Origin: Nesterenkonia sedimenti
GTDB taxonomy: Bacteria; Actinomycetota; Actinomycetes; Actinomycetales; Micrococcaceae
Direction: 5' to 3'
Assembly (NCBI RefSeq): GCF_012641515.1
Contig: NZ_JABAHY010000007.1
Location: forward strand, 88,934 to 152,933
Length of the DNA: 64,000 nt
Below the pieces are notes generated by a model. That model searched no databases. It was not told the origin of the DNA and was given only the letters and a program-made list of their open reading frames with translations. The position numbers were made by a program, and so were the translations under genes. The stretch's first letter is position 1. Every line of letters starts with the position of its first letter. Positions 1-64,000 of the stretch are shown here, one piece after another.

Positions 1-514
1 GTCAGTCCAGGATCTTATGGCCCACCGCGCCACGGACGCAGCAGCCCGAGCCGGGGCGCCAGCTTCTCGTGGCTACCGGTTCTTGCATCACGCGGTCGAT
101 GACCACTCCAGAGTGGTCTACTCGGAGATCCTCGATGATGAGCGAAAACACACCGCAGCCAGGTTCTGGGCCCGGGCGGAGGCCTTCTTCACCAGCATCG
201 GAGTCCAGGTCAGCGCGGTGATGACCGACAACGGTTCCTGCTACCGCTCAGGCGAATTCAAGAACGCCCTCGGTCCAGAGGTCAAGCACAAGAGAACCCG
301 ACCCCGCCGGCCACAGACCAACGGCAAAGTGGAGCGGTTCAATCGCACGTTGATGAACGAATGGGCCTACGCTCGCTCCTACATCAGTGAATCCTGCCGT
401 GCAGCTTCGTACGAGAATTTCCTGCACTACTACAATCACCACAGAACCCACACCGCGCCAGGAGGCGCTGTTCCCTCAGCTCGCGTTCACAACCTCACGG
501 GGAACTACAACTAG
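1..514 (+). mobile_element. IS481-type transposase, 3' part (cut by window start)
   Basis: This is the catalytic integrase-core (rve) half of a DDE transposase. The frame is open from base 2, so the N-terminal helix-turn-helix part and probably the first catalytic Asp lie outside the window. Counting from the ATG at 17, the second Asp sits in MTDNGS (D71) and the catalytic Glu in NGKVERFNRT (E106), a DD-35-E spacing. The C-terminal YNHHRTHTAPGG motif followed by a short tail is typical of the IS481 family. The frame ends in TAG at 512-514. Whether the element is intact depends on sequence to the left. It is the first of several IS relics here. Confidence 0.85.
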
Positions 515-611
515 GTCAGCGTCCCGGGACGCCCGGGCTGAAGGAGCCAGGATCTTCGCCGCGAAATACGTGCTGGAAGCCACCTGCCACCCCGCCTGGG
601 GCAGGACAGCC

Positions 612-945
612 TAGATGGGCTCGACTCCAAGCCGCCGACCTTCGACGATCTCGTCTTTATGGGTGTCGATAAAATCGGCTAGATCTTGTGCTGGCGGTCG
701 AGCTCCGCCCCAAAGAAGGACGCTGCACGCTTGAGGATCTAATGAGCCCGCCGCAGCTCCCGGGCCTCTTGTTCCAAGGCCTTCTCCCGTGCTGACTGCT
801 CGCTGCTAACGCCCGGTGCTTCTCCGGCATCGACCTCAACCTGGCGGACCCACCTGCGCAGGCACTCCACCCCGTAGCCCAGCTGGGTAGTTACCCGCTT
901 GATCGTGCCGTAGTTGGAGGCACCCCCGGCCCCGAGGTCCTTGAT
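612..945 (-). pseudogene. IS3-family orfA relic
   Basis: Reading the minus strand, two frames together give an IS3 orfA-like protein: a helix-turn-helix part (SNYGTIKRVTTQLGYG then LRRWVRQVEVDAGEAP), then the coiled-coil region ELRRAH-stop-ILKRAASFFGAELDRQHK. An in-frame stop interrupts the coiled coil. A frameshift follows near 690, after which the second frame continues DFIDTHKDEIVEGRRLGVEPI. The reading is lost at about 612 and no orfB follows. The 5' side abuts an ISL3 relic at about 945. This is a dead fragment, not a gene. Confidence 0.75.
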
Positions 946-1160
946 TCACTGGCGTACCCGGCCCGAGATCACACCGCAGTCCGGGCATGCCACCTATCTC
1001 CTGTTGGCCGCCGCGATGACCCGGCGCCCACCCAGCGGCAGATCACAGGCTGTTACTGGTAGCCGACGAGGTTGAACACCACCGAGACCGGATCTTGAAA
1101 GGCTTCGGCATGGCTGCTGGCAGTGGGCAGAGAGGGGTGTGGGTCCGTAGGCTGGAACAT
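946..1160 (-). pseudogene. ISL3-family transposase, N-terminal relic
   Basis: A minus-strand ATG at 1160 opens MFQPTDPHPSLP and runs to VSVVFNLVGYQ, where a stop occurs at about 1053. A second frame continues as CDLPLGGRRVIAAANRR, a stop, and then VACPDCGVISGRVRQ. The FNLxGY start, the GGRRV stretch and the CPDCG half zinc-finger are the usual beginning of ISL3 transposases. It breaks off at about 945, where the IS3 relic begins. The C-terminal half of an ISL3 transposase lies at 3090-3746 in the same orientation, but I cannot show that both come from one element. Confidence 0.65.
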
Positions 1161-1448
1161 AGCTCGCGTCCATCGGTAGACAATCTGATTCTTCGCAAAC
1201 CCATCATTCAACAGGGGTGAGCACCTTGACTCAACATACCTCCGCAATTAACCGCCAATGTGTCTTTAAAAGAATAGAGAAAGTGTCGTTTGATAGATTC
1301 CTTAAAGGAGAACCACATCGGGCTTATTTGCGAAGTGTCATCACCAGACCCCAGTCAGCTTCATCTAGGCGTGTGTCCATGACCTGCTTGCTTACCTCGT
1401 TCGTAAGGGCAGTATGGTGACCGCTCTTCTGAAGTAACGAAATTGCGC
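1161..1448. other. Non-coding stretch upstream of the ATP-grasp gene
   Basis: No convincing coding frame is seen here. The sequence is less GC-rich than the core genes downstream and probably carries the promoter of the ATP-grasp gene. I could not pick out a firm -35/-10 pair or an IS terminal repeat. Confidence 0.4.
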
Positions 1449-2570
1449 ATGACTATTGAAAAGCTTAGAATCAACAACCAGGACAGTGGTTCAGTAAATG
1501 ACGGATTTGTATTGGTTCGTTGGCGGACAGCGAAAGGTTGCTCAGTGGACCTCGCGGAAACACGCAAGCATCTGCGTGAACTCGGCATTAATGCTGGCCC
1601 CACGGCCACCTTAATTGCCAACCGGGCCATGAGTCGTGGAATCGCGGTGTCTTCCGATGAGCGTCGGCGGTTGACGCTTTATCTCGGGAAGCGGCGCATC
1701 TGGTTTGACGGCTCGCGATCGAATATCAATAAAGTGCTGGCTAGGCGCTGCACCCTCTATAAGGACGTGACGGCCCGGCTGCTTAGAAATTACGGTGTCA
1801 ATGCACCAGATAACATGGTGTTCGGTGCAGAACATGTTGGCCCAGCATGGCAGTGGGCTCTGTGCAAGTTGCCAGTGGTGGTGAAGCCTCCCAACGGAGG
1901 TAAGGGCGACCTGGTTCATGTTGGTATCGACGGGTTCGCTGAGTTCGAAAGTGCCTTCAACACGGTTGCAGAGTCTGTGACCGAGGTCCTTGTTGAGCGT
2001 TTCATCCCCGGAGAGGAACATCGAGTTCTGCTCATCTACGGAAAAGTCGCGGCGGCTCAACGGCGTATTGCAGCTCATATTCTAGGAAATGGCAGGTCAA
2101 CTATAAACAAACTTATACACAATAAAAATAAGCAGAGATTGAGTTCGAAAAATAAAATATATATAGAATCTCAAATAACTATCGACGACGCCGTGTTAAG
2201 CAAGTTAGGCTCCCAAGGGTTGAGTCTGGATTCTGTTCCTGCACGTGGTCAGAAAGTATGGTTGCGTTCAAACTCAAATGTCAGTAGTGGCGGTGAGGCC
2301 CATGATGCCACTGACGATATGACTCCTGGAGAAATAGCGATGGCAGAAAACGTTGCTCGCGCTATCCCAGGTTTGCGTGTCGCGGGTCTCGACATGCTAT
2401 TACCCAGGGATGGCAATGGGAGCGAGCCACACGTTTTAGAAGTCAACAGTAGCCCGCTCATTACCGGTCATCACTACCCCTGGGCCGGTCCCAGCAGAGA
2501 TGTTGCCGCAATGCTGGTAGAAGCCATGTTTCCGGCAGCCACAAGCGATTCGTCAGAAACAAGACGCTAG
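1449..2570 (+). CDS. Orphan ATP-grasp ligase (cyanophycin-synthetase-like core)
   Basis: A protein of about 373 residues with a complete ATP-grasp fold resembling the central ligase domain of cyanophycin synthetase and the C-terminal ligase half of GshF-type enzymes. In order: an N-terminal domain to about residue 95; the ATP-grasp entry with VVVKPPNGGKG near 143-153; ERFIPGEEHRVL near 183-194; SVPARGQKVWLR and SNVSSGGEAHDATDD near 262-290; and the metal-binding LEVNSSP near 330-336. Such enzymes join a carboxylate to an amine through an acyl phosphate. Mur-ligase and GshA-like domains are absent, so it is neither CphA nor GshF. The start is uncertain: a TTG at 1443 and the ATG at 1449 are in frame, both with weak ribosome-binding sites. 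Bases 2096-2185 are strikingly AT-rich (codons AAA, ATA, AAT), unlike the core genes, and IS relics flank it, so it was probably acquired by transfer. The substrate is unknown. Confidence 0.75.
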   Translation: MTIEKLRINNQDSGSVNDGFVLVRWRTAKGCSVDLAETRKHLRELGINAGPTATLIANRAMSRGIAVSSDERRRLTLYLGKRRIWFDGSRSNINKVLARRCTLYKDVTARLLRNYGVNAPDNMVFGAEHVGPAWQWALCKLPVVVKPPNGGKGDLVHVGIDGFAEFESAFNTVAESVTEVLVERFIPGEEHRVLLIYGKVAAAQRRIAAHILGNGRSTINKLIHNKNKQRLSSKNKIYIESQITIDDAVLSKLGSQGLSLDSVPARGQKVWLRSNSNVSSGGEAHDATDDMTPGEIAMAENVARAIPGLRVAGLDMLLPRDGNGSEPHVLEVNSSPLITGHHYPWAGPSRDVAAMLVEAMFPAATSDSSETRR

Positions 2571-2635
2571 TCCGGGAGGGGCGGCTGGCCCTGCTCGCCG
2601 TGAGCAGTCGGGTTGGCTGAGTCGTGGCACAGCGT

Positions 2636-3077
2636 TCAAGCTTCAGCCAAAGCGTCAGTGATGACGCCGAGACCCTCAATGGGGAGATCGTGGCTGGCAA
2701 TGAGCGGGTAGGGGAGAAGGCGGACAACATGGCAATAGGTTCCGCAGGTCACAGTGGTCGTACCTGACTGACCGGCTGCCGACGCCACAGCCGAGGTCAA
2801 TGGCGCGTCGAGACCTTCTGTCGCAGGATCCAAAAGTTCAAAAGCCAGCATTGCTCCGCGGTCCCGTATATCCCATACTCGCGGATCACTTCTCTGAACC
2901 TCTTCAAGGCGTTCGCGGACAAGGTCTTCGACTCATAGGGCGGCGTGATCTAGTTTCTGTAAACCAGCGGCCGGTGCGGGCGAAGCCTGTCTGCACCTCA
3001 TCGGCGATGAAGACGACGCCGTTTTCCCGCCACCAATGAACAATTTGCTTGAAGAACCCTGGAACGGCTATTACCCG
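2636..3077 (-). pseudogene. gabT: Decayed 4-aminobutyrate aminotransferase
   Basis: On the minus strand, GabT-like sequence begins at about 3077 (VPGFFKQIVHWW, then GVVFIADEVQTGFARTGRWF, which holds the PLP-ring-binding Asp). It jumps directly to LVRERLEEVQRSDPRVWDIRDRGAMLAF and ends MLAFELLDPATEG through LTCGTY-like and IRLLP-like motifs to ITDALAEA at 2636. The middle of the enzyme, including the segment with the PLP Schiff-base lysine, is deleted, and the frame changes. The 5' half is missing where an ISL3 relic begins. It is a remnant of a class III aminotransferase that would convert GABA to succinate semialdehyde, and it cannot be active. Confidence 0.75.
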
Positions 3078-3089
3078 TGGAGCGTGGAG

Positions 3090-3746
3090 TCTTTGTCGGT
3101 AGGAAATCCTTTGGTGTCGGCATGTGTGCCTGACGCTGGTGCCTAGGATACGTGATTGATAGTTCCTATGGTTGCGGAACCCGCGATCGGCGCGTTTGAT
3201 GTGCTTGATCGCGGTATTGGCGGCTTCAGTATGTCCATTGTTGATTCGGGTGCGCACGAAGACTTTGATCTCGGTCCACCACTTCTTGACGGTGGCCGCC
3301 ATCTTGTCTGTCTCTACCATGTCAGCGGCTGCCACGGTCATCTAGAAGTCAATTCGGGCGTTCTGGACCGCTGAGATGTCCTTGGCGGCCAGCATGGCCC
3401 GCAGGCGCTGTTTGACCGCCCAGGGTGCAGGGACCACCTCGAAGTCGGCATCATCGAGGACTTCTTCTAGCCGGTACAGCCCAGCCTCGGTGAGTGAGTC
3501 GATCTCCGGCTCTTGACAGCAGCATGCGGTGGGTCGTCCACATTGGAGCGCTGTTTCCTCATCACTGACGACCATGCTGCTGCCTTTATCGGTGGAGTGC
3601 TCCTGATCGAGGTCGCCAATGTGGTGCCGGAAAGTGACGTCGAACAGCTCCTCCAGTTCTCTGAGATCGGGAGCCCACAGCCGCCCTGCGGACCCGGGCT
3701 TCATGGGCTGGGGTGAGGGGGTGCTGGGCGTCACCTGCTGATGCAC
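3090..3746 (-). pseudogene. ISL3-family transposase, C-terminal relic with in-frame TAG
   Basis: Two adjoining minus-strand pieces are in the same frame and separated only by a TAG at 3342-3344. The first carries LYRLEEVLDDADFEVV and APWAVKQRLRAMLAAKD. The second carries KKWWTEIKVFVRTRINNGH and HTEAANTAIKHIKRADRGFR followed by NHRNYQSRIL, the hallmark C-terminus of ISL3 transposases. The region upstream of about 3490 no longer resembles the family clearly. At about 3077-3125 the reading passes directly into gabT sequence, so the element lies inside or beside that broken gene. It is not functional as it stands. Confidence 0.7.
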
Positions 3747-3770
3747 TGGTTTTCGCTTCTGACCCGCAAG

Positions 3771-3947
3771 TCATCGCTTAGTAGGCACGCTGAGGGGCCA
3801 ATGTTTATAGAGCCCGATACCGGCAACTATGGCCAACGGGAGTGCACTCGTAACCACGTGTTTCACCCAGCGTCTCCGAGCTTGTTTTGGCTTTTTGGGC
3901 TCCGAGTTCAGCTCTTCAGCCTCGGCCTGCTCCCGGGATCCGTCCAT
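3771..3947 (-). CDS. Small putative membrane protein (58 aa)
   Basis: A short minus-strand frame runs from ATG at 3947 to TGA at 3771. It has an acidic start (DGSREQAEAEELNSE), a basic stretch (PKKPKQARRRW), then one hydrophobic segment (VVTSALPLAIVAGIGL, about residues 31-46) and a short basic tail. The positive-inside layout suggests a single-pass membrane protein. It begins 46 bases after rarA on the same strand and could be cotranscribed. No good Shine-Dalgarno sequence is visible before the ATG, so its reality is uncertain. No function can be assigned. Confidence 0.4.
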   Translation of the reverse strand: MDGSREQAEAEELNSEPKKPKQARRRWVKHVVTSALPLAIVAGIGLYKHWPLSVPTKR

Positions 3948-3993
3948 GGAAAAAACATAGGGAAGATGCTCTGGAAATTACGGGTTGCTTCCC

Positions 3994-5358
3994 TCACGTT
4001 CCTCGAACGATGTCGCGGAGCCGTTCCAAGCGTTCGCTGACGCTGCGCTCATAACCACTCTGGGTGGGGGAGTAGTAGTCAGTGCCGACCAGATCATCGG
4101 GTGGATACTGCTGGGCAGCGACATGATGAGGCGCATCATGGGCGTAGATATAACCCTTGCCATGCCCGAGGCGATGTGACCCTGAATAATGAGCATCACG
4201 CAGATGCGGCGGCACCGGCCCGCCCTTGCCGGCACGAACATCAGCGATTGCCGCATCCAGGGCCTTATAGGAAGCATTCGACTTCGGGGCCGTGGCAATA
4301 TGCACGGTCGCCTGGGCCAGAATGATCCGGCCCTCAGGCATCCCGATCAGCTGCACAGCCTGAGCCGCGGCCACAGCGGTCTGCAGGGCACTGGGGTCAG
4401 CCATGGCCACCTCCTCGCTGGCTGCAATCACCAGGCGCCGGGCAATGAACCGCGGGTCCTCCCCGGCAACGATCATCTTCGCCAGATAGTGCAGGGCCGC
4501 ATCAACATCGGAGCCGCGCAGGGATTTGATGAAGGCCGAGATGATGTCATAGTGCTGATCGCCATCCTTGTCATACCTCTGCACGGCGAAATCGGCTGCC
4601 TGCTCGGCATCGGCTGAGGTGATCTCGGCAGAATCCCGCCCGGCCGCCACTGCCGCAGCTGCCTCCAGAGTGGTCAGCACTCGGCGGGCATCACCTCCGG
4701 AGACCCGCAGAATATGATCTCGGGCGTCGTCGTCGAGGGTGAACTGATCAGCCAAGCCCCTGGAATCATGGAGTGAACGGTCGATGAGCTCACCGAGATC
4801 CTCACTGGTCAAGGATGTCAACGTCAGCAGGAGCGATCGGGACAGCAGCGGGGCCACCACACTGAAGGACGGGTTCTCAGTGGTCGCTGCCACCAGGATT
4901 ACCCACCCGTTCTCAACACCTGGTAGCAGCGCATCCTGCTGAGCCTTATTGAACCGGTGAATCTCATCGAGGAACAGTACGGTGGTGATACCCCGCAGAT
5001 CCCGATCATCCAGGGCCTTATCCATCACCTGCCGGACGTCTTTGACTCCGGCACGGATGGCCGAGAGTTCCACGAATTTCCTCGAGCCGCCGCGGGCGAT
5101 CACATGGGCGATTGTCGTTTTACCCGTACCGGGAGGACCATAGAGGATCACCGAACTGGGTCCGGCCGGCCCCTTCGCGCCCTCGGCCAGAACCCGCAGG
5201 GGAGACCCCTCTTTCAGCAGATGCTTCTGCCCCACGATCTCCTCGATGGAACGTGGCCGCATCCGCACAGCCAAGGGGGTATGACGACGACGGCCACCGG
5301 AAGATTCAGCGGCGTCGTCGTAGTCTTCCTCAGGGGTTGAGAAGAGGTCACCAGTCAC
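3994..5358 (-). CDS. rarA: Replication-associated recombination protein A (AAA+ ATPase)
   Basis: RarA (MgsA) is a clamp-loader-like AAA+ ATPase that acts at stalled or gapped replication forks with SSB. The 454-residue length is normal. Walker A is GPPGTGKTT at 74-82, Walker B ends in [11 protein letters not shown] at 127-137, and the sensor-1 stretch AATTENPSF is at 157-165. The C-terminal half carries the RarA tetramerisation region with [18 protein letters not shown] and later [19 protein letters not shown]. The ATG start gives the expected MTGDLFS beginning. It lies alone between a lipoprotein gene upstream and a possible small membrane protein downstream, all on the minus strand. In related genomes rarA usually follows hisS-aspS; here about 5 kb of accessory and broken genes separate them. 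Confidence 0.95.
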
Positions 5359-5385
5359 ACCGCTAGCCTACTCGTCGTAGCCGAC

Positions 5386-6435
5386 TCACCAGTCCTCCAC
5401 ATCATGGCAGGCCCTGGTGGCTATCTCCTCGCCGTGGGCCTCGAAACACACAGTGAGACTGTCTGTGCGGCTGCGGAGCCGGGGAGAGAATTCCTCAGTC
5501 AGCTCGAAGTCTTCCCCCGCTGCGAGTTCCCTCTCCTCGGCGCTGATATCCGGTATCCATTGAGCATCGCCCAGGACGACGAAGAAAGCATCTCTGGTGC
5601 CTGGTGCGTGAAGAGTGATGTCCTCCAAGGCGGTGACCGTCATATCCAGCTGAAGAGAATCATCGGTCTCGGTCAGTTCGGATTCGATATCGACGGCGAG
5701 GTCAGCATATTCGTCGGTTAGAACAGGAATATTCAGCCGCTCATAGGCCCAGGTCTCAGTGGTGACCTCCGCTGGATCGGAGTCCAGTTCTGAGCAGGCC
5801 ATCTCCAAGGTGCCGGTAGAGGAGCGGTACAGTGTGTCGACCCGCAGCCCCGGCACATCGGCCTCGAAATCATTCTGTGGACTAGTATCCCGCTCTGAGA
5901 CCACTTCCACGCAGAGGATCTCAAGACCAGTGCCGGCAGGGCTGACCGGCGCCACGCCCCCAGGTGGCAGCAGCACAGTAGGTGTGCGCGGCGGTTCGGC
6001 GTACTCCCATTCACCGCGCTCGTAACCAACATCCAAAGGGCTGGCCAGCAGTAGGACTCCGTCGGCGGGACCGTCCTCCATGGCAATCTCTGCTGAGATC
6101 AGCACCGGCTCTTCCGCCTCAGATGTAGCCACGATCATGCCGCCGTCGGAGTCGCCGAACTCCCGGAAAGTGACAGTGACATCATCGCGCAGCAGAGCCT
6201 CCTGGGCCTGAACCTCGAGGTCTCGCCCGTCCGGTAGCTCAACTGTGGAGGTGGGGACGTCGTCGTAATCGGACTGCTCCACGAAAATCGTGGTGGAGGG
6301 GGTGGCGCTGGTGGTCTCCGTCGGCTCACCGGGTCCTGAGGACTCCCCAGCGCAGCCGGCCAGCAGCAGTGGCCCCGATATCGCGATGGCGAATAGGCGC
6401 GGCGGAGTACACCGCCGGCGTACTGGCTCCCACAT
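5386..6435 (-). CDS. Putative secreted lipoprotein
   Basis: A protein of 349 residues with a type II signal peptide: a basic start (MWEPVRRRCTPPR), a hydrophobic core and the lipobox LLLAGC, giving lipidated Cys28. A Thr/Ser/Pro-rich linker follows (EPTETTSATPSTTIF). The remainder is acidic, as expected for an extracellular protein attached to the membrane, with Cys residues near the middle and the C-terminus (LEILCVEVV, EMACSEL, VCFEAHG, RACHDV) that could form disulfides. The ATG at 6435 is preferred over an in-frame GTG at 6462 because AGGGGGC lies just upstream. I recognise no domain and assign no function. Confidence 0.7.
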   Translation of the reverse strand: MWEPVRRRCTPPRLFAIAISGPLLLAGCAGESSGPGEPTETTSATPSTTIFVEQSDYDDVPTSTVELPDGRDLEVQAQEALLRDDVTVTFREFGDSDGGMIVATSEAEEPVLISAEIAMEDGPADGVLLLASPLDVGYERGEWEYAEPPRTPTVLLPPGGVAPVSPAGTGLEILCVEVVSERDTSPQNDFEADVPGLRVDTLYRSSTGTLEMACSELDSDPAEVTTETWAYERLNIPVLTDEYADLAVDIESELTETDDSLQLDMTVTALEDITLHAPGTRDAFFVVLGDAQWIPDISAEERELAAGEDFELTEEFSPRLRSRTDSLTVCFEAHGEEIATRACHDVEDW

Positions 6436-6501
6436 GTTCCTGCCCCCTGTGTTAACTGTCACACTAGGGTATTGCTGCCCGAGGCAGGTGACAACGGTCT
6501 A

Positions 6502-7145
6502 CTACCTGGAGGCAGGGGAGTCCGTGGTGACAGGGGCAGCATCGTCCTGCAGGGTGCTGCGGGAGAGCAGACCGGGGAGTCCGCCGCGGTCCTTGGTGAT
6601 GAAAATCGCCGCGAAGCTCAGGATCAGGAAGGCCAGATCCGCCGGCGAAACCAGCCCCAAGAGTTGGAAGCCTCCGATGCCGGCGAGGTAGCGAATGGCG
6701 GCCCGCAGCAGATTGGACCCACCGGAGGAATCTGCGTAGCGCAACCGGACGGCGTGATCGCCCACAGTGCGACCGGTGGCCAGGGTCAGCAGGCCCAGCA
6801 GCACCAACGGAGCCCAGAGGCTGATCTGACCGGTGAGGTGGGTGTCGAGTTTGGCGGAGGTACGGTCCCACACGTAGATCTGATAGGCGTTGCTGGCCAC
6901 ACCGGCGCCCACCCCGAGAAGGATCATGGACAGCAGGTCGCAGACCATGGCCGTGAGCCGTCGGCCGGTGGTCACACCGCGGGTTCCGGTGCGAGGGCGG
7001 TCGGCGGGGAAGATACGCTCCCGCAGAGCCACCAGGACGGCTGCGGCTACTGCACCCAGTAGGGCACCGGAGGTATTGGCCAAGAGATCATCGACGTCGA
7101 ACACCCGGTAGGCGCAGGGGTTGGACACAACCTGGCCCCAGCGGT
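6502..7145 (-). pseudogene. VanZ/RDD-domain membrane protein, 5'-truncated
   Basis: The readable protein begins inside a VanZ-like domain (NPCAYRVFDVDDLLANTSGA, then LLGAVAAAVLVALRERIF) and continues into an RDD domain (GRRLTAMVCDLLSMILLGVG; ATGRTVGDHAVRLRYAD; AAIRYLAGIGGFQLLGLV). It has about five hydrophobic segments and ends at 6502. VanZ domains normally start about 100 residues earlier; here the homologous sequence stops at about 7145, and what lies beyond is a different gene read on the other strand. The frame stays open to 7212, but that extension is low-complexity and lacks VanZ features. It could still be translated, but the protein would be incomplete. Confidence 0.65.
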
Positions 7146-7149
7146 GGTG

Positions 7150-7577
7150 TCGGATTGGTCCAAGGCTGGCGCTCGCCGCTGACCGGTATGACCGCAACCG
7201 AACTGCAGGCACTGCTCATGGGGGAGGCCGGGGCCACGGACCTGGGGCTGGAGGCAGATCTCGAGACTGCCCGGCTGAAGATGTTGGCGACTCGAACTCC
7301 GGCGGCCGAGGCCGGTGAGTCGACCATGGAGCGGTTCTATGTGGACCACGGACGCTGGTTCATCGAGCCGGAGAAGCCCAGGGCACTGCCGGTGGTGGCC
7401 AAAGCAGTCTGGTCCGGTAAGCGACTACAGATCCGGTACCGGCGCCCCCAGCGGGACCCCTTGCATGTCCAACGGCTACTCGACCCACTTGGGCTGGTCC
7501 TGAAAGCAGACCAGTGGTACCTCGTGGCCGCCCACCGGGGGCAGGTGGAACTCAACAGTCCACCGGGGTCTTCGTAG
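7150..7577 (+). pseudogene. WYL-type transcriptional regulator, truncated at both ends
   Basis: The plus strand reads GWRSPLTGMTATELQALL, then LGLEADLETARLKMLA, FYVDHGRWFIEPEKP, VWSGKRLQIRYRR and LDPLGLVLKADQWYLVAAHRG. This is the middle of a YafY/DeoR-like regulator: the segment before the WYL domain and most of the WYL domain. The N-terminal DNA-binding domain is missing because the sequence joins the VanZ/RDD fragment at about 7140. The C-terminal WCX domain is missing after about 7545, where a short unrelated tail leads to a stop at 7577. Loss at both ends means it cannot act as a regulator. Confidence 0.7.
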
Positions 7578-7614
7578 ACACCTCTCGCCGGCAGCCCAGG
7601 GGAGTGTGGTCTGA

Positions 7615-8295
7615 TCAGCGGTCCTGGTCGGCGAGGTCCTCGAGCCAGTCCGCCCAGTACTGTTTCCAGGTCTCGGCGGAGTCCGGATCGGGGAGTTTCT
7701 CGTGGGTGACCACCAGTTTGCATCCTGATGCAGCGGGATCGACCCGGAACTGCAGAATGCCGAGGTCGTCCCCGGTCTCTGCATCGGCGATGCTGAACTT
7801 CGGGGCCTTAGTTGTGGGCTTGGACCGTGGCTGTGAGGTCAGGCCCGGCAGCAGGGAGGAACGGGCGTCGTCGTCGTTGAGCAGTTCACGGAACTCTGTG
7901 CCGTCAAGGTCCAACTTCTTAGTCTTGGCGACAGTGAAGGTCCCGTCCTTCATCTGACCGGGCAGTCTCAGCCCGGTGATCCGCTCGTAGCCGACGGTGA
8001 CGCCCTGAGCCCACCATCCGCCTATGCCGTGTTCCTCCACCACCCAGGTGGCGATGGCGGTGTGTCCTGCCTCCCGGCCGGGGCCGGCATCGATCAGGGC
8101 GACCCACTCATCCCAACTGTGGCCAGTATTTTCACGAATTGCGGTCTCGTTGTGTGGGGGAGTAGCTGCCCAGTTGGCGTGACTCGGCTGTGGGGCGGGC
8201 TGTTCGAGTAGGGCGGCGCGGGCGGCGGTGTAGCGCTCGCCGGTCTTGGCCATGCGGGCGCGGATGCGTTTCTTCAGGGATTCTTGGGCGGTCAT
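7615..8295 (-). CDS. DUF4287-containing protein with SRPBCC-like C-terminus
   Basis: A 226-residue cytoplasmic protein. The N-terminal part (MTAQESLKKRIRARMAKTG, then YTAARAALLEQ) and the central block NTGHSWDEWVALID followed by GHTAIATWVVEEHGIGGWWA and QGVTVGYERITGLR are typical of the DUF4287 family. The C-terminal part (FRVDPAASGCKLVVTHEKLP, then WKQYWADWLEDLADQ) resembles the end of AHSA1/SRPBCC proteins. The ATG at 8295 is chosen because GGAGAGACC lies immediately upstream; an in-frame ATG at 8349 adds an Arg-rich stretch without support. There is no operon partner: the left neighbour is a regulator relic and the right is a divergent methyltransferase. The biochemical role is unknown. 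Confidence 0.75.
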   Translation of the reverse strand: MTAQESLKKRIRARMAKTGERYTAARAALLEQPAPQPSHANWAATPPHNETAIRENTGHSWDEWVALIDAGPGREAGHTAIATWVVEEHGIGGWWAQGVTVGYERITGLRLPGQMKDGTFTVAKTKKLDLDGTEFRELLNDDDARSSLLPGLTSQPRSKPTTKAPKFSIADAETGDDLGILQFRVDPAASGCKLVVTHEKLPDPDSAETWKQYWADWLEDLADQDR

Positions 8296-8550
8296 CGGTC
8301 TCTCCGTCTCATGCAGGCGCCTGTCAGCGGCTCGCGCCCGCCGGGACATACGCCCGTTAACGGGATCCGGTCATTCCGCACGCCGAGCACTCTTCGGTCC
8401 CCTTTGCCTCCGCCGCTTGCGCGACCCCCGGTGGCGCGAGCACCGGGTGGATGGAGGTTCGGCGAGGCGTATCGCCACGACTTAGCTTAGCGCCTTTGCC
8501 TAGTGCGGGCTAGAGCAGGCGGATGCTTCATACGTGGAAGAATCGGGGCT

Positions 8551-9306
8551 GTGCGTGACTGCCAGGAGTTAGTAGCTGAGGCCTCGGCCGCGGATGTCGA
8601 TGGCTGGGGCTTCGGATGGCTGAAGGGGCGTGCCGTTGAGGGACGCCCGCCCTGGGGTTATGCCCGGTTGCTAGGCGATCGGCTGGCCCAGGTGTCGTCT
8701 GCGCTCGATCTGGACACCGGTGGGGGAGAAGTGCTCAACGAAGCCCCGGTGTTTCCGGGGCGGATGGTCGCCACAGAAGGCTGGGAGCCTAATCTCCGAC
8801 TGGCGCGCGAGCGGCTCGGCCCGCGCGGGGTTGAGGTGCTGGAGGCGGTGCCAGGGGAGCCTTTGCCATTATCGGATGCCAGCTTCGATCTGGTGACCAG
8901 CCGGCATCCAGTGACTCCCGTATGGTCGGAGATTGCACGCGTGCTCAAACCAGGCGGGTGCTACTTCGCCCAGCATGTTGGGCCGGCGTCGGCATTTGAA
9001 CTGACAGAGTTCTTCTTGGGGCCACAGTCAGAGGACACACGACGACGCCGACATCCCGAAGTGGAAAGAGCTGAGGCCGAGATTGCTGGGCTCAGGGTGA
9101 TTGGCCTGCACACCGCCCGCTGCCGCATGGAATTCTTCGATGTTGGGGCGGTGGTCTGGATTCTGCGGAAATGCCCCTGGTGGGTTCCGGAATTCACCGC
9201 TGAGCGTTACCGCCAGAGACTCAGAGACATGGACGCCCACATTCGGGAACACGGTGCATTCATCGCTCACTCCACGCGGCACCTGGTAGAGGCTGAACGT
9301 AGTTGA
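8551..9306 (+). CDS. Class I SAM-dependent methyltransferase
   Basis: A protein of 251 residues with the methyltransferase Rossmann core: LDLDTGGGEVLNEA (motif I, SAM binding), MVATEGWEPNLRLARERLG (motif II acidic region), FDLVTSRHPVTP (motif IV) and IARVLKPGGCYFAQHVG (the LKPGG turn). The closest description is the family of small actinobacterial methyltransferases acting on unspecified small molecules. The GTG at 8551 is preferred over the 8503 ATG because the usual VRDCQELVAEAS beginning starts there. Downstream, the convergent YafY-like regulator ends 25 bases away. The substrate is unknown. Confidence 0.8.
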   Translation: MRDCQELVAEASAADVDGWGFGWLKGRAVEGRPPWGYARLLGDRLAQVSSALDLDTGGGEVLNEAPVFPGRMVATEGWEPNLRLARERLGPRGVEVLEAVPGEPLPLSDASFDLVTSRHPVTPVWSEIARVLKPGGCYFAQHVGPASAFELTEFFLGPQSEDTRRRRHPEVERAEAEIAGLRVIGLHTARCRMEFFDVGAVVWILRKCPWWVPEFTAERYRQRLRDMDAHIREHGAFIAHSTRHLVEAERS

Positions 9307-9331
9307 GGCCTCTCGGAATGAGGTGCAGAGT

Positions 9332-9859
9332 TCAGTCGCGGTACAGGGCCACTGTCTGTTCTGCCAGTTCGCGCAGTCGCTGCTTAGCCTCGGGTGGTGA
9401 GATGATCAGCAGGTCTGGGCCGAAGGGCAACAGGCCACGGATGTCTTCAAGGTCCCGATAGCGATAGTCCAATCTCACCCACTCTGATGCGCCGTCGCCG
9501 ATAGGCTGCTCAGAAACATCTGACGGCGGTACCAGTCGCGACCCGAGCAGCCGATGGGCGCGTTCCACTTGGGATGGTGCCAGGCGAAGCTGCACTCTTA
9601 GGTCCCCGTGCTGTTCCCACTCGCGGACTAGCTCCTGAGGGCTGAGCCTGCTGAGATCATAGAAACTGCCCGGCACCCAGGTCACCCCGCCATATTTACC
9701 GGGTCTGGTGAGCACGGGGAAGCCAGCCTCACTCAACCACTGCAGATCACGGCGGAGAGTGCGTACCGAGACGCCTAATTGGGAGGCCAGGGTACTCGCC
9801 GTCGTCGTGGGGCTCTGTTCCAGCAGCCGCAGCAGCAGAAAGAGCCGGTCCGGAGTCAC
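9332..9859 (-). CDS. YafY-like regulator lacking the WYL domain
   Basis: A 175-residue protein with an N-terminal HTH_11 winged helix (RLFLLLRLLEQSPTTTASTL, then GVSVRTLRRDLQWLSEAGFP) and a C-terminal WCX-type region (VQLRLAPSQVERAHRLLG; WVRLDYRYRDLEDIRGLLPF; GPDLLIISPPEAKQRL). Family members usually have about 310-330 residues with a WYL domain between these parts; here PGSFYDLSRLSPQELVREW bridges them. It is either a natural short regulator or an in-frame internal deletion. It stands divergent to a VOC-family relic, a common pairing for this regulator class. The ATG at 9859 begins a normal MTPDRLFLLL start. Confidence 0.65.
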   Translation of the reverse strand: MTPDRLFLLLRLLEQSPTTTASTLASQLGVSVRTLRRDLQWLSEAGFPVLTRPGKYGGVTWVPGSFYDLSRLSPQELVREWEQHGDLRVQLRLAPSQVERAHRLLGSRLVPPSDVSEQPIGDGASEWVRLDYRYRDLEDIRGLLPFGPDLLIISPPEAKQRLRELAEQTVALYRD

Positions 9860-9928
9860 GTCAACCTCATCGCTCGAAACTGGTCAATTTCTGTCACCTT
9901 ATCTGCTTAGCGTTGCTCATGTCCCTGA

Positions 9929-10117
9929 GAGACAACGGAAAGGTTGCAGTTGTGTATCACCCTGGACGAGGGGCCGGAGGCTATCGATGCTGCGTACCGC
10001 GAGTTTCTCGATAGCGGCGTCGAGATCCTCGAGCCACCCCATGATGCGGTATTTGGTCGGACTTTTGTGGCAGCTGATCCGGACGGAATCCGGCTGCGTG
10101 TAGCTCCAAGAGACTGA
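9929..10117 (+). pseudogene. VOC (glyoxalase/bleomycin resistance) family protein, 3' fragment
   Basis: The plus frame, open after a TGA at 9926, reads LDEGPEAIDAAYREFLDSG, VEILEPPHDAVFGRTF and VAADPDGIRLRVAPRD, then stops at 10117. This is the last half-module of a VOC protein, which normally has about 120-130 residues. The beginning is gone, the first codons do not look like the family, and no start codon with a ribosome-binding site is present. It is probably the former target gene of the divergent YafY-like regulator. Confidence 0.7.
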
Positions 10118-10274
10118 AGTTTATGACCCCTCGAATAGCGGGAATCAGAGGTTCTGGTCGACTCTTGGCTAGCTCCTTTTACGGCTACCGGCGGCGGTGA
10201 GGAGCAAGAGATTGATGTGATGATCGTGAGTTCACGCTAATCGAGGTCTTTGAGACACTGATGTCGCCAAGAAA

Positions 10275-10313
10275 AAGCGGTCCCCGGAGGCCGGTGACCT
10301 CCGGGGACCGCTT
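10275..10313 (-). terminator. Strong intrinsic terminator after aspS
   Basis: A perfect 16-bp stem (AAGCGGTCCCCGGAGG at 10275-10290 pairing with 10298-10313) closes a 7-nt loop. Read on the minus strand, the hairpin is followed by a run of T residues (CTTTTTCTTGG). It lies 19 bases downstream of the aspS stop, so it ends the hisS-aspS transcript. The roughly 155 bases between it and the VOC fragment hold nothing I recognise. Confidence 0.9.
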
Positions 10314-10331
10314 CATGAGTCTACGTGCGGC

Positions 10332-12116
10332 TTAGCTGTCGGCGGATTTCTTTTCCTTCGGCTCCGGCTTGGCATCCACGCCGGCTTCCTTACGCTGCTG
10401 GGCAGTGATCTCTGCCGGAGCTGCGGTGAGCGGATCGTAGCCGCCGCCGGTCTTCGGGAAGGCAATGACCTCGCGGATAGACTCCTCGCCAGCCAGGAAC
10501 GCGACTGTGCGGTCCCAACCGAAGGCGAAACCACCATGCGGGGGAGCGCCGTACTTCATCGCATCGAGCAGGAAGCCGAACTTCTCCTGGGCCTCCTCCT
10601 CAGAGATGCCCATGACCTTGAAGACCCGCTCCTGCATATCCTGGCGATGAATACGGATGGACCCGCCACCGATCTCATTGCCATTGCAGACCAGATCGTA
10701 GGCATAGGCCAGAGCCTCACCGGGGTCGGTGTCGAAGGAATCGGCAAACTCCGGCTTCGGTGCGGTGAATGCGTGGTGCACTGCAGTCCAGGAACCGGAG
10801 CCGACGGCGACGTCGCCAGCGGCAGTGGCCTCGGCAGCGGATTCGAACATTGGAGCGTCGACAACCCATACGAAGGACCAGCTGCCCTCCTCGATGAGCC
10901 CGAGCCGCTGAGCGATCTCGTTGCGGGCCGCACCCAGCAGTCCCCGGGAGGGGGAGACCTCACCGGCGGCGAAGAAGATGCAGTCACCGGGGTTAGCGCC
11001 AACAGCCTCAGCCAGGCCAGCCTTCTCCGCATCGGAGAGGTTCTTGGCCACCGGGCCGCCGAGTTCGCCATCCTCCTGAACCAGCACATAGGCCAGACCC
11101 TTGGCGCCGCGCTGCTTAGCCCATTCCTGCCAGGCATCCAGGGTGCGTCGCGGCTGGTCAGCGCCACCGGGCATCACCACAGCGCCCACATAGGGTGCCT
11201 GGAATACACGGAAGGGGGTGTCCTTGAAGAACTCGGTGAGCTCAGTAAGCTCCAGGTCGAAGCGCAGATCCGGCTTATCGGTGCCGTAGCGCCGCATGGC
11301 CTCCCGGTAGGTGATATGCGGAATCGGAGTCTCGATATCGACGTCGACCAGCTTCCAGAGACGGCGAACCAACTCCTCCACCAGGGAGATGATGTCCTCC
11401 TGCTCCACGAAGGAGGCCTCGATGTCCAGCTGGGTGAACTCCGGCTGACGGTCAGCACGGAAATCCTCATCGCGGTAGCAGCGGGCAATCTGGTAGTACT
11501 TCTCGAGCCCGCCGACCTGCAGCAGCTGCTTGAACAGCTGCGGGGACTGCGGCAGTGCATACCAGGAGCCGGGCGCCAGACGTGCCGGCACCAGGAAGTC
11601 GCGGGCGCCCTCCGGGGTAGACCGGGTCAGGGTCGGAGTCTCAACCTCGGTGTAGTCCTGCTCGTGCAGGTACTCACGGGCCACACGGTTGGCCTCAGAG
11701 CGCAGCTTCATCGCCTTGGCCGGGGCGGGCCGGCGCAGGTCCAGGTAACGATGCTTCAGGCGAGCCTCTTCACCGACCTCCACATGCTCATCAATCTGGA
11801 AGGGCAGCGCGGCAGCCTTATTGAGCACCTCGAGCTCTTCGACAATGATCTCCACCTCACCAGAAGGCAGGTTGGGGTTCTCATTGCCCTCGGGGCGGCG
11901 CTCCACAGTGCCGGTGACCTTCAGCACCCACTCATTGCGCAGCGGGTCGAAATCAGCCTCATCGCGGACAACCACCTGAGCGATGCCGGCGGCATCCCGC
12001 AGATCCAAGAAGGCGACGCCGCCGTGATCGCGGCGTCGGGCAACCCATCCGGTCAGGGTGACGGTCTGGCCAATCAATCCGGCGTTGATCTCGCCGGTGG
12101 TGTGGGTGCGGAGCAC
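10332..12116 (-). CDS. aspS: Aspartyl-tRNA synthetase (probably non-discriminating)
   Basis: A class II synthetase charging tRNA(Asp), about 594 residues, the usual bacterial size. It has an N-terminal OB-fold anticodon-binding domain ([20 protein letters not shown], then VAFLDLRD), the class II core ([40 protein letters not shown]) with the GAD insert, and motif 3 near [10 protein letters not shown]. The GTG start at 12116 (VLRTHTTGE) is chosen because AGGAAGGA precedes it; the frame stays open upstream to 12269 inside hisS without conserved sequence. The C-terminus ends in a Lys/Glu-rich tail. Many actinobacteria lack AsnRS and use this enzyme with GatCAB, but whether this one is non-discriminating cannot be read here. 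It follows hisS by 10 bases and is terminated at 10275-10313. Confidence 0.95.
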
Positions 12117-12126
12117 GGTGTCCTTC

Positions 12127-13470
12127 CTAAAGGTCTGCTGTCTTGCGAATGATCTGGGGGGAGAGGTCCTCATCAGCCGGAGTCCAGCTGGCCGGATCCG
12201 CCTGAACCTGGTCACCACTGCGGATGTCCTTGACCTCGTGGCGGCCGTCGTCGTCAGTGAACCACACAAACGGGATGCCGCGCTTATCGGCGTATTTGAT
12301 CTGCTTGCCGAACTTCTCCGCGCTCAGAGCGACCTCGGCGTTGATCCCGCGGGAACGCAGCGTATCGGCAACATTCTGGGCAGCACCCCAGTCGTCATCC
12401 GAACGCAGGGTCACATACACCGCGGTGGGCACACTGCGGGATGCCACCAGCTCACCGGAGTCGAAGAGTGCTGAGAGCAGCCGGGTTACGCCAATGGAAA
12501 GCCCGACGCCGGGGAACGTCCGCTTGCCTTTAGTGGCCAGGGATTCATAGCGGCCGCCGGAACAGATCGAACCCAGCTGCGGGTGATCATGCAGCACCGT
12601 CTCAAATACGGTGCCGGTGTAGTAGTCCAGACCCCGGGCGATCGAGAGATCCGCCACGGCTCGGCCGGGAACCCGGATGCTCATCTCGTGGATGACCTCG
12701 GTGACCTCGGCCAGGCCCTCTTCCAGCAGCTCGTGGCCGGTCTGATCCGGCAGCAGTGCACGGACCTGCTCGACAAAGGAGACATCCGGGGTGCGGATCT
12801 GCGCCAGGGCCAGGGCCTGCTGAGCCTGCTCACTGGTGGCTCCGGCGGTCTCCATGATCTCCTGCTCCACTCGGGCAGGGCCGATCTTCTCCAGTTTGTC
12901 CACCGCGCGCAGCACCTCAGCAGTCTGTTCGATGCCGATGGCGCGGTAGAAGCCCTCCGAGAGCTTCCGGGAATTGATCCGCATGGTGAAGTCACCGATC
13001 TGCAGAGCCTCCAAAGCGCTGGCCATCACCACCGCAATCTCCACATCAGCCCGCGGCGGCAGGGCACCATCGCCCACGATGTCAATATCGGCCTGGGTGA
13101 ACTCCCGGAACCGGCCGGCCTGGGGGCGCTCACCGCGCCATACCTTCTGAATCTGATAGCGCCGGTAGGGAAATGCGAGGTGACCGGCATTCTCTGTCAC
13201 ATACCGGGCGAAGGGGACAGTGTTATCGAAACGCAGGGCCAGCCGGGCGTCTTTCGCGCCGTCGTCGTGGATCCGGGAGACCGTATAGATCTCTTTGTCG
13301 ATCTCGCCTTTCTGCAGCAGAGTCTCGACAGTCTCCACCGCCCGTGTCTCCAAAGATCCGTAACCGTGAGACTCAAAGATTCCACGCAGAGTGTCCAGCA
13401 GATGCAGCTCGGCCAGGCGCTCCTGAGGCAGTAGCTCGAGGTAACCGGAAAGCGAGGCCTGACGTGCCAT
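12127..13470 (-). CDS. hisS: Histidyl-tRNA synthetase
   Basis: A class II synthetase charging tRNA(His), 447 residues. Visible motifs are [20 protein letters not shown] at the N-terminus, motif 2 with [20 protein letters not shown] and [12 protein letters not shown], the HisA-type [13 protein letters not shown], and motif 3 GGRYESL followed later by [11 protein letters not shown]. The C-terminal anticodon-binding domain includes [20 protein letters not shown]. The ATG at 13470 ([10 protein letters not shown]) is preferred; an in-frame TTG at 13491 overlaps the likely AAGGAG ribosome-binding site. It is the first gene of a hisS-aspS operon and divergent from the DUF349 gene, with a shared promoter region of about 70 bases. 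Confidence 0.95.
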
Positions 13471-13542
13471 TTGCGGGTTCTGCTCCTTCAACTGATGGTG
13501 TCAAACCTGACCATCATACCGCCAGGCGGTACTCTTGAAGAC

Positions 13543-14826
13543 ATGAGTCCTGCGATCAAGCCGAAGTATCACCAGACCTCCGTTGAGGAGGTCTCCGACC
13601 GCACCCGTGTGGATGGGGAGGGGCACGTCTATGTAGCCCCGACCCCGGGAGCCGAGGAAGCATACGTCGGCCAGTTCTCCGCCGGCGATGCCGAGGCAGC
13701 CCTGCAGTATTTCATCCGCAAGTTTGACGACCTCTATAACCGGTCACTGCTGCTGCGGGCGCGGGTGGCCACCCAGGCCGACTCTTCGGGGTCGCTGCGT
13801 ACTGCTCTGGATTCACTACGCAAAGAGCTCGAGGCCGGAGTGTGGGTGGGTGACGTGGAATCCCTGCGCGGGATCCTGCAGGAGATCGAATCCGGTATCG
13901 AGGGCATCTCCGAGGAGGAGAAGAAACAGAACGAAGAAGCTGTGGCAGCCAAGATCGCCCAGCGTGAGGAGATTGTGGCCGAAGCCGAGCAGCTGGCCGC
14001 CTCCGATCCCGACAACACCCACTGGAAGACTGCACAGGCGAAGATGGCTGAGCTCTTCGAGCAGTGGAAGACCGAGCAGCGGACCCCGCCCCGGCTGAGC
14101 AAATCCCAGGAGGATCCCCTCTGGAAGCGATTCCGGGAGGCTCGCAGTAACTTTGAGCGCAGCCGGAAGGCTTTCTTCGTCAAACGCGATAAGGAAGCCG
14201 CTGAGATCAAGCGCGCCAAGGCAGAGCTGATCGCTGAGGCTGAGAAGCTCAGCAGCTCCACTGAATGGGGGCCGACCACCAAGGCCTACCACCGCCTGAT
14301 GGACCAGTGGAAGTCCCTGGGCCGCGGACCCCGTAAGACTGAGGACGCCCAGTGGACCCGATTCCGTGCGGCTCAGGACACGTTCTTCTCAGCACGTGAT
14401 GAAGCTAACGCCAAGATCGATGCTGAGTACGCCGAGAACCTTAAGAAGAAGGAAGAGATCCTCGGCAAACTGCGGGAACTGATGCCTTTCACCAAGCCCG
14501 ACGCCGTCCGGGACCGGTACTTCAAGCTGCTGGACGAATTCGAGGCAGCAGGCAAGGTTCCGCGTGGGGACGTCAAGCGTATGGAACGCGCCATCGGGGA
14601 GGTCCAGGGCGCCTTCCGTGACGCCCAGGGTGCAGGTACCGATACCCGCGCTTCGGCCCGCAATGACCGCCAGAACGACATGGTCATCCAATTGGAGGAG
14701 ACCATCGCTCAACTGGAGGATGAACTGGCCGCAGCCGAGAAGGCCGGGGATGACAAGGCCAAACGCGAAGCTGAGGACGCTCTGGCGGCACGCCGGAGTT
14801 GGTTGCAGATGCTCACTTCGAGCTAA
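13543..14826 (+). CDS. DUF349 repeat protein
   Basis: A 427-residue cytoplasmic protein rich in Glu, Lys and Ala, with DUF349 repeats. Each repeat carries a W-K-x(n)-LW-x-x-F/R-x-A signature, seen as KTEQRTPPRLSKSQEDPLWK, RFREARSNFERSRKAFF, WKSLGRGPRKTEDAQWTRF and RAAQDTFFSARDEANAKID. It is largely helical, with a final coiled coil (VIQLEETIAQLEDELAAAEK). The ATG at 13543 starts the usual MSPAIKPKYHQTS sequence. The family is common beside hisS in Micrococcales; its function is unknown. Proteobacterial relatives have been linked to stress and cell-wall phenotypes, but nothing here tests that. Confidence 0.85.
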   Translation: MSPAIKPKYHQTSVEEVSDRTRVDGEGHVYVAPTPGAEEAYVGQFSAGDAEAALQYFIRKFDDLYNRSLLLRARVATQADSSGSLRTALDSLRKELEAGVWVGDVESLRGILQEIESGIEGISEEEKKQNEEAVAAKIAQREEIVAEAEQLAASDPDNTHWKTAQAKMAELFEQWKTEQRTPPRLSKSQEDPLWKRFREARSNFERSRKAFFVKRDKEAAEIKRAKAELIAEAEKLSSSTEWGPTTKAYHRLMDQWKSLGRGPRKTEDAQWTRFRAAQDTFFSARDEANAKIDAEYAENLKKKEEILGKLRELMPFTKPDAVRDRYFKLLDEFEAAGKVPRGDVKRMERAIGEVQGAFRDAQGAGTDTRASARNDRQNDMVIQLEETIAQLEDELAAAEKAGDDKAKREAEDALAARRSWLQMLTSS

Positions 14827-14922
14827 GGTCACAGGTAGATTACAATCGTTTGGGTCCGGAATTAGGCGCTGCTCTAGTTCTGCCCACAGACCGAGCCGTC
14901 GACATGTCCAGCGAGGAACCGC

Positions 14923-16704
14923 GTGAGCGATGAACAGCCCATCCATGAGGTGGGGGCCCGGCGTCGGCGCCGGGAGATTCGCGAGGCGCGCGAGCGAGAG
15001 CGAGCAGCCCAGCGCGAACGCGAATCCGCGGTGCGGCGGCTGAGCAACTCATCCACTGCAGATGAGCCCACTCCTGCGCTCTTTGACCAGGAGACCACCA
15101 CACCCAAGGACAAGCGCAAGGAACGTTCGGCCTCTGGCCAGCGTGACTTCGTCTCCCGCAAAGAACGCCGCAGGCTCCAGACTCAGGACAATCAGGCGGT
15201 TCCGCCGGCAACTCCGACACCGGCGCCTCAGCAGCCCGAACCCCAGACGGGACAGCCTGCACCTCAGCCTTCGATCTCCCCGGCACCGGCGACTCCCTTC
15301 GAAGAGGTCGTTGCTCCCTCGCGTTCCGCAGTCTCACCGGAGGCGGAACACTATGAGGAGCTCGAGGACCACAGCTACGATGAGGGATATCCCTGGGAAT
15401 ACGACGAGTTCGGCGAGTGGGATCCCGAGTACCACGACGAACATATCGACCATGACGAAGACGGCGCCCCGGTGCTGGTTGGCGCTTCCGGTTATGGACG
15501 CGGCTATCAGACCGTCGCCCCGATGGAGGGACGTATGAGCCGCAACCTGCTGAGGCAGCGTCGGGCCAAACGCCGCCGGCGCAATATCACGCTGCTCATC
15601 ACAGTTGTGGGCTTCATCGCTGTGATGGGCTTTTTGGTGTGGTTCATCAGGGATATGTTCACCGATGACACTGTCTATGACTACGACACCGTCGCCGGCG
15701 ACACCGTTGAATTCGAGATCGTGCAGAACGACGGCCTGGACTCCATCACCACACGGCTGGTCCAGGAGGAGATCGTCGCCTCATCGGACGCCTTCCGCGA
15801 TGCCATCGGAGAACTGGACAGTGAGCCAGTACCCCAGCCCGGCACAGTCGAACTGCGTGAGCAGATGCCCGCTGAGGACGCTGTGACCGAACTCTTCGGC
15901 GCAGACGCCGGCGGAGACTACATCGACATCGCCACCGGCTGGACAATTGACGAGGCTCTGCAGCAGGTTGCCACCCGCACTGGCATCTCCATGGCCGAGC
16001 TGCAGGAATATAACGAGAACCCCCAACACTTCGGTCTCCCTGAGGAAGCCGAAAACCTGGAAGGGTTCATCGCCCCAGGTGAGTACGAGGACATCCCCTT
16101 GGATGCCGAAGCCGAGGAAGTCCTACAGATGCTGGTCCAGCCGACCTTCGATCGTCTTGAGGAGGCCGGCATCACCGACCCCGATGAGCAGTGGGAGACG
16201 GTTATCGTCGCCTCGCTGATCACTGCTGAGGCCAATAACTCCATCACTGAGGAACGGACCCGCGAAGAGCGGCTGGAGGATTACCGGATTATGGCCGGAG
16301 CCATCCATAACCGCATTGATAACCCCGATCACGAGGGTATTGAAGGTCTTCTGCAGATTGACGCGGCGGTCAACTACGGCCTGGGGTTGACTGGGGACTT
16401 GCACTTCCCGGAGGAAGAACGACTCAACGAGTCCAATGAGTACAACACCTATGTGCATCCCGGTCTGCCCCCAGGCCCGATTGCAGCACCCATCGGTGAC
16501 ACCATCACCGCGGCTGCCGATCCCGCAGATACCAACGCCTACTTCTGGGTGACGGTTAACCCGGTCACCGGTGAGACCCGGTTCAACGAGACCTACGCTG
16601 AACACGAGGATGACGTGGATGAATTCCTCGAATTCTGCAGTGACAACCCTGGCGCTTGTGGGCCGGCAGATGTGGAAGCCGCTGAGGACGAACTGGACGG
16701 ATGA
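14923..16704 (+). CDS. mltG: Endolytic murein transglycosylase MltG
   Basis: MltG cleaves nascent glycan strands in the membrane-proximal cell wall and sets strand length. The protein has 593 residues. Residues 1-90 are highly charged, 91-125 are Pro/Gln-rich, 130-185 are very acidic with Tyr and His, and a transmembrane segment at 222-242 follows the basic RRAKRRRR. The YceG domain fills the rest; the likely catalytic Glu is E436 in ASLITAEANNSITEER. A LysM-like stretch lies around 338-384. The cytoplasmic N-terminus of about 220 residues is much longer than in E. coli MltG, as often in actinobacteria. The GTG start has GAGGAA upstream. The stop overlaps aroE by 4 bases. In relatives ruvX usually precedes mltG; here it is the DUF349 gene. 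Confidence 0.93.
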   Translation: MSDEQPIHEVGARRRRREIREARERERAAQRERESAVRRLSNSSTADEPTPALFDQETTTPKDKRKERSASGQRDFVSRKERRRLQTQDNQAVPPATPTPAPQQPEPQTGQPAPQPSISPAPATPFEEVVAPSRSAVSPEAEHYEELEDHSYDEGYPWEYDEFGEWDPEYHDEHIDHDEDGAPVLVGASGYGRGYQTVAPMEGRMSRNLLRQRRAKRRRRNITLLITVVGFIAVMGFLVWFIRDMFTDDTVYDYDTVAGDTVEFEIVQNDGLDSITTRLVQEEIVASSDAFRDAIGELDSEPVPQPGTVELREQMPAEDAVTELFGADAGGDYIDIATGWTIDEALQQVATRTGISMAELQEYNENPQHFGLPEEAENLEGFIAPGEYEDIPLDAEAEEVLQMLVQPTFDRLEEAGITDPDEQWETVIVASLITAEANNSITEERTREERLEDYRIMAGAIHNRIDNPDHEGIEGLLQIDAAVNYGLGLTGDLHFPEEERLNESNEYNTYVHPGLPPGPIAAPIGDTITAAADPADTNAYFWVTVNPVTGETRFNETYAEHEDDVDEFLEFCSDNPGACGPADVEAAEDELDG

Positions 16705-17603
16705 GCCAGCCCGCCTCAGATCAGAGAGCTGCAGTACTCGGCTCTCCGATCAGCCACTCAAAATCACCGCAGCTCCACGGTGCCGCCTACCAGTACCTCG
16801 GGCTGGAGATCGACTACACCCGCATCGAGGTGGAGGAACCCCATATTTCAGAGTTCCTCACCGGTGACGGCGCCCAGCAGGGGTGGCTTGGCTGGTCAGT
16901 GACCATGCCGCTGAAGGCCGCCATGGTGGAGCAGATGACCACCGTCTCAGAGCGCGTCTCCGCCCTGGGCGTGCTCAACACGGTCGTTATTGGTGAGGAT
17001 GGCCACGGGGGCCGAACCCTGCACGGAGAGAACACCGATGTCGATGGCATCGTCAACGCACTTCGCGAACAGGGCGTAGCCCGGGATGAGCAGGCTGCTG
17101 GAAGCTTCGCCGTACTGGGCGCAGGGGGAACAGCGGCAGCCGCCTTGGCAGCCGCCGCTGAACTGAACTTCGCCGAAGCCCGCGTCTACGCCCGCAGCCC
17201 CGAACGAGCCGCCTCGGCCGCGCCCCTGGCCGAACAGCTCGGTCTACCCCTGGTCATTCGCAGGCTGGACCAGCTGGGCGAGGACCTGAAAGACAATCTC
17301 GTCGACGTCGTCGTCTCGACTCTGCCTCCGCGGGCAGCAGACTCCCTGGTCAGTCAGCTTCCACCAGCAGGTCCTCCCTATCCGATCCTGCTCGATGTCG
17401 CCTATGACCCCTGGCCCTCAGTGCTGGCCCAGGCCTGGACTGAGCGCGAATGGACAGTGATCAGCGGGCTAGACATGCTGCTGCACCAAGCCGTCAAACA
17501 GGTTGAGCTGTTCACTGCCAGCACCACCAACCCCGCCGGGGAGCTGGCTGAGCAACAGCACTTGATCATGGTCGAGCGGATGCGTTCGGCCGTCGGCCTC
17601 TGA
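16701..17603 (+). CDS. aroE: Shikimate dehydrogenase
   Basis: Reduces 3-dehydroshikimate to shikimate with NADPH, the fourth shikimate-pathway step. At 300 residues it is slightly longer than the usual 270-290. The substrate-binding motif is [17 protein letters not shown] near residue 14. The catalytic Lys is in VTMPLKAAM, the conserved NTD is in GENTDVDGI, and the NADP Rossmann loop is [15 protein letters not shown]. It starts with ATG overlapping the mltG stop (ATGA), showing translational coupling. The aroC gene follows after 37 bases, so aroE belongs to the mltG-aroE-aroC-aroK-aroB transcription unit. Confidence 0.95.
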
Positions 17604-17640
17604 GGCTGCCTCGGCTGACCACAACGATAGGATGAACCCC

Positions 17641-18894
17641 ATGTTGCGCTGGCTGACTTCCGGAGAATCCCATGGCAAAGCCCTCACCGGCATCATCGAG
17701 GGATTGCCCGCCGGGATCGAACTGACCACTGAGCAGATTCAGGATGCCCTGGCTCGGCGCCGCCTGGGCTACGGTCGTGGCGCCCGGATGAAATTCGAAA
17801 AGGACCAGGTCCAGCTGCTGGGCGGCGTACGCCACGGAGTCACCATGGGCGGACCGGTAGCCATCGAGATCGCCAATACTGAGTGGCCCAAATGGGAGAA
17901 GGTCATGTCGGCCGATCCCGTGGACCCCACCGAGGTCGAAGGCCTGGCCCGCAACGCGCCCCTGACCCGTCCCCGCCCTGGCCATGCCGACTACACCGGC
18001 ATGCAGAAATACGGCTTCAGCGAAGCCCGGCCAGTGCTGGAACGCGCCTCAGCCCGAGAGACCGCCACCCGGGTCGCATTGGGCACTGCAGCCAACCAAC
18101 TGCTGAGCGGCCTGGGCATCCGCACTGTCTCCCATACCGTCGCCATCGGCACGGTCAGCTCCCCAGAGGATGCTCCGCTACCGGGGGCAGACGATGTCGA
18201 ATACCTCGACAACGACCCCCTTCGCTGTTTCCACGCCGAGACCTCCGAAGCCATGGTGGCCGAGGTCGACGCAGCCCATAAGGCCGGCGAGACTCTCGGC
18301 GGCGTCGTCGAAGTCGTCGTCGATGGTCTGCCCCCAGGACTGGGCAGCTATGTGCACTGGGACCGCCGCCTCGACGCCCGCCTGGCCGCAGCCCTGATGG
18401 GCATCCAGGCCATCAAGGGCGTGGAGGTCGGTGATGGTTTCCGCACCGCAGCACGCCGCGGCTCCGAGGCCCATGACGAGATCGAACGCGACGCCGAGGG
18501 CAATATCATCCGCACCACCAACCGGGCCGGCGGTATCGAAGGCGGGATGAGCATTGGGGAGACCCTGAGGGTCCGTGCCGGTATGAAACCCATCGCCACC
18601 GTTCCGCGCGCCCTGCGCACAGTCGATATCGCCAGCGGCGACGCCACCACCGCCCACCACCAGCGCTCCGATGTCTGCGCTGTGCCGGCCGCAGGAGTCG
18701 TGGCTGAGGCCATGGTCCAGCTGGTGCTGGCCCAGGCAGTACTGGAGAAATTCGGCGGGGACTCCCTGCCCGAGGTGCGCCGCAACCTGGAGAACTACCT
18801 GGCAGCCCTGCCCGAGGTCGGCAGCGAACCCGGCCTCGCCGGACACGATGGGGACCCCGTACAGGCCCCGGCCGCCATGCAGTCCGATTCCTGA
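17641..18894 (+). CDS. aroC: Chorismate synthase
   Basis: Converts 5-enolpyruvylshikimate 3-phosphate to chorismate using reduced FMN. It has 417 residues. The signature regions are [20 protein letters not shown] at the N-terminus, the [17 protein letters not shown] region, [26 protein letters not shown], and [17 protein letters not shown]. The second ATG (17641) gives the conserved [12 protein letters not shown] start and sits about 7 bases after an AGGATG sequence; the first ATG at 17632 is possible. The aroK gene begins 7 bases after the stop. Confidence 0.95.
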
Positions 18895-18901
18895 CGGGCC
18901 C

Positions 18902-19429
18902 ATGAGCAACGTAGTCCTCATAGGCCCTATGGCCTCCGGGAAATCCACTGTCGGCGCGGCCCTGGCCCGAAAGCTGGGCCGGCCGCATATCGACACTGAT
19001 CACTTCTTCGTAGCTCGTTACGGGCCCATTCCGGAGTTCTTCGCCGAGCACGGTGAAGAAGCATTCAGAGAACGGGAAGCCCAGGTTGTCGCCGAGCTGC
19101 TGGACTCGCCGCGACCCTCAGTGATCAGCCTCGGCGGAGGCTCGATCCTCTCGCCAGAAATTCGCCAGCTGCTGAAAAACCAATACGTGGTGATGCTCGA
19201 TGTCACCGAGGAACAGGCACAGGCCCGTATCGGCGATGCGACCACACGCCCTATGCTGACAAAGGGTGGAGAAGCCCCAGTGGAGCGGTGGAAGAGAATC
19301 TACGCCGAACGCGAGCCTCTCTACCGCGATTGCGCTGACTTCGTAGTCAGCGCGGCCGAGGCGACGGTGGGCCACAGAGTCGATACCATCGTGGAGGCCA
19401 TGAGGAAAGGACGCGACAGGACTTTATGA
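18902..19429 (+). CDS. aroK: Shikimate kinase
   Basis: Phosphorylates shikimate at the 3-hydroxyl with ATP. At 175 residues it has the normal length. The P-loop GPMASGKST is at residues 8-16, the shikimate-binding Asp is in [11 protein letters not shown] is in ISLGGGSIL, and the lid arginine is in [11 protein letters not shown]. The ATG at 18902 gives the typical [10 protein letters not shown] beginning; the frame is open far upstream inside aroC, but that is only overlap. Its stop overlaps the aroB start by 4 bases (ATGA). Confidence 0.95.
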
Positions 19430-20559
19430 GCACCGAATCTACAACTATTACCGTCGGCGAAGGTACCGGGGCCGGAGGGCAGGAGCTCGGCTACGACGTC
19501 GTTGTCGGCAATGGTCTGCTCGCCCGGCTGCACACTATGATCGGCACCCAGGCCGAACGTGTGCTGGTCATCCACCCCCGTGCTCTGCGGGCAACTGGCG
19601 ATGTGGTCCGAGAGGACCTTGAGAAGGCCGGATTCCAGGCCGTGACGGCCGAGATCCCCGACGCCGAAGAGGGCAAGCACATCCAGGTCGCGGCCTTCTG
19701 CTGGCAGGTGCTGGGACAGAACGACTTCACCCGCTCCGATGCGGTGGTCTCAGTCGGTGGCGGGGCAGTCACCGATGTTGCCGGATTCGTTGCCGCCACC
19801 TGGCTGCGTGGGGTCCGCGTGGTGCATATGCCCACCACCCTGCTGGGTATGGTCGATGCCGCCGTGGGCGGTAAGACCGGTATCAACACTGCCGAGGGTA
19901 AGAACCTCGTAGGCTCCTTCCACCAGCCCGCAGGGGTCCTGGCCGATCTGGACACTCTGATCTCTCTGCCGCGCAATGAGCTGGTGGCCGGGCTGGCCGA
20001 GGTGGTCAAATGCGGGTTCATCGCCGATGAGGAGATCCTGAAGATCATCGAATCTGCTCCGGATCAGGCGCAGAACCCGCACTCCTGGCAGTTGCGGGAG
20101 CTGGTTGAGCGCTCGATCCGAGTCAAGGCCAAGGTGGTTGGTGAGGACGTGCGCGAATCCGGAGTTCGGGAATCGCTGAACTACGGGCACACCCTGGGCC
20201 ATGCCATCGAGCTGGCTGAGCGTTATCAGTGGCGCCACGGTGCAGCAGTCTCGGTGGGTATGGTCTTCGCCGCAGAGCTGGCCCGCTCCCTTGGTCGACT
20301 CAGCGACGCCGAGGCTGACCGGCACCACGAGATTCTCACAAGCCTGGGCCTGCCGGTCACCTACCGAGGAGACCGCTGGAACCAGCTGCTGGAGGGCATC
20401 CGCCGGGATAAGAAGAACCGCGGCGATACCCTGCGCTTCGTGCTGCTCAACGGCATCGGATCCCCGACCACTGTCGAGATCCCCGATCCCTCCATCCTCT
20501 TTGCCACATACCAGGAAATCGCCGAGGAACCGGACACCTCCACCACCATCAGCCTCTGA
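19426..20559 (+). CDS. aroB: 3-dehydroquinate synthase
   Basis: Forms 3-dehydroquinate from DAHP with NAD and a divalent metal, the second shikimate step. It has 377 residues. Motifs are [39 protein letters not shown], the metal ligand Glu in [14 protein letters not shown], and GHTLGHAIE with metal-binding His. It is the last gene of the aro unit. Related genomes often have efp soon after aroB; here a 3.9-kb accessory insert intervenes. The dehydroquinase gene (aroD/aroQ) is not in this window. Confidence 0.95.
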
Positions 20560-20579
20560 CCCACTCATTTGCCGCTTAC

Positions 20580-20623
20580 CTGTTGGGACGTCGCCGCCCT
20601 ATAAGGCCATGATTTCCCAACAG
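20580..20623. repeat. 9-bp inverted repeat between aroB and the nuclease gene
   Basis: CTGTTGGGA at 20580-20588 is matched by TCCCAACAG at 20615-20623, with a 26-base loop. It sits in the 98 bases between convergent genes. It could be a weak bidirectional terminator, though there is no T run, or a trace of the left edge of the insert. No second copy was noticed at the right side of the insert near efp. Confidence 0.5.
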
Positions 20624-20657
20624 AGCTACGGTGAATTATCGGGCTGGGCTGTGCATC

Positions 20658-21782
20658 TTAGGAGACCGCTCTGAGAGTCTCTTCTGCCTCTTCAATAAAT
20701 GGGGTGGCGCCGCTGCCTCTAGAGCTTATGTACTGGATGGATAGCTGGCGAGGGAATGGTCCAAAGTGTCCCGTGAGCTGCGGTCCCTGCGGGTCCTCCT
20801 CAGTGTCAAAGATGACGCCTGAGTCATCCACTGTGACTGAGGTAATCAGATAGGTTTTGACCACGATTCCATTGGTAGCACCTGGGACCACTGCAATCAG
20901 CCGGACGGGATGGCCAGCACTGGCCAGTTCGGAGGTCAGGACACGTTTCGCCGAGTCCATCCTCCACCATCGGGTCATATTGAAATGAACTCTCTCTTCA
21001 GAAGTTGCAAAGTGCCTATTGTCTCCTGCTTCCGAATGAATTAAATCGACGGGTACGACAATCGCCAGACCAGTGTCGGCACCGGTCAGGGTTCTTCGAG
21101 GACCTGTTTTGGGAGTCGTCATATCGGCGAGAACCAGGGACTGGTCCAGACGTTTGTTCCCGTGCCCCTTGACTTCGTTGTCCACCTCGAGACCAGCGAC
21201 CTCGAAGGCTCGCATGACCGCTGTTTCAACCCGGTGGGCTTCATCGGAGGTGATGCCGTAAGCGAGCATGATGAAATCACTTCCGCCTTTGTTAGTTTGG
21301 CTCGTATGCGCTCGTTCTGGGCCACCCTTACCGATGTATAAGGGTGTCTCGTCCTTGACAACTAGGTATGTGCCACTGGTCTCCGGCGTTGCTACTTCGT
21401 CTGGACAGTTTTCTGAGGCGTCTACAACGCTCTCTAACTGACCGTGGGTAAACCTTAGACAGTACTCCACCCATTCCGGCTCTTGGCCGCCCGTCTCGAG
21501 GTTGGTGTAGATACGCAGATCACCGTGGACACTGTCCACCTGCTCCCACCAACTCTTAACAGATTTGTAGTAACCCTTTGTTAGGACAGCCTCAGGTGCC
21601 TCTACCCATTTGCGTTCGTGCTTCTCGATACGCAGTCGGCCTGTCTCAGTAATCTCGAACAGGCTCATAGTGCCGCTTATGTGATCGCCGAAGACGAGGT
21701 AGTTGAGGTCCTTAGTCTGGAATATTTCATCCTGAGCACGAAGCAGGGGGTACCGGCACCGGACTTCATCGAACATTCCCAT
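20658..21782 (-). CDS. GIY-YIG nuclease-fold protein of unknown role
   Basis: A 374-residue soluble protein. Residues 1-25 (MGMFDEVRCRYPL...FQTKDL) match the start of a widespread but uncharacterised bacterial domain. Residues 136-195 look like a LEM-3-type GIY-YIG domain: SGTYLVVKDETPLYIGKGG supplies the GTY and YIG parts, R157 in PERAH the catalytic Arg, and E186 in HRVETAVM the metal-binding Glu. The C-terminal 160 residues are unrecognised. The start ATG follows AAGGAGG at a somewhat long spacing of about 11 bases. It lies 41 bases downstream of, and on the same strand as, a DUF559 gene, so the pair is probably cotranscribed. The pairing suggests DNA processing or defence; that is inference. 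Confidence 0.6.
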   Translation of the reverse strand: MGMFDEVRCRYPLLRAQDEIFQTKDLNYLVFGDHISGTMSLFEITETGRLRIEKHERKWVEAPEAVLTKGYYKSVKSWWEQVDSVHGDLRIYTNLETGGQEPEWVEYCLRFTHGQLESVVDASENCPDEVATPETSGTYLVVKDETPLYIGKGGPERAHTSQTNKGGSDFIMLAYGITSDEAHRVETAVMRAFEVAGLEVDNEVKGHGNKRLDQSLVLADMTTPKTGPRRTLTGADTGLAIVVPVDLIHSEAGDNRHFATSEERVHFNMTRWWRMDSAKRVLTSELASAGHPVRLIAVVPGATNGIVVKTYLITSVTVDDSGVIFDTEEDPQGPQLTGHFGPFPRQLSIQYISSRGSGATPFIEEAEETLRAVS

Positions 21783-21823
21783 GAGCAGGAGCTCCTCCTT
21801 AATGTCTTCCCGTCGATCCGACC

Positions 21824-22930
21824 TTATCGAGTATGTGCATCAGGATTGGCTGATGGGATCCCGTGCCGGTGAAGCAGCTTTCGCAGTCTTGTACAGCCTG
21901 GTTCCATGAGGTCTTCCCAGTAGACCCGGAGCACCGAGTAGCCCAGGCTGCGGAGGGCATCTTCACGGAGTTTCTCTTGCTTATGGGTCTGGTCGAATGA
22001 GGAAGCATGGTTCCGGTATTTCATCCACCCGTCGAACTCCAGAATGACCTTGGCCTTCTCCCAGAGAAAATCCACTCGAAATCTCTTCCCGTCGGCCTCA
22101 AGCTCCACCTGCTGGTCAGGCTGAACGATTCCTAGCTCATGAAGCCGAACCCGGGTTAGTGACTCACCAGGTGATTCCGAAAGGGATGAGGCAAACTGCA
22201 GGAGCTGGGTGAGGTACCGCCGTTTTCGCTGCGATTTAATCCCATCCTCCACAAGCTCCAGTAATTCCGGCGAGGCCAAAGGTGCAGGTTTTCTGAATCG
22301 GCTCATGACCGCTTCCAACGCCACAGTGGCATCGGCAAAGGGTAGCCTCGGAAGAGTGTCGACTAAGCAAGCTCCCAGAGGTTCGACCCGTAGGGGCAGG
22401 TGGTGCAGTTTGTCATCTGATTGACCGGGATGCGGCAGAGGAAGCCGGGCCGTTTCCGGATCCGGGTCAAGCGCGGTGCCCATATGGCGGGCAATATCGA
22501 AGCCCTGAAGAAGTCTCGAGGTAGTGCTGTCGGCGCTTATTGCTTCCGATTCCTTAGCTCGTCTAAGAAAGTCTTCAGGCGTGAGTGATCCAGTCATGGG
22601 GCATTGCCGGCTTGGCCGGGCTGAACTCTTATGTCCGACCCGTAGGTGAACCTTTTGTGGAAGTGAGAGCAGCGGAAGGCCGTGGATGCTTAGGGCCGAC
22701 TCTCGGCAGAATAGGGCGCCTGGATGTAGAAGACTAGTTGCGGCGATACTCAGCTGATAGCGCTGAGAGGGTTGAATACTTTGCCATAAAGCGGTGGAGA
22801 TGTAGATTCCGCGGCGGATTCGTAGCATGCGTCCCTGCTTCATCGCAGCTGAGAGTTCCTCCGAGGAGTGGCGGCCATCAGGTTGTGGTCCGGCCAGCCG
22901 GAGCGGAGCAGGGTCTGCGGCGTAGTGCAT
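21824..22930 (-). CDS. AbiEi-like winged-helix/DUF559 endonuclease-fold protein
   Basis: A 368-residue protein. The N-terminal region (residues 20-95: SSEELSAAMKQGRMLRIRRG, IYISTALWQ, then GALFCRESALSIHGLPLL) resembles the winged-helix domain of AbiEi-type antitoxins. The C-terminal region (255-345) is a DUF559/Vsr-like PD-(D/E)XK fold with E256 in SPGES, D287 in FRVDFLWEKAKVI, E298 and D300 in LEFDGWMKY, then REDALRSLGYSVLRVYWEDL. This architecture is frequent in actinobacteria, often in several copies per genome, and its function is unproven. The ATG at 22930 gives the full wHTH domain, but its ribosome-binding site is weak. It is the upstream gene of a likely two-gene unit with the GIY-YIG gene. 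Confidence 0.7.
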   Translation of the reverse strand: MHYAADPAPLRLAGPQPDGRHSSEELSAAMKQGRMLRIRRGIYISTALWQSIQPSQRYQLSIAATSLLHPGALFCRESALSIHGLPLLSLPQKVHLRVGHKSSARPSRQCPMTGSLTPEDFLRRAKESEAISADSTTSRLLQGFDIARHMGTALDPDPETARLPLPHPGQSDDKLHHLPLRVEPLGACLVDTLPRLPFADATVALEAVMSRFRKPAPLASPELLELVEDGIKSQRKRRYLTQLLQFASSLSESPGESLTRVRLHELGIVQPDQQVELEADGKRFRVDFLWEKAKVILEFDGWMKYRNHASSFDQTHKQEKLREDALRSLGYSVLRVYWEDLMEPGCTRLRKLLHRHGIPSANPDAHTR

Positions 22931-23066
22931 ACCCCCAGCATTGCCGTCTTTGAAGAATCCGTCAGGCGCTATCCACTGGATGTGAATAAGTAGCGGTCCG
23001 GCCAGGAACCCTCAGTAAAGTTGGTGGGTTGGCCACTGGAATATGCCCCGCGGCAAGCCCATTCGC

Positions 23067-23109
23067 CGCGCTCTTATTGAGTTGTCGCGCTCTTATAGGG
23101 ACGCGACAA
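23067..23109. repeat. Direct and inverted repeats upstream of the MFS gene
   Basis: The 11-mer CGCGCTCTTAT occurs at 23067-23077 and 23086-23096, a 19-base period. The second copy overlaps an 8-bp inverted repeat, TTGTCGCG at 23082-23089 with CGCGACAA at 23102-23109. The cluster ends about 60 bases before the MFS start, a fitting place for an operator. No regulator gene sits next to it. Confidence 0.55.
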
Positions 23110-23170
23110 TCTGACAGCTACGCGGTCAGTGGACCAAGCGGGGTGGCGTGAGCGGGATTAGAATTCTCTG

Positions 23171-24469
23171 GTGTCCAGATTCCTTGCCGATATCACCCCG
23201 CTGAAGGTCTCACCGGCCTACCGCAGGCTCTGGATCGGCAACTCGATCTCCGCCGTCGGCGTGCAGGTCACCCTCACCGCAGTCAGCCTGCAGGTCTACG
23301 ACCTCACCGCCTCCAGCCTTTACGTGGGGTTGGTGGGACTCTTCGCCCTGGTCCCATTGGTGATCGCCGGGCTCTACGGCGGATCCATCGCCGATAACTA
23401 CGACCGGCGCAAGGTCGCCCTGATCTCAGGTTTCGCGCTCTGGGCCTCAGCCGCCGGAATTGCCGCCCAGGCGTGGCTTGAACTCGGGAATGTCTGGGTG
23501 CTTTATGGCCTGATCGCTGCACATTCAGCCGCCCAGGGAGTCAACCAGCCCACCCGCAGCGCGATGATCCCAGCATTGGTAGGCCGCGAGCTGCTGCCAG
23601 CAGCCAATGCGCTCAACATGCTGACCATGTCCATCGCCATGATGGCCGGACCCCTATTAGCCGGAACTCTGGTGGTCACCGTCGGCTTCGCCTGGACCTA
23701 CACCATCGAAGTGCTGACCTTCCTGGCCGCACTCTGGGCGCTGTGGCTGCTGCCGAGCTTGCCACCGGGCAAAGCAGAGGACGACGAGGCTCTCAGCCGC
23801 CGGGCCGGGCTGCGTTCAGTCCTGGAGGGCTTCAAATTCCTCTCCACCCGCAAGAACGTGCGGATGACCTTCCTGATCGACATCAACGCCATGGTCATGG
23901 CAGCGCCCAGGGCAGTGCTGCCGGCTATCGGGGCGATTATGATCGGTGGGGGAGAGCTCACCGTGGGAATCCTGATGGCCGCCATGGCCGCCGGTGCATT
24001 CTTCACCGGACTCTTCTCCGGGCCGCTGACCCGCATTCACCGACACGGAGCCGCGATCTTCTGGGCCGTGGTCGCCTATGGCCTAGCCATCACCGGCTTC
24101 GGCGTCGTCGTGCTCTTTGCCTCCGGTCACCCAGTACCAGGTGATGGGTCCCTGACCTGGTGGGTCTGGCCTGCGGCAGTCTTCATGATGATGGCCGGTT
24201 CGGCTGATTCAGTCTCGGCGATCTTCCGCTCCACCGTGCTGCAGTCGGCAACCCCGGATCATATGCGCGGCCGGCTCCAAGGCGTATTCATCGTGGTGGT
24301 CGCAGGCGGTCCTCGGGTAGGAGATATGGTCTCCGGCTCAGTGGGTGAGGCCATCGGTGAACACTGGACCATGATCATCGGCGGTATCGCGTGTGCCGTG
24401 GTGGCAGCGCTGATGATGCGCTGGCTGCCAGGGTTCATGCGCTACGACTCACGCAAGCCCATACCCTAG
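23171..24469 (+). CDS. MFS transporter, EntS-like exporter family
   Basis: A 432-residue integral membrane protein with about 11-12 hydrophobic segments. The N-terminus [20 protein letters not shown] and [20 protein letters not shown], the loop [15 protein letters not shown] (the MFS signature between segments 2 and 3) and [20 protein letters not shown] are typical of the EntS (enterobactin exporter) and multidrug branch. The GTG start at 23171 fits. The substrate is unknown; no siderophore genes are nearby. It is followed 59 bases later by efp and preceded by repeats that may be its operator. It lies in the insert that separates aroB from efp. Confidence 0.85.
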
Positions 24470-24528
24470 GCCCACGTGCCGAACCGCGCCGCAGGACCGC
24501 CTCCCAGAAGAGGGTAGGATGGGCAATC

Positions 24529-25092
24529 ATGGCTACTTCGAATGACATCAAGAACGGTGCTGTACTGAAGCTCGAGGGACAACTCTGGTCCACTCTGGAG
24601 TTCCAGCACGTCAAGCCCGGTAAAGGCGGAGCATTCATCCGCACCAAGCTGAAGAACATCACCTCAGGCAAGGTCGTCGACAAGACCTTCAACGCCGGTG
24701 CCAAAGTGGAGTTCGCCACAGTCGACCGCTCCGACTACCAGTACCTGTACCAGGACGGCGATGACTTCGTCTTCATGGATCTGCGCGACTACGACCAGAT
24801 CAACGTCCCCGCCTCTGTAGTCGGCGACGCCGCCAACTACCTGCTGGAATCGGCCGAAGCGACTATCGCCATGCACGAGGGCACCCCGCTCTACGTGGAA
24901 CTGCCGCCCTCAGTGGTCCTGGAGATCACCCAGACCGACCCCGGTCTGCAGGGCGACCGCTCCAAGGCCGGCACGAAGCCCGCCACGGTGGAGACCGGTG
25001 CAGAGATCCAGGTCCCGCTGTTCGTCGAGCAGGGCACCAAGGTCAAGGTCGACACCCGCAACGGCGACTACCTCGGCCGCGTCAACGACTGA
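24529..25092 (+). CDS. efp: Elongation factor P
   Basis: EF-P binds between the P and E sites and relieves ribosome stalling at polyproline. It has 187 residues in three beta-barrel domains. The tip loop reads KPGKGGAF with Lys32 at the position modified in many bacteria; the enzymes EpmA/EpmB are not in this window. The ATG at 24529 gives [13 protein letters not shown] and is preceded by AGGATGGG. The longer open frame reaching back to 24391 lies inside the MFS gene and is not used. The nusB gene starts 7 bases downstream. Confidence 0.95.
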
Positions 25093-25099
25093 TCACACC

Positions 25100-25510
25100 G
25101 TGGCAGTCAAACGCACAAAGGCCCGTATGCGGGCCCTGGAGATCCTCTTCGAAGCAGAGCAGCGCGACTGCAGCCCCCAAGAGGTTCTGAGTACACGCAC
25201 CGAGAAGGCCGAACTGGTCGTCGACGAGTATGTCCGCACCCTGATCACCGGAGTGTGGGAGCACAAAGAAGAGATCGACGAGCTGCTGGCCACCTACGCC
25301 CGCGGCTGGACCCTGGAGCGGATGCCGAGGGTGGACCTCATCGCCCTGCGCATCGGCACCTGGGAGCTGCTGCACAACGACGAGGTCCCCGACGGCACCG
25401 CCGTCGATGAGGCAGTGGGCATGGTCCGCCGCCTCTCCACCGATGAATCCCCGCGGTTCGTCAACGGCATCCTGGGCAGGATTCAGAAGCTCAAACCGAC
25501 CCTCGGATGA
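25100..25510 (+). CDS. nusB: Transcription antitermination factor NusB
   Basis: NusB with NusE binds boxA RNA and supports rRNA antitermination. It has 136 residues, all helical, with RTKARMRALEILFEAEQRD at the N-terminus, VDEYVRTLITGVWEHKEEID in the middle, and DEAVGMVRRLSTDESPRFV with NGILGRI at the end. The GTG start at 25100 has no clear Shine-Dalgarno sequence, but it follows the efp stop by 7 bases, so it is probably translated by coupling. Confidence 0.93.
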   Translation: MAVKRTKARMRALEILFEAEQRDCSPQEVLSTRTEKAELVVDEYVRTLITGVWEHKEEIDELLATYARGWTLERMPRVDLIALRIGTWELLHNDEVPDGTAVDEAVGMVRRLSTDESPRFVNGILGRIQKLKPTLG

Positions 25511-25570
25511 ACCCTCCCGGCGGAGCCAGCAGCAGGCTGATGGCCTGATAGGCTGGAGTAGACAATAAAC

Positions 25571-25608
25571 ACTCCTTTAATGATCGTCCTGTGAGGCGAG
25601 GAAGGAGT
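25571..25608 (+). promoter_or_regulatory. PyrR-binding hairpin sequestering the pyrR ribosome-binding site
   Basis: ACTCCTT (25571-25577) pairs perfectly with AAGGAGT (25602-25608), which contains the Shine-Dalgarno sequence of pyrR, 3 bases before the ATG. Above a bulge, TCG (25584-25586) pairs with CGA (25597-25599). The apical part reads UCCUGUGAGGC, matching the PyrR binding-loop consensus UCCNGNGAGGY known from Bacillus. In Mycobacterium smegmatis PyrR represses translation through such a leader. UMP-bound PyrR would stabilise the hairpin and shut down translation of the pyr operon. I see no terminator partner, so translational control is favoured over attenuation. Confidence 0.8.
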
Positions 25609-25611
25609 CGA

Positions 25612-26175
25612 ATGGTGGACACACCTGAGACCTCTCAGGTCATGAGCGCTGCCGATATCGACCGCGCCCTGACCCGTATTGCCCATGAGATCGTGGAGTC
25701 CCAACGGGGCACCACAGGTCTCATCATTCTCGGCATCCCGCGCCGCGGAGTCCCGCTGGCCAAACGCCTCGGCGAGAAGCTGATCAGCATCGATCCAGGC
25801 TTCGACGCCGCCGCTCATGTCGGTGCCCTGGACATCACCATGTACCGGGATGACCTCCGCACCGCTGCAGCCCGCACCCCCGAACCCACCCAGCTGCCCT
25901 CAGCCGGTATCGACGGGGCGACAGTGGTTCTGGTCGACGACGTCCTCTTCTCCGGACGCACCATCCGGGCCGCTCTGGACGCTCTCTCCGACTACGGCCG
26001 GCCACAGGCAGTGCGCCTGGCCGTACTGGTCGACCGCGGACACCGCGAACTGCCCATTCGGGCTGACCACGTCGGCAAGAACATCCCCACCTCCCGCAGC
26101 GAACGCGTCTCAGTGAAGATCTCCGGAATAGACGAGGTCCCCGCCGCAGAGGAAACGGTGGTGATCATCCGATGA
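25612..26175 (+). CDS. pyrR: PyrR: pyr mRNA-binding regulator / uracil phosphoribosyltransferase
   Basis: PyrR senses UMP against PRPP and binds pyr leader RNA; many members also convert uracil and PRPP to UMP. It has 187 residues. The PRPP-binding loop is [20 protein letters not shown], and the conserved TMYRDDLRT and [13 protein letters not shown] segments are present. The ATG at 25612 is fixed by AAGGAG at 25602-25607, which is part of the leader hairpin; the open frame from 25591 is within that leader. The pyrB start overlaps the pyrR stop by 4 bases. Confidence 0.95.
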
Positions 26176-27167
26176 GGCACCTGCTCTCCACCGCCGAACT
26201 GGCCTACGACGACGCCCTGCGCATCCTCGACACCGCCGAGGAGATGGCCGCAGTCACCTCCCGCGAGGTCAAAAAACTGCCCACCCTGCGCGGGCGGACC
26301 GTGGTCAACCTCTTCTACGAGGACTCCACCCGCACCCGGGTCTCCTTCGAAGCCGCCGCCAAACGACTCTCCGCCGATGTGGTCAACTTCTCCGCCAAGG
26401 GCTCCTCAGTCTCCAAAGGGGAATCCCTCAAAGACACCGTCCAAACCCTGGACGCCATGGGTGCAGACGCCATCGTCATCCGTCATTCGGCCGCCGGATC
26501 AGCCGCCCAGCTGGCAGCCTCCGACTGGTCCGAGGCTGCAGTGGTCAACGCCGGGGACGGCACCCACGAACACCCCACCCAGGCACTCCTAGACGCACTG
26601 ACCCTGCGCCGCGACTGGGCCGCAGCCCACGGCCAGGACAGCCCCCGCGGGACCGATCTGGCCGGGATGAAAGTGCTGATCGTCGGTGACATCCTGCACT
26701 CCCGAGTCGCCCGCTCCAACCTCTGGCTGCTGCGCACCCTCGGAGCCGAAGTTCACTTCGCCGCACCAGCGACCCTGCTGCCCCAAGGTGTCGAGCAGTG
26801 GCCAGCCACCGGGCACTACAGCCTCGACGACGCCCTGGCCGCGGCCCCCGACGCCGTCATGCTGCTGCGGGTCCAGGCCGAACGGATGGGCGGAGCGTTC
26901 TTCCCCACCGCAGCCGAATACACCCGACGCTGGGGCCTGACCGACGAACGGCTCTCCGTCGTCGAAAAGCTCACCCTCGGGGAAACCGGCAAACCCGCGG
27001 TGATCCTGCACCCCGGACCGATGAACCGCGGAGTCGAGATCTCCGCAGCAGCCGCCGATTCACCCCAGACCCGCATTACCGAACAGGTAGCCAACGGTGT
27101 GGCCGTACGCATGGCCGTGCTGCACCTGCTGCTGTCCCAGAGCCACCAGGAGGAATCGCACTCATGA
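26172..27167 (+). CDS. pyrB: Aspartate carbamoyltransferase catalytic subunit
   Basis: Joins carbamoyl phosphate and aspartate, the committed pyrimidine step. It has 331 residues. The carbamoyl-phosphate site is [19 protein letters not shown] near residue 47; further motifs are [44 protein letters not shown] and [14 protein letters not shown]. There is no PyrI regulatory chain in the window. It shares ATGA overlaps with pyrR upstream and pyrC downstream, so expression is coupled to PyrR control. Confidence 0.96.
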
Positions 27168-28495
27168 CCACCAGCTACCTCATCACCGGCGCCAAACCCT
27201 ATGGCGAACCAGCCCAGGACCTCCTGATCCGCGACGGGGTCATCGCCGATATCGGACAGAACCTCCAGGCCGATGACGCCGAGGTCATCGACGGCACCGG
27301 CCTGATCGCCCTGCCCGGGATGGTCGACCTCCACACCCACCTGCGCGAACCCGGCCGCGAGGACGCAGAAACTGTCGAAACCGGCAGCCGCGCAGCAGCC
27401 AAAGGCGGCTTCACTGCCGTGCACGCCATGGCCAACTCCTCCCCGGTGGCCGATACCGCCGGTGTGGTCGAACAGGTCTACCGACTCGGCGTCGAGGCCG
27501 GCTGGACCGAGGTGTACCCCGTGGGTGCAGTCACTAGGGGACTGGCCGGTGAAAGCCTCGCCGAACTCGGGGCCATGGCTGAATCCGCCGCAGCGGTCCG
27601 CATGTTCTCCGACGACGGGCACTGCGTAACCAACGCCCAGCTGATGCGCCGGGCCCTGGAATACGTCAAAACTATCGACGGATTCATCGCCCAGCACGCC
27701 CAGGACACCGATCTCACCGCCTGGGGCACAGACAACGCCGCGCAGATGAACGAAGGAAGCGTCTCCGCCACCCTCGGGCTGCCCGGCTGGCCCTCGGTGG
27801 CTGAGGAAGCCATCATCGCCCGCGATGTGCTGCTGGCCGACTACGTAGGCGCCAAACTGCATATCTGCCATGTCTCCACCGCCGGTTCAGTCGAGATCCT
27901 GCGCTGGGCCAAGGCCCGCGGCATCCAGGTCACCGCCGAGGTCACCCCGCACCACCTCATGCTCACCGATGAGCTGGTGGCCACCTATAACCCGGTCTAC
28001 AAGGTCAATCCGCCGCTGCGCACCGAAGCTGATACCCAGGCCCTGCGCGAGGCTCTGGCCGAGGGCACTATCGATGTCATCGGCACCGACCACGCCCCGC
28101 ATCCGGAGCAGGCCAAAGAATGCGAATGGGCCCAGGCCGCCATGGGTATGACCGGACTGGAGACCGCGCTCAACGCTGTCCAGCACGCCATGGTCGAAAC
28201 CGGGCTGATCAACTGGCGGCGCTTCGCCGAGATCACCTCCACCCGGCCTGCCGAAATCTACGGCCATCAGCACCAGGGTCAGGAGATCGCAGCAGGTCAG
28301 AGCGCCAACATCATCCTGATCGACCCCGCGGCCAGCAAAACCATCACCCCCGAGCAGCACGCCAGTAAGGGACGCAACTCGCCCTTCCGCGGCATCGAGC
28401 TGCCTGGCGAGGTCCGCTACACCTTCCTGGCCGGCCAGCCGGTACTCGCCCAGGCAGAGCTGACCCAGCCGGTGACCGAAAGGACAGGCGCATGA
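27164..28495 (+). CDS. pyrC: Dihydroorotase
   Basis: Cyclises carbamoyl aspartate to dihydroorotate. It has 443 residues, the amidohydrolase type I class. The metal-binding [10 protein letters not shown] is near residue 58. Later motifs are [42 protein letters not shown] and GTDHAPH, which carries the catalytic Asp. The ATG at 27164 overlaps the pyrB stop; the much longer open frame beginning at 26798 is only an alternative frame inside pyrB. Confidence 0.95.
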
Positions 28496-29028
28496 TCCTG
28501 ACTCGCAATCTGGAGATGACCGGCACCTACCTCAACTACCTCTGGGTGGCCCTGGTCGTCATCGTCGTCTTCTGTCTGCTGATCTGGTGGGGCTGGCGCA
28601 ACCGCAAACGCCGTCAGTCCGGTGTTCCCGCTCCGGCCGATGTGCCCGCCGACCTGCTGGAGGCAGAGCCCGAGGCCGCAGCCGAGGGCATGGTGATCGG
28701 CACCGTCTCCGCCGAGGACTACCTCGAGCGGATCGCCGTGCACGAACTCGGCCTGCGCACCACCGGCCGAATCGAAGTCCACAGCCAGGGAGCAGCCGTC
28801 TTCCGCGCCGGAACCCGAAACTTCCTGATCTCCACCACCGCCCTGACCTATGTGCGCACCGACCGGGGAGTGGTCGGCAAATTCGTCGAGAAAGACGGGG
28901 CGATCATCCTGGGCTGGAACCTCGGCGACGCCGAGGTCGAGACCGCCTTCCGGCCCCGCCGAGCTGATGAAGGGCAGGCCCTGCTGCAGGCGCTGACCCG
29001 CAAGACTGAAGGAGAGACCACCGAATGA
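28492..29028 (+). CDS. Conserved membrane protein of actinobacterial pyr operons
   Basis: A 178-residue protein with a single N-terminal transmembrane helix ([20 protein letters not shown], about residues 13-32), a basic stretch (RNRKRRQ), an acidic linker and a C-terminal domain (residues 70-165: [53 protein letters not shown]) that looks like a PH-like beta domain. It overlaps pyrC and carA by 4 bases each. Its position between pyrC and carA is conserved in actinobacteria as far as I recall, but its role is unknown. One guess is membrane tethering of the pathway. Confidence 0.8.
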
Positions 29029-30257
29029 GCACAACTGGAGCCACACCAGCGGTTCTGGTCCTCGAAGACGGCACCGTCTTCGAAGGACAGTCCTACGGGG
29101 CCAAGGGAACCACTCTGGGCGAAGCCGTCTTCTCCACCGCGATGACCGGCTACCAGGAGACCCTGACCGACCCCTCCTACGCTCGCCAGATTGTGGTGCA
29201 GACCGCCCCGCATATCGGCAACACCGGGGTCAATGACGAAGACCCCGAATCCCGGCGGATCTGGGTCGCCGGCTATGTAGTCCGCGACGCCGCCCGCCGC
29301 CCCTCCAACTGGCGTTCTGTCCGCAGCCTCGATGAGGAACTCGACCAGCAGGGGATCGTCGGCATCAAAGACGTCGACACCCGCGCCATCACTCGCCACC
29401 TGCGGGATAAGGGCGCGATGAAGGCCGGAATCTTCTCCGGTGAGGCAGCTGCCGCCAGCCGCGAGGGCCTCCTGGAACAGGTGCGCACCCAGCCCGATAT
29501 GCTCGGCGCCCGGCTGGCCGAGGAGGTCACCACCGAAGAGGCCTACACAGTCGAACCGGCAGATCACGGGTACACCGGTGAGCCGGTGGCCACTGTGGCC
29601 GCCATCGACCTCGGCCTGAAGTCCATGACCCCGGTCCGGATGGCAGAACGCGGCCTGCGGGTCCACGTCCTGCGGGCCACCACGACCTTCGCCGATATCG
29701 AAGCCCTCGGGGTCGACGGCGTCTTCCTCTCCAATGGGCCAGGCGACCCCGCCACCGCAGCCGGCCAGATCGGGCTGCTGCGCGAGGTCCTGGACGCGAA
29801 GAAACCCTTCTTCGGCATCTGCTTCGGCAACCAGATCCTGGGCCGGGCACTGGGCTTCGGCACCTATAAACTGCCCTTCGGCCACCGCGGTATCAACCAG
29901 CCGGTGATGGACCACGCCACCGGCAAAGTCGAGATCACCAGCCAGAACCACGGCTTCGCCGTCGATGCCCCCATCGGCGAAGTGGTCACCGCCCCGCAGC
30001 AGCAGTACGGCCGGGTCCAGGTCTCGCACTCCAGCCTCAACGACGACGTCGTCGAGGGTCTGCGCTGCCTGGATATCCCCGCATTCTCCGTGCAGTACCA
30101 CCCCGAAGCAGCCGCCGGACCCCATGATTCGGCCTACCTCTTCGACCGGTTCGTCGAGATGCTGACCACTGACCGCGTCGTCACCGGCGCGGACACCCTT
30201 CCCCCTGAAGATCGGCGGCCGTCTGCCGCAGCAGAGACCACTGGAGGCCACGCCTAA
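29025..30257 (+). CDS. carA: Carbamoyl-phosphate synthase small subunit
   Basis: The glutaminase subunit that feeds ammonia to CarB. It has 410 residues. The N-terminal domain starts [20 protein letters not shown] and includes [18 protein letters not shown]. The C-terminal class I amidotransferase carries LSNGPGDP, the nucleophile Cys in [16 protein letters not shown], and the His and Glu in [14 protein letters not shown]. Translation is coupled to the membrane-protein gene upstream (ATGA) and carB begins 1 base after the stop. Confidence 0.96.
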
Positions 30258-30258
30258 G

Positions 30259-33590
<3,332 letters not shown>

Positions 33591-33594
<4 letters not shown>

Positions 33595-34454
33595 CGACGA
33601 CGCCCTTCGGGACCCGGCTGGCCGAGGCCATCGATGAGTACGGGCATCTCTGTGTGGGTCTGGACCCGCATCCGGGGATGCTCACCGACTGGGGACTCAG
33701 CGATGACGCAGCGGGGCTGCGCGAATTCGGCCAGCGGGTGCTCGAGGCCTGCGCCGGCCGGGTCGGGGTGATCAAACCTCAGGTGGCCTTCTATGAGCGC
33801 TACGGCCCCGAGGGCATGGCGGTACTGGCTGAGACCACCAGCAGCGCCAAAGAGGCCGGACTGCTGGTGATCGGCGATGCCAAACGCGGTGATATCGGCT
33901 CCACTATGGCCGCCTACGCTGAGGCGTGGCTGAATCCGGCCAATGCTTTCAGCGTGGACGCGTTGACTGTGAGCCCCTATCTGGGTTTTGGCTCCCTGGG
34001 CCCTGCGATCAAAGCCGCACAGGACTACGGTGCAGGGCTCTTCGTCCTGGGGCTGACCTCGAATCCGGAAGGCGCAGAGGTGCAGCTGGCCGCCGCGGGG
34101 GAGACGGGGGCAGCCAGTGCTGAACAGGGGAAAGAGACTGTGGCCGGCAGCGTGATTGCCCAAGCAGCGGCCGTCAACGGCGCCCCAGAGCGCCTGGGAG
34201 GCATCGGCCTGGTTATCGGAGCCACCACCGTCCAGCTGGCCGCTGAGCACGGCATAGATCTCTCCGTGGGGCGTCCGCCGATTCTGGCCCCCGGCTACGG
34301 AGCCCAAGGAGCCACAGCCGCCCAGATCAGAACCGGATTCGCCGGAGCCTGGGACCAGGTGCTGGTCAACTCCTCACGGGGGATTCTCAGTGCTGGCCCC
34401 GGCGTGTCAGATTTGGTCAGTTCTGTCGCCTCATCCCGCGCTGACCTGGACTGA
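33591..34454 (+). CDS. pyrF: Orotidine 5'-phosphate decarboxylase (mycobacterial-type, long)
   Basis: Decarboxylates OMP to UMP. At 287 residues it belongs to the longer type 2 class found in mycobacteria and myxobacteria. Motifs: [17 protein letters not shown] at the N-terminus, [18 protein letters not shown], the catalytic [20 protein letters not shown] with the Lys-Asp pair, [15 protein letters not shown] and [15 protein letters not shown]. The ATG at 33591 overlaps the carB stop (ATGA). It ends the pyr operon proper; pyrD and pyrE are not in the window. mihF follows after 117 bases with its own predicted promoter. Confidence 0.95.
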
Positions 34455-34490
34455 AACCGCCTATCTCCTAGTCAACGGTGTCACGAGCTA

Positions 34491-34519
34491 TTGCCCTAGA
34501 CGCAAATTGCCGCTAGATT
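34491..34519 (+). promoter_or_regulatory. Predicted sigma-70-type promoter of mihF
   Basis: TTGCCC (34491-34496) and TAGATT (34514-34519) are separated by exactly 17 bases, a good match to the housekeeping pattern. It lies 52 bases before the mihF start, in the only sizeable gap between pyrF and coaBC, so the mihF-gmk-rpoZ-coaBC genes could be transcribed apart from the PyrR-controlled operon. Confidence 0.55.
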
Positions 34520-34571
34520 CTGCCACAAGGAAATGTCCTGACTGGGCACCACTACGTGGAGGAGTAGCACA

Positions 34572-34892
34572 GTGGCACTGAGAGAGCTGACCCAGGAAGA
34601 GCGAGATACCGCCCGGAAGAAGGCTCTGGCCGCCCGCGCTGAACGCGCAGAGGTCAAAAAGGGCTTCGGTGAAGGATCGCTTAACTTCGACCAGGTCCTG
34701 GCCAAGGCCGATAGGTCCGAGGCAGTAGCCCGCCTGAAGACTATCGAGCTGCTGGAGTCGCTGCCGGGTATCGGCCGCGTCACAGCCACCCGGATCCTGG
34801 AGGAGCTTGGTGTCTCAATCAACCGCCGACTCGGAGGTCTGGGGGTCAAGCAGCGCAAATCTCTGGGCGCGCATCTGGCACAATTAGCCTGA
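34572..34892 (+). CDS. mihF: Actinobacterial integration host factor (mIHF)
   Basis: A small basic DNA-binding nucleoid protein specific to actinobacteria, unrelated to proteobacterial IHF, first known as the host factor for phage L5 integration. It has 106 residues: a long basic helix (ARKKALAARAERAEVKKGFG), then the S13-like H2TH core with LLESLPGIGRVTATRILEEL and SINRRLGGLGVKQRKSLGA. The GTG start is preceded by GGAGGAG. Its stop overlaps the gmk ATG by one base (TGATG). The mihF-gmk-rpoZ order is a hallmark of the phylum. Confidence 0.93.
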   Translation: MALRELTQEERDTARKKALAARAERAEVKKGFGEGSLNFDQVLAKADRSEAVARLKTIELLESLPGIGRVTATRILEELGVSINRRLGGLGVKQRKSLGAHLAQLA

Positions 34893-35470
34893 TGCCCCAT
34901 GTGACCGTTCTAGCCGGCCCGACATCGGTGGGAAAGTCCACCCTGAGCCGCTATATCCGCAGCACCTATCCCGAAGTCCACTTCTCGGTCTCTGCGACCA
35001 CCAGGCCAGCCCGGCCCGGTGAGGTCGACGGAGAGGACTACCTGTTCATCAGCCCCGAACGCTTCGACCAGCTACTGGCTGAGGACGCGTTCCTGGAGTG
35101 GGCGGTGGTGCATAAGAAGCACCGCTACGGCACCCTGCGCAGCACTGTGGAGGAAGCCATGGCCCAGGGCAAGAACGTCCTGCTGGAGATCGATCTCCAG
35201 GGTGCCCGCCAGGTCAGGGAGAAGATGCCGGAGGCACAGTTCGTCTTCCTGGCCCCGCCCAGCTTCGATGACCTCGTCACCCGTCTGATCGGCCGGGGGA
35301 CTGAGGATGAGGAGGAGAGGCAGCGTCGGCTGGAAACCGCTAGAATAGAACTCGCCGCGGAGCCGGAATTCGACGTCACCATCATCAACGACGACGTCGA
35401 GCGCGCGGCAGCAGAACTTGTGGCCCGAATGGGCTTCGAACCGAAACCCCAGACTGAAGGAACTTTGTGA
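34892..35470 (+). CDS. gmk: Guanylate kinase
   Basis: Phosphorylates GMP to GDP with ATP. At 192 residues it has normal length. The P-loop is GPTSVGKST near residue 8; the GMP-binding region reads [20 protein letters not shown] followed by [13 protein letters not shown] and [15 protein letters not shown]; the lid region has [20 protein letters not shown]. The start overlaps mihF by one base, and rpoZ starts within the last codons, so the four genes look like one translationally coupled unit. Confidence 0.95.
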
Positions 35471-35730
35471 CTGAGCAGCTTGAAGGCATTATCGACCCGC
35501 CGATCGACGACCTGGTGAAGAAGGCAGAGTCCAAATACGCCCTGGTGCTCTTCGCAGCCAAGCGCGCCCGCCAGATCAACAACTACTACGCTCAGCTGCA
35601 CGAGGGGCTCTTCGACCACATCGGTCCGCTGGTGGAGACCAAGCTGAACGAGAAGCCACTCTCCATCGCACTGCGCGAGGTGAACGAGGACCTCCTGGAG
35701 CAGAAAGCCCCCGCCGCCGAGGCAGCTTGA
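35467..35730 (+). CDS. rpoZ: RNA polymerase omega subunit
   Basis: Omega helps assemble the beta-prime subunit into RNA polymerase. At 87 residues it is normal. It has [20 protein letters not shown], the conserved [16 protein letters not shown] and a C-terminal helix with [18 protein letters not shown]. The GTG start at 35467 overlaps the gmk stop (GTGA). coaBC follows after 14 bases. Confidence 0.95.
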
Positions 35731-35744
35731 GCGACTGACACTCC

Positions 35745-37061
35745 ATGAAAATCGTCCTCGGTGTCTCGGCCGGCATCGCCGCCTATAAGGCTGTTCATCT
35801 GGCAAGACTCTTCAAAGAGGACGGACACCAGGTGGATGTCATCCCCACCCCGGCATCGCTGGAATTCGTGGGGAAGGCTACCTGGGAGGCCATCAGCGGC
35901 CGGCCCGTGACCACCTCGGTCTTCGAAGGGGTGGATGAGGTCCGCCATGTGCGGCTGGGCCAGGAGGCTGACCTCATCGTCGTCGCTCCTGCCACCGCGG
36001 ATCTTCTGGCCAAGGCCCGTGCCGGAATGGCCGGGGACCTTTTGACCTCCACCCTGCTGGCCTCTGAGGCGCCGACGCTTCTGGTGCCGGCCATGCACAC
36101 CGAAATGTGGCAGCATCCAGCCACCGTGGAGAACGTCGAAGTCCTGCGTGGCCGCGGAATCCAGGTGATGGAACCGGCCACCGGGCGCCTGACCGGCAAG
36201 GACTCCGGCCCCGGGCGGCTGCCCGAACCCGAGGACATCAAAACCCAGGCAGATGCTCTGCTGGGTGTGCAGAACTTTGGACATGCCTACGCCGCGGGAA
36301 CCGGAGAGTTTTACGCACCAGATCCGAATATCCAGCCGCCTCTGCTGGGTAAAACGGTCCTCATCACCGCAGGCGGCACTCGCGAGCCCCTGGACCCGGT
36401 GCGCTACCTGGGCAACCGGTCCTCCGGTCGGCAGGGGCTGGCGCTGGCCCGGGCAGCTCAGGCCGCCGGAGCAGAGGTGAAACTCATCGCCGGGGTCATG
36501 GACGTACAACCTGGTCCCGAACTGCGCGGTATCGAGGTCGTACCCGTGGAGACCACCGAACAGCTGCATGGTGCTGTGCTGCGCGAAGCAGATACGGTCG
36601 ATGCACTGATCATGGCTGCCGCCGTGGCTGACTTCCGGCCGGCTGACTATGCGGCCACCAAGATCAAGAAATCCGATGACGGTACGAACCCGGTCATCAC
36701 CCTGGAGCGCAACCCGGATATCCTCGCTGAGACGGTGACCCGCCGGAAAGAGCAGGGCATCGGCCCGGGCGTCATCGTCGGTTTTGCCGCTGAGACCGGA
36801 GACGAATCCACCGACCCCCTGCAGCTGGCCCAGCAGAAACTGCAGCGCAAAGGCTGCGACCTCCTGGTCTTCAACCGGGTGGGAGAGAATCTCGTCTTCG
36901 GTCAGGACACCACAGAAATTCAGATCCTGGCCTCAGAGGCGGCTAAAGAGCAGCTGGCAGCCACCGGCAGCGAGCCCGAGCCCGGTGTCCGGGTACGTGG
37001 CACCAAACAGCAGGCCGCGGAGGCCGTCATCGGCTGTCTCAGCAGACTGCTGACCGATTGA
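35745..37061 (+). CDS. coaBC: Bifunctional phosphopantothenoylcysteine decarboxylase/synthase
   Basis: Makes 4'-phosphopantetheine for coenzyme A. The N-terminal flavin-dependent CoaC domain (about 1-185) starts VLGVSAGIAAYKAVHLARLF and includes DLIVVAPATADLLAKARAGM and LVPAMHTEMWQHPATVENV. The C-terminal CoaB domain (about 200-438) includes VLITAGGTREPLDPVRYLGN with NRSSGRQGLALARAA, the AAVADFRPAD stretch and a K-I-K-K active site. The CoA made here is the currency of the acyl-CoA island immediately downstream, although that cluster is on the other strand and probably arrived separately. Confidence 0.95.
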   Translation: MKIVLGVSAGIAAYKAVHLARLFKEDGHQVDVIPTPASLEFVGKATWEAISGRPVTTSVFEGVDEVRHVRLGQEADLIVVAPATADLLAKARAGMAGDLLTSTLLASEAPTLLVPAMHTEMWQHPATVENVEVLRGRGIQVMEPATGRLTGKDSGPGRLPEPEDIKTQADALLGVQNFGHAYAAGTGEFYAPDPNIQPPLLGKTVLITAGGTREPLDPVRYLGNRSSGRQGLALARAAQAAGAEVKLIAGVMDVQPGPELRGIEVVPVETTEQLHGAVLREADTVDALIMAAAVADFRPADYAATKIKKSDDGTNPVITLERNPDILAETVTRRKEQGIGPGVIVGFAAETGDESTDPLQLAQQKLQRKGCDLLVFNRVGENLVFGQDTTEIQILASEAAKEQLAATGSEPEPGVRVRGTKQQAAEAVIGCLSRLLTD

Positions 37062-37091
37062 CCCCCGCGGCCTCAGGCCGATCGGCGAAGA

Positions 37092-38315
37092 TCAGACTTT
37101 CTCCAGCAGCATCGCAGCGCCCTGACCCATGCCCACACACATCGTGGCCAGGCCCCGGTCAACCGCTTCATCCTCCATCCGACGCAGCAGCGTCAGCACA
37201 ATACGGCTGCCCGAGGAACCCAAGGGGTGGCCCAGAGCAATAGCCCCGCCATCGGCGTTGACCACTGATTCATCCAGGCCCAGCCGGCGGATACAGGCCA
37301 GCGACTGGGAGGCAAAGGCTTCATTGAGCTCCACGGCACCGATCTCATCCAGAGACCAGCCGCTGCGCTGCAACACCCGCTCAGTAGCCGGAACCGGTCC
37401 CAGGCCCATGATCTCCGGTGAGATCCCGGCATTGGTTCGGGCAACCACCCGGGCTCGGGCCTGAAGGCCGAATTTCTCCACCGCTCGCTCAGAGGCCACC
37501 AGCACAGCCGAGGCGCCATCATTGAGACTCGAGGCATTGCCTGCTGTCACCACAGAACCACCCGAGACTACCGGACGCAGTTTGGCTAGGACCTCCACCG
37601 AGGTGTCCGGACGGGGACCCTCATCGGTGTCCACGGTGGTGACCTGACCCTTTCGGCCCGGGACATCAACCGGAGTGATCTCCCGGCGCAGACGGCCGGC
37701 CTCTGTGGCGGCAACAGCCCGCTGATGGGACTGCAGGGCAAAGGCATCAGCATCTTCCCGGGAAATCCCATCCAGCTCAGCGACCTCCTCGGCAGTCTCC
37801 GGCATGGAGATCATCCGCTTCTCATGCTTGAGATGCTCAGGATTGATGAACCGAGCCCCAATAGAGGTATCGGCGATCTCACCGGGGCGGGCAAAGGCAG
37901 TGGTTGGTTTGGCCATCACCCAGGGGGCGCGGGACATGGACTCCACACCACCGGCGACCACGAGATCGGCATCACCGGCGGCGATCATCTGCGATGCGGT
38001 GGCAATGGCAGACATCCCCGAGGCACACAGCCGGTTGACCGTCATCCCCGGCACCGTATCCGGGAACCCGGCCAGCAGCCAGGACATCCGGGCCACATTG
38101 CGGTTCTCCTCACCGGCACCATTGGTATTGCCGAAGACCACCTCATCCACCTCAGCGGGGTCGATACCGGCAGCCTGGACGGTCTCACGGATCACCAGGG
38201 CAGCGAGGTCATCGGGGCGCACAGCCGAAAGGGCGCCGCCATACCGGCCCACCGGGGTGCGGGTGCCGCCGACCAGGAAGGCAGCCGGGGCAGATGCGGA
38301 ACTGGGCGAAGACAT
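37092..38315 (-). CDS. Acetyl-CoA acyltransferase (thiolase)
   Basis: A degradative-type thiolase of 407 residues that cleaves a 3-ketoacyl-CoA with CoA. The nucleophile Cys is C97 in VNRLCASGMSAIATASQM; NEAFASQ, GHPLGSSGSR and the second Cys in TMCVGMGQGAAML complete the active site. The ATG at 38315 is chosen because GGAGG lies 7 bases before it; the in-frame TTG at 38321 is unlikely. It is the last gene of a minus-strand unit caiB-thioesterase-acyl-CoA dehydrogenase-thiolase. Its likely product with a C4 substrate is two acetyl-CoA; chain-length preference cannot be read from the sequence. Confidence 0.9.
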   Translation of the reverse strand: MSSPSSASAPAAFLVGGTRTPVGRYGGALSAVRPDDLAALVIRETVQAAGIDPAEVDEVVFGNTNGAGEENRNVARMSWLLAGFPDTVPGMTVNRLCASGMSAIATASQMIAAGDADLVVAGGVESMSRAPWVMAKPTTAFARPGEIADTSIGARFINPEHLKHEKRMISMPETAEEVAELDGISREDADAFALQSHQRAVAATEAGRLRREITPVDVPGRKGQVTTVDTDEGPRPDTSVEVLAKLRPVVSGGSVVTAGNASSLNDGASAVLVASERAVEKFGLQARARVVARTNAGISPEIMGLGPVPATERVLQRSGWSLDEIGAVELNEAFASQSLACIRRLGLDESVVNADGGAIALGHPLGSSGSRIVLTLLRRMEDEAVDRGLATMCVGMGQGAAMLLEKV

Positions 38316-38354
38316 GATCAAACCTCCAAGAGATTGCAGTGGGGGAGCAGGGGC

Positions 38355-39560
38355 TCAGCGTCGGGAAGTGCGGGTGAAGGCGGAGATCCCGGTGATATCC
38401 CGGCCCACAATCAGTGCCTGCATGGAATCAGTGCCTTCATAGGTGGAGACCACCTCCATATCGGTCAGATGACGCGCAATATGGTTCTCCAGCAGCAGTC
38501 CGTTGCCGGCCAGGATGTCCCGGGCCTGCCGGCACATCGCCAGGGCCTTGCGGGAGGTGGTCATCTTCACCAGAGAGGCCATCCCGTCGGTGAGCCGGTC
38601 AGCCTCAGCCAGCTCAGCCATCCGAGTGCACATCAGCTGCATGGCGGTGAGATCAGAGAGCATTGTCGCCAGCTTCTCTTGGATCAGCTGATAGCTGCCG
38701 ATCGCTGCACCGAACTGCTCCCTATTGAGGGCATACTCTGCTGCGATTTCGAAGGCGGCCATGCCATGGCCGACCGCCTCCCAGGAGGCCCCGCCCCGGG
38801 TGGCGCGCAGCACCCGATTGACGTCCTTGAAGCTGTTGCAGTCGGCCAGGCGGTTCTCGGCCGGAATCCTCAGATTCTCGATGACGATATCCGCCTGGTT
38901 GATGGAGCGTTTGCCCACCTTCCCGGTGATGACCTCAGGGCGGTAGCCCTCGGGATAGGAACCGTCGGCCTGGCGCTCCAGGACAAAGGCCTTGACTTGG
39001 GAATCGGCCTCATCGCGGGCGAAGATGGTCACCACATCAGCGGCATGACCATTGCCGATCCACCGCTTATGCCCATTGAGCACCCAGGTCTCACCCTCTT
39101 TCCGGGCCGAGGTCTCCAGAGAGACGGAGTCCGAACCGTGAGTGGGCTCAGTCAGAGCGAAGGCGCCGGTGCGCTTCAGCTGGGCCATCTCCGGCAGCCA
39201 GCGGCTGCGCTGTTCCTCATTGCCGAGCATATAGATCGTGCCCATGCAGAGATTCGAATGCACACCCAGGAAGGTGTTGACCGAGCCGTCGATCCGGCCC
39301 ATTTCGCGGGCGATCACCCCGGCTGCCCGCCGGGACAGCCCTGGGCAGCCGTAGCCGGGGATGAAGCCCCCGACAATGCCCAGCTCAGCCAGTGGGGCAA
39401 GCACCGGCTCGGGGAACTCTGCGCGCTCCCAGTATTCATTGATCACCGGCAGCACATGCTCATCACCGAAGCTGCGCACAGTATCCCGAAGCTGGGCCTC
39501 CTGGGCTGAGAGCCCCTCGTCGAGCAGGAAGTAGTCGGGGTGCTCAATTACAGATGTCAT
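38355..39560 (-). CDS. Acyl-CoA dehydrogenase, GCDH/ACX4-like
   Basis: An FAD enzyme of 401 residues oxidising an acyl-CoA to a 2-enoyl-CoA. Motifs: GAFALTEPTHGSDSVSLET (FAD/substrate loop), HKRWIGNG, REQFGAAIGSYQLIQEKLA, RQARDILAGNG and the catalytic Glu (E375) in STYEGTDSMQALIVGRDITG. The overall pattern is that of glutaryl-CoA dehydrogenase and its plant relative ACX4. By eye-alignment the human GCDH residues Arg94 and Ser98 that hold the glutaryl carboxylate correspond to N95 and G99 (GSVNTFLGVH), so a non-carboxylated short acyl chain seems more likely than glutarate. The ATG overlaps the thioesterase stop (ATGA on the minus strand). Confidence 0.9.
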   Translation of the reverse strand: MTSVIEHPDYFLLDEGLSAQEAQLRDTVRSFGDEHVLPVINEYWERAEFPEPVLAPLAELGIVGGFIPGYGCPGLSRRAAGVIAREMGRIDGSVNTFLGVHSNLCMGTIYMLGNEEQRSRWLPEMAQLKRTGAFALTEPTHGSDSVSLETSARKEGETWVLNGHKRWIGNGHAADVVTIFARDEADSQVKAFVLERQADGSYPEGYRPEVITGKVGKRSINQADIVIENLRIPAENRLADCNSFKDVNRVLRATRGGASWEAVGHGMAAFEIAAEYALNREQFGAAIGSYQLIQEKLATMLSDLTAMQLMCTRMAELAEADRLTDGMASLVKMTTSRKALAMCRQARDILAGNGLLLENHIARHLTDMEVVSTYEGTDSMQALIVGRDITGISAFTRTSRR

Positions 39561-39994
39561 CAGTTACCTTTCGCGTCTTCGCAGAGGGCTTTAGCAAGGG
39601 CGGTGCGCAGAGTTTCGGGCACCGGGGTGGGTTTGTCTGTCTGCGGGTCAAGCAGCACGATCACCGCTTCGCAGCTGAGGCAGAGGTTGTCCTCTTGAAC
39701 CAGATCGTGGCGGACTGCATAGGAGGTGTTGCCGATGCGGGTGATCCACACATAGGCGCTCAGTTCGCTGCCGTGGTGCATCGGCCGGTGGAACTGTACG
39801 TTCATACTGCGCACCACCCGGGGGAAGCGATGGCGTTCGGCACTGCCGCCGGCCCAGTGGTCGGAGGCCTTGATCCGGGCCTCCTCCACCAGGGTCAGGG
39901 CCCGGGCGTTGTTCACATGCCCATTGATGTCCTGGTCTGACCAGCGGATAGTGATCGGGGCCTGGAAAGCAACAGCGGGTGGGGTATAGCTCAT
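39560..39994 (-). CDS. Acyl-CoA thioesterase, 4HBT hotdog family
   Basis: A 144-residue hotdog-fold protein. The catalytic loop reads ITIRWSDQDINGHVNNARAL with the Asp of the YbgC/4HBT type, followed by LTLVEEARIKASDHWAG and YVWITRIGNTSYAVRHDLVQ. The ATG at 39994 (MSYTPPAVAF) overlaps the CoA-transferase stop and so is preferred to the in-frame start at 40039. It would release CoA from stalled or surplus acyl-CoA intermediates, a common accessory in such catabolic clusters. Confidence 0.85.
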   Translation of the reverse strand: MSYTPPAVAFQAPITIRWSDQDINGHVNNARALTLVEEARIKASDHWAGGSAERHRFPRVVRSMNVQFHRPMHHGSELSAYVWITRIGNTSYAVRHDLVQEDNLCLSCEAVIVLLDPQTDKPTPVPETLRTALAKALCEDAKGN

Positions 39995-41217
39995 CGGGCT
40001 GCCTCCTGAGCCGGTGCGGTGCTGCGGGCTCGCAGCCACTGACGGACTTCATCTCCATCCGCGCCCAATCGGGGTGGGGCTTTGGTGTAGTGGGCCGGGG
40101 TGCGGCTGAAGGAGACTGGGTGTTTGATGGTGGGCACTGTCTCCTCGGCGCTGCCTGCTGGAACAACCGGGTTCAGTCCCAGGCGTTCGGCGAACTGCAC
40201 ACCTTCGCCGATATTGAGAATCGGCGCACAGGGGATCCCCTGTCCCTGGAGGACCTCGAACCAATGGTCAGCCGGCTGCTGAGCCAGGGCCTCAACCAGC
40301 AGCTCGCGCAGAGTCTCGCGATGCTGATTCCGTGCCTCCATGGAGGAGAACCGGGGGTCCTCGGCGGCCCATCCGAAGCTCAGGGCCTCAGCCAGGCGGG
40401 AGAACTGTCGGTCATTGCCGGCACAGATGATCAGTTCCTTATCCGCAGTGGGGAAGGGGCCATAGGGGTAGAGGCTGGGATGGTCATTGCCCAGCCGCTG
40501 CGGAACATTGCCGCAGGCGGCATAACCGGCGGTCTGATTGACCAGGCCGGAGAGGGCAGAGGAGAGCAGGTCCAGTTCCAGATGCTGACCCCGGCCGGAG
40601 ACGCTGCGTTCATGCAGGGCCGCCAGAATGCCGGTTGCTGCATGCAGCCCGGTGATCACATCGAACATCGCCACCCCGGCCCGCTGTGGCTGACGCTCCG
40701 GTGAGCCGGTGACCGACATCAGCCCGGAGAGTCCCTGAACCAGCAGGTCATAGCCGGGCATATCCTTGCCCCCGCCGCTGCCGAAACCGGTGATACTGGT
40801 GTGAATCAGCTGCGGATGCTTAGTGGTGGTCGTCTCGGCATCAAGCCCATAGCGGCTCAGACCACCTGGTTTGAAGTTTTCCACGAACACATCGGCCTGC
40901 CCGACCAGCTCATGGGCGGTGGCGAGGTCCTCGGGATCGCGCAGGTCCAGCACAATGGAATGCTTATTCCGGTTCACCGCGAGATAGTAGGTGCTCACCC
41001 CGTCACGCTCGGGCGGAATCCACGTCCGGGAGTCGTCCCCGGCAGGGGCCTCGACTTTGATCACTGTGGCACCCATATCGGCCAGCAGCATGGTGCAGTA
41101 CGGTCCGGCCAGGATTCGGGTGAAATCAGCGATGACGACGCCGCTCAGCGGCCCCTGGGGTGCCCCCGACTGAGATCCAGTCGAGGAGGCGCCCATGTGC
41201 TGGGATACATCCGGCAT
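39991..41217 (-). CDS. CaiB/BaiF class III CoA-transferase
   Basis: Transfers CoA between carboxylic acids (for example from succinyl-CoA) without ATP. It has 408 residues. The fold entry is VVIADFTRILAGPYCTMLLA and DMGATVIKVEAPAGDDSR. NRNKHSIVLDLRDP and VFVENFKPGG are family signatures, and the nucleophilic Asp is D157 in MPGYDLLVQGLSGLM. The ATG at 41217 is preceded by AAAGAGGAAAT; the in-frame start at 41250 lies in the regulatory gap. It is the first gene of a four-gene minus unit and divergent from the LysR gene, its probable regulator. It offers an alternative to the acyl-CoA ligase at 47616 for activating the imported acid. Confidence 0.9.
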   Translation of the reverse strand: MPDVSQHMGASSTGSQSGAPQGPLSGVVIADFTRILAGPYCTMLLADMGATVIKVEAPAGDDSRTWIPPERDGVSTYYLAVNRNKHSIVLDLRDPEDLATAHELVGQADVFVENFKPGGLSRYGLDAETTTTKHPQLIHTSITGFGSGGGKDMPGYDLLVQGLSGLMSVTGSPERQPQRAGVAMFDVITGLHAATGILAALHERSVSGRGQHLELDLLSSALSGLVNQTAGYAACGNVPQRLGNDHPSLYPYGPFPTADKELIICAGNDRQFSRLAEALSFGWAAEDPRFSSMEARNQHRETLRELLVEALAQQPADHWFEVLQGQGIPCAPILNIGEGVQFAERLGLNPVVPAGSAEETVPTIKHPVSFSRTPAHYTKAPPRLGADGDEVRQWLRARSTAPAQEAAR

Positions 41218-41252
41218 ATTTCCTCTTTCGTTCAGTGTGCTATGAACCACAG

Positions 41253-41296
41253 AATCACTGGTGATTACTGTCTGTCCAATACAAAATCGCGTGTAT
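41253..41296. promoter_or_regulatory. Candidate LysR-type operators between caiB and the LysR gene
   Basis: In the 111 bases between the divergent starts there are two dyads. AATCAC-TG-GTGATT is at 41253-41266 (6-bp arms, perfect). ATACA (41279-41283) faces TGTAT (41292-41296), giving ATAC-N10-GTAT. LysR-type regulators usually bind near their own divergent promoter, so these are reasonable operator candidates. The second resembles, with wider spacing, the dyad found at 47468-47486. Confidence 0.45.
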
Positions 41297-41328
41297 TCTG
41301 ATACCTAAAATGCAAGAGTAGGAGGGAT

Positions 41329-42237
41329 ATGGAAGTCCATCAGGCCCGGGCCTTTCTTGCGGTGGCCGAGGAGTTGCATTTCGGTCGGGCAGCAGCCAGG
41401 CTCAGAATGGCGCAGCCGCCGCTGAGCCGCCTGATCCGCCAGCTGGAACGCTCCATGGGCGCTACGCTCTTTGAACGCAGCACCCGCCATGTGGCACTGA
41501 CCTCGGCCGGACAGGCTCTCCTGGAAGATGCCCAGACCCTGGTCTCGGTCTCGGAGAACGCCAAACAGTCGGTGCGCAGCGCGATGACCGGTGAGACCGG
41601 CAGGGTCCGCCTGGGCTTCGCCGGGGCCTCGATCAACCGGCAGGTCGGCCAGCTGGCCCGAAATATCCGGGCAGTGCGTCCCGGTATCAATCTGGAGCTG
41701 CACAGTTCTCAGTTCTCCCATCTCGGGCTGCAGCGGGTTTTGGACGAATCTCTGGATCTGGTCATCGGTCGGTGGGACTTCCTGCCCCCAGGGATCGACT
41801 CCGCAGTCATCCGACTGGAGGAGCTGATGCTCGCTCTGCCGGAGTCTCATCCTTTGGCCGGCCGAGAGCAGGTCAGTATGTCCGAGCTCTCCCAGGAGCC
41901 CTGGATCGTCCTTCCCGCCGGGGCCGGTGCGGCCCTGCAGAACCGGCTGAACTCGCTGGCCATGGCTGCCGGCTATGTTCCCCGGGTGGTGCAGACTGCA
42001 CCGGACTCCTGGACTCTTGTGGTGCTGGTCGGAGCCGGGTTGGGCTGTGCGCTGACTCTGGACTCGGTCCGGGACAATATCGCCTCTGATGGTGTCTCCT
42101 TCATCCCGGTGGCCGACGGTGGTCAGCCCCTCGAGGTGCGGATGATCTGGCGGGCTGCCGATACCAGTCCAGCCCTGCGCGCAGTGGTGGATCTGGCTGA
42201 GCGGATGTTCCCCGATCCCCGGAACGTCGAACACTGA
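41329..42237 (+). CDS. LysR-type transcriptional regulator
   Basis: A 302-residue regulator. The N-terminal winged helix reads MEVHQARAFLAVAEELHFGR, AAARLRMAQPPLSRLIRQLE and GATLFERSTRHVALTSAGQA. The C-terminal periplasmic-binding-like effector domain begins at about residue 90 (GRVRLGFAGASINRQ). AGGAGGGAT precedes the ATG. It is divergent from the caiB unit and convergent with the hydroxyacyl-CoA dehydrogenase unit, so it sits between both minus operons and is the obvious candidate controller of the island, probably responding to the imported acid or its CoA ester. Confidence 0.9.
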   Translation: MEVHQARAFLAVAEELHFGRAAARLRMAQPPLSRLIRQLERSMGATLFERSTRHVALTSAGQALLEDAQTLVSVSENAKQSVRSAMTGETGRVRLGFAGASINRQVGQLARNIRAVRPGINLELHSSQFSHLGLQRVLDESLDLVIGRWDFLPPGIDSAVIRLEELMLALPESHPLAGREQVSMSELSQEPWIVLPAGAGAALQNRLNSLAMAAGYVPRVVQTAPDSWTLVVLVGAGLGCALTLDSVRDNIASDGVSFIPVADGGQPLEVRMIWRAADTSPALRAVVDLAERMFPDPRNVEH

Positions 42238-42253
42238 GGCACCCGGTTCCGGT

Positions 42254-43141
42254 TCAGGACTCGTAGCTGTACCAGCCGTGGCCGCTCTTACGGCCATAAC
42301 GGCCTGCCTCATAGAGCTCTTTGACGGCGGGGTCGGGCAGGGATGCGGGGTCGCCGGTCTGTTCGTATTCGGCCAGCCGGATCAGATAGACCACGTCGAT
42401 GCCGACCAGATCCATCAGCTCGAAGGGGCCCATCGGGTGGCCCAGGGCGGTTTTGGCCGCAGTGTCGATGTCCTGGAAGTCCACGATCCCCTTGTTGTAG
42501 AGATCCAGGGCCTCCTTGCGCAGGGCGTTGAGCAGCCGGTTGGCCACGAAACCGGGGACCTCTTTATGCAGCTGCACCGGATCCTTGCCCATGGCCTCGG
42601 CCAGGGCAGTGGTGGTGGCCACGGTCTCGGACGAGGTCTGGGGGTTGGGCACGACCTCAACGCATTTCATCACCAGGGCGGGGTTGAAGAAGTGCATATT
42701 GCAGACCTTCTCCGGCCGGTTGGTCGCCTCCGCGATCCGGGAGGAGACGATATTGGAGGAGTTGGTGGCCAGGATGGTGTGCGGTGGGCAGAGCTCATCC
42801 AGCTCACTGAAGAGACTCTTTTTGATCCCGAGATCCTCCACTGCGGCCTCGATGACGAAATCGCTCTGCTTCACCGCAGCATCCCGATCAGTGGTCAGGT
42901 TCATCCGGTCCCAGGTGGCATCGACCTCATCCTGACTCCGCCGGCCTTTCTGCACATCCCGGTCGAGGCGTTTGGCCAAGCTGGTGCGTGCCTGCTCGAG
43001 CTGCTGTTCTTTGATATCGATGAGGTCAGTGCTGAACCCTGCCAGGGCGGCGACCATGGCGATCTGGGCGCCCATTGTGCCGGCACCGATGACGCTGACC
43101 CGGTTGATCTCTGAGGCGGTAGTGCTCTGGGTTTCTGTCAA
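42254..43141 (-). CDS. 3-hydroxyacyl-CoA dehydrogenase (HbdH/PaaH type)
   Basis: Oxidises (S)-3-hydroxyacyl-CoA to 3-ketoacyl-CoA with NAD. It has 295 residues. The Rossmann motif GAGTMGAQIAMVAALAGF is near residue 19; ATNSSNIVSSRIAEATNRPE and KVCNMHFFNPALVMKCVEVV hold the catalytic Ser/His region; the C-terminal domain includes VPGFVANRLLNALRKEALDL. The start is taken as TTG at 43141 because AAGGAG lies 6 bases upstream; the frame stays open to 43207 inside the hydratase gene but without a ribosome-binding site. Single-domain enzymes like this prefer short chains. It is the last gene of the TAXI-TRAP-hydratase-dehydrogenase unit. Confidence 0.9.
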   Translation of the reverse strand: MTETQSTTASEINRVSVIGAGTMGAQIAMVAALAGFSTDLIDIKEQQLEQARTSLAKRLDRDVQKGRRSQDEVDATWDRMNLTTDRDAAVKQSDFVIEAAVEDLGIKKSLFSELDELCPPHTILATNSSNIVSSRIAEATNRPEKVCNMHFFNPALVMKCVEVVPNPQTSSETVATTTALAEAMGKDPVQLHKEVPGFVANRLLNALRKEALDLYNKGIVDFQDIDTAAKTALGHPMGPFELMDLVGIDVVYLIRLAEYEQTGDPASLPDPAVKELYEAGRYGRKSGHGWYSYES

Positions 43142-43151
43142 GACGATCTCC

Positions 43152-43976
43152 TTAGCTGTGCTCGGCGGTGTCGGCATCGGGACGGAAATTCGGCCGGCGC
43201 TTCTCAATGAAGGCCCTGGTGCCCTCAGCCTTCTCTTCGGTGCTGTAGAGCACCGCCTGGGCGAGGCGTTCCAGCAGCATTCCGGTGCTGGGATTGACGG
43301 TGAAACCGTGTTGGACCACAGTCTTGGCCAGCTCTACCGCCAGTGGGCCGCGGGCCAGGATGCTCTCGGCACGGCGCAGGGCCGCCTCCTTCAGCTCTTC
43401 CGGTTCCACAACCTCGGAGACCAGCCCCCAGGACAGTGCCTCCTCAGCGCGGATTCGCCGGCCGGTGAGAATCACATCGGTGGCCCGGCCGATGCCCACG
43501 ATCTTGGCCAGTCGCTGGGTGCCTCCGGCGGCGGGGATGATGCCCAGGCCGGTCTCGGGAAGGGCGAACTGGGCGTTGCTGGAAGCGATGCGGATATCGC
43601 AGGCCAGGGCCAGCTCATGGCCTCCTCCGAAGGCATAGCCGTTGACCGCGGCGATTGTGGGTTTGGGGAAGTTCTCGATCCGCTCATAGAGCCGCTGCAT
43701 GGTCGCAGCCAGCCCGTCCACCGGGGTGCGCTGGGCCAGCTCATTGATATCGGCACCGGCTACGAAGGCCTTCTCTCCGGCGCCGGTGAAGATCACCAGG
43801 TGGGTCTCGGCGTCGTCGTGGATTTCATCCAGTGCCGCAGAGACCTCGGCAAGAACCTGACGGTTCATCGCATTGCGGGACTCCGGACGGTTGATGGTGA
43901 TCCAGGCGATCCCGGCACTGCGTTCAACAGCGATCAGTTCAGGGGCTGCTGATGTGGATGCGCTCGAGGTGCTCAT
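43152..43976 (-). CDS. Enoyl-CoA hydratase/crotonase
   Basis: Adds water to a 2-enoyl-CoA. It has 274 residues of the crotonase family. The oxyanion hole motifs are FVAGADINEL and AFGGGHELALACDIRI. Both catalytic glutamates of classical hydratase are present: E121 (GGHELA) and E141 (ALPETGLGIIPAAGGTQRL), supporting real hydratase activity rather than an isomerase or hydrolase variant. The ATG overlaps the stop of the TRAP permease gene (ATGA), tying uptake and catabolism into one unit. Confidence 0.92.
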   Translation of the reverse strand: MSTSSASTSAAPELIAVERSAGIAWITINRPESRNAMNRQVLAEVSAALDEIHDDAETHLVIFTGAGEKAFVAGADINELAQRTPVDGLAATMQRLYERIENFPKPTIAAVNGYAFGGGHELALACDIRIASSNAQFALPETGLGIIPAAGGTQRLAKIVGIGRATDVILTGRRIRAEEALSWGLVSEVVEPEELKEAALRRAESILARGPLAVELAKTVVQHGFTVNPSTGMLLERLAQAVLYSTEEKAEGTRAFIEKRRPNFRPDADTAEHS

Positions 43977-46108
43977 ACGTTCTCCTCCTGGTCAGTCTCA
44001 GTTCGGGTGGCAGATTCGGCCCCGGTAATTGGTGCAGCACCGGAGCGTTTGGACAGATAGGTGATTGCAGCTGCGGCTGCGACCAGACCGATACCGGTCA
44101 CCGCCGCCCAGAGCATGGGCAGGAACAGCAGCGCTCCGCCGACGCCCAGCATCAGCCGGGCTGGCCAGCCCAGGACATACTCCACAGCCGGCAGCCACCC
44201 GTTGATGGAGCTGGCGATGGCGACCACGCCGATGAGGCTCAGCGCGAAGGCCGAGAGGACCTCGGTGACAGTTCCCTGGGCCACCAGAGCCGGGTTCAGG
44301 GCAAAACCGAAGGGCACAATGTATTTGGCCGCGCCCAGTTTCATCGCGGTCAGACAGGTAGCCATGGCCGAGGCCTTGGAGATACTGGCCGCGGCGAAGG
44401 CTGCCAGACCCACCGGGGGAGTGATGTAGGAGACCGAGGCCCAATAGATCACAAAGAGGTGGGCGGCAATGGGGTCCACGCCCAGGGCGGTGACTGCTGG
44501 GACCATCACAATCGCCAGGAAGACATAGGCAGCTGAGATGGTCAGTCCCATACCGAGCACGAAGCAGACCACTGCACCGGCGATCAGGATCAGGATGAGG
44601 TTATCGCCGACCAGGGCCACCAGATCTCGGGAGAGGGACAGTGCAACACCGGTGGCCGAAAGTCCGCCGAGGATCAGACCCACACCGGCGATCAGCCCGA
44701 TGATCTGACCCAGGGTCTTACCGGCGTCCAGCAGCATGGCGGTGAACTGTTTAGGGCCGAAGCTCAGTCCCGGTTTCAGGAAGGCGATCACCAGCAGGAT
44801 GCCCACAATCCAGTAGGGAACCTGAGCTTCGGAGCCGGCGCTGAAGAGCATAATGGTCAGCACCACCAGCGAGGCGATATACGGCCAACCGGCCAGCAGG
44901 GCCGCACCCACTCGGGGAAGCAGATCCTTGGAGGTTCCGGCCAGACCCTCGCGGGCGGCGTAGCCGTCGATCTGGATGAAGATGCACAGGAAGTACAGCA
45001 CTGCCGGGATGGTCGCGGCGATCAGCACCTCGGTGTAGCTGACTCCGACGAAGGAGACCATCAGGAAGGCCACAGTTCCCATAATCGGGGGAGTGATGGA
45101 ACCGCCCGATGCCGCAGTGGCCTCCACTGCACCGGCCATCCGGGCGCTGAAGCCGGATTTCTTCATCGCCGGGATAGTCATCGGCCCGGTGGTGAGCACA
45201 TTGGAGACCGCGGAACCGCTCATCATGCCCAGGGTGGCCGAACTGGCCACCGAGACCTTGGCCGAGCCGCCGCGGTAACGGCCGAAGATCGCCATCGAGA
45301 GGTTATGGAAGAAGTCAGCGCCACCGGTGTGCTGCAGCACGATGCCGAAGAGCAGGAAGCCGATCAGTATGGAGCCCACAGTCTCCATGGGCAGACCCAG
45401 GATGCTTTCGGGGCCCATCGCGTGAACCTGGGCCAGCGTGGTGACGTCATAGGGGATGCCCTGCAGGATCGCGAAGGGAATCCCCTCGGCGATCAGCGGG
45501 TAGAGGGATAGGGCCAGCGCCAGGGCGGCGACGATCCAGCTGGAACTGCGACGCAGGGCCTCTAAGACCACCAGCCAGAGCACAAAGCTCAGCACGGTCG
45601 CGGTGGTCGGGGCGATGAACTCCCAGCCGTATTCCTGAATCTCGACCCCGTTGACCGCGAAATAGCCGCAGGTGAGGATCGTGGCCACCACAATGAGGCA
45701 GTCGTACCAGGGGACACCGGTGCGGGGGCTCGCCTGGGCTGCGGCAGCCGGCTGAGCTTCGGCAGCTGCCTCGGTCTCGTCTCCGCCGTCAGTCTCGGTG
45801 TCCTTGGCCTTGCGCAGCGGCCAGACGATGAACACGATCGGCAGGAAGCAGGCCAGCAGCAGATAGAGATAGGAATTGGTCAGAATGGCCAGCCCGCCTA
45901 AGTTCCAGAAGAAGACCTGGTTCATCGACAGCAGCACGCCGACGACAGTCAGCGCGATGACCACAACGCTCCAGAAGCGGGTCAGCCGTGGGTTCTTGGC
46001 CGCAGTGGTGGCGATGAGCTTCTGCACATCCCCGCCGGAGGGCTGCTGGGCGCGGTCCTGACCATCGGTGGCCCGCGTGGAGACCTCTTCGGTGGTGGTT
46101 GTCATCAT
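43973..46108 (-). CDS. TRAP transporter fused permease (TAXI type)
   Basis: A 711-residue membrane protein fusing the small (DctQ-like) and large (DctM-like) TRAP subunits, as is usual for TAXI systems. The N-terminus has a short cytoplasmic segment, then hydrophobic helices (SVVVIALTVVGVLLSMNQVF and others) and an acidic Ala-rich loop (DTETDGGDETEAAAEAQPAA). The large-subunit core includes GRYRGGSAKVSVASSATLGM, SGSAVSNVLTTGPMTIPAMK and VEATAASGGSITPPIMGTVA. It drives ion-coupled import of a carboxylate delivered by the TAXI protein. Its start overlaps the TAXI gene stop and its stop overlaps the hydratase start. Confidence 0.9.
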   Translation of the reverse strand: MMTTTTEEVSTRATDGQDRAQQPSGGDVQKLIATTAAKNPRLTRFWSVVVIALTVVGVLLSMNQVFFWNLGGLAILTNSYLYLLLACFLPIVFIVWPLRKAKDTETDGGDETEAAAEAQPAAAAQASPRTGVPWYDCLIVVATILTCGYFAVNGVEIQEYGWEFIAPTTATVLSFVLWLVVLEALRRSSSWIVAALALALSLYPLIAEGIPFAILQGIPYDVTTLAQVHAMGPESILGLPMETVGSILIGFLLFGIVLQHTGGADFFHNLSMAIFGRYRGGSAKVSVASSATLGMMSGSAVSNVLTTGPMTIPAMKKSGFSARMAGAVEATAASGGSITPPIMGTVAFLMVSFVGVSYTEVLIAATIPAVLYFLCIFIQIDGYAAREGLAGTSKDLLPRVGAALLAGWPYIASLVVLTIMLFSAGSEAQVPYWIVGILLVIAFLKPGLSFGPKQFTAMLLDAGKTLGQIIGLIAGVGLILGGLSATGVALSLSRDLVALVGDNLILILIAGAVVCFVLGMGLTISAAYVFLAIVMVPAVTALGVDPIAAHLFVIYWASVSYITPPVGLAAFAAASISKASAMATCLTAMKLGAAKYIVPFGFALNPALVAQGTVTEVLSAFALSLIGVVAIASSINGWLPAVEYVLGWPARLMLGVGGALLFLPMLWAAVTGIGLVAAAAAITYLSKRSGAAPITGAESATRTETDQEENV

Positions 46109-47358
46109 CCGGCTCCGTTCTGCTCTGCGTCGTCGTCATCGCCGTCTGTCTGCCCGTCATCGGAATCGCGGCGGTTCTGCTCGTCCATGGGGTCGGGCAC
46201 ATCGTCGACACTGGGCAGGGAGGGCAGATTCTCGTATTTCCAGTCCACCCACCGTTGAGCCAGATCCTCGGCATCGGAGTTGTTCTCCAGGAAGGAGGGC
46301 CAGGCATCAGCCATGAGCTCCTCGCGCTCCAGCAGGGCGTCCTGGCGGGCCTGCAGATCCGGGGTCCAGCGGCCGATCCGCTCGAAGAAGGCCACAGAAC
46401 TTTCATGGAAGGGCACCACCATGGGATCCAGCAGCACCACATCCCGATGGAAGTTCTGCGCATCCGGGGTGACGTCCTTGAAATGGTCGAAGAGCTCATC
46501 GATGTAGTCGATCAGCTGGGCGACCTCGTCGGCGGGCCGGTCGGCCAGTGTGGTCAGCGGAATCGTGTACTGCATATTCACCGCTGATTCCCCCGGCTCC
46601 ATACCGGCACCATCGGTGAACTCCCCGGGGCGGACCATAGGTGCCAGTTCCTCCCAGGTGCTGTAGCGGGATTCATCATCGCCGCCGAGGTCCAACCACC
46701 GGACCGGGTACTGGGAGGCCAGCTCCTCAATATTGGAACCGACCGTATTGTGGTAGAGCGCATCCAGCTGTCCGGTGCGCAGGGCCTCGACCTGTTCGGA
46801 GTATGAGATGTCCACCTGGACGACGTCCTCGCCGGTGAGTCCTCCGTAATTCAGGATGGCCTCGAGTTTGCGGTTCATCGAGGTGCTGGCGGTCAGCCGC
46901 GGATAGCGCCGACCCTCGAGGTCGCTGACCGTTTCGATACCGCTGTCCTCGCGGACCAGCACACCGTAGTTACCCGGCGGGGTCCAGACCTGGCGGAGTC
47001 GTTGCGGGCCCCACGTCTCGGAGGCGAACTCATCATTGCCCTCGAAGGCGTAGTAGTACTCATCGCCAGCGCGGGCGTAGTCCGCGGTGCCGTTGATCAG
47101 AGGCGCCAGCCGGCCGATACCGGTATCAGAGGTCATCAATCGCACCGGAATGCCGACTTCGCTGGTGAGTGTATTGGCCACAGCAGCGAGGTCGTTATAG
47201 GTACCGGTGCCGATGCCATAAGTCGACCAGACGAACTGCCGGGGCAGCGCGGAGTTGGTGGCAGCAGGTGCGCCTGCTGCACAGCTGCTCAGGGAGGCCG
47301 CCGCGGCAAGTCCGGCCGCGCCCGCCAGGAAGCTGCGGCGGCTGAAGTGGATGGTCAA
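46105..47358 (-). CDS. TAXI-family TRAP solute-binding lipoprotein
   Basis: The extracytoplasmic receptor of the adjoining permease, 417 residues. The N-terminus FSRRSFLAGAAGLAAAASLS followed by SCAAG combines a twin-arginine motif with a lipobox, pointing to Tat export and lipidation. TAXI features are FVWSTYGIGTGTYNDLAAVA near 45-65, TSDTGIGRLAPLINGTADYA and later YTIPLTTLADRPADEV. The C-terminus is an acidic, low-complexity tail (DDGQTDGDDDDAEQNG). The start is a TTG at 47358 preceded by GGGAG. It is the first gene of the TAXI-TRAP-hydratase-dehydrogenase unit and divergent from the CoA ligase gene. The ligand is unknown. Confidence 0.88.
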   Translation of the reverse strand: MTIHFSRRSFLAGAAGLAAAASLSSCAAGAPAATNSALPRQFVWSTYGIGTGTYNDLAAVANTLTSEVGIPVRLMTSDTGIGRLAPLINGTADYARAGDEYYYAFEGNDEFASETWGPQRLRQVWTPPGNYGVLVREDSGIETVSDLEGRRYPRLTASTSMNRKLEAILNYGGLTGEDVVQVDISYSEQVEALRTGQLDALYHNTVGSNIEELASQYPVRWLDLGGDDESRYSTWEELAPMVRPGEFTDGAGMEPGESAVNMQYTIPLTTLADRPADEVAQLIDYIDELFDHFKDVTPDAQNFHRDVVLLDPMVVPFHESSVAFFERIGRWTPDLQARQDALLEREELMADAWPSFLENNSDAEDLAQRWVDWKYENLPSLPSVDDVPDPMDEQNRRDSDDGQTDGDDDDAEQNGAG

Positions 47359-47467
47359 AATAATCTCCCGTGACGTTGACTGTCATGGCTTGTGATCCCA
47401 GTCACGCATCTGGGCCTCCACTATTCATATCCCTGAATGTATGACTCAGGCCACTATTACGGGGTAC

Positions 47468-47486
47468 TGATACTCAGGGGGTATCA
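47468..47486. promoter_or_regulatory. Perfect LysR-type dyad (TGATAC-N7-GTATCA) in the TAXI/ligase divergent region
   Basis: TGATAC (47468-47473) and GTATCA (47481-47486) flank seven bases. This contains ATAC-N7-GTAT, the consensus of the CatM/BenM branch of LysR regulators, and satisfies T-N11-A. It lies 110 bases from the TAXI start and 130 bases from the ligase start, where a regulator could act on both directions. The rest of the 257-base gap holds nothing I recognise apart from the GGAGGAGAAGGAA ribosome-binding site of the ligase. Confidence 0.6.
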
Positions 47487-47615
47487 AGTAGGTGGGGAGA
47501 TGGTAATAGCCCCCGGCTTTGATTGCCTCCGACCCCGCCTGGTGATTGTGTGTTGTGAGTCACTCCCTTGAGTGTGGGAGTGGGTGATGCATACCCCCGG
47601 AGGAGAAGGAACTCA

Positions 47616-49175
47616 ATGTTTGACCTGTCGATGATGGTGGCCCAGTCGGCGCGGCAGTTCCCGCAGAAAACTGCTCTCATCTCAGGTCAACAGCACTGGA
47701 CCTACGCCGAGCTCGATGCGGCCATCACCACTGTGGCCAACCAGCTGCGCGCCCAGGGCCTGACACCGGGCCAAGCGGTGGGGCTGCAGCTGAAGAACAC
47801 ACCGTCCTTCGTCATCGCCTACTACGCGGTGCTGCGGGCCGGCCTGGTGGTGGTCCCGTTCAACCCGCTGGCCGTTGAGCGCGAGGTCGAACACATCCTG
47901 ACCGTCGCCGACTGCCGAGCAGCCGTGGTCGGTGAGGCCACTGCTGCCACAGTCCGAGCTGCGGCAGCCGGAATCGAAGATTTCCTACTGGTGATCGACA
48001 CTGATCCCACGGGCGAGGACAGCCCCTTGCAGCAGGGTGAGCTGAGCTTCGCAGAGCTTTTGACCCCCGGTCCTGAAGTAGCCGGTCCTGAGGCAGCCGG
48101 AGGCCCTCAGTCAGGGCGCAGAGCCGACGACGACGCCGTGATTATCTTCACCTCCGGCACTACAGGCCGGCCCAAAGGTGCAGCCCTGAGCCATTTCAAC
48201 CTCTGGATGAGCTGCACGACCCTGAACACTCGCAGTGACCCCACCTCAGATGAGATCGCTTTGGGCTGCCTGCCGATGTTCCATGTCTTCGGGATGTCAG
48301 GGATTCTCAATGTCTCCATGGCCTGGGGGATGACCCTGGTGCTGATGGAGAAACCCGATGCCGAGGGCATCCTGGACCTGGTGCAGGCCCACCGGGTGAC
48401 CCGTTTCTCGGCGGTGCCGACCATGCTCAGCGATATCGTCGCCGCCGGTGCCGGGGGACGTGATCTCAGCACTGTCCGCAGGGTTACCTCCGGGGGATCA
48501 GCCCTGCGACTGCAGCTGATCTCCCAATTCGAGGAGATCTTCCCCAATGCGGCCCTGCTCGAAGGCTACGGCGCCTCCGAGACCACCTCCTCGATCTGTG
48601 TGAACCAGAGCCGTCAGGAACGCAAAATCGGATCAGTCGGAACTCCCTCCTGGGGTATCCGAATGCGGGTCACCAATAAGGAGGGCACCGTCCTACCGGC
48701 AGGTGAGGACCAGATCGGCGAGCTGCAGGTCACCGGCCCCACCATCTTCAACGGCTATGTGGGGGACCCCGGGGCCACCGAGGCCAGCTTCGCCGGTGAC
48801 TGGTTCCGCACCGGAGACCTCGCCCGCATCGATGAGCAGGGCTATGTCTTCATCGTCGGCCGGCTCAAAGAACTGATCATCCGCGGCGGCTATAACGTCT
48901 ACCCCTCCGAGGTGGAACAGACCCTGCAGCGCCACCCTCGGATCCGTCAGGCAGTCGTCGTCGGGCTCAGTGATGACCGGGTGGGACAGGAGATCGCCGC
49001 CGTCGTCGTCCCTCATCCCGATACTGAGGTCACCGAAGATGAGGTCAAGGACTACGCCCGGGCTGAGCTCTCGGCCTATAAATGCCCCAGAATTGTGAAG
49101 ATCGCAGCCCAGCTGCCCCATTCGACCACCGGAAAAGTGCTGCGCCGAGAAGTGCTGAATTCCTTCTTCGACTGA
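47616..49175 (+). CDS. Acyl-CoA ligase (AMP-forming, FadD-like)
   Basis: Activates a carboxylic acid with ATP and CoA. It has 519 residues. AMP-binding motifs are IIFTSGTTGRPKGAALSHFN (P-loop), EGYGASETTS and DWFRTGDLARIDEQGYVFIV; the hinge and C-terminal domain read GRLKELIIRGGYNVYPSEVE and the catalytic Lys is in STTGKVLRREV. The ATG at 47616 follows a strong GGAGGAGAAGGAA site; the open frame from 47568 lacks one. It is divergent from the TAXI-TRAP operon and shares the LysR-like dyad at 47468, so it probably activates the acid those genes import. Confidence 0.92.
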   Translation: MFDLSMMVAQSARQFPQKTALISGQQHWTYAELDAAITTVANQLRAQGLTPGQAVGLQLKNTPSFVIAYYAVLRAGLVVVPFNPLAVEREVEHILTVADCRAAVVGEATAATVRAAAAGIEDFLLVIDTDPTGEDSPLQQGELSFAELLTPGPEVAGPEAAGGPQSGRRADDDAVIIFTSGTTGRPKGAALSHFNLWMSCTTLNTRSDPTSDEIALGCLPMFHVFGMSGILNVSMAWGMTLVLMEKPDAEGILDLVQAHRVTRFSAVPTMLSDIVAAGAGGRDLSTVRRVTSGGSALRLQLISQFEEIFPNAALLEGYGASETTSSICVNQSRQERKIGSVGTPSWGIRMRVTNKEGTVLPAGEDQIGELQVTGPTIFNGYVGDPGATEASFAGDWFRTGDLARIDEQGYVFIVGRLKELIIRGGYNVYPSEVEQTLQRHPRIRQAVVVGLSDDRVGQEIAAVVVPHPDTEVTEDEVKDYARAELSAYKCPRIVKIAAQLPHSTTGKVLRREVLNSFFD

Positions 49176-49224
49176 AGATGACAACTGGCCCAAGAGCCCC
49201 TGCCCGCCGCGATAGGATGACCCG

Positions 49225-50421
49225 GTGAGCTCATCAGATTCTCTGCGCCTGTTCTCCTCCGAGTCAGTGACAATCGGGCACCCGGACAAAATCTGCGATC
49301 AGGTTTCGGACTCCATTCTGGACGCCCTGCTGGCCGTGGACCCCAACTCCCGGGTTGCTGTGGAAGCACTGACCACCACCGGTCTGGTGCAGGTGGCCGG
49401 TGAGGTGACAACCTCCGGCTATGTGGAGATCCCACGACTGGTCCGCGACACTCTGGTCGAGATCGGTTATGACTCCTCAGCCAATGGGTTCGACGGCGAA
49501 CGGGTCGGAGTCAATATCTCCATCGGTCAGCAGTCCGCTGAGATCGCTGAAGGTGTGTTCAACTCCCTGGAGGCCCGCACCGGCGGTGCCGAGGACCCCC
49601 GCGACGCACAGGGTGCCGGAGATCAGGGCATCATGTTCGGCTACGCCACCAATGAGACAGATACTTTCATGCCGACCCCGATCGCCCTGGCTCACCGGCT
49701 CTCGGCACGACTGACCGAGGCCCGTCAGTCCGGGGACCTCGAATACCTGCGCCCGGACGGAAAAACCCAGGTCACCATCGGCTACGACGGCGAACGCCCG
49801 GTGAGCCTCGACACCGTGGTGGTCTCCACCCAGCACACTGATGAGGTCACCCAGTCGAAGCTGCAGGCCGATATCTCCGAACAGGTCATCGCCCCGGTGA
49901 TCGAATCCAGCGGACTGGACCTCGGCGATCTCGACGAGATCATCAACCCCTCCGGTCCCTTCGTCATCGGCGGTCCGGTGGGCGATGCCGGGCTGACCGG
50001 GCGGAAGATCATTGTCGACACCTATGGCGGCTTCGCCCGCCACGGCGGTGGAGCCTTCTCCGGTAAGGACCCCTCCAAGGTGGACCGCTCAGCCGCCTAC
50101 GCCATGCGCTGGGTAGCCAAGAACGTGGTGGCCGCGGGACTGGCCGACCGTGCTGAGATCCAGATTGCCTACGCCATCGGCCGGGCACATCCGGTGGGTG
50201 TCTATGTGGAGACCTTCGGCAGCGAGAAGGTGGATCCGGTCCAGATCGCCGCAGCAATTCGCGAGGTCTTCGACCTGCGGCCCCTGGGCATCATCGAGGA
50301 TCTGGACCTCAAGCGCCCCATCTACGCCGAGACCGCGAAGAACGGTCACTTCGGGCGCGAGGAATTCCCTTGGGAGAAGCTCACTAGGGTCGATGCCCTC
50401 CGGAAGTACTTCGGCGCCTGA
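49225..50421 (+). CDS. metK: S-adenosylmethionine synthetase
   Basis: Makes SAM from methionine and ATP, releasing phosphate and pyrophosphate. It has 398 residues. Motifs are [56 protein letters not shown] with VDTYGG, and [19 protein letters not shown] (P-loop-like). The GTG start at 49225 follows AGGATGACCCG. In relatives metK follows coaBC directly; here the 12-kb acid-degradation island lies between them. The SAM it makes is the donor for the two methyltransferases in the window. Confidence 0.96.
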
Positions 50422-50453
50422 GCCTTAGCCAGTACCTGCAGAGCCAGGAAGCT

Positions 50454-51176
50454 CTAGCTGCGCTGCCAGATATGCAGCAGATACCCGTAGCTCAACCCCA
50501 GTGACTCAGGGTGCCGGGCCAGCCACTGCTCGGCGACCTGCTGCGGGAACTCCAGATGCAGAACTTGTTCGAAGTCACTGCGCCGCTGAAACTGCCAACT
50601 GCTCATCACCGGGACAGTCTGCGCCCCATGGGAGGCCCACCAGCGGGTGGGGTAGCTGTCCCGTCCCTGGGCAGCGGCCGGGGCACTGGCAGCCAATAGC
50701 TCAGCGAAATCCCCGGCCACGTGGTCATTGTCCACCACTACCAGTTTCCCGCCGGGGCGAAGCACTCGTTCGGCCTCGCGGAGCCCGGCCACCGGGTCGA
50801 AGCCCTCGCTGGGGAAGAAATAGGCGAACCGCGCATGGATGACATCCACACTGGCAGTCGGCAGCGGAACATGTTCAGCCGAACCGTGCACCACCTGGAT
50901 CGCGGGATCCCTGGCCTGGGCCGGGCCCAGCAGCCGCTGATCGGGTTCGACCCCGATGACCTCGGCAGCATCAGCGTATTTCGGCAGCCAGAACCCGGAA
51001 CCACAGCCGAGATCCACCAGGACCTTGTCCTGCCAATCAGCGGCCTGCCGCAGCCGCCGCCACAGCACACCACTGGGGTCGATCGCCTCATTCTCCAGCT
51101 CATAGAGGGCCGGGTCCTGGCCCTGATTCGCCGCCGGAACAAAGTCATGAAGTGGCTCAGTGTTCTGCGAGGTCAT
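50454..51176 (-). CDS. Class I SAM-dependent methyltransferase
   Basis: A 240-residue soluble enzyme. Motif I is VLVDLGCGSGFWLPKYADAA, motif II AEVIGVEPDQRLL, then VVHGSAEHVPLPTASVDVIH and the turn AERVLRPGGKLVVVDNDH. It belongs to the Methyltransf_11/25 group and its substrate is unknown. It lies on the minus strand between metK and priA, convergent with metK, and its start is 78 bases from the divergent priA start. Confidence 0.85.
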   Translation of the reverse strand: MTSQNTEPLHDFVPAANQGQDPALYELENEAIDPSGVLWRRLRQAADWQDKVLVDLGCGSGFWLPKYADAAEVIGVEPDQRLLGPAQARDPAIQVVHGSAEHVPLPTASVDVIHARFAYFFPSEGFDPVAGLREAERVLRPGGKLVVVDNDHVAGDFAELLAASAPAAAQGRDSYPTRWWASHGAQTVPVMSSWQFQRRSDFEQVLHLEFPQQVAEQWLARHPESLGLSYGYLLHIWQRS

Positions 51177-51253
51177 CTGTTGAGTATGTCATCCGCGCTG
51201 ATCACCGCGCCCGGACATGCTCCATGTCCCCGCCCCCGAGTAGCATCGAGTCC

Positions 51254-53266
51254 ATGACAGGACAGCAGCCCAACGGGGAGTCAGCCACCGCTCTGACCGC
51301 TGTCCAGCCTGGCCTCTTCGAAGCCGCCAGATCAGCCCCCGCCCTACCCGCCGGCACCACATCGAAGCTGCCGATCGCCCAGGTGCTGCTGGAATCCCCA
51401 GTTCCCCATCTGGACCGACCCTTCGACTACGCGGTACCGGTGGACCTCGAGGAGAAAGTGGTCCCCGGCTCCCGGGTCAAAGTCATGTTCTCCGGCCGGG
51501 AGATGCCCGGCTATGTGCTCAAGCGCCTGGAGCGCAGCGCCACCGCGCACCGGTTGAGCTCCATCCGCCGGGTGGTCTCACCACTGCCGCTGCTGGGCGA
51601 AGAGATCCTAGAGTTGGCCCAGCGGGTGGCCGCCCGCTATGCCGGGGTGACCTCCGATGTACTGCGTGCAGCCATCCCCCAACGGGTAGCCAGAGTCGAG
51701 AAGGAGTTCATCGGCCAGCCGCCCCCGCAGACAGCTCAACCAGCTGAGGAGCCGGGGCCGCGGGAAGCCGGTCTGGCGCTGAAGTCCTATGGTGAGCACA
51801 GCTGGGCCCACCAGATCCTCCACCGGGTTCAGCAGACCCTACAGGCCGGAGGCGACGCCGTCGTCGTCGTTCCTGATCAGAGGGATGCGCAGGAGGTGGC
51901 CAGCCTCCTGGAGGATGACCTGGGCACCGAGGTGGTAGCCCGGCTCAGCGCGGATATGGGGCCTACGCCCCGCTACCGGTCCTATCTGCAGCTGCGCTAC
52001 GGCCAGGCCCGGGTCGCAGTGGGCACCCGCTCGGCAGTCTTCGCCCCGGTGGCCAATCTGCGCCAGCTGATCATCTTCGACGACGACGACCCCAGCCACG
52101 CCGAGCCCCGGGCGCCCTATCATCATGTGCGTGAGGTGGCCCTGCTGCGAGCAGTGCAGACCGGGGCCAGCATCCGCTTCCTGTCCACCTCCCGGAGTCT
52201 GGAAGTGCAGCGGCTGGTCGAACGCGGCTGGCTCACCGAGACCGCCCCGGACCGTGACGCCCGCCGGGCTGGCACCCCATTGGTGACCGCCTCCTCGGAC
52301 TCCTATCAGCAGGAGCGGGACCCCACACTGCAGCAGTCCCGCCTTCCGGCAGTGGCCTTCCGCAGCATCCGCAAGGGTCTGGAACAGGGGCCAGTGCTGA
52401 TCCAGGTGGGACGTTCCGGGTTCGTGCCGGCGGTGATCTGCGCTGGCTGCCGGACGCGCCAGCAATGCCCGGAATGTCATGGTCCGCTGGCCCTGCCGGC
52501 CCATCATGGACAGTCGCAGTCACTGCGCTGCCGCTGGTGCGGGATCCACCAGCGGGGGCACCGCTGCGCTGAATGCGGTCACCGCGAATTCCGTGCCGCT
52601 GCCCGGGGCACTGAGCGCACCGGGCAGGAGCTGGGACGGGCCTTTCCGAATGTGCCGGTGATTCTCTCCACTGCGGGGCAGTCAATTCCGGAGGTGGGGG
52701 AGAAGCCTGCCCTGGTGGTCTCCACCCCCGGAGTGGAACCGGTGGCCGCCGCCGGCTACAGTGCGGTGATCCTCCTCGACGGAGACCTCCAGCTGGTGCG
52801 TGATGGCCTGGATGTGCCCCGCCAGGTGCTCTCCCGGTGGTTTCGGGCAGGTTCGCTGGCGCGCTCGCGGAGTGAGGGCGGGGCCGTGGTGGTCACCGCG
52901 GAGAGCCAGGAGCTGACCGGGGCGCTGGTGCGCTGGGATCCTGCCGGATACGCACGGCGTGAGCTCTACCGGCGCCTGGAGTTGAACCTTCCCCCGGCCA
53001 CCCGGATGCTCTCGGTCACCGGAGAGCCCACAGAGGTCCGTGGGCTGATCCATGAGGTGAAACTGCCGGCAGGCTTGGACTGGATCGGCCCCGCCGAAGC
53101 CCCTGGTGGTGAATCCCGGTGGCTGCTGTTCTTCGGCTATGCCCAGGCTGAGGAAGTCATCGCCGAGATCCGCCGAGTCAGGCGCACTACCAGCGCCAAA
53201 CCCCAGAAGGGCACTACGCGTGCCCTGCGCATCGCCGTCGACGATGTCTCATCCCTGCAGTTCTGA
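51254..53266 (+). CDS. priA: Primosomal protein N' (PriA), helicase-dead actinobacterial type
   Basis: PriA recognises stalled forks and reloads the replisome. This 670-residue protein keeps the N-terminal 3'-DNA-binding domain (VPHLDRPFDYAVPVDLEEKV, GSRVKVMFSGREMPGYVLKR) and both zinc sites (Cys396, 399, 405, 408, 426, 429, 438, 441). Walker A is absent: where a GSGKTE motif is expected it reads SYGEHSWAHQILHRVQQTL. The DEEH box is DDDD (276-279). The SAT motif is also lost. Loss of the ATPase motifs is known for actinobacterial PriA, so this is a lineage trait, not decay. The ATG at 51254 gives MTGQQPNGES. fmt usually follows priA in relatives; here it does not. Confidence 0.92.
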   Translation: MTGQQPNGESATALTAVQPGLFEAARSAPALPAGTTSKLPIAQVLLESPVPHLDRPFDYAVPVDLEEKVVPGSRVKVMFSGREMPGYVLKRLERSATAHRLSSIRRVVSPLPLLGEEILELAQRVAARYAGVTSDVLRAAIPQRVARVEKEFIGQPPPQTAQPAEEPGPREAGLALKSYGEHSWAHQILHRVQQTLQAGGDAVVVVPDQRDAQEVASLLEDDLGTEVVARLSADMGPTPRYRSYLQLRYGQARVAVGTRSAVFAPVANLRQLIIFDDDDPSHAEPRAPYHHVREVALLRAVQTGASIRFLSTSRSLEVQRLVERGWLTETAPDRDARRAGTPLVTASSDSYQQERDPTLQQSRLPAVAFRSIRKGLEQGPVLIQVGRSGFVPAVICAGCRTRQQCPECHGPLALPAHHGQSQSLRCRWCGIHQRGHRCAECGHREFRAAARGTERTGQELGRAFPNVPVILSTAGQSIPEVGEKPALVVSTPGVEPVAAAGYSAVILLDGDLQLVRDGLDVPRQVLSRWFRAGSLARSRSEGGAVVVTAESQELTGALVRWDPAGYARRELYRRLELNLPPATRMLSVTGEPTEVRGLIHEVKLPAGLDWIGPAEAPGGESRWLLFFGYAQAEEVIAEIRRVRRTTSAKPQKGTTRALRIAVDDVSSLQF

Positions 53267-53271
53267 GCCGG

Positions 53272-54531
53272 TCACTCCTTCGCCAGGGCAGTCAGAGTGC
53301 CCAGCAGAGTATTGGCCCCGCGGATGACATCCGGCCAAGGAGTGTGCTCAGCCGGGCTGTGGCTGTGCCCGCCGGTGCTGGGAACAAAGATCATCCCCGT
53401 GGGCGCGATGGCGGCCATATTCTGTGAATCATGACCTGCCCCGGAGGGGATATCCATGGTGGAGAACAGATGGCCGGCAGCCACTTCAGCAATCACCTGC
53501 CGAATACCACTGTCCATCACAGCGCCATCCACCAGTGGCTTGAGCCCATCGGTGAATCGGACACTGTGCTCATCGGCAGCAGCCTGAGCAGCTTCCAGAA
53601 CCGCGGTCTTCAGCTGCTCGGCCTTCTCCCTGGAAGGATCGCGGAAATCCACCACGATTTCGACAGACTCCGGGACCACATTGGCACTGCTGGGCTCCAC
53701 CCGGATGATGCCGGTGGTGGCCACCGCATCTGGGCTGATCGCCCTGACCTTCTGCGGCAGGGCAAGAATGAACTGGGCGGCGGCCAATGAGGCATCCTGG
53801 CGGCGGTCCAGGGGAGTGGTACCGGCATGATCCGCCTTACCGGTGAACCGGACAGTGCCACCACCCATGGTCACAATCGCGGTGACCACACCGATCTGGG
53901 TGCCCGTCTCCTCCAGAACAGGGCCCTGCTCGATATGCAGCTCCACTGAGGCATGAACCGAGCCCGGGGCCAGCTTCAGCTCGGCGGCACCGGCAAGGTC
54001 CCCACCAGCGGCAGGCAGGGCCTCAGCCAGCGGCTGGCCATAGCGTGAACTCAGGTCAGAAAGCTGTTCAGTGGTGAAGCCATGGGTCAGGGCAGTGGAG
54101 CCCAGCAGAGAGGCATAGCTGCCCTCCTCATCGCTGAAGACAACTGCCTGAACCGGCCTCGCCAGCGGAGTCTGGGTCTCATGCAGCCGACGCAGACACT
54201 CCACGGCGGCCAGGGAACCCAGGGGGCCGTCGAAGATCCCACCATTGGGCACAGCATCGATATGCGAACCGGACCAGACCGGGGCCTTATCCGGGGCCGC
54301 AGCCTCCAGCACGGGGGAGGAGATGACCATATTGCCGATGCTGTCGGTGCGGACCTCCAGCCCGGCCTCCTGACAACGGCTGATCAGCCACCGGCGGGCC
54401 TCTTGATCGGTCTGGGAGAAGGACTCCCGGTCCACCCCGCCCTGCTCGTTGCGGCCGAACCTGCCAAGTTCCTCGAGGTCAGAGACCAGCCGGTCCTCAT
54501 TGACTGTCAGAAGAGTATGCGCATCGACCAC
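53272..54531 (-). CDS. Zn-dependent amidohydrolase (allantoate/N-carbamoyl amino acid hydrolase family)
   Basis: An M20-type hydrolase of 419 residues that removes carbamoyl or ureido groups from allantoate, ureidoglycolate or N-carbamoyl amino acids. Metal-site motifs are GSHIDAVPNGGIFDGPLGSL, AVVFSDEEGSYASLLGS, ELHIEQGPVLEETGTQIGVV and GHSHSPAEHTPW. The dimerisation domain includes GKADHAGTTPLDRRQDASLA. The GTG at 54531 is chosen because AGGAGG lies 5 bases upstream; the open frame to 54705 overlaps the hydrolase gene. No allantoin or hydantoin genes are adjacent, so the substrate is unsure. It follows the alpha/beta hydrolase by 46 bases. Confidence 0.85.
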   Translation of the reverse strand: MVDAHTLLTVNEDRLVSDLEELGRFGRNEQGGVDRESFSQTDQEARRWLISRCQEAGLEVRTDSIGNMVISSPVLEAAAPDKAPVWSGSHIDAVPNGGIFDGPLGSLAAVECLRRLHETQTPLARPVQAVVFSDEEGSYASLLGSTALTHGFTTEQLSDLSSRYGQPLAEALPAAGGDLAGAAELKLAPGSVHASVELHIEQGPVLEETGTQIGVVTAIVTMGGGTVRFTGKADHAGTTPLDRRQDASLAAAQFILALPQKVRAISPDAVATTGIIRVEPSSANVVPESVEIVVDFRDPSREKAEQLKTAVLEAAQAAADEHSVRFTDGLKPLVDGAVMDSGIRQVIAEVAAGHLFSTMDIPSGAGHDSQNMAAIAPTGMIFVPSTGGHSHSPAEHTPWPDVIRGANTLLGTLTALAKE

Positions 54532-54577
54532 AAGAGCCTCCTGGAGTGCGGGGTGATTAACTATTTCCTCCGCGATC

Positions 54578-55567
54578 CTACGCCCCCGTGACACCGACCT
54601 CTCGGCCGAAGCGGCGCACTGCCCTGGCCACCTGAACTGGCTTCTCGTAATGGACCAGATGCCCAGAGCCCCGGATGATCTCCAATTGGCCCTGCGGCAG
54701 CGCATCCCGGACGGCCATCCGTCCAGCCACCGTGCTCAGATTGTCTTTGGCACCGGGCAGCAGCAGCGTGGGCAGATCGATCTGCGCGGCGAAATCTGCC
54801 ACGGTGTACCGGCTGGAGGCCCGGTAGGACTCCAGGAGGGTCTGCCGATCTGTGTAGCCGCCGAAGAACTGCCGGTGCTGATCCCGCACGTAATCGGTGA
54901 GCTTCTGGTCCCACCCCACGCCCAGGGTCACATTGGTGACCTCCAGAATCGTCGGTGAGCGCAGGAAGGCATTGCCGGCTGTCTCGGGCAGCAGCTGGCT
55001 GAGCCGATAGTAGAGCTCTACCACTGCAGCTCCGGGAAGCAGCCGGCCGGCGAAGACATTATTCGTCACCGGTGCACTCAGGGCCAGACCCGCCCATTCC
55101 CGCCGATGAAGCGCAGCGTGGGCCGAACAGACAATAGTGCCGAAGGAATGCCCCAGCAGCAGATCCCCGGGGCCCAGGCCTAATTTCTCCGCCAAGGCCT
55201 CGACGAACTTCGCATACAGTTCCACTGTGTGCTCAGTACGTGTGCCATCGGCGCCCCGAAGCGGTTGGGTCAGCCCATAACCGGGGAGGTCCGGCACAAA
55301 GACCTCATACTCCGGCAGCGCATCAGCGATCAGCTGCATCCCGTGATGATCGCCACGAAAGCCATGAATTAGCAGAATCCTCGGCGGTTTAGCTGGGCGT
55401 TTCTCCTGGTGAGGACTGTATGTCCAAAGACCCACCTCGGTGCCCACCTGCTGACCAGCAGTTTCGAGGCGGATATCGAGCCTAGATTCGCTCGCCTCTC
55501 GCCGTGGATAGTTCACCCAAGGGGTCGGCAGGAAACGGGCCGGCGTCGTCGTCGCTGTCTTGCTCAC
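54578..55567 (-). CDS. Alpha/beta-fold hydrolase
   Basis: A hydrolase of about 329 residues. The oxyanion region is ILLIHGFRGDHHGMQLIADA, the nucleophile is S141 in LLLGHSFGTIV, a likely acid Asp lies in LLPGAKDNLSTVAGRM, and the His is in IRGSGHLVHYEKP. The first 60 residues form an extra N-terminal strand region. The GTG at 55567 (VSKTATTTPARF) is favoured, but the start is uncertain; ATG at 55597 is also in frame. The substrate is unknown; members include esterases, lipases and haloperoxidase-like proteins. It probably forms a unit with the amidohydrolase downstream and is divergent from leuS. Confidence 0.8.
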   Translation of the reverse strand: MSKTATTTPARFLPTPWVNYPRREASESRLDIRLETAGQQVGTEVGLWTYSPHQEKRPAKPPRILLIHGFRGDHHGMQLIADALPEYEVFVPDLPGYGLTQPLRGADGTRTEHTVELYAKFVEALAEKLGLGPGDLLLGHSFGTIVCSAHAALHRREWAGLALSAPVTNNVFAGRLLPGAAVVELYYRLSQLLPETAGNAFLRSPTILEVTNVTLGVGWDQKLTDYVRDQHRQFFGGYTDRQTLLESYRASSRYTVADFAAQIDLPTLLLPGAKDNLSTVAGRMAVRDALPQGQLEIIRGSGHLVHYEKPVQVARAVRRFGREVGVTGA

Positions 55568-55649
55568 GCATGCCAGCGTATCCACTCGGTGAAACATCTA
55601 GACTGTAGGGAGTCGAATTTTCCGTGAACTCTTGGATAGGTGCGCACCT

Positions 55650-58121
55650 GTGAGCGAAACTGCTAAGCCCTCGTATGACTTCCAGCGGATCGAAGCCAAA
55701 TGGCTGCCGTTCTGGGAGCAGGACGGGACCTTTGTGGTCGATGAGGCCGACACCCGGCCCAAGAAATATGTCTGCGATATGTTCCCCTACCCCTCCGGGG
55801 ATCTCCACATGGGTCACGCCGAGGCCTTCGCCATCGGGGATGTGCCGGCCCGCTACTGGCGGCTGCGCGGCTATAACGTGCTGCACCCCATCGGCTGGGA
55901 CTCCTTCGGACTGCCGGCCGAGAACGCCGCGATCAAGAACAACGCGCATCCGGCCGAGTGGACATACAACAACATCGACACCCAGGCCGCCAGCTTCAAG
56001 CGCTACGCGATCAGCACTGACTGGAGCCGCCGGCTGCACACCTCCGATGAGCTCTACTACCGCTGGACCCAGTGGCTGTTCCTGAAACTCTACGAACGCG
56101 GCCTGGCCTACCGGAAGAACTCCCCGGTCAACTGGTGCCCCTCCTGCCAGACAGTGCTGGCCAATGAGCAGGTCATCGGCGATGGCGTCTGCGAACGCTG
56201 CAAGACCCCAGTCACCAAGAAGGCCCTGAATCAGTGGTACTTCAAGATCACCGACTACGCCGACCGGCTGCTCGACGATATGGAACAGCTCGAAGGCAGC
56301 TGGCCCGAACGAGTCCTGGCGATGCAGCGCAACTGGATCGGCCGATCCACCGGCGCCTCTGTCCGCTTCCGCGTCGAAGATTACGAGGACATCGAGGTCT
56401 TCACCACCCGGCCCGATACGCTCTACGGGGTCACCTTCATGGTGGTCGCCGCCGACGCTGAGCTGGCCGCCGAACTGGTCACCGATGCCCAGCGCGCTGA
56501 ACTGGAGGAATACCGGGAGAAGCTGAAATCGGTCTCCGAGATCGAGCGGCAGTCCGCCGACCGGGAGAAGACCGGAGTTTTCCTGGGCCGTTACGCGGTG
56601 CATCCGCTGACCGGTGAGCAGATCCCGATCTGGGCTGCCGACTACGTGCTGGCCGACTACGGCACCGGCGCTGTGATGGGTGTGCCCGCTCACGATCAGC
56701 GTGACCTCGAATTCGCCCTGAAATTCGAGCTGCCGGTCAACGTGGTGGTCGATACCGGTAACGAGAACCCCGCCGTCAGCGGCGAGGCGGCCGCCGGTGA
56801 AGGTGTGGCGGTCAACTCCCCGAAATGGGACGGGCTGGCCAAGGACGAGGCCATCACCCGCTCCATCGAGGTTCTTGAGGCCGATGGCGCCGGCGAGGCC
56901 AAGGTGAACTACCGGCTGCGCGACTGGCTGCTCTCCCGCCAGCGGTTCTGGGGTGCGCCGATCCCGATCATCCACTGCCCCGACTGCGGGGAGGTGCCGG
57001 TGCCCGATGATCAGTTGCCGGTGCAGCTGCCCACCGATATGCGCGGTGAGGAGCTGGCGCCGAAGGGCCAGTCGCCGTTGGCCTCCAACAGCGACTGGGT
57101 GACCGTGGACTGCCCGGAGTGCGGTAAGACCGCCACCCGGGACACCGATACCATGGACACCTTCGTGGACTCCTCCTGGTACTACATCCGGTATATCGAC
57201 CCGCAGAGTACCGAGGCCGCGTTCCCCACCGAACTGGTCAATGAATGGCTGCCGGTGGACCAGTACGTCGGCGGTGTCGAACATGCCATCCTGCATCTGC
57301 TCTACTCGCGGTTCTTCACCAAGGTCCTCTACGACATGGGCCTGGTGAACTTCACCGAACCATTCAAGGCCCTGCTCAACCAGGGGCAGGTCATCAATGG
57401 CGGTAAGGCGATGTCCAAATCCCTGGGCAATGGCGTGAACCTCGGCGAGCAGCTGGAGGCATTCGGCGTCGACGCGGTCCGGTTGACCATGCTCTTCGCC
57501 TCCCCACCGGAGGACGATGTCGACTGGGCAGATGTCAGCCCCGCAGCCAGCCAGAAGTTCCTGGCCCGTGCCTGGCGACTGGCCCAGGACGTCTCCAGCG
57601 ACCCCGGGGCGGATGCCGCCACGGGTGCTCAGGGCCTGCGTGCGGTGACCCACCGGACCATCGCTGATGCTCAGGCGCTGCTGGAGGACCAGAAGTACAA
57701 CGTCGTCGTCGCCCGTCTCATGGAGCTGGTCAACGCTGCCCGCAAGGAGATCGACTCTGGGGCCGGTGGCGCCGACCCCGCCGTGCGCGAGGCCGCAGAG
57801 GTCACCGCACAGATCCTGTCCCTGGCCGCGCCCTACACCGCAGAGGATATGTGGGAGATGCTGGGCCATCAGGCATCAGTGTCCAACTCCACCTGGCCCT
57901 CCTATGAGGAGGCCCTGCTGGTCGAGGACACCGTCACCGCAGTGGTCCAGGTCAAGGGCAAACTGCGTGACAAGCTGGAGGTCCCGGTGGACATCAGCGA
58001 GTCCGAACTGGAGGAGAAGGCCCTGGCGCTGCCGAAGATCCAGCGCTACATCGCCGAGGACGGCGGTGTGCGGAAGGTGATTGTGCGCGCACCCAAACTG
58101 GTCAACGTCGTCACCGGCTGA
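55650..58121 (+). CDS. leuS: Leucyl-tRNA synthetase
   Basis: A class I synthetase charging tRNA(Leu), 823 residues, the bacterial type. The HIGH box is [14 protein letters not shown], followed by [20 protein letters not shown]. The CP1 editing domain includes [17 protein letters not shown] and [21 protein letters not shown] zinc-like cysteine pair appears in CPDCGEVP and CPECGKTAT, and the KMSKS loop is [14 protein letters not shown]. The GTG at 55650 is preferred over an in-frame TTG at 55632. No T-box leader is visible in the short gap upstream. degV-comEA-comEC follow, as is usual in relatives. Confidence 0.96.
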
Positions 58122-58169
58122 TCCCTGCGAGAAACACCCGGATTATCGGGCCCAAGGCAGGGATAGATC

Positions 58170-59228
58170 ATGAGCAGAACTGACGGCGAGGCTAGAAACA
58201 ACCGGTGGGTCCAGGCTCAGAACAGCCGGCTGGAAACCATTCGGGGCCTGAGACGGCATCATGTCACCCTGGTCCGGCCCAGTTTGCGCCGACGGCGTGG
58301 CCGGGTGGCAGTGGTCACCGATGCAGCCTGCGGGCTGCCGGTGGACCCCACCACCGGCCGGCCTGTCCTGGGCGTGCTCGGCGAGCACCTGGAGATCGTG
58401 CCGATCCCGGTGATGATCGACCGCGGGCACCGCGACCAGCGGCCCGAGATGTACCCGGAGTACTCACCGGAGCTGAGCCGTGATCTCCCGCTGGCCCTGG
58501 CCCAGGGGCTTCCGGTGCGCACCTCCCGGCCGGCAGTCGGGCGGATCGGGCAGGTCTATCAACGGCTGCACCAGCAAGGCTTCTCCGCAGTGGTCTCCAT
58601 CCACCTCTCCGCGCATCTGTCAGGAACCTACGACGCCGCCGTGCTCGCCGCGGAATCAGCCCCCCTGCCGGTCAATGTCGTCGACTCCCATCATGCGGGC
58701 CTCGGGCTGGGCCAGGCAGCACTCTGGGCAGCCATGCAGGCGCGTACCGGTGCCGATCTGGAGTGGGTGACCGCCAATGTCAATGGCATGGTGGCAAGTT
58801 CCCGGTCGGTATTCGCGGTACCAAGTCTGGAACAGCTGCGCCGAGGAGGCCGCATCAACCGGATCGCCTCGGTATTCGGTTCGATGATGCGGATCAAACC
58901 AGTCCTGGAGCTGCGGCAGGGGGAGATTGCCCCCTTGGAACTGACACACTCCATGAACCGAGCTGTCTCGCGGATGCAGGAAGCCGCCATTAGCCACGTC
59001 CAGCAGATTGATGCCGCCGATACACCCCGGTTGGGTGTCCAGTACTGCGGGAACCTGCAGCAGGCCCAGGACCTGGCCGATAAGCTGCAGCCGCATTCCA
59101 GTGAACCCGTGCCGGTGCTAGAACTTCCTCCTGCCCTGGCCGCACACCTCGGACTGGGGGCATTGGGCATCACCATCACCAAAGACGGGCATCCCCTGCT
59201 CCGGACCCCGCCGGGCTACCTCTCCTAG
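58170..59228 (+). CDS. DegV family fatty-acid-binding protein
   Basis: DegV proteins bind a fatty acid; in Firmicutes relatives (FakB) they present it to a kinase. This one has 352 residues, longer than the usual 280, with a basic N-terminal extension (about 1-45, LRRHHVTLVRPSLRRRRG). The DegV entry is RVAVVTDAACGLPVDPTTGR; TSRPAVGRIGQVYQRLHQQG and VVSIHLSAHLSGTYDAAVLA are the lipid-binding signature; VPSLEQLRRGGRINRIASVF follows. No FakA kinase is adjacent. The start ATG at 58170 has only a modest ribosome-binding site. Confidence 0.88.
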   Translation: MSRTDGEARNNRWVQAQNSRLETIRGLRRHHVTLVRPSLRRRRGRVAVVTDAACGLPVDPTTGRPVLGVLGEHLEIVPIPVMIDRGHRDQRPEMYPEYSPELSRDLPLALAQGLPVRTSRPAVGRIGQVYQRLHQQGFSAVVSIHLSAHLSGTYDAAVLAAESAPLPVNVVDSHHAGLGLGQAALWAAMQARTGADLEWVTANVNGMVASSRSVFAVPSLEQLRRGGRINRIASVFGSMMRIKPVLELRQGEIAPLELTHSMNRAVSRMQEAAISHVQQIDAADTPRLGVQYCGNLQQAQDLADKLQPHSSEPVPVLELPPALAAHLGLGALGITITKDGHPLLRTPPGYLS

Positions 59229-59249
59229 ACCTACCGCACAGACTGGTTC

Positions 59250-59265
59250 CTGGGGATTTCCCCAG
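59250..59265. repeat. Perfect dyad between degV and comEA
   Basis: CTGGGGA-TT-TCCCCAG at 59250-59265 has 7-bp arms and a 2-base centre. There is no T run, so it is not a clear terminator. The small centre suits a protein operator in the 127-base gap before comEA, but no regulator can be named. Confidence 0.45.
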
Positions 59266-59355
59266 TCCAGCCCTAGACGGTAGCGACATGCCGCTGTGCC
59301 CACAGTCGTCTGGACCTTGGGTCCTGTGCAGCCTGTCCAGCTCTAGCCTCAGAGC

Positions 59356-60156
59356 ATGCAGCACTATGACCCCGAGCTGGAAGGGTTCCCCGAGGATCGG
59401 GAAATCTTCACCCGCCGGGAACGGCTGCGTGCCCAGAGGGAGGTGGAGAACGCATCACCGGTGCGGCTGCGACTGGGGATCTCAGTAGTGCTCGTCGTCC
59501 TCGCCGGAGCTCTGAGCTGGATGACAGTCTCCTGGCTGTTGGACCGTACTGCGAGCTCCGAACCCTTACCGGAAGCCCCCGCCCTGGGTGAGGAGGACCA
59601 GGAGGACGACCCCGGGGAGACACAGCAGGAGAACCGGCCGCCAAGCCCCGGCGGCGCCTCTGCTGAGGGCGAGGACAACACCGGCGAAGGCCCTATCCTG
59701 GTCCATGTCGCAGGTGGCGTGGCCGAACCCCAGGTGGTGGAACTTGACCACGGGGCCCGGGTCATCGAGGCGGTAGAAGCAGCAGGCGGCCTCACCGATG
59801 AAGCCGCCGCAGAGGGCATCAACCTCGCAGCAGAGGCCCAGGACGGCACCCTGATCTATGTCCCGACCAGCGAGGAGCTCGAATCCGGTGCGGGCGCCGA
59901 GCTGCCCCATAACGGAGCAGGCACCGCACCCGATGCCGATGACGGGACAGCGGGGGATGATCAAGCCGCCATCAACATCAACACCGCCGATGCACAGGAA
60001 TTGGAAGAGCTGCCCGGTATCGGTCCAGCACTTGCCGAACGCATCATCACCTACCGGCAGACCCACGGCGACTTCGGCTCCGTGGAGGAGCTGGCTGCAG
60101 TCAGCGGGATCGGACCGGCGATTATCGAGAACATCACAGATTCGGTGACCTGGTGA
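59356..60156 (+). CDS. comEA: Competence DNA receptor ComEA
   Basis: A membrane-anchored double-stranded DNA receptor for transformation. It has 266 residues: a cytoplasmic basic N-terminus, one transmembrane helix (ISVVLVVLAGALSWMTVSWL, about residues 43-63), an acidic Pro/Glu-rich linker, a SLBB domain (ILVHVAGGVAEPQVVELDHG, then EAAGGLTDEAAAEGINLAAE), a second acidic linker and a C-terminal helix-hairpin-helix pair (ININTADAQELEELPGIGPA and VEELAAVSGIGPAIIENI). This is the complete Gram-positive ComEA architecture. comEC overlaps its stop by 4 bases. Confidence 0.93.
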   Translation: MQHYDPELEGFPEDREIFTRRERLRAQREVENASPVRLRLGISVVLVVLAGALSWMTVSWLLDRTASSEPLPEAPALGEEDQEDDPGETQQENRPPSPGGASAEGEDNTGEGPILVHVAGGVAEPQVVELDHGARVIEAVEAAGGLTDEAAAEGINLAAEAQDGTLIYVPTSEELESGAGAELPHNGAGTAPDADDGTAGDDQAAININTADAQELEELPGIGPALAERIITYRQTHGDFGSVEELAAVSGIGPAIIENITDSVTW

Positions 60157-62657
60157 GTCGCAGCATCAAAGAAGCCCAGCCCCTGGACCTGCGGCTGCTG
60201 CCTGCGGTGCTGGTCCTGTGGCCAGCAGCCTTCTTCGGGGTGGGGCTCACTGTGACCGCACTGCGGGTCACTGCCACCGTGCTGGTTCTGGCCGCGGCCC
60301 TGGGCATCGGCTGTTGGCTGCTGACCTCCGCCCGCCGTCGCCTCAGAGGGATATCCGTGCGGTCCCTGCTGGCCCATAGTGTTCTCTGTGCCGGTGTGGC
60401 CGCGGCAGTACTGCTCACGGTGGCCAATACCAAGGACGGCTGGGTCCAATCTGGTTGGGCCGATGCCGTGGCCAGTGATGTCCCCGTGGAGGTCACTCTG
60501 CGCATCACCGGGGACGCCCAGCCGCTGCAGAGCCGTGGTTTCGATGGGACGGACCAGGTCCGGCTGCCAGTGCGTGTGCTGTCCTACCGCAGTCCGGGCG
60601 GGGAGACGTTCACTGCAGTCGGAGCCGAAGCGGTTGCCATCCTCCCCGCGCAGAATCACGCCTCAGCTGGCTCGGAATCGACGACTGCGGCACAGGCACC
60701 CCTAGAGGCCGGCAGCAGGTACCGGGGACTCATGCAGGCCGGACAGACCGCATCGACCGACCGGGTGACTGCAGTGCTGCGCCCCTTCGGCTCTGAGGGA
60801 ATCCCCCGGCAGCTGGAGCCCGATCTCTGGTCTGAGGTGATGGACAGGTTCAACGGGCTGAGGCAGGCCACAGCGGAGCAGTCCCAGCACACCCTGGGGG
60901 AGGCTCCGGCCCTGCTGCCGGGGGTGATATTGGGTGATCGCTCAGGACAGGGGGCTGAGCTCACCGATGCCATGCGGATATCGGGGTTGACCCATATGAC
61001 AGTGGTCAGCGGGACACACTGCGCATTGGTGATGGGTGCACTGCTGGGACTGATGCGAATCACCGGCGTACCGCGCTGGTGGATACCCCCGGTACTGCTG
61101 GCTGGGCTGGCTACGTTCGTGATGTTGGTGCAGCCGGCACCGAGCGTGATCCGTGCTGCCGTGATGGGAGGAATCGGGGCGCTGGCGGTCTTCGCAGGCC
61201 GGGGGAGAACCTCATCGGCCCTACTATGCCTCTGTGTGGTCCTGCTGCTTCTCTACGACCCTTGGTTCGCCCGTGAAGCTGCCTTCCAACTCTCTGTGGC
61301 CGCAACGGCTGGCATAGTGCTCGTCGGAGCGAGGCTGAACCTCTACTTCCAGCGCTGGCTGCCAGGCTTCATCGCCGCCCCGCTGGCCCTTGCCAGCTCC
61401 GCCCAGTTGTTCGTCACCCCGGTGCTCTTACCGCTGGCTGAGGGGATCACCCTCTACAGTATCCCCGCCAATATCCTGGCCGGGCCTCTGCTGCCCCTGG
61501 TCACCGTCCCCGGCACCGCAGCAGCTGTGATCTCCACGGCCTTGCCCTGGGTCTCACAGGCTCTGCTGTGGCTGGCCGGCTTCCCCGCAGCAGCCATTGC
61601 CCTGATCGGTCATTCGGCGGCTGCCTTGCCGCAGGCACTGGCACCCTGGCCACAGGGAGTTCTGGGATGGGTCTTAGCGGGGATCTACACGGCGGCGGCG
61701 GTGCTCATCTGCCGGGCCGTGATCACTGGGTCCCTGGGCGGTCGCGGGCAGCGACTGCTGCTCAGCTGCACAGCAGGTGGCCTCATCGCCGTGGTGGTAC
61801 CCGGTCAGATGTTGATGGCCGGGATACTCGGCCGTGGTCTGCCCGAGGACTGGCGCCTGGCGCTCTGCGATGTGGGGCAGGGGCATATGTTGGTCATCCG
61901 TACCGCGGAGCAGAGTGGGATTGTGGTCGATGCGGGGCAGGAGCCTGCTGAGGCGCAACGGTGTCTGAACCAGTTGGCGGTGGAGCAGGTGCAGATCCTG
62001 ATGATCACTCATGATCACGCCGACCATTATGGCGGGACACCCGGAGTGCTGGCGGCCGCTGACGTGGAGACTGTTCTCTATTCGGCCTCAGCGGGATGGG
62101 CGCCATCGGAGGCATTGGAGTTCGAGGAACTGCCTGAGCTGCGAGCTGAGGTGGGGCAGGAGGGTATCCATGAGGGACAGTATCCGCTCAGCTGGGAGAT
62201 CTGGGCGGCCGCCGACTGGTACCCCAACCCCAATGACAACTCCCTAGTGGTCAGTTTTGACCTCTGGGATGCCAAAACGCCAGTAGGCGCAGTCGGATCC
62301 GCGAACAATCCGCTGCGCCTACTGGCGATGGGTGACCTCGAGGAAGAGGTCACGGGACTCATGATCACCCGTGATGCCCTACCGGCGGAGGTCGATGTTT
62401 TGAAAGTCTCACACCATGGAGCAGCCAATGGCGGTACTGAGATCCTTGAACGGACTCAGCCCACCGTGGCGCTGATTGGAGTTGGTGAGGACAACACATA
62501 CGGTCACCCGGCTGCCGAGATTCTCGAATCCCTCGAGGCACTCGGTGCCGGGGTGTACCGCACAGATCTGCACGGGACCGTTGTGTTCAGCCTTGCGGCT
62601 GAGGGCGGGGAGCTTACTCCTCGTCGTCTTCCTCGGACTAAACGACGGGCAGCTTGA
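60153..62657 (+). CDS. comEC: Competence DNA channel ComEC/Rec2
   Basis: Forms the channel for single-stranded DNA uptake. It has 834 residues: N-terminal helices, an OB-fold-like segment (about 105-190), the Competence core (HTLGEAPALLPGVILGDRSG; ISGLTHMTVVSGTHCALVMG) with several membrane helices, and a C-terminal metallo-beta-lactamase-like domain with LCDVGQGHMLVIRTAEQSGI and the HxHxDH motif in MITHDHADHYGGTPGV near residue 617. The gene is intact, so the DNA-uptake pair is complete here; pilus and ATPase genes lie elsewhere if present. Its 3' end overlaps the convergent rpf gene by 20 bases. holA, usual after comEC in relatives, is not there. Confidence 0.93.
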   Translation: MSRSIKEAQPLDLRLLPAVLVLWPAAFFGVGLTVTALRVTATVLVLAAALGIGCWLLTSARRRLRGISVRSLLAHSVLCAGVAAAVLLTVANTKDGWVQSGWADAVASDVPVEVTLRITGDAQPLQSRGFDGTDQVRLPVRVLSYRSPGGETFTAVGAEAVAILPAQNHASAGSESTTAAQAPLEAGSRYRGLMQAGQTASTDRVTAVLRPFGSEGIPRQLEPDLWSEVMDRFNGLRQATAEQSQHTLGEAPALLPGVILGDRSGQGAELTDAMRISGLTHMTVVSGTHCALVMGALLGLMRITGVPRWWIPPVLLAGLATFVMLVQPAPSVIRAAVMGGIGALAVFAGRGRTSSALLCLCVVLLLLYDPWFAREAAFQLSVAATAGIVLVGARLNLYFQRWLPGFIAAPLALASSAQLFVTPVLLPLAEGITLYSIPANILAGPLLPLVTVPGTAAAVISTALPWVSQALLWLAGFPAAAIALIGHSAAALPQALAPWPQGVLGWVLAGIYTAAAVLICRAVITGSLGGRGQRLLLSCTAGGLIAVVVPGQMLMAGILGRGLPEDWRLALCDVGQGHMLVIRTAEQSGIVVDAGQEPAEAQRCLNQLAVEQVQILMITHDHADHYGGTPGVLAAADVETVLYSASAGWAPSEALEFEELPELRAEVGQEGIHEGQYPLSWEIWAAADWYPNPNDNSLVVSFDLWDAKTPVGAVGSANNPLRLLAMGDLEEEVTGLMITRDALPAEVDVLKVSHHGAANGGTEILERTQPTVALIGVGEDNTYGHPAAEILESLEALGAGVYRTDLHGTVVFSLAAEGGELTPRRLPRTKRRAA

Positions 62658-63384
62658 GCTCATCGCCGACGTAGATGAGGTTAGGATCCTCGATCTCCTC
62701 GGCGTTGGCGCCCCAGAGGTCCTCCCAGTCGAGGTCCAGCTCCTCGGCGATGGAGGCCAGGGAGTCACCGGACTCGATGGTGTAGGTCTCATCGGAGACC
62801 TCAACGTCAGTGTTCGGCTCAGCGGAGAACTCCGCAGCGGCCGGGGCAGGGGTCTCAGCCTGGGGCTGCTCCTGGGGAGCTTCCTGCTGAGTCTCCTGCT
62901 GCTGCGGCTGGCTCTGCTGCTGAGACTGCTGGTTCTGCTGGGATTCAGTCTGCTGGTTCTCGCTGCTCGCGTTGCTGCCGGAGTCAGAAGAACCGCTGTT
63001 GCCAGAAGAGGTGTTTCCGCCGCCGCCACTGGGCGAGCCGGAAAGGCCGAGCTGTGCGGAGCAGGATGGCCACTGGCCCCAGCCGTAGCGGGCCTGAAGT
63101 TCAGTGGCTACGGCGATCTGCTGCTCACGGGTGGCCTGGTGGGGGTACTCGGCGTACTGCTGGCCGCCCATGGAGTCCCAGGTGGCCTTCATGAACTGCA
63201 GTCCACCGTAGAAGCCGTTACCGGTGTTGATGGACCAGTTGCCCCCGGACTCGCACTCGGCCAGCCGGTCCCAGTCGCTCTGGGCGTTTGCAACGGGGGC
63301 CTGAGCGACCACTGCGCCGCCGGCCAGGACTGCGGCAGCCATGGAGCCGCCCACGATCCGCTTGAAAGTCTTTTGAGTCTTCAT
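62638..63384 (-). CDS. Resuscitation-promoting factor-like transglycosylase with LysM
   Basis: A secreted peptidoglycan hydrolase of 248 residues. It has a Sec signal peptide (MKTQKTFKRIVGG, hydrophobic core, cleavage probably after ANA at 34), an Rpf domain at about 36-110 (DWDRLAECESGGNWSINTGN, GFYGGLQFMKATWDSMGG) with catalytic Glu at E45 in CESGGNW, a Ser/Gly then Gln-rich spacer (about 115-175), and a C-terminal LysM domain (YTIESGDSLASIAEELDLDW, about 199-246). Rpf proteins revive dormant cells by cutting the wall. The ATG at 63384 has AAGG six bases upstream. It converges on comEC with a 20-base overlap of coding ends. Confidence 0.92.
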   Translation of the reverse strand: MKTQKTFKRIVGGSMAAAVLAGGAVVAQAPVANAQSDWDRLAECESGGNWSINTGNGFYGGLQFMKATWDSMGGQQYAEYPHQATREQQIAVATELQARYGWGQWPSCSAQLGLSGSPSGGGGNTSSGNSGSSDSGSNASSENQQTESQQNQQSQQQSQPQQQETQQEAPQEQPQAETPAPAAAEFSAEPNTDVEVSDETYTIESGDSLASIAEELDLDWEDLWGANAEEIEDPNLIYVGDELKLPVV

Positions 63385-63594
63385 TAGTGCCTTATTCCTC
63401 ACTTAGTCGAGAGTTCTGAATCTGTACTTCATGACGCGATGGGAACGCGCGGTAGGTCACGTAAACATCACAGAAGTTTTGCCGCACTCCAGTAAAGAGT
63501 CTCGGAACGGTCACGTCAACCGGGGAATCAGGGGGTCTCTCAGGTCAAAAACCCCGGAATCATGCGGATCTAGCTTCGTTATCAAGCTGTGATC
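63385..63594 (-). other. Structured leader/promoter region of the rpf gene
   Basis: No gene is seen in these 210 bases. CCGGGG (63520-63525) can pair with CCCCGG (63553-63558) around a loop that holds further short self-complementary pieces, so the rpf transcript may have a folded leader, or this may terminate the neighbouring EamA gene. Some actinobacterial rpf genes carry a cyclic-di-AMP (ydaO) riboswitch, but I could not match its conserved bases here. Confidence 0.35.
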
Positions 63595-64000
63595 TTAGTT
63601 TCTGTGAGTTTTATGTGAATCAGGTGCTGGAACTACAGCATGTGCCCCGGTTTGCAGATCCAGGCTGGCCGTGACCGGCTCAGGCTCGCCGCGGGACCCC
63701 AGGAGGGTCACTGTGTTCGCGGCGATGACCAGGGCGATTCCTGACCAGGCTAGAACTCCCAGCGCTTCGCCGAGGAAGACCATGCCGATCAATGCGGCGA
63801 AGAACGGATGCAGTGACATGCCCAGCCCGAAGATCAGAGGCGAGATTCGTCGCAGCACAATGAGGTCCAGGGCATAGGGCACAGCAGTGGAGAACAGTCC
63901 TGCCAGCAGAGCAAAGACATAGGCCTGCCAGGGCGGCTGGAAACTGTAGATGATCACGACGACGGCCGGCAGCATCCCCGTTGCCGAAAGGATCGTGGCA
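63595..64000 (-). CDS. EamA/DMT-family transporter, C-terminal part (cut by window end)
   Basis: The frame is open to the last base of the window. About 135 residues are visible, with four hydrophobic segments (AVVVIIYSFQPP; YVFALLAGLFSTAVPYALDL; FGLGMSLHPFFAALIGMVFL; GIALVIAANTVTLLG) and the GEALGVLAWSGIALV signature of the last EamA repeat. A polar tail follows (EPEPVTASLDLQTGAHAVV). RhtA-like members export amino acids such as threonine and homoserine; the substrate cannot be told from this part. The first five or six helices lie beyond the window. Confidence 0.85.
   Translation of the reverse strand, partial: ATILSATGMLPAVVVIIYSFQPPWQAYVFALLAGLFSTAVPYALDLIVLRRISPLIFGLGMSLHPFFAALIGMVFLGEALGVLAWSGIALVIAANTVTLLGSRGEPEPVTASLDLQTGAHAVVPAPDSHKTHRN

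Follow-up and report, generated by a model that had tools for sequence, protein, structure and literature searches.

Locus and flanks of the ligase gene

The window analyzed here is a 64,000-nucleotide stretch (G000:C62:88934-152933) within a 3.11-Mb genome, and near its left end is an intact open frame (1443/1449-2570, + strand) coding for an ATP-grasp ligase most similar to the cyanophycin synthetase (CphA) G domain. The same contig carries clusters with multiple ATP-grasp genes. The features at this end of the window are as follows.

2-514, + strand: rve/rve_3 integrase-core transposase sequence, truncated at the window edge (domain match)
1276-1544, + strand: upstream region collinear with Nesterenkonia salmonea (L041, 7905 onward; alignment)
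1532-1537, + strand: Shine-Dalgarno-like GAAAGG, 7 bases ahead of GTG 1545
1545-2570, + strand: stand-alone ATP-grasp ligase resembling the CphA G domain, most likely 341 aa with a GTG start (domain, structure and alignment evidence)
2096-2185, + strand: AT-rich part of the coding sequence, matched in AT content by N. salmonea and N. haasae (base composition)
2639-3074, - strand: what is left of a gabT-like (class-III) aminotransferase, covering residues 228-265 and 331-436 of 436
about 3147-3329, - strand: ISL3-type transposase fragment, residues 5-65 of the ORF at 2904-3341

GTG 1545 is a more likely start of the ligase than 1449, and the most likely one, because AAGGTTGCTCAGTGGA (16 bases) does not vary among the three species aligned (the window's, N. 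salmonea and N. haasae), a TGA upstream of the position of GTG 1545 interrupts the N. salmonea match to residues 1-373 of the 1449 frame, and the N. haasae ligase frame opens at the codon matching GTG 1545. In N. salmonea there is an additional GTG five codons upstream of that codon. On the same three observations we reject the start at 1449 with which an earlier note on this DNA had drawn the protein; residues 1-32 of that version are thus probably non-coding, and the N-terminal part proposed there for modelling would be the beginning of the G domain.

Transposase sequence flanks the ligase on both sides, and no second intact known gene was recognized in positions 1-3990. The next frame, 3994-5358, which by our reading is rarA, is intact, with conserved counterparts in 29 of the 30 genomes, so the earlier view that everything around the ligase had decayed goes too far. 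We note that a 57-base perfect direct repeat (window 1-57 and L040 9876-9932) occurs at the transposase sequence, with one copy lying one base upstream of the window start.

The gene and its neighborhood are nonetheless shared with sister species. N. salmonea is collinear with window positions 1276-2960 (83.7%) and 2961-3062 (90.2%), and N. haasae with 1520-2957 and 2961-3063; in both species the ligase gene and that of a class-III aminotransferase (Pfam E of 1.1e-129 for the N. salmonea copy) are convergent, the arrangement retained by the gabT-like remnant in the window, next to which is the ISL3 fragment. The ligase is 89% identical to its N. salmonea counterpart, and the protein of 3994-5358 is 84% identical to its own. 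The GC content of 2096-2185 is 23% in the window (compared with 52% for the whole gene), 22% in N. salmonea and 29% in N. haasae, and dN/dS is low by both methods used: 0.055/0.490 = 0.11 against N. salmonea and 0.165/1.867 = 0.09 against N. haasae by NG86, and 0.061/0.373 = 0.16 and 0.162/1.915 = 0.08, respectively, by YN00. The ligase is thus held open by purifying selection, and the alignments indicate that it is older than the split of the three species, its flanks having apparently been broken later by IS elements. Selection and local AT-richness had both been anticipated correctly, but the further suggestion of a recent transfer is not supported, since the AT-rich stretch, the low GC and the convergent gabT-like neighbor are common to the two sister species.

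Predicted fold, family assignment and active-site residues

The frame at 1449-2570 matches the Pfam RimK and ATP-grasp_3 models, and far better the NCBIfam cyanophycin synthetase model (E of 2.4e-67). That match scores 227.8 bits where the cut-off is 877, TIGR02068 gives 224.3 bits against 850, and the GshF model similarly reaches 157.7 bits against 425, with no GshA part present. N-acetylglutaminylglutamine synthetase (TIGR03103) matches residues 50-364 (E of 6.5e-42), reaching 143.8 of the 569 bits of its cut-off. The RimK domain PF08443 is above its gathering cut-off (28.3 versus 21), and the RimK family model TIGR00768 is below (33.5 versus 143.4). The matches and the open frame agree with the earlier description of an intact CphA-like ATP-grasp enzyme, and with 341 aa and a single ATP-grasp domain it has neither the N domain nor the C-terminal Mur-ligase domain of CphA1, nor a GshA part.

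An AlphaFold2 model of the 341-aa ligase (pLDDT, 91.8; pTM, 0.87) has as its best structural match TeCphA1 (7wae_A; Z of 32.0 over 316 residues at 2.9 A), with model residues 7-339 aligned to TeCphA1 158-489. The predicted fold, the two ATP lysines and the Asp/Glu residues for Mg2+ all conform to the ATP-grasp superfamily.

Twelve TeCphA1 positions, with residue roles as described in PMC9427784, were compared across clade A, the subgroup containing the window ligase. Positions for ATP, Mg2+ and the acyl phosphate are kept: K220, K261, R309, R323 and N394 (TeCphA1 numbering) in 16/16 rows, and D431 and E450 in all 15 rows that reach them. Four other positions are replaced. His267 is K, M, E, G or Q (His kept in 0/16), Glu215 is Arg in all 16 rows (Glu kept in 0/16), Arg458 is T, S or I in the 15 rows with a letter there (Arg kept in 0/15), and Gly456 is Met or Leu; the S396 position is Ser in 6 of 16 rows and His in the other 10. 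In PMC9427784, Glu215 is described as touching the Arg of the primer, Arg458 as touching the alpha-carboxylate of Asp, and His267 as likewise absent from GshF. Family, predicted fold and kept residues together make an ATP-dependent carboxylate-amine ligase very likely, and the replaced specificity residues suggest an acceptor that differs from that of CphA and is perhaps acidic.

Distribution of the family and its relation to multi-ATP-grasp clusters

The ligase family, comprising clades A and B, is present in 16 of 30 Nesterenkonia genomes (E<=1e-60), with clade A (identity of >=52%) in 10 and clade B (40 to 43%) in six. In a family-level draw of 295 genomes the 14 that carry either clade are all Nesterenkonia (1 of 32 genera). 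A class-level draw of 394 genomes added three close members (G402, G483, and G526; E<=1.2e-122), all from one genus of family f27, and in a phylum draw of 396 genomes at E<=1e-70 the window's own genome was the only match; the three f27 members evidently were not drawn there, as their matches would pass this threshold. In a tree of 97 domains (5 of 102 rows, shorter than 305 aa, having been removed beforehand), clade A (15 rows; 99/93) and clades A and B together (21 rows; 100/99) are separated from CphA (22 rows; 100/97), the CphA rows being named by length and a P-loop motif following the ATP-grasp domain and not by a family search. The tree places the stand-alone family in a clade of its own, and on this and the residues we reject a CphA relic. 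An enolase-CapA-ATP-grasp fusion from one of the clusters (L088) lies beside clades A and B at 97/87 on a very long branch.

Several further loci are of note. One clade A match (G015:C1:177570-178595; L035 and L050) has an internal stop, in an assembly of 62% completeness. In three genomes (L053, L054, and L055) a clade B ligase stands downstream of, and codirectional with, sdh-like genes, these genes being named by our reading of the sequence starts, and clade A paralogues lie just upstream of one gene family in L043, L044, L045, L047, and L014 (N. natronophila), of which the L043 member is PEPCK by Pfam. A role as a defense gene was discarded, with no PADLOC match for the three proteins tried. 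In the open-licence literature searched, we found no title or abstract on the ligase family or the multi-ATP-grasp cluster.

Two such clusters lie outside the window, about 60 kb from the ligase, at 6.4-13.2 and 17.9-31.7 kb of the contig.

L036 6443-13247, and L036 17914 to L037 11701: cluster loci (G000:C62:6.4-31.7 kb)

They contain more CphA-like ATP-grasp genes, an enolase-like/ATP-grasp/acylphosphatase-like gene, a companion gene denoted M1, which serves here as the marker of such clusters, and families F6 (a second marker) and F6b, neither of which matches Pfam. Transporter genes of the MFS and ABC-2 types are also present, as are an asparagine-synthase-like gene and one with weak similarity to glycosyltransferases. 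Related clusters additionally have CapA (PGA_cap) fusions and genes for Asp/Glu racemase, a UDP-sugar dehydrogenase, glycosyltransferases, and ATPgrasp_ST. The M1 model (pLDDT, 72.1) matches CphA-type ATP-grasp folds at low confidence, and M1 may be a diverged ATP-grasp fold. M1 is present in 14 of 30 Nesterenkonia genomes, two of these matches being weak or partial (G015, E of 1.8e-17; G028, E of 1.4e-12). In the class draw 8 of the 394 genomes have it, two belonging to Nesterenkonia and six to family f27.

All 10 Nesterenkonia genomes with clade A carry M1 (Fisher p = 3.3e-5; 9/9 and p = 7e-5, calculated by hand, when the window's genome is left out), M1 having been chosen after the linkage was seen and both queries coming from the window's genome. 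The phylogeny-corrected test is of low power and not significant: there are three independent pairs on the starred branches of a species tree built from RarA alone (29 of the 30 genomes, with a partial G015 sequence), with a mean of 1.6 changing the same way, 0 the opposite way, and 1.4 showing no difference (median p = 0.5), so common ancestry can explain the co-occurrence. Physical linkage varies. Two genomes, G402 and G526, have the clade A gene within the cluster, in the same direction as a CapA-ATP-grasp fusion, and in G003 it is 54 bases from, and convergent with, the MFS gene of the cluster; in G483 it stands apart, with none of the cluster genes seen nearby. In 9 of the 10 clade A Nesterenkonia genomes no second such ATP-grasp gene is in the loci viewed, some of which are truncated by contig ends, and the neighbors are gabT-like, PEPCK, or other genes. 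M1 occurs without clade A in 4 of 14 Nesterenkonia and in 3 of 6 f27 genomes (five candidates per genome scored), and one of the six clade B genomes has M1. F6 does not track clade A (6 of 30 genomes, four with clade A), nor does PGA_cap (CapA) track M1, with matches in 11/14 genomes with M1 and 12/16 without it (23/30 overall). The link between the ligase and the clusters is suggestive, and the gene earlier called an orphan is alone locally, beside IS sequence, but belongs to a clade that co-occurs with the multi-ATP-grasp cluster.

Proposed role and comparison with known systems

We favor, with a probability of about 0.4, a stand-alone amino-acid or peptide ligase that performs a detached step of the multi-ATP-grasp cluster pathway, perhaps for an acidic surface polymer. 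The single CphA-type G domain would be a carboxylate-amine ligase, probably ADP-forming, which most likely uses ATP and Mg2+ to activate an amino acid or short peptide at its carboxylate as an acyl phosphate and then joins it to an amine; this reaction may be one step of the pathway of the clusters in the same genomes. We infer the reaction, substrates, pathway membership, and product from what was computed, namely the family, predicted fold, ATP/Mg and acyl-phosphate residues, selection, synteny, and co-occurrence counts. Less certainly, the product would be an acidic (Glu/Asp-type, partly epimerized) peptide or peptide-glycan surface polymer, a guess drawn from the cluster content and from the lack of any PgsB/CapB match over cut-off in the 30 Nesterenkonia genomes. 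PgsB/CapB (TIGR04012) is over cut-off in 1 of 14 control genomes, and weak matches beneath it are present in 7 of the 30.

Neither F6 nor CapA tracks the ligase, which weakens the cluster reading and strengthens the case for a ligase tied to central metabolism and independent of the clusters. The gabT-like neighbor in three species (one a remnant), the PEPCK family neighbor in five loci, and the sdh-like genes, so named from their sequence starts, ahead of clade B in three loci all speak for such a role; we consider it possible but somewhat unlikely, as the neighbor differs for each subclade and the ligase in the window was kept while its gabT-like gene broke. A peptidoglycan cross-bridge ligase adding Gly, Glu, or D-Asp to the stem Lys, presumably comparable to the enterococcal D-Asp ligase AslFm, would account for the Asp/Glu racemase genes of some clusters. 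It is unlikely, however, since every strain should need its bridge and clade A is in 10 and the whole family in 16 of the 30 genomes, and no D-Asp ligase is among the 16 NCBIfam families listed.

Slightly less probable still is an osmolyte dipeptide ligase akin to the ATP-grasp half of N-acetylglutaminylglutamine synthetase: the TIGR03103 match, the asparagine-synthase-like genes within the clusters, and the mainly saline habitats reported for Nesterenkonia in the abstract of PMC5288335 are consistent with it, but the match is far below cut-off, the GNAT part is absent, and the MFS and ABC-2 transporter genes would better fit export. We give a similarly low standing to a RimK- or graspetide-like ligase that modifies a protein or RiPP on a peptide tail, in which the RimK Pfam match above cut-off and RimK structures at Z of 19 to 20 are outweighed by the top structural matches to CphA1 (Z of 32.0) and GshF (30.4); a weaker point is that a word search of a graspetide survey (PMC8939145) did not return "cyanophycin." The transposase sequence at both sides and the stop in the G015 match could point to a CphA relic or to a decaying gene that IS elements carry along, but dN/dS of 0.08 to 0.16, the kept active-site residues, the clade apart from CphA, and collinearity in sister species make this very improbable.

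If the preferred link to the clusters holds, they offer a candidate gene set for a gap of the type seen in alkaliphilic Bacillus halodurans, which has wall poly-glutamate yet lacks the pgs and cap operons, and for which a review suggests a novel ATP-grasp synthetase (PMC3815933). A more speculative extension, which we regard as doubtful, is that an acidic surface polymer (Glu/Asp-like, partly epimerized) is made both by Nesterenkonia and by another actinobacterial family without Mur-type PgsB/CapB, whose absence was seen in Nesterenkonia, using a CphA-like ATP-grasp set with enolase-type epimerase, acylphosphatase, CapA, and racemase, of which the window ligase would be a detached member. Given a link to the clusters, the ligase, as a single-domain stand-alone enzyme, would be a simple entry to assaying the cluster chemistry.

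Of known systems, the CphA1 G domain (7wac to 7waf) is the closest, with the same ATP-grasp fold, ATP/Mg ligands, R309, R323, and N394, and 32% identity over the fold match; CphA1 differs in having N and Mur domains, both absent from the window ligase, in which His267, Glu215, and Arg458 are replaced and which falls in a separate clade. The ATP-grasp module of GshF (3ln6 and 3ln7) follows, aligning over 318 residues with 3ln6 at 24% identity, but GshF has a GshA part that the ligase lacks. CphA2 (7ta5 and 8fxh/8fxi) has a CphA-like G domain (Z of 18.1 to 22.7) in chains of 629 to 642 residues, well beyond the 341 of the ligase, and N-acetylglutaminylglutamine synthetase shares only its ATP-grasp half, the ligase being without the GNAT half. 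The PgsBCA/CapBCA systems may make a similar class of product, and CapA (PGA_cap) domains are present in the co-occurring clusters, but their ligases are of the Mur type, whereas those described here are ATP-grasp enzymes.
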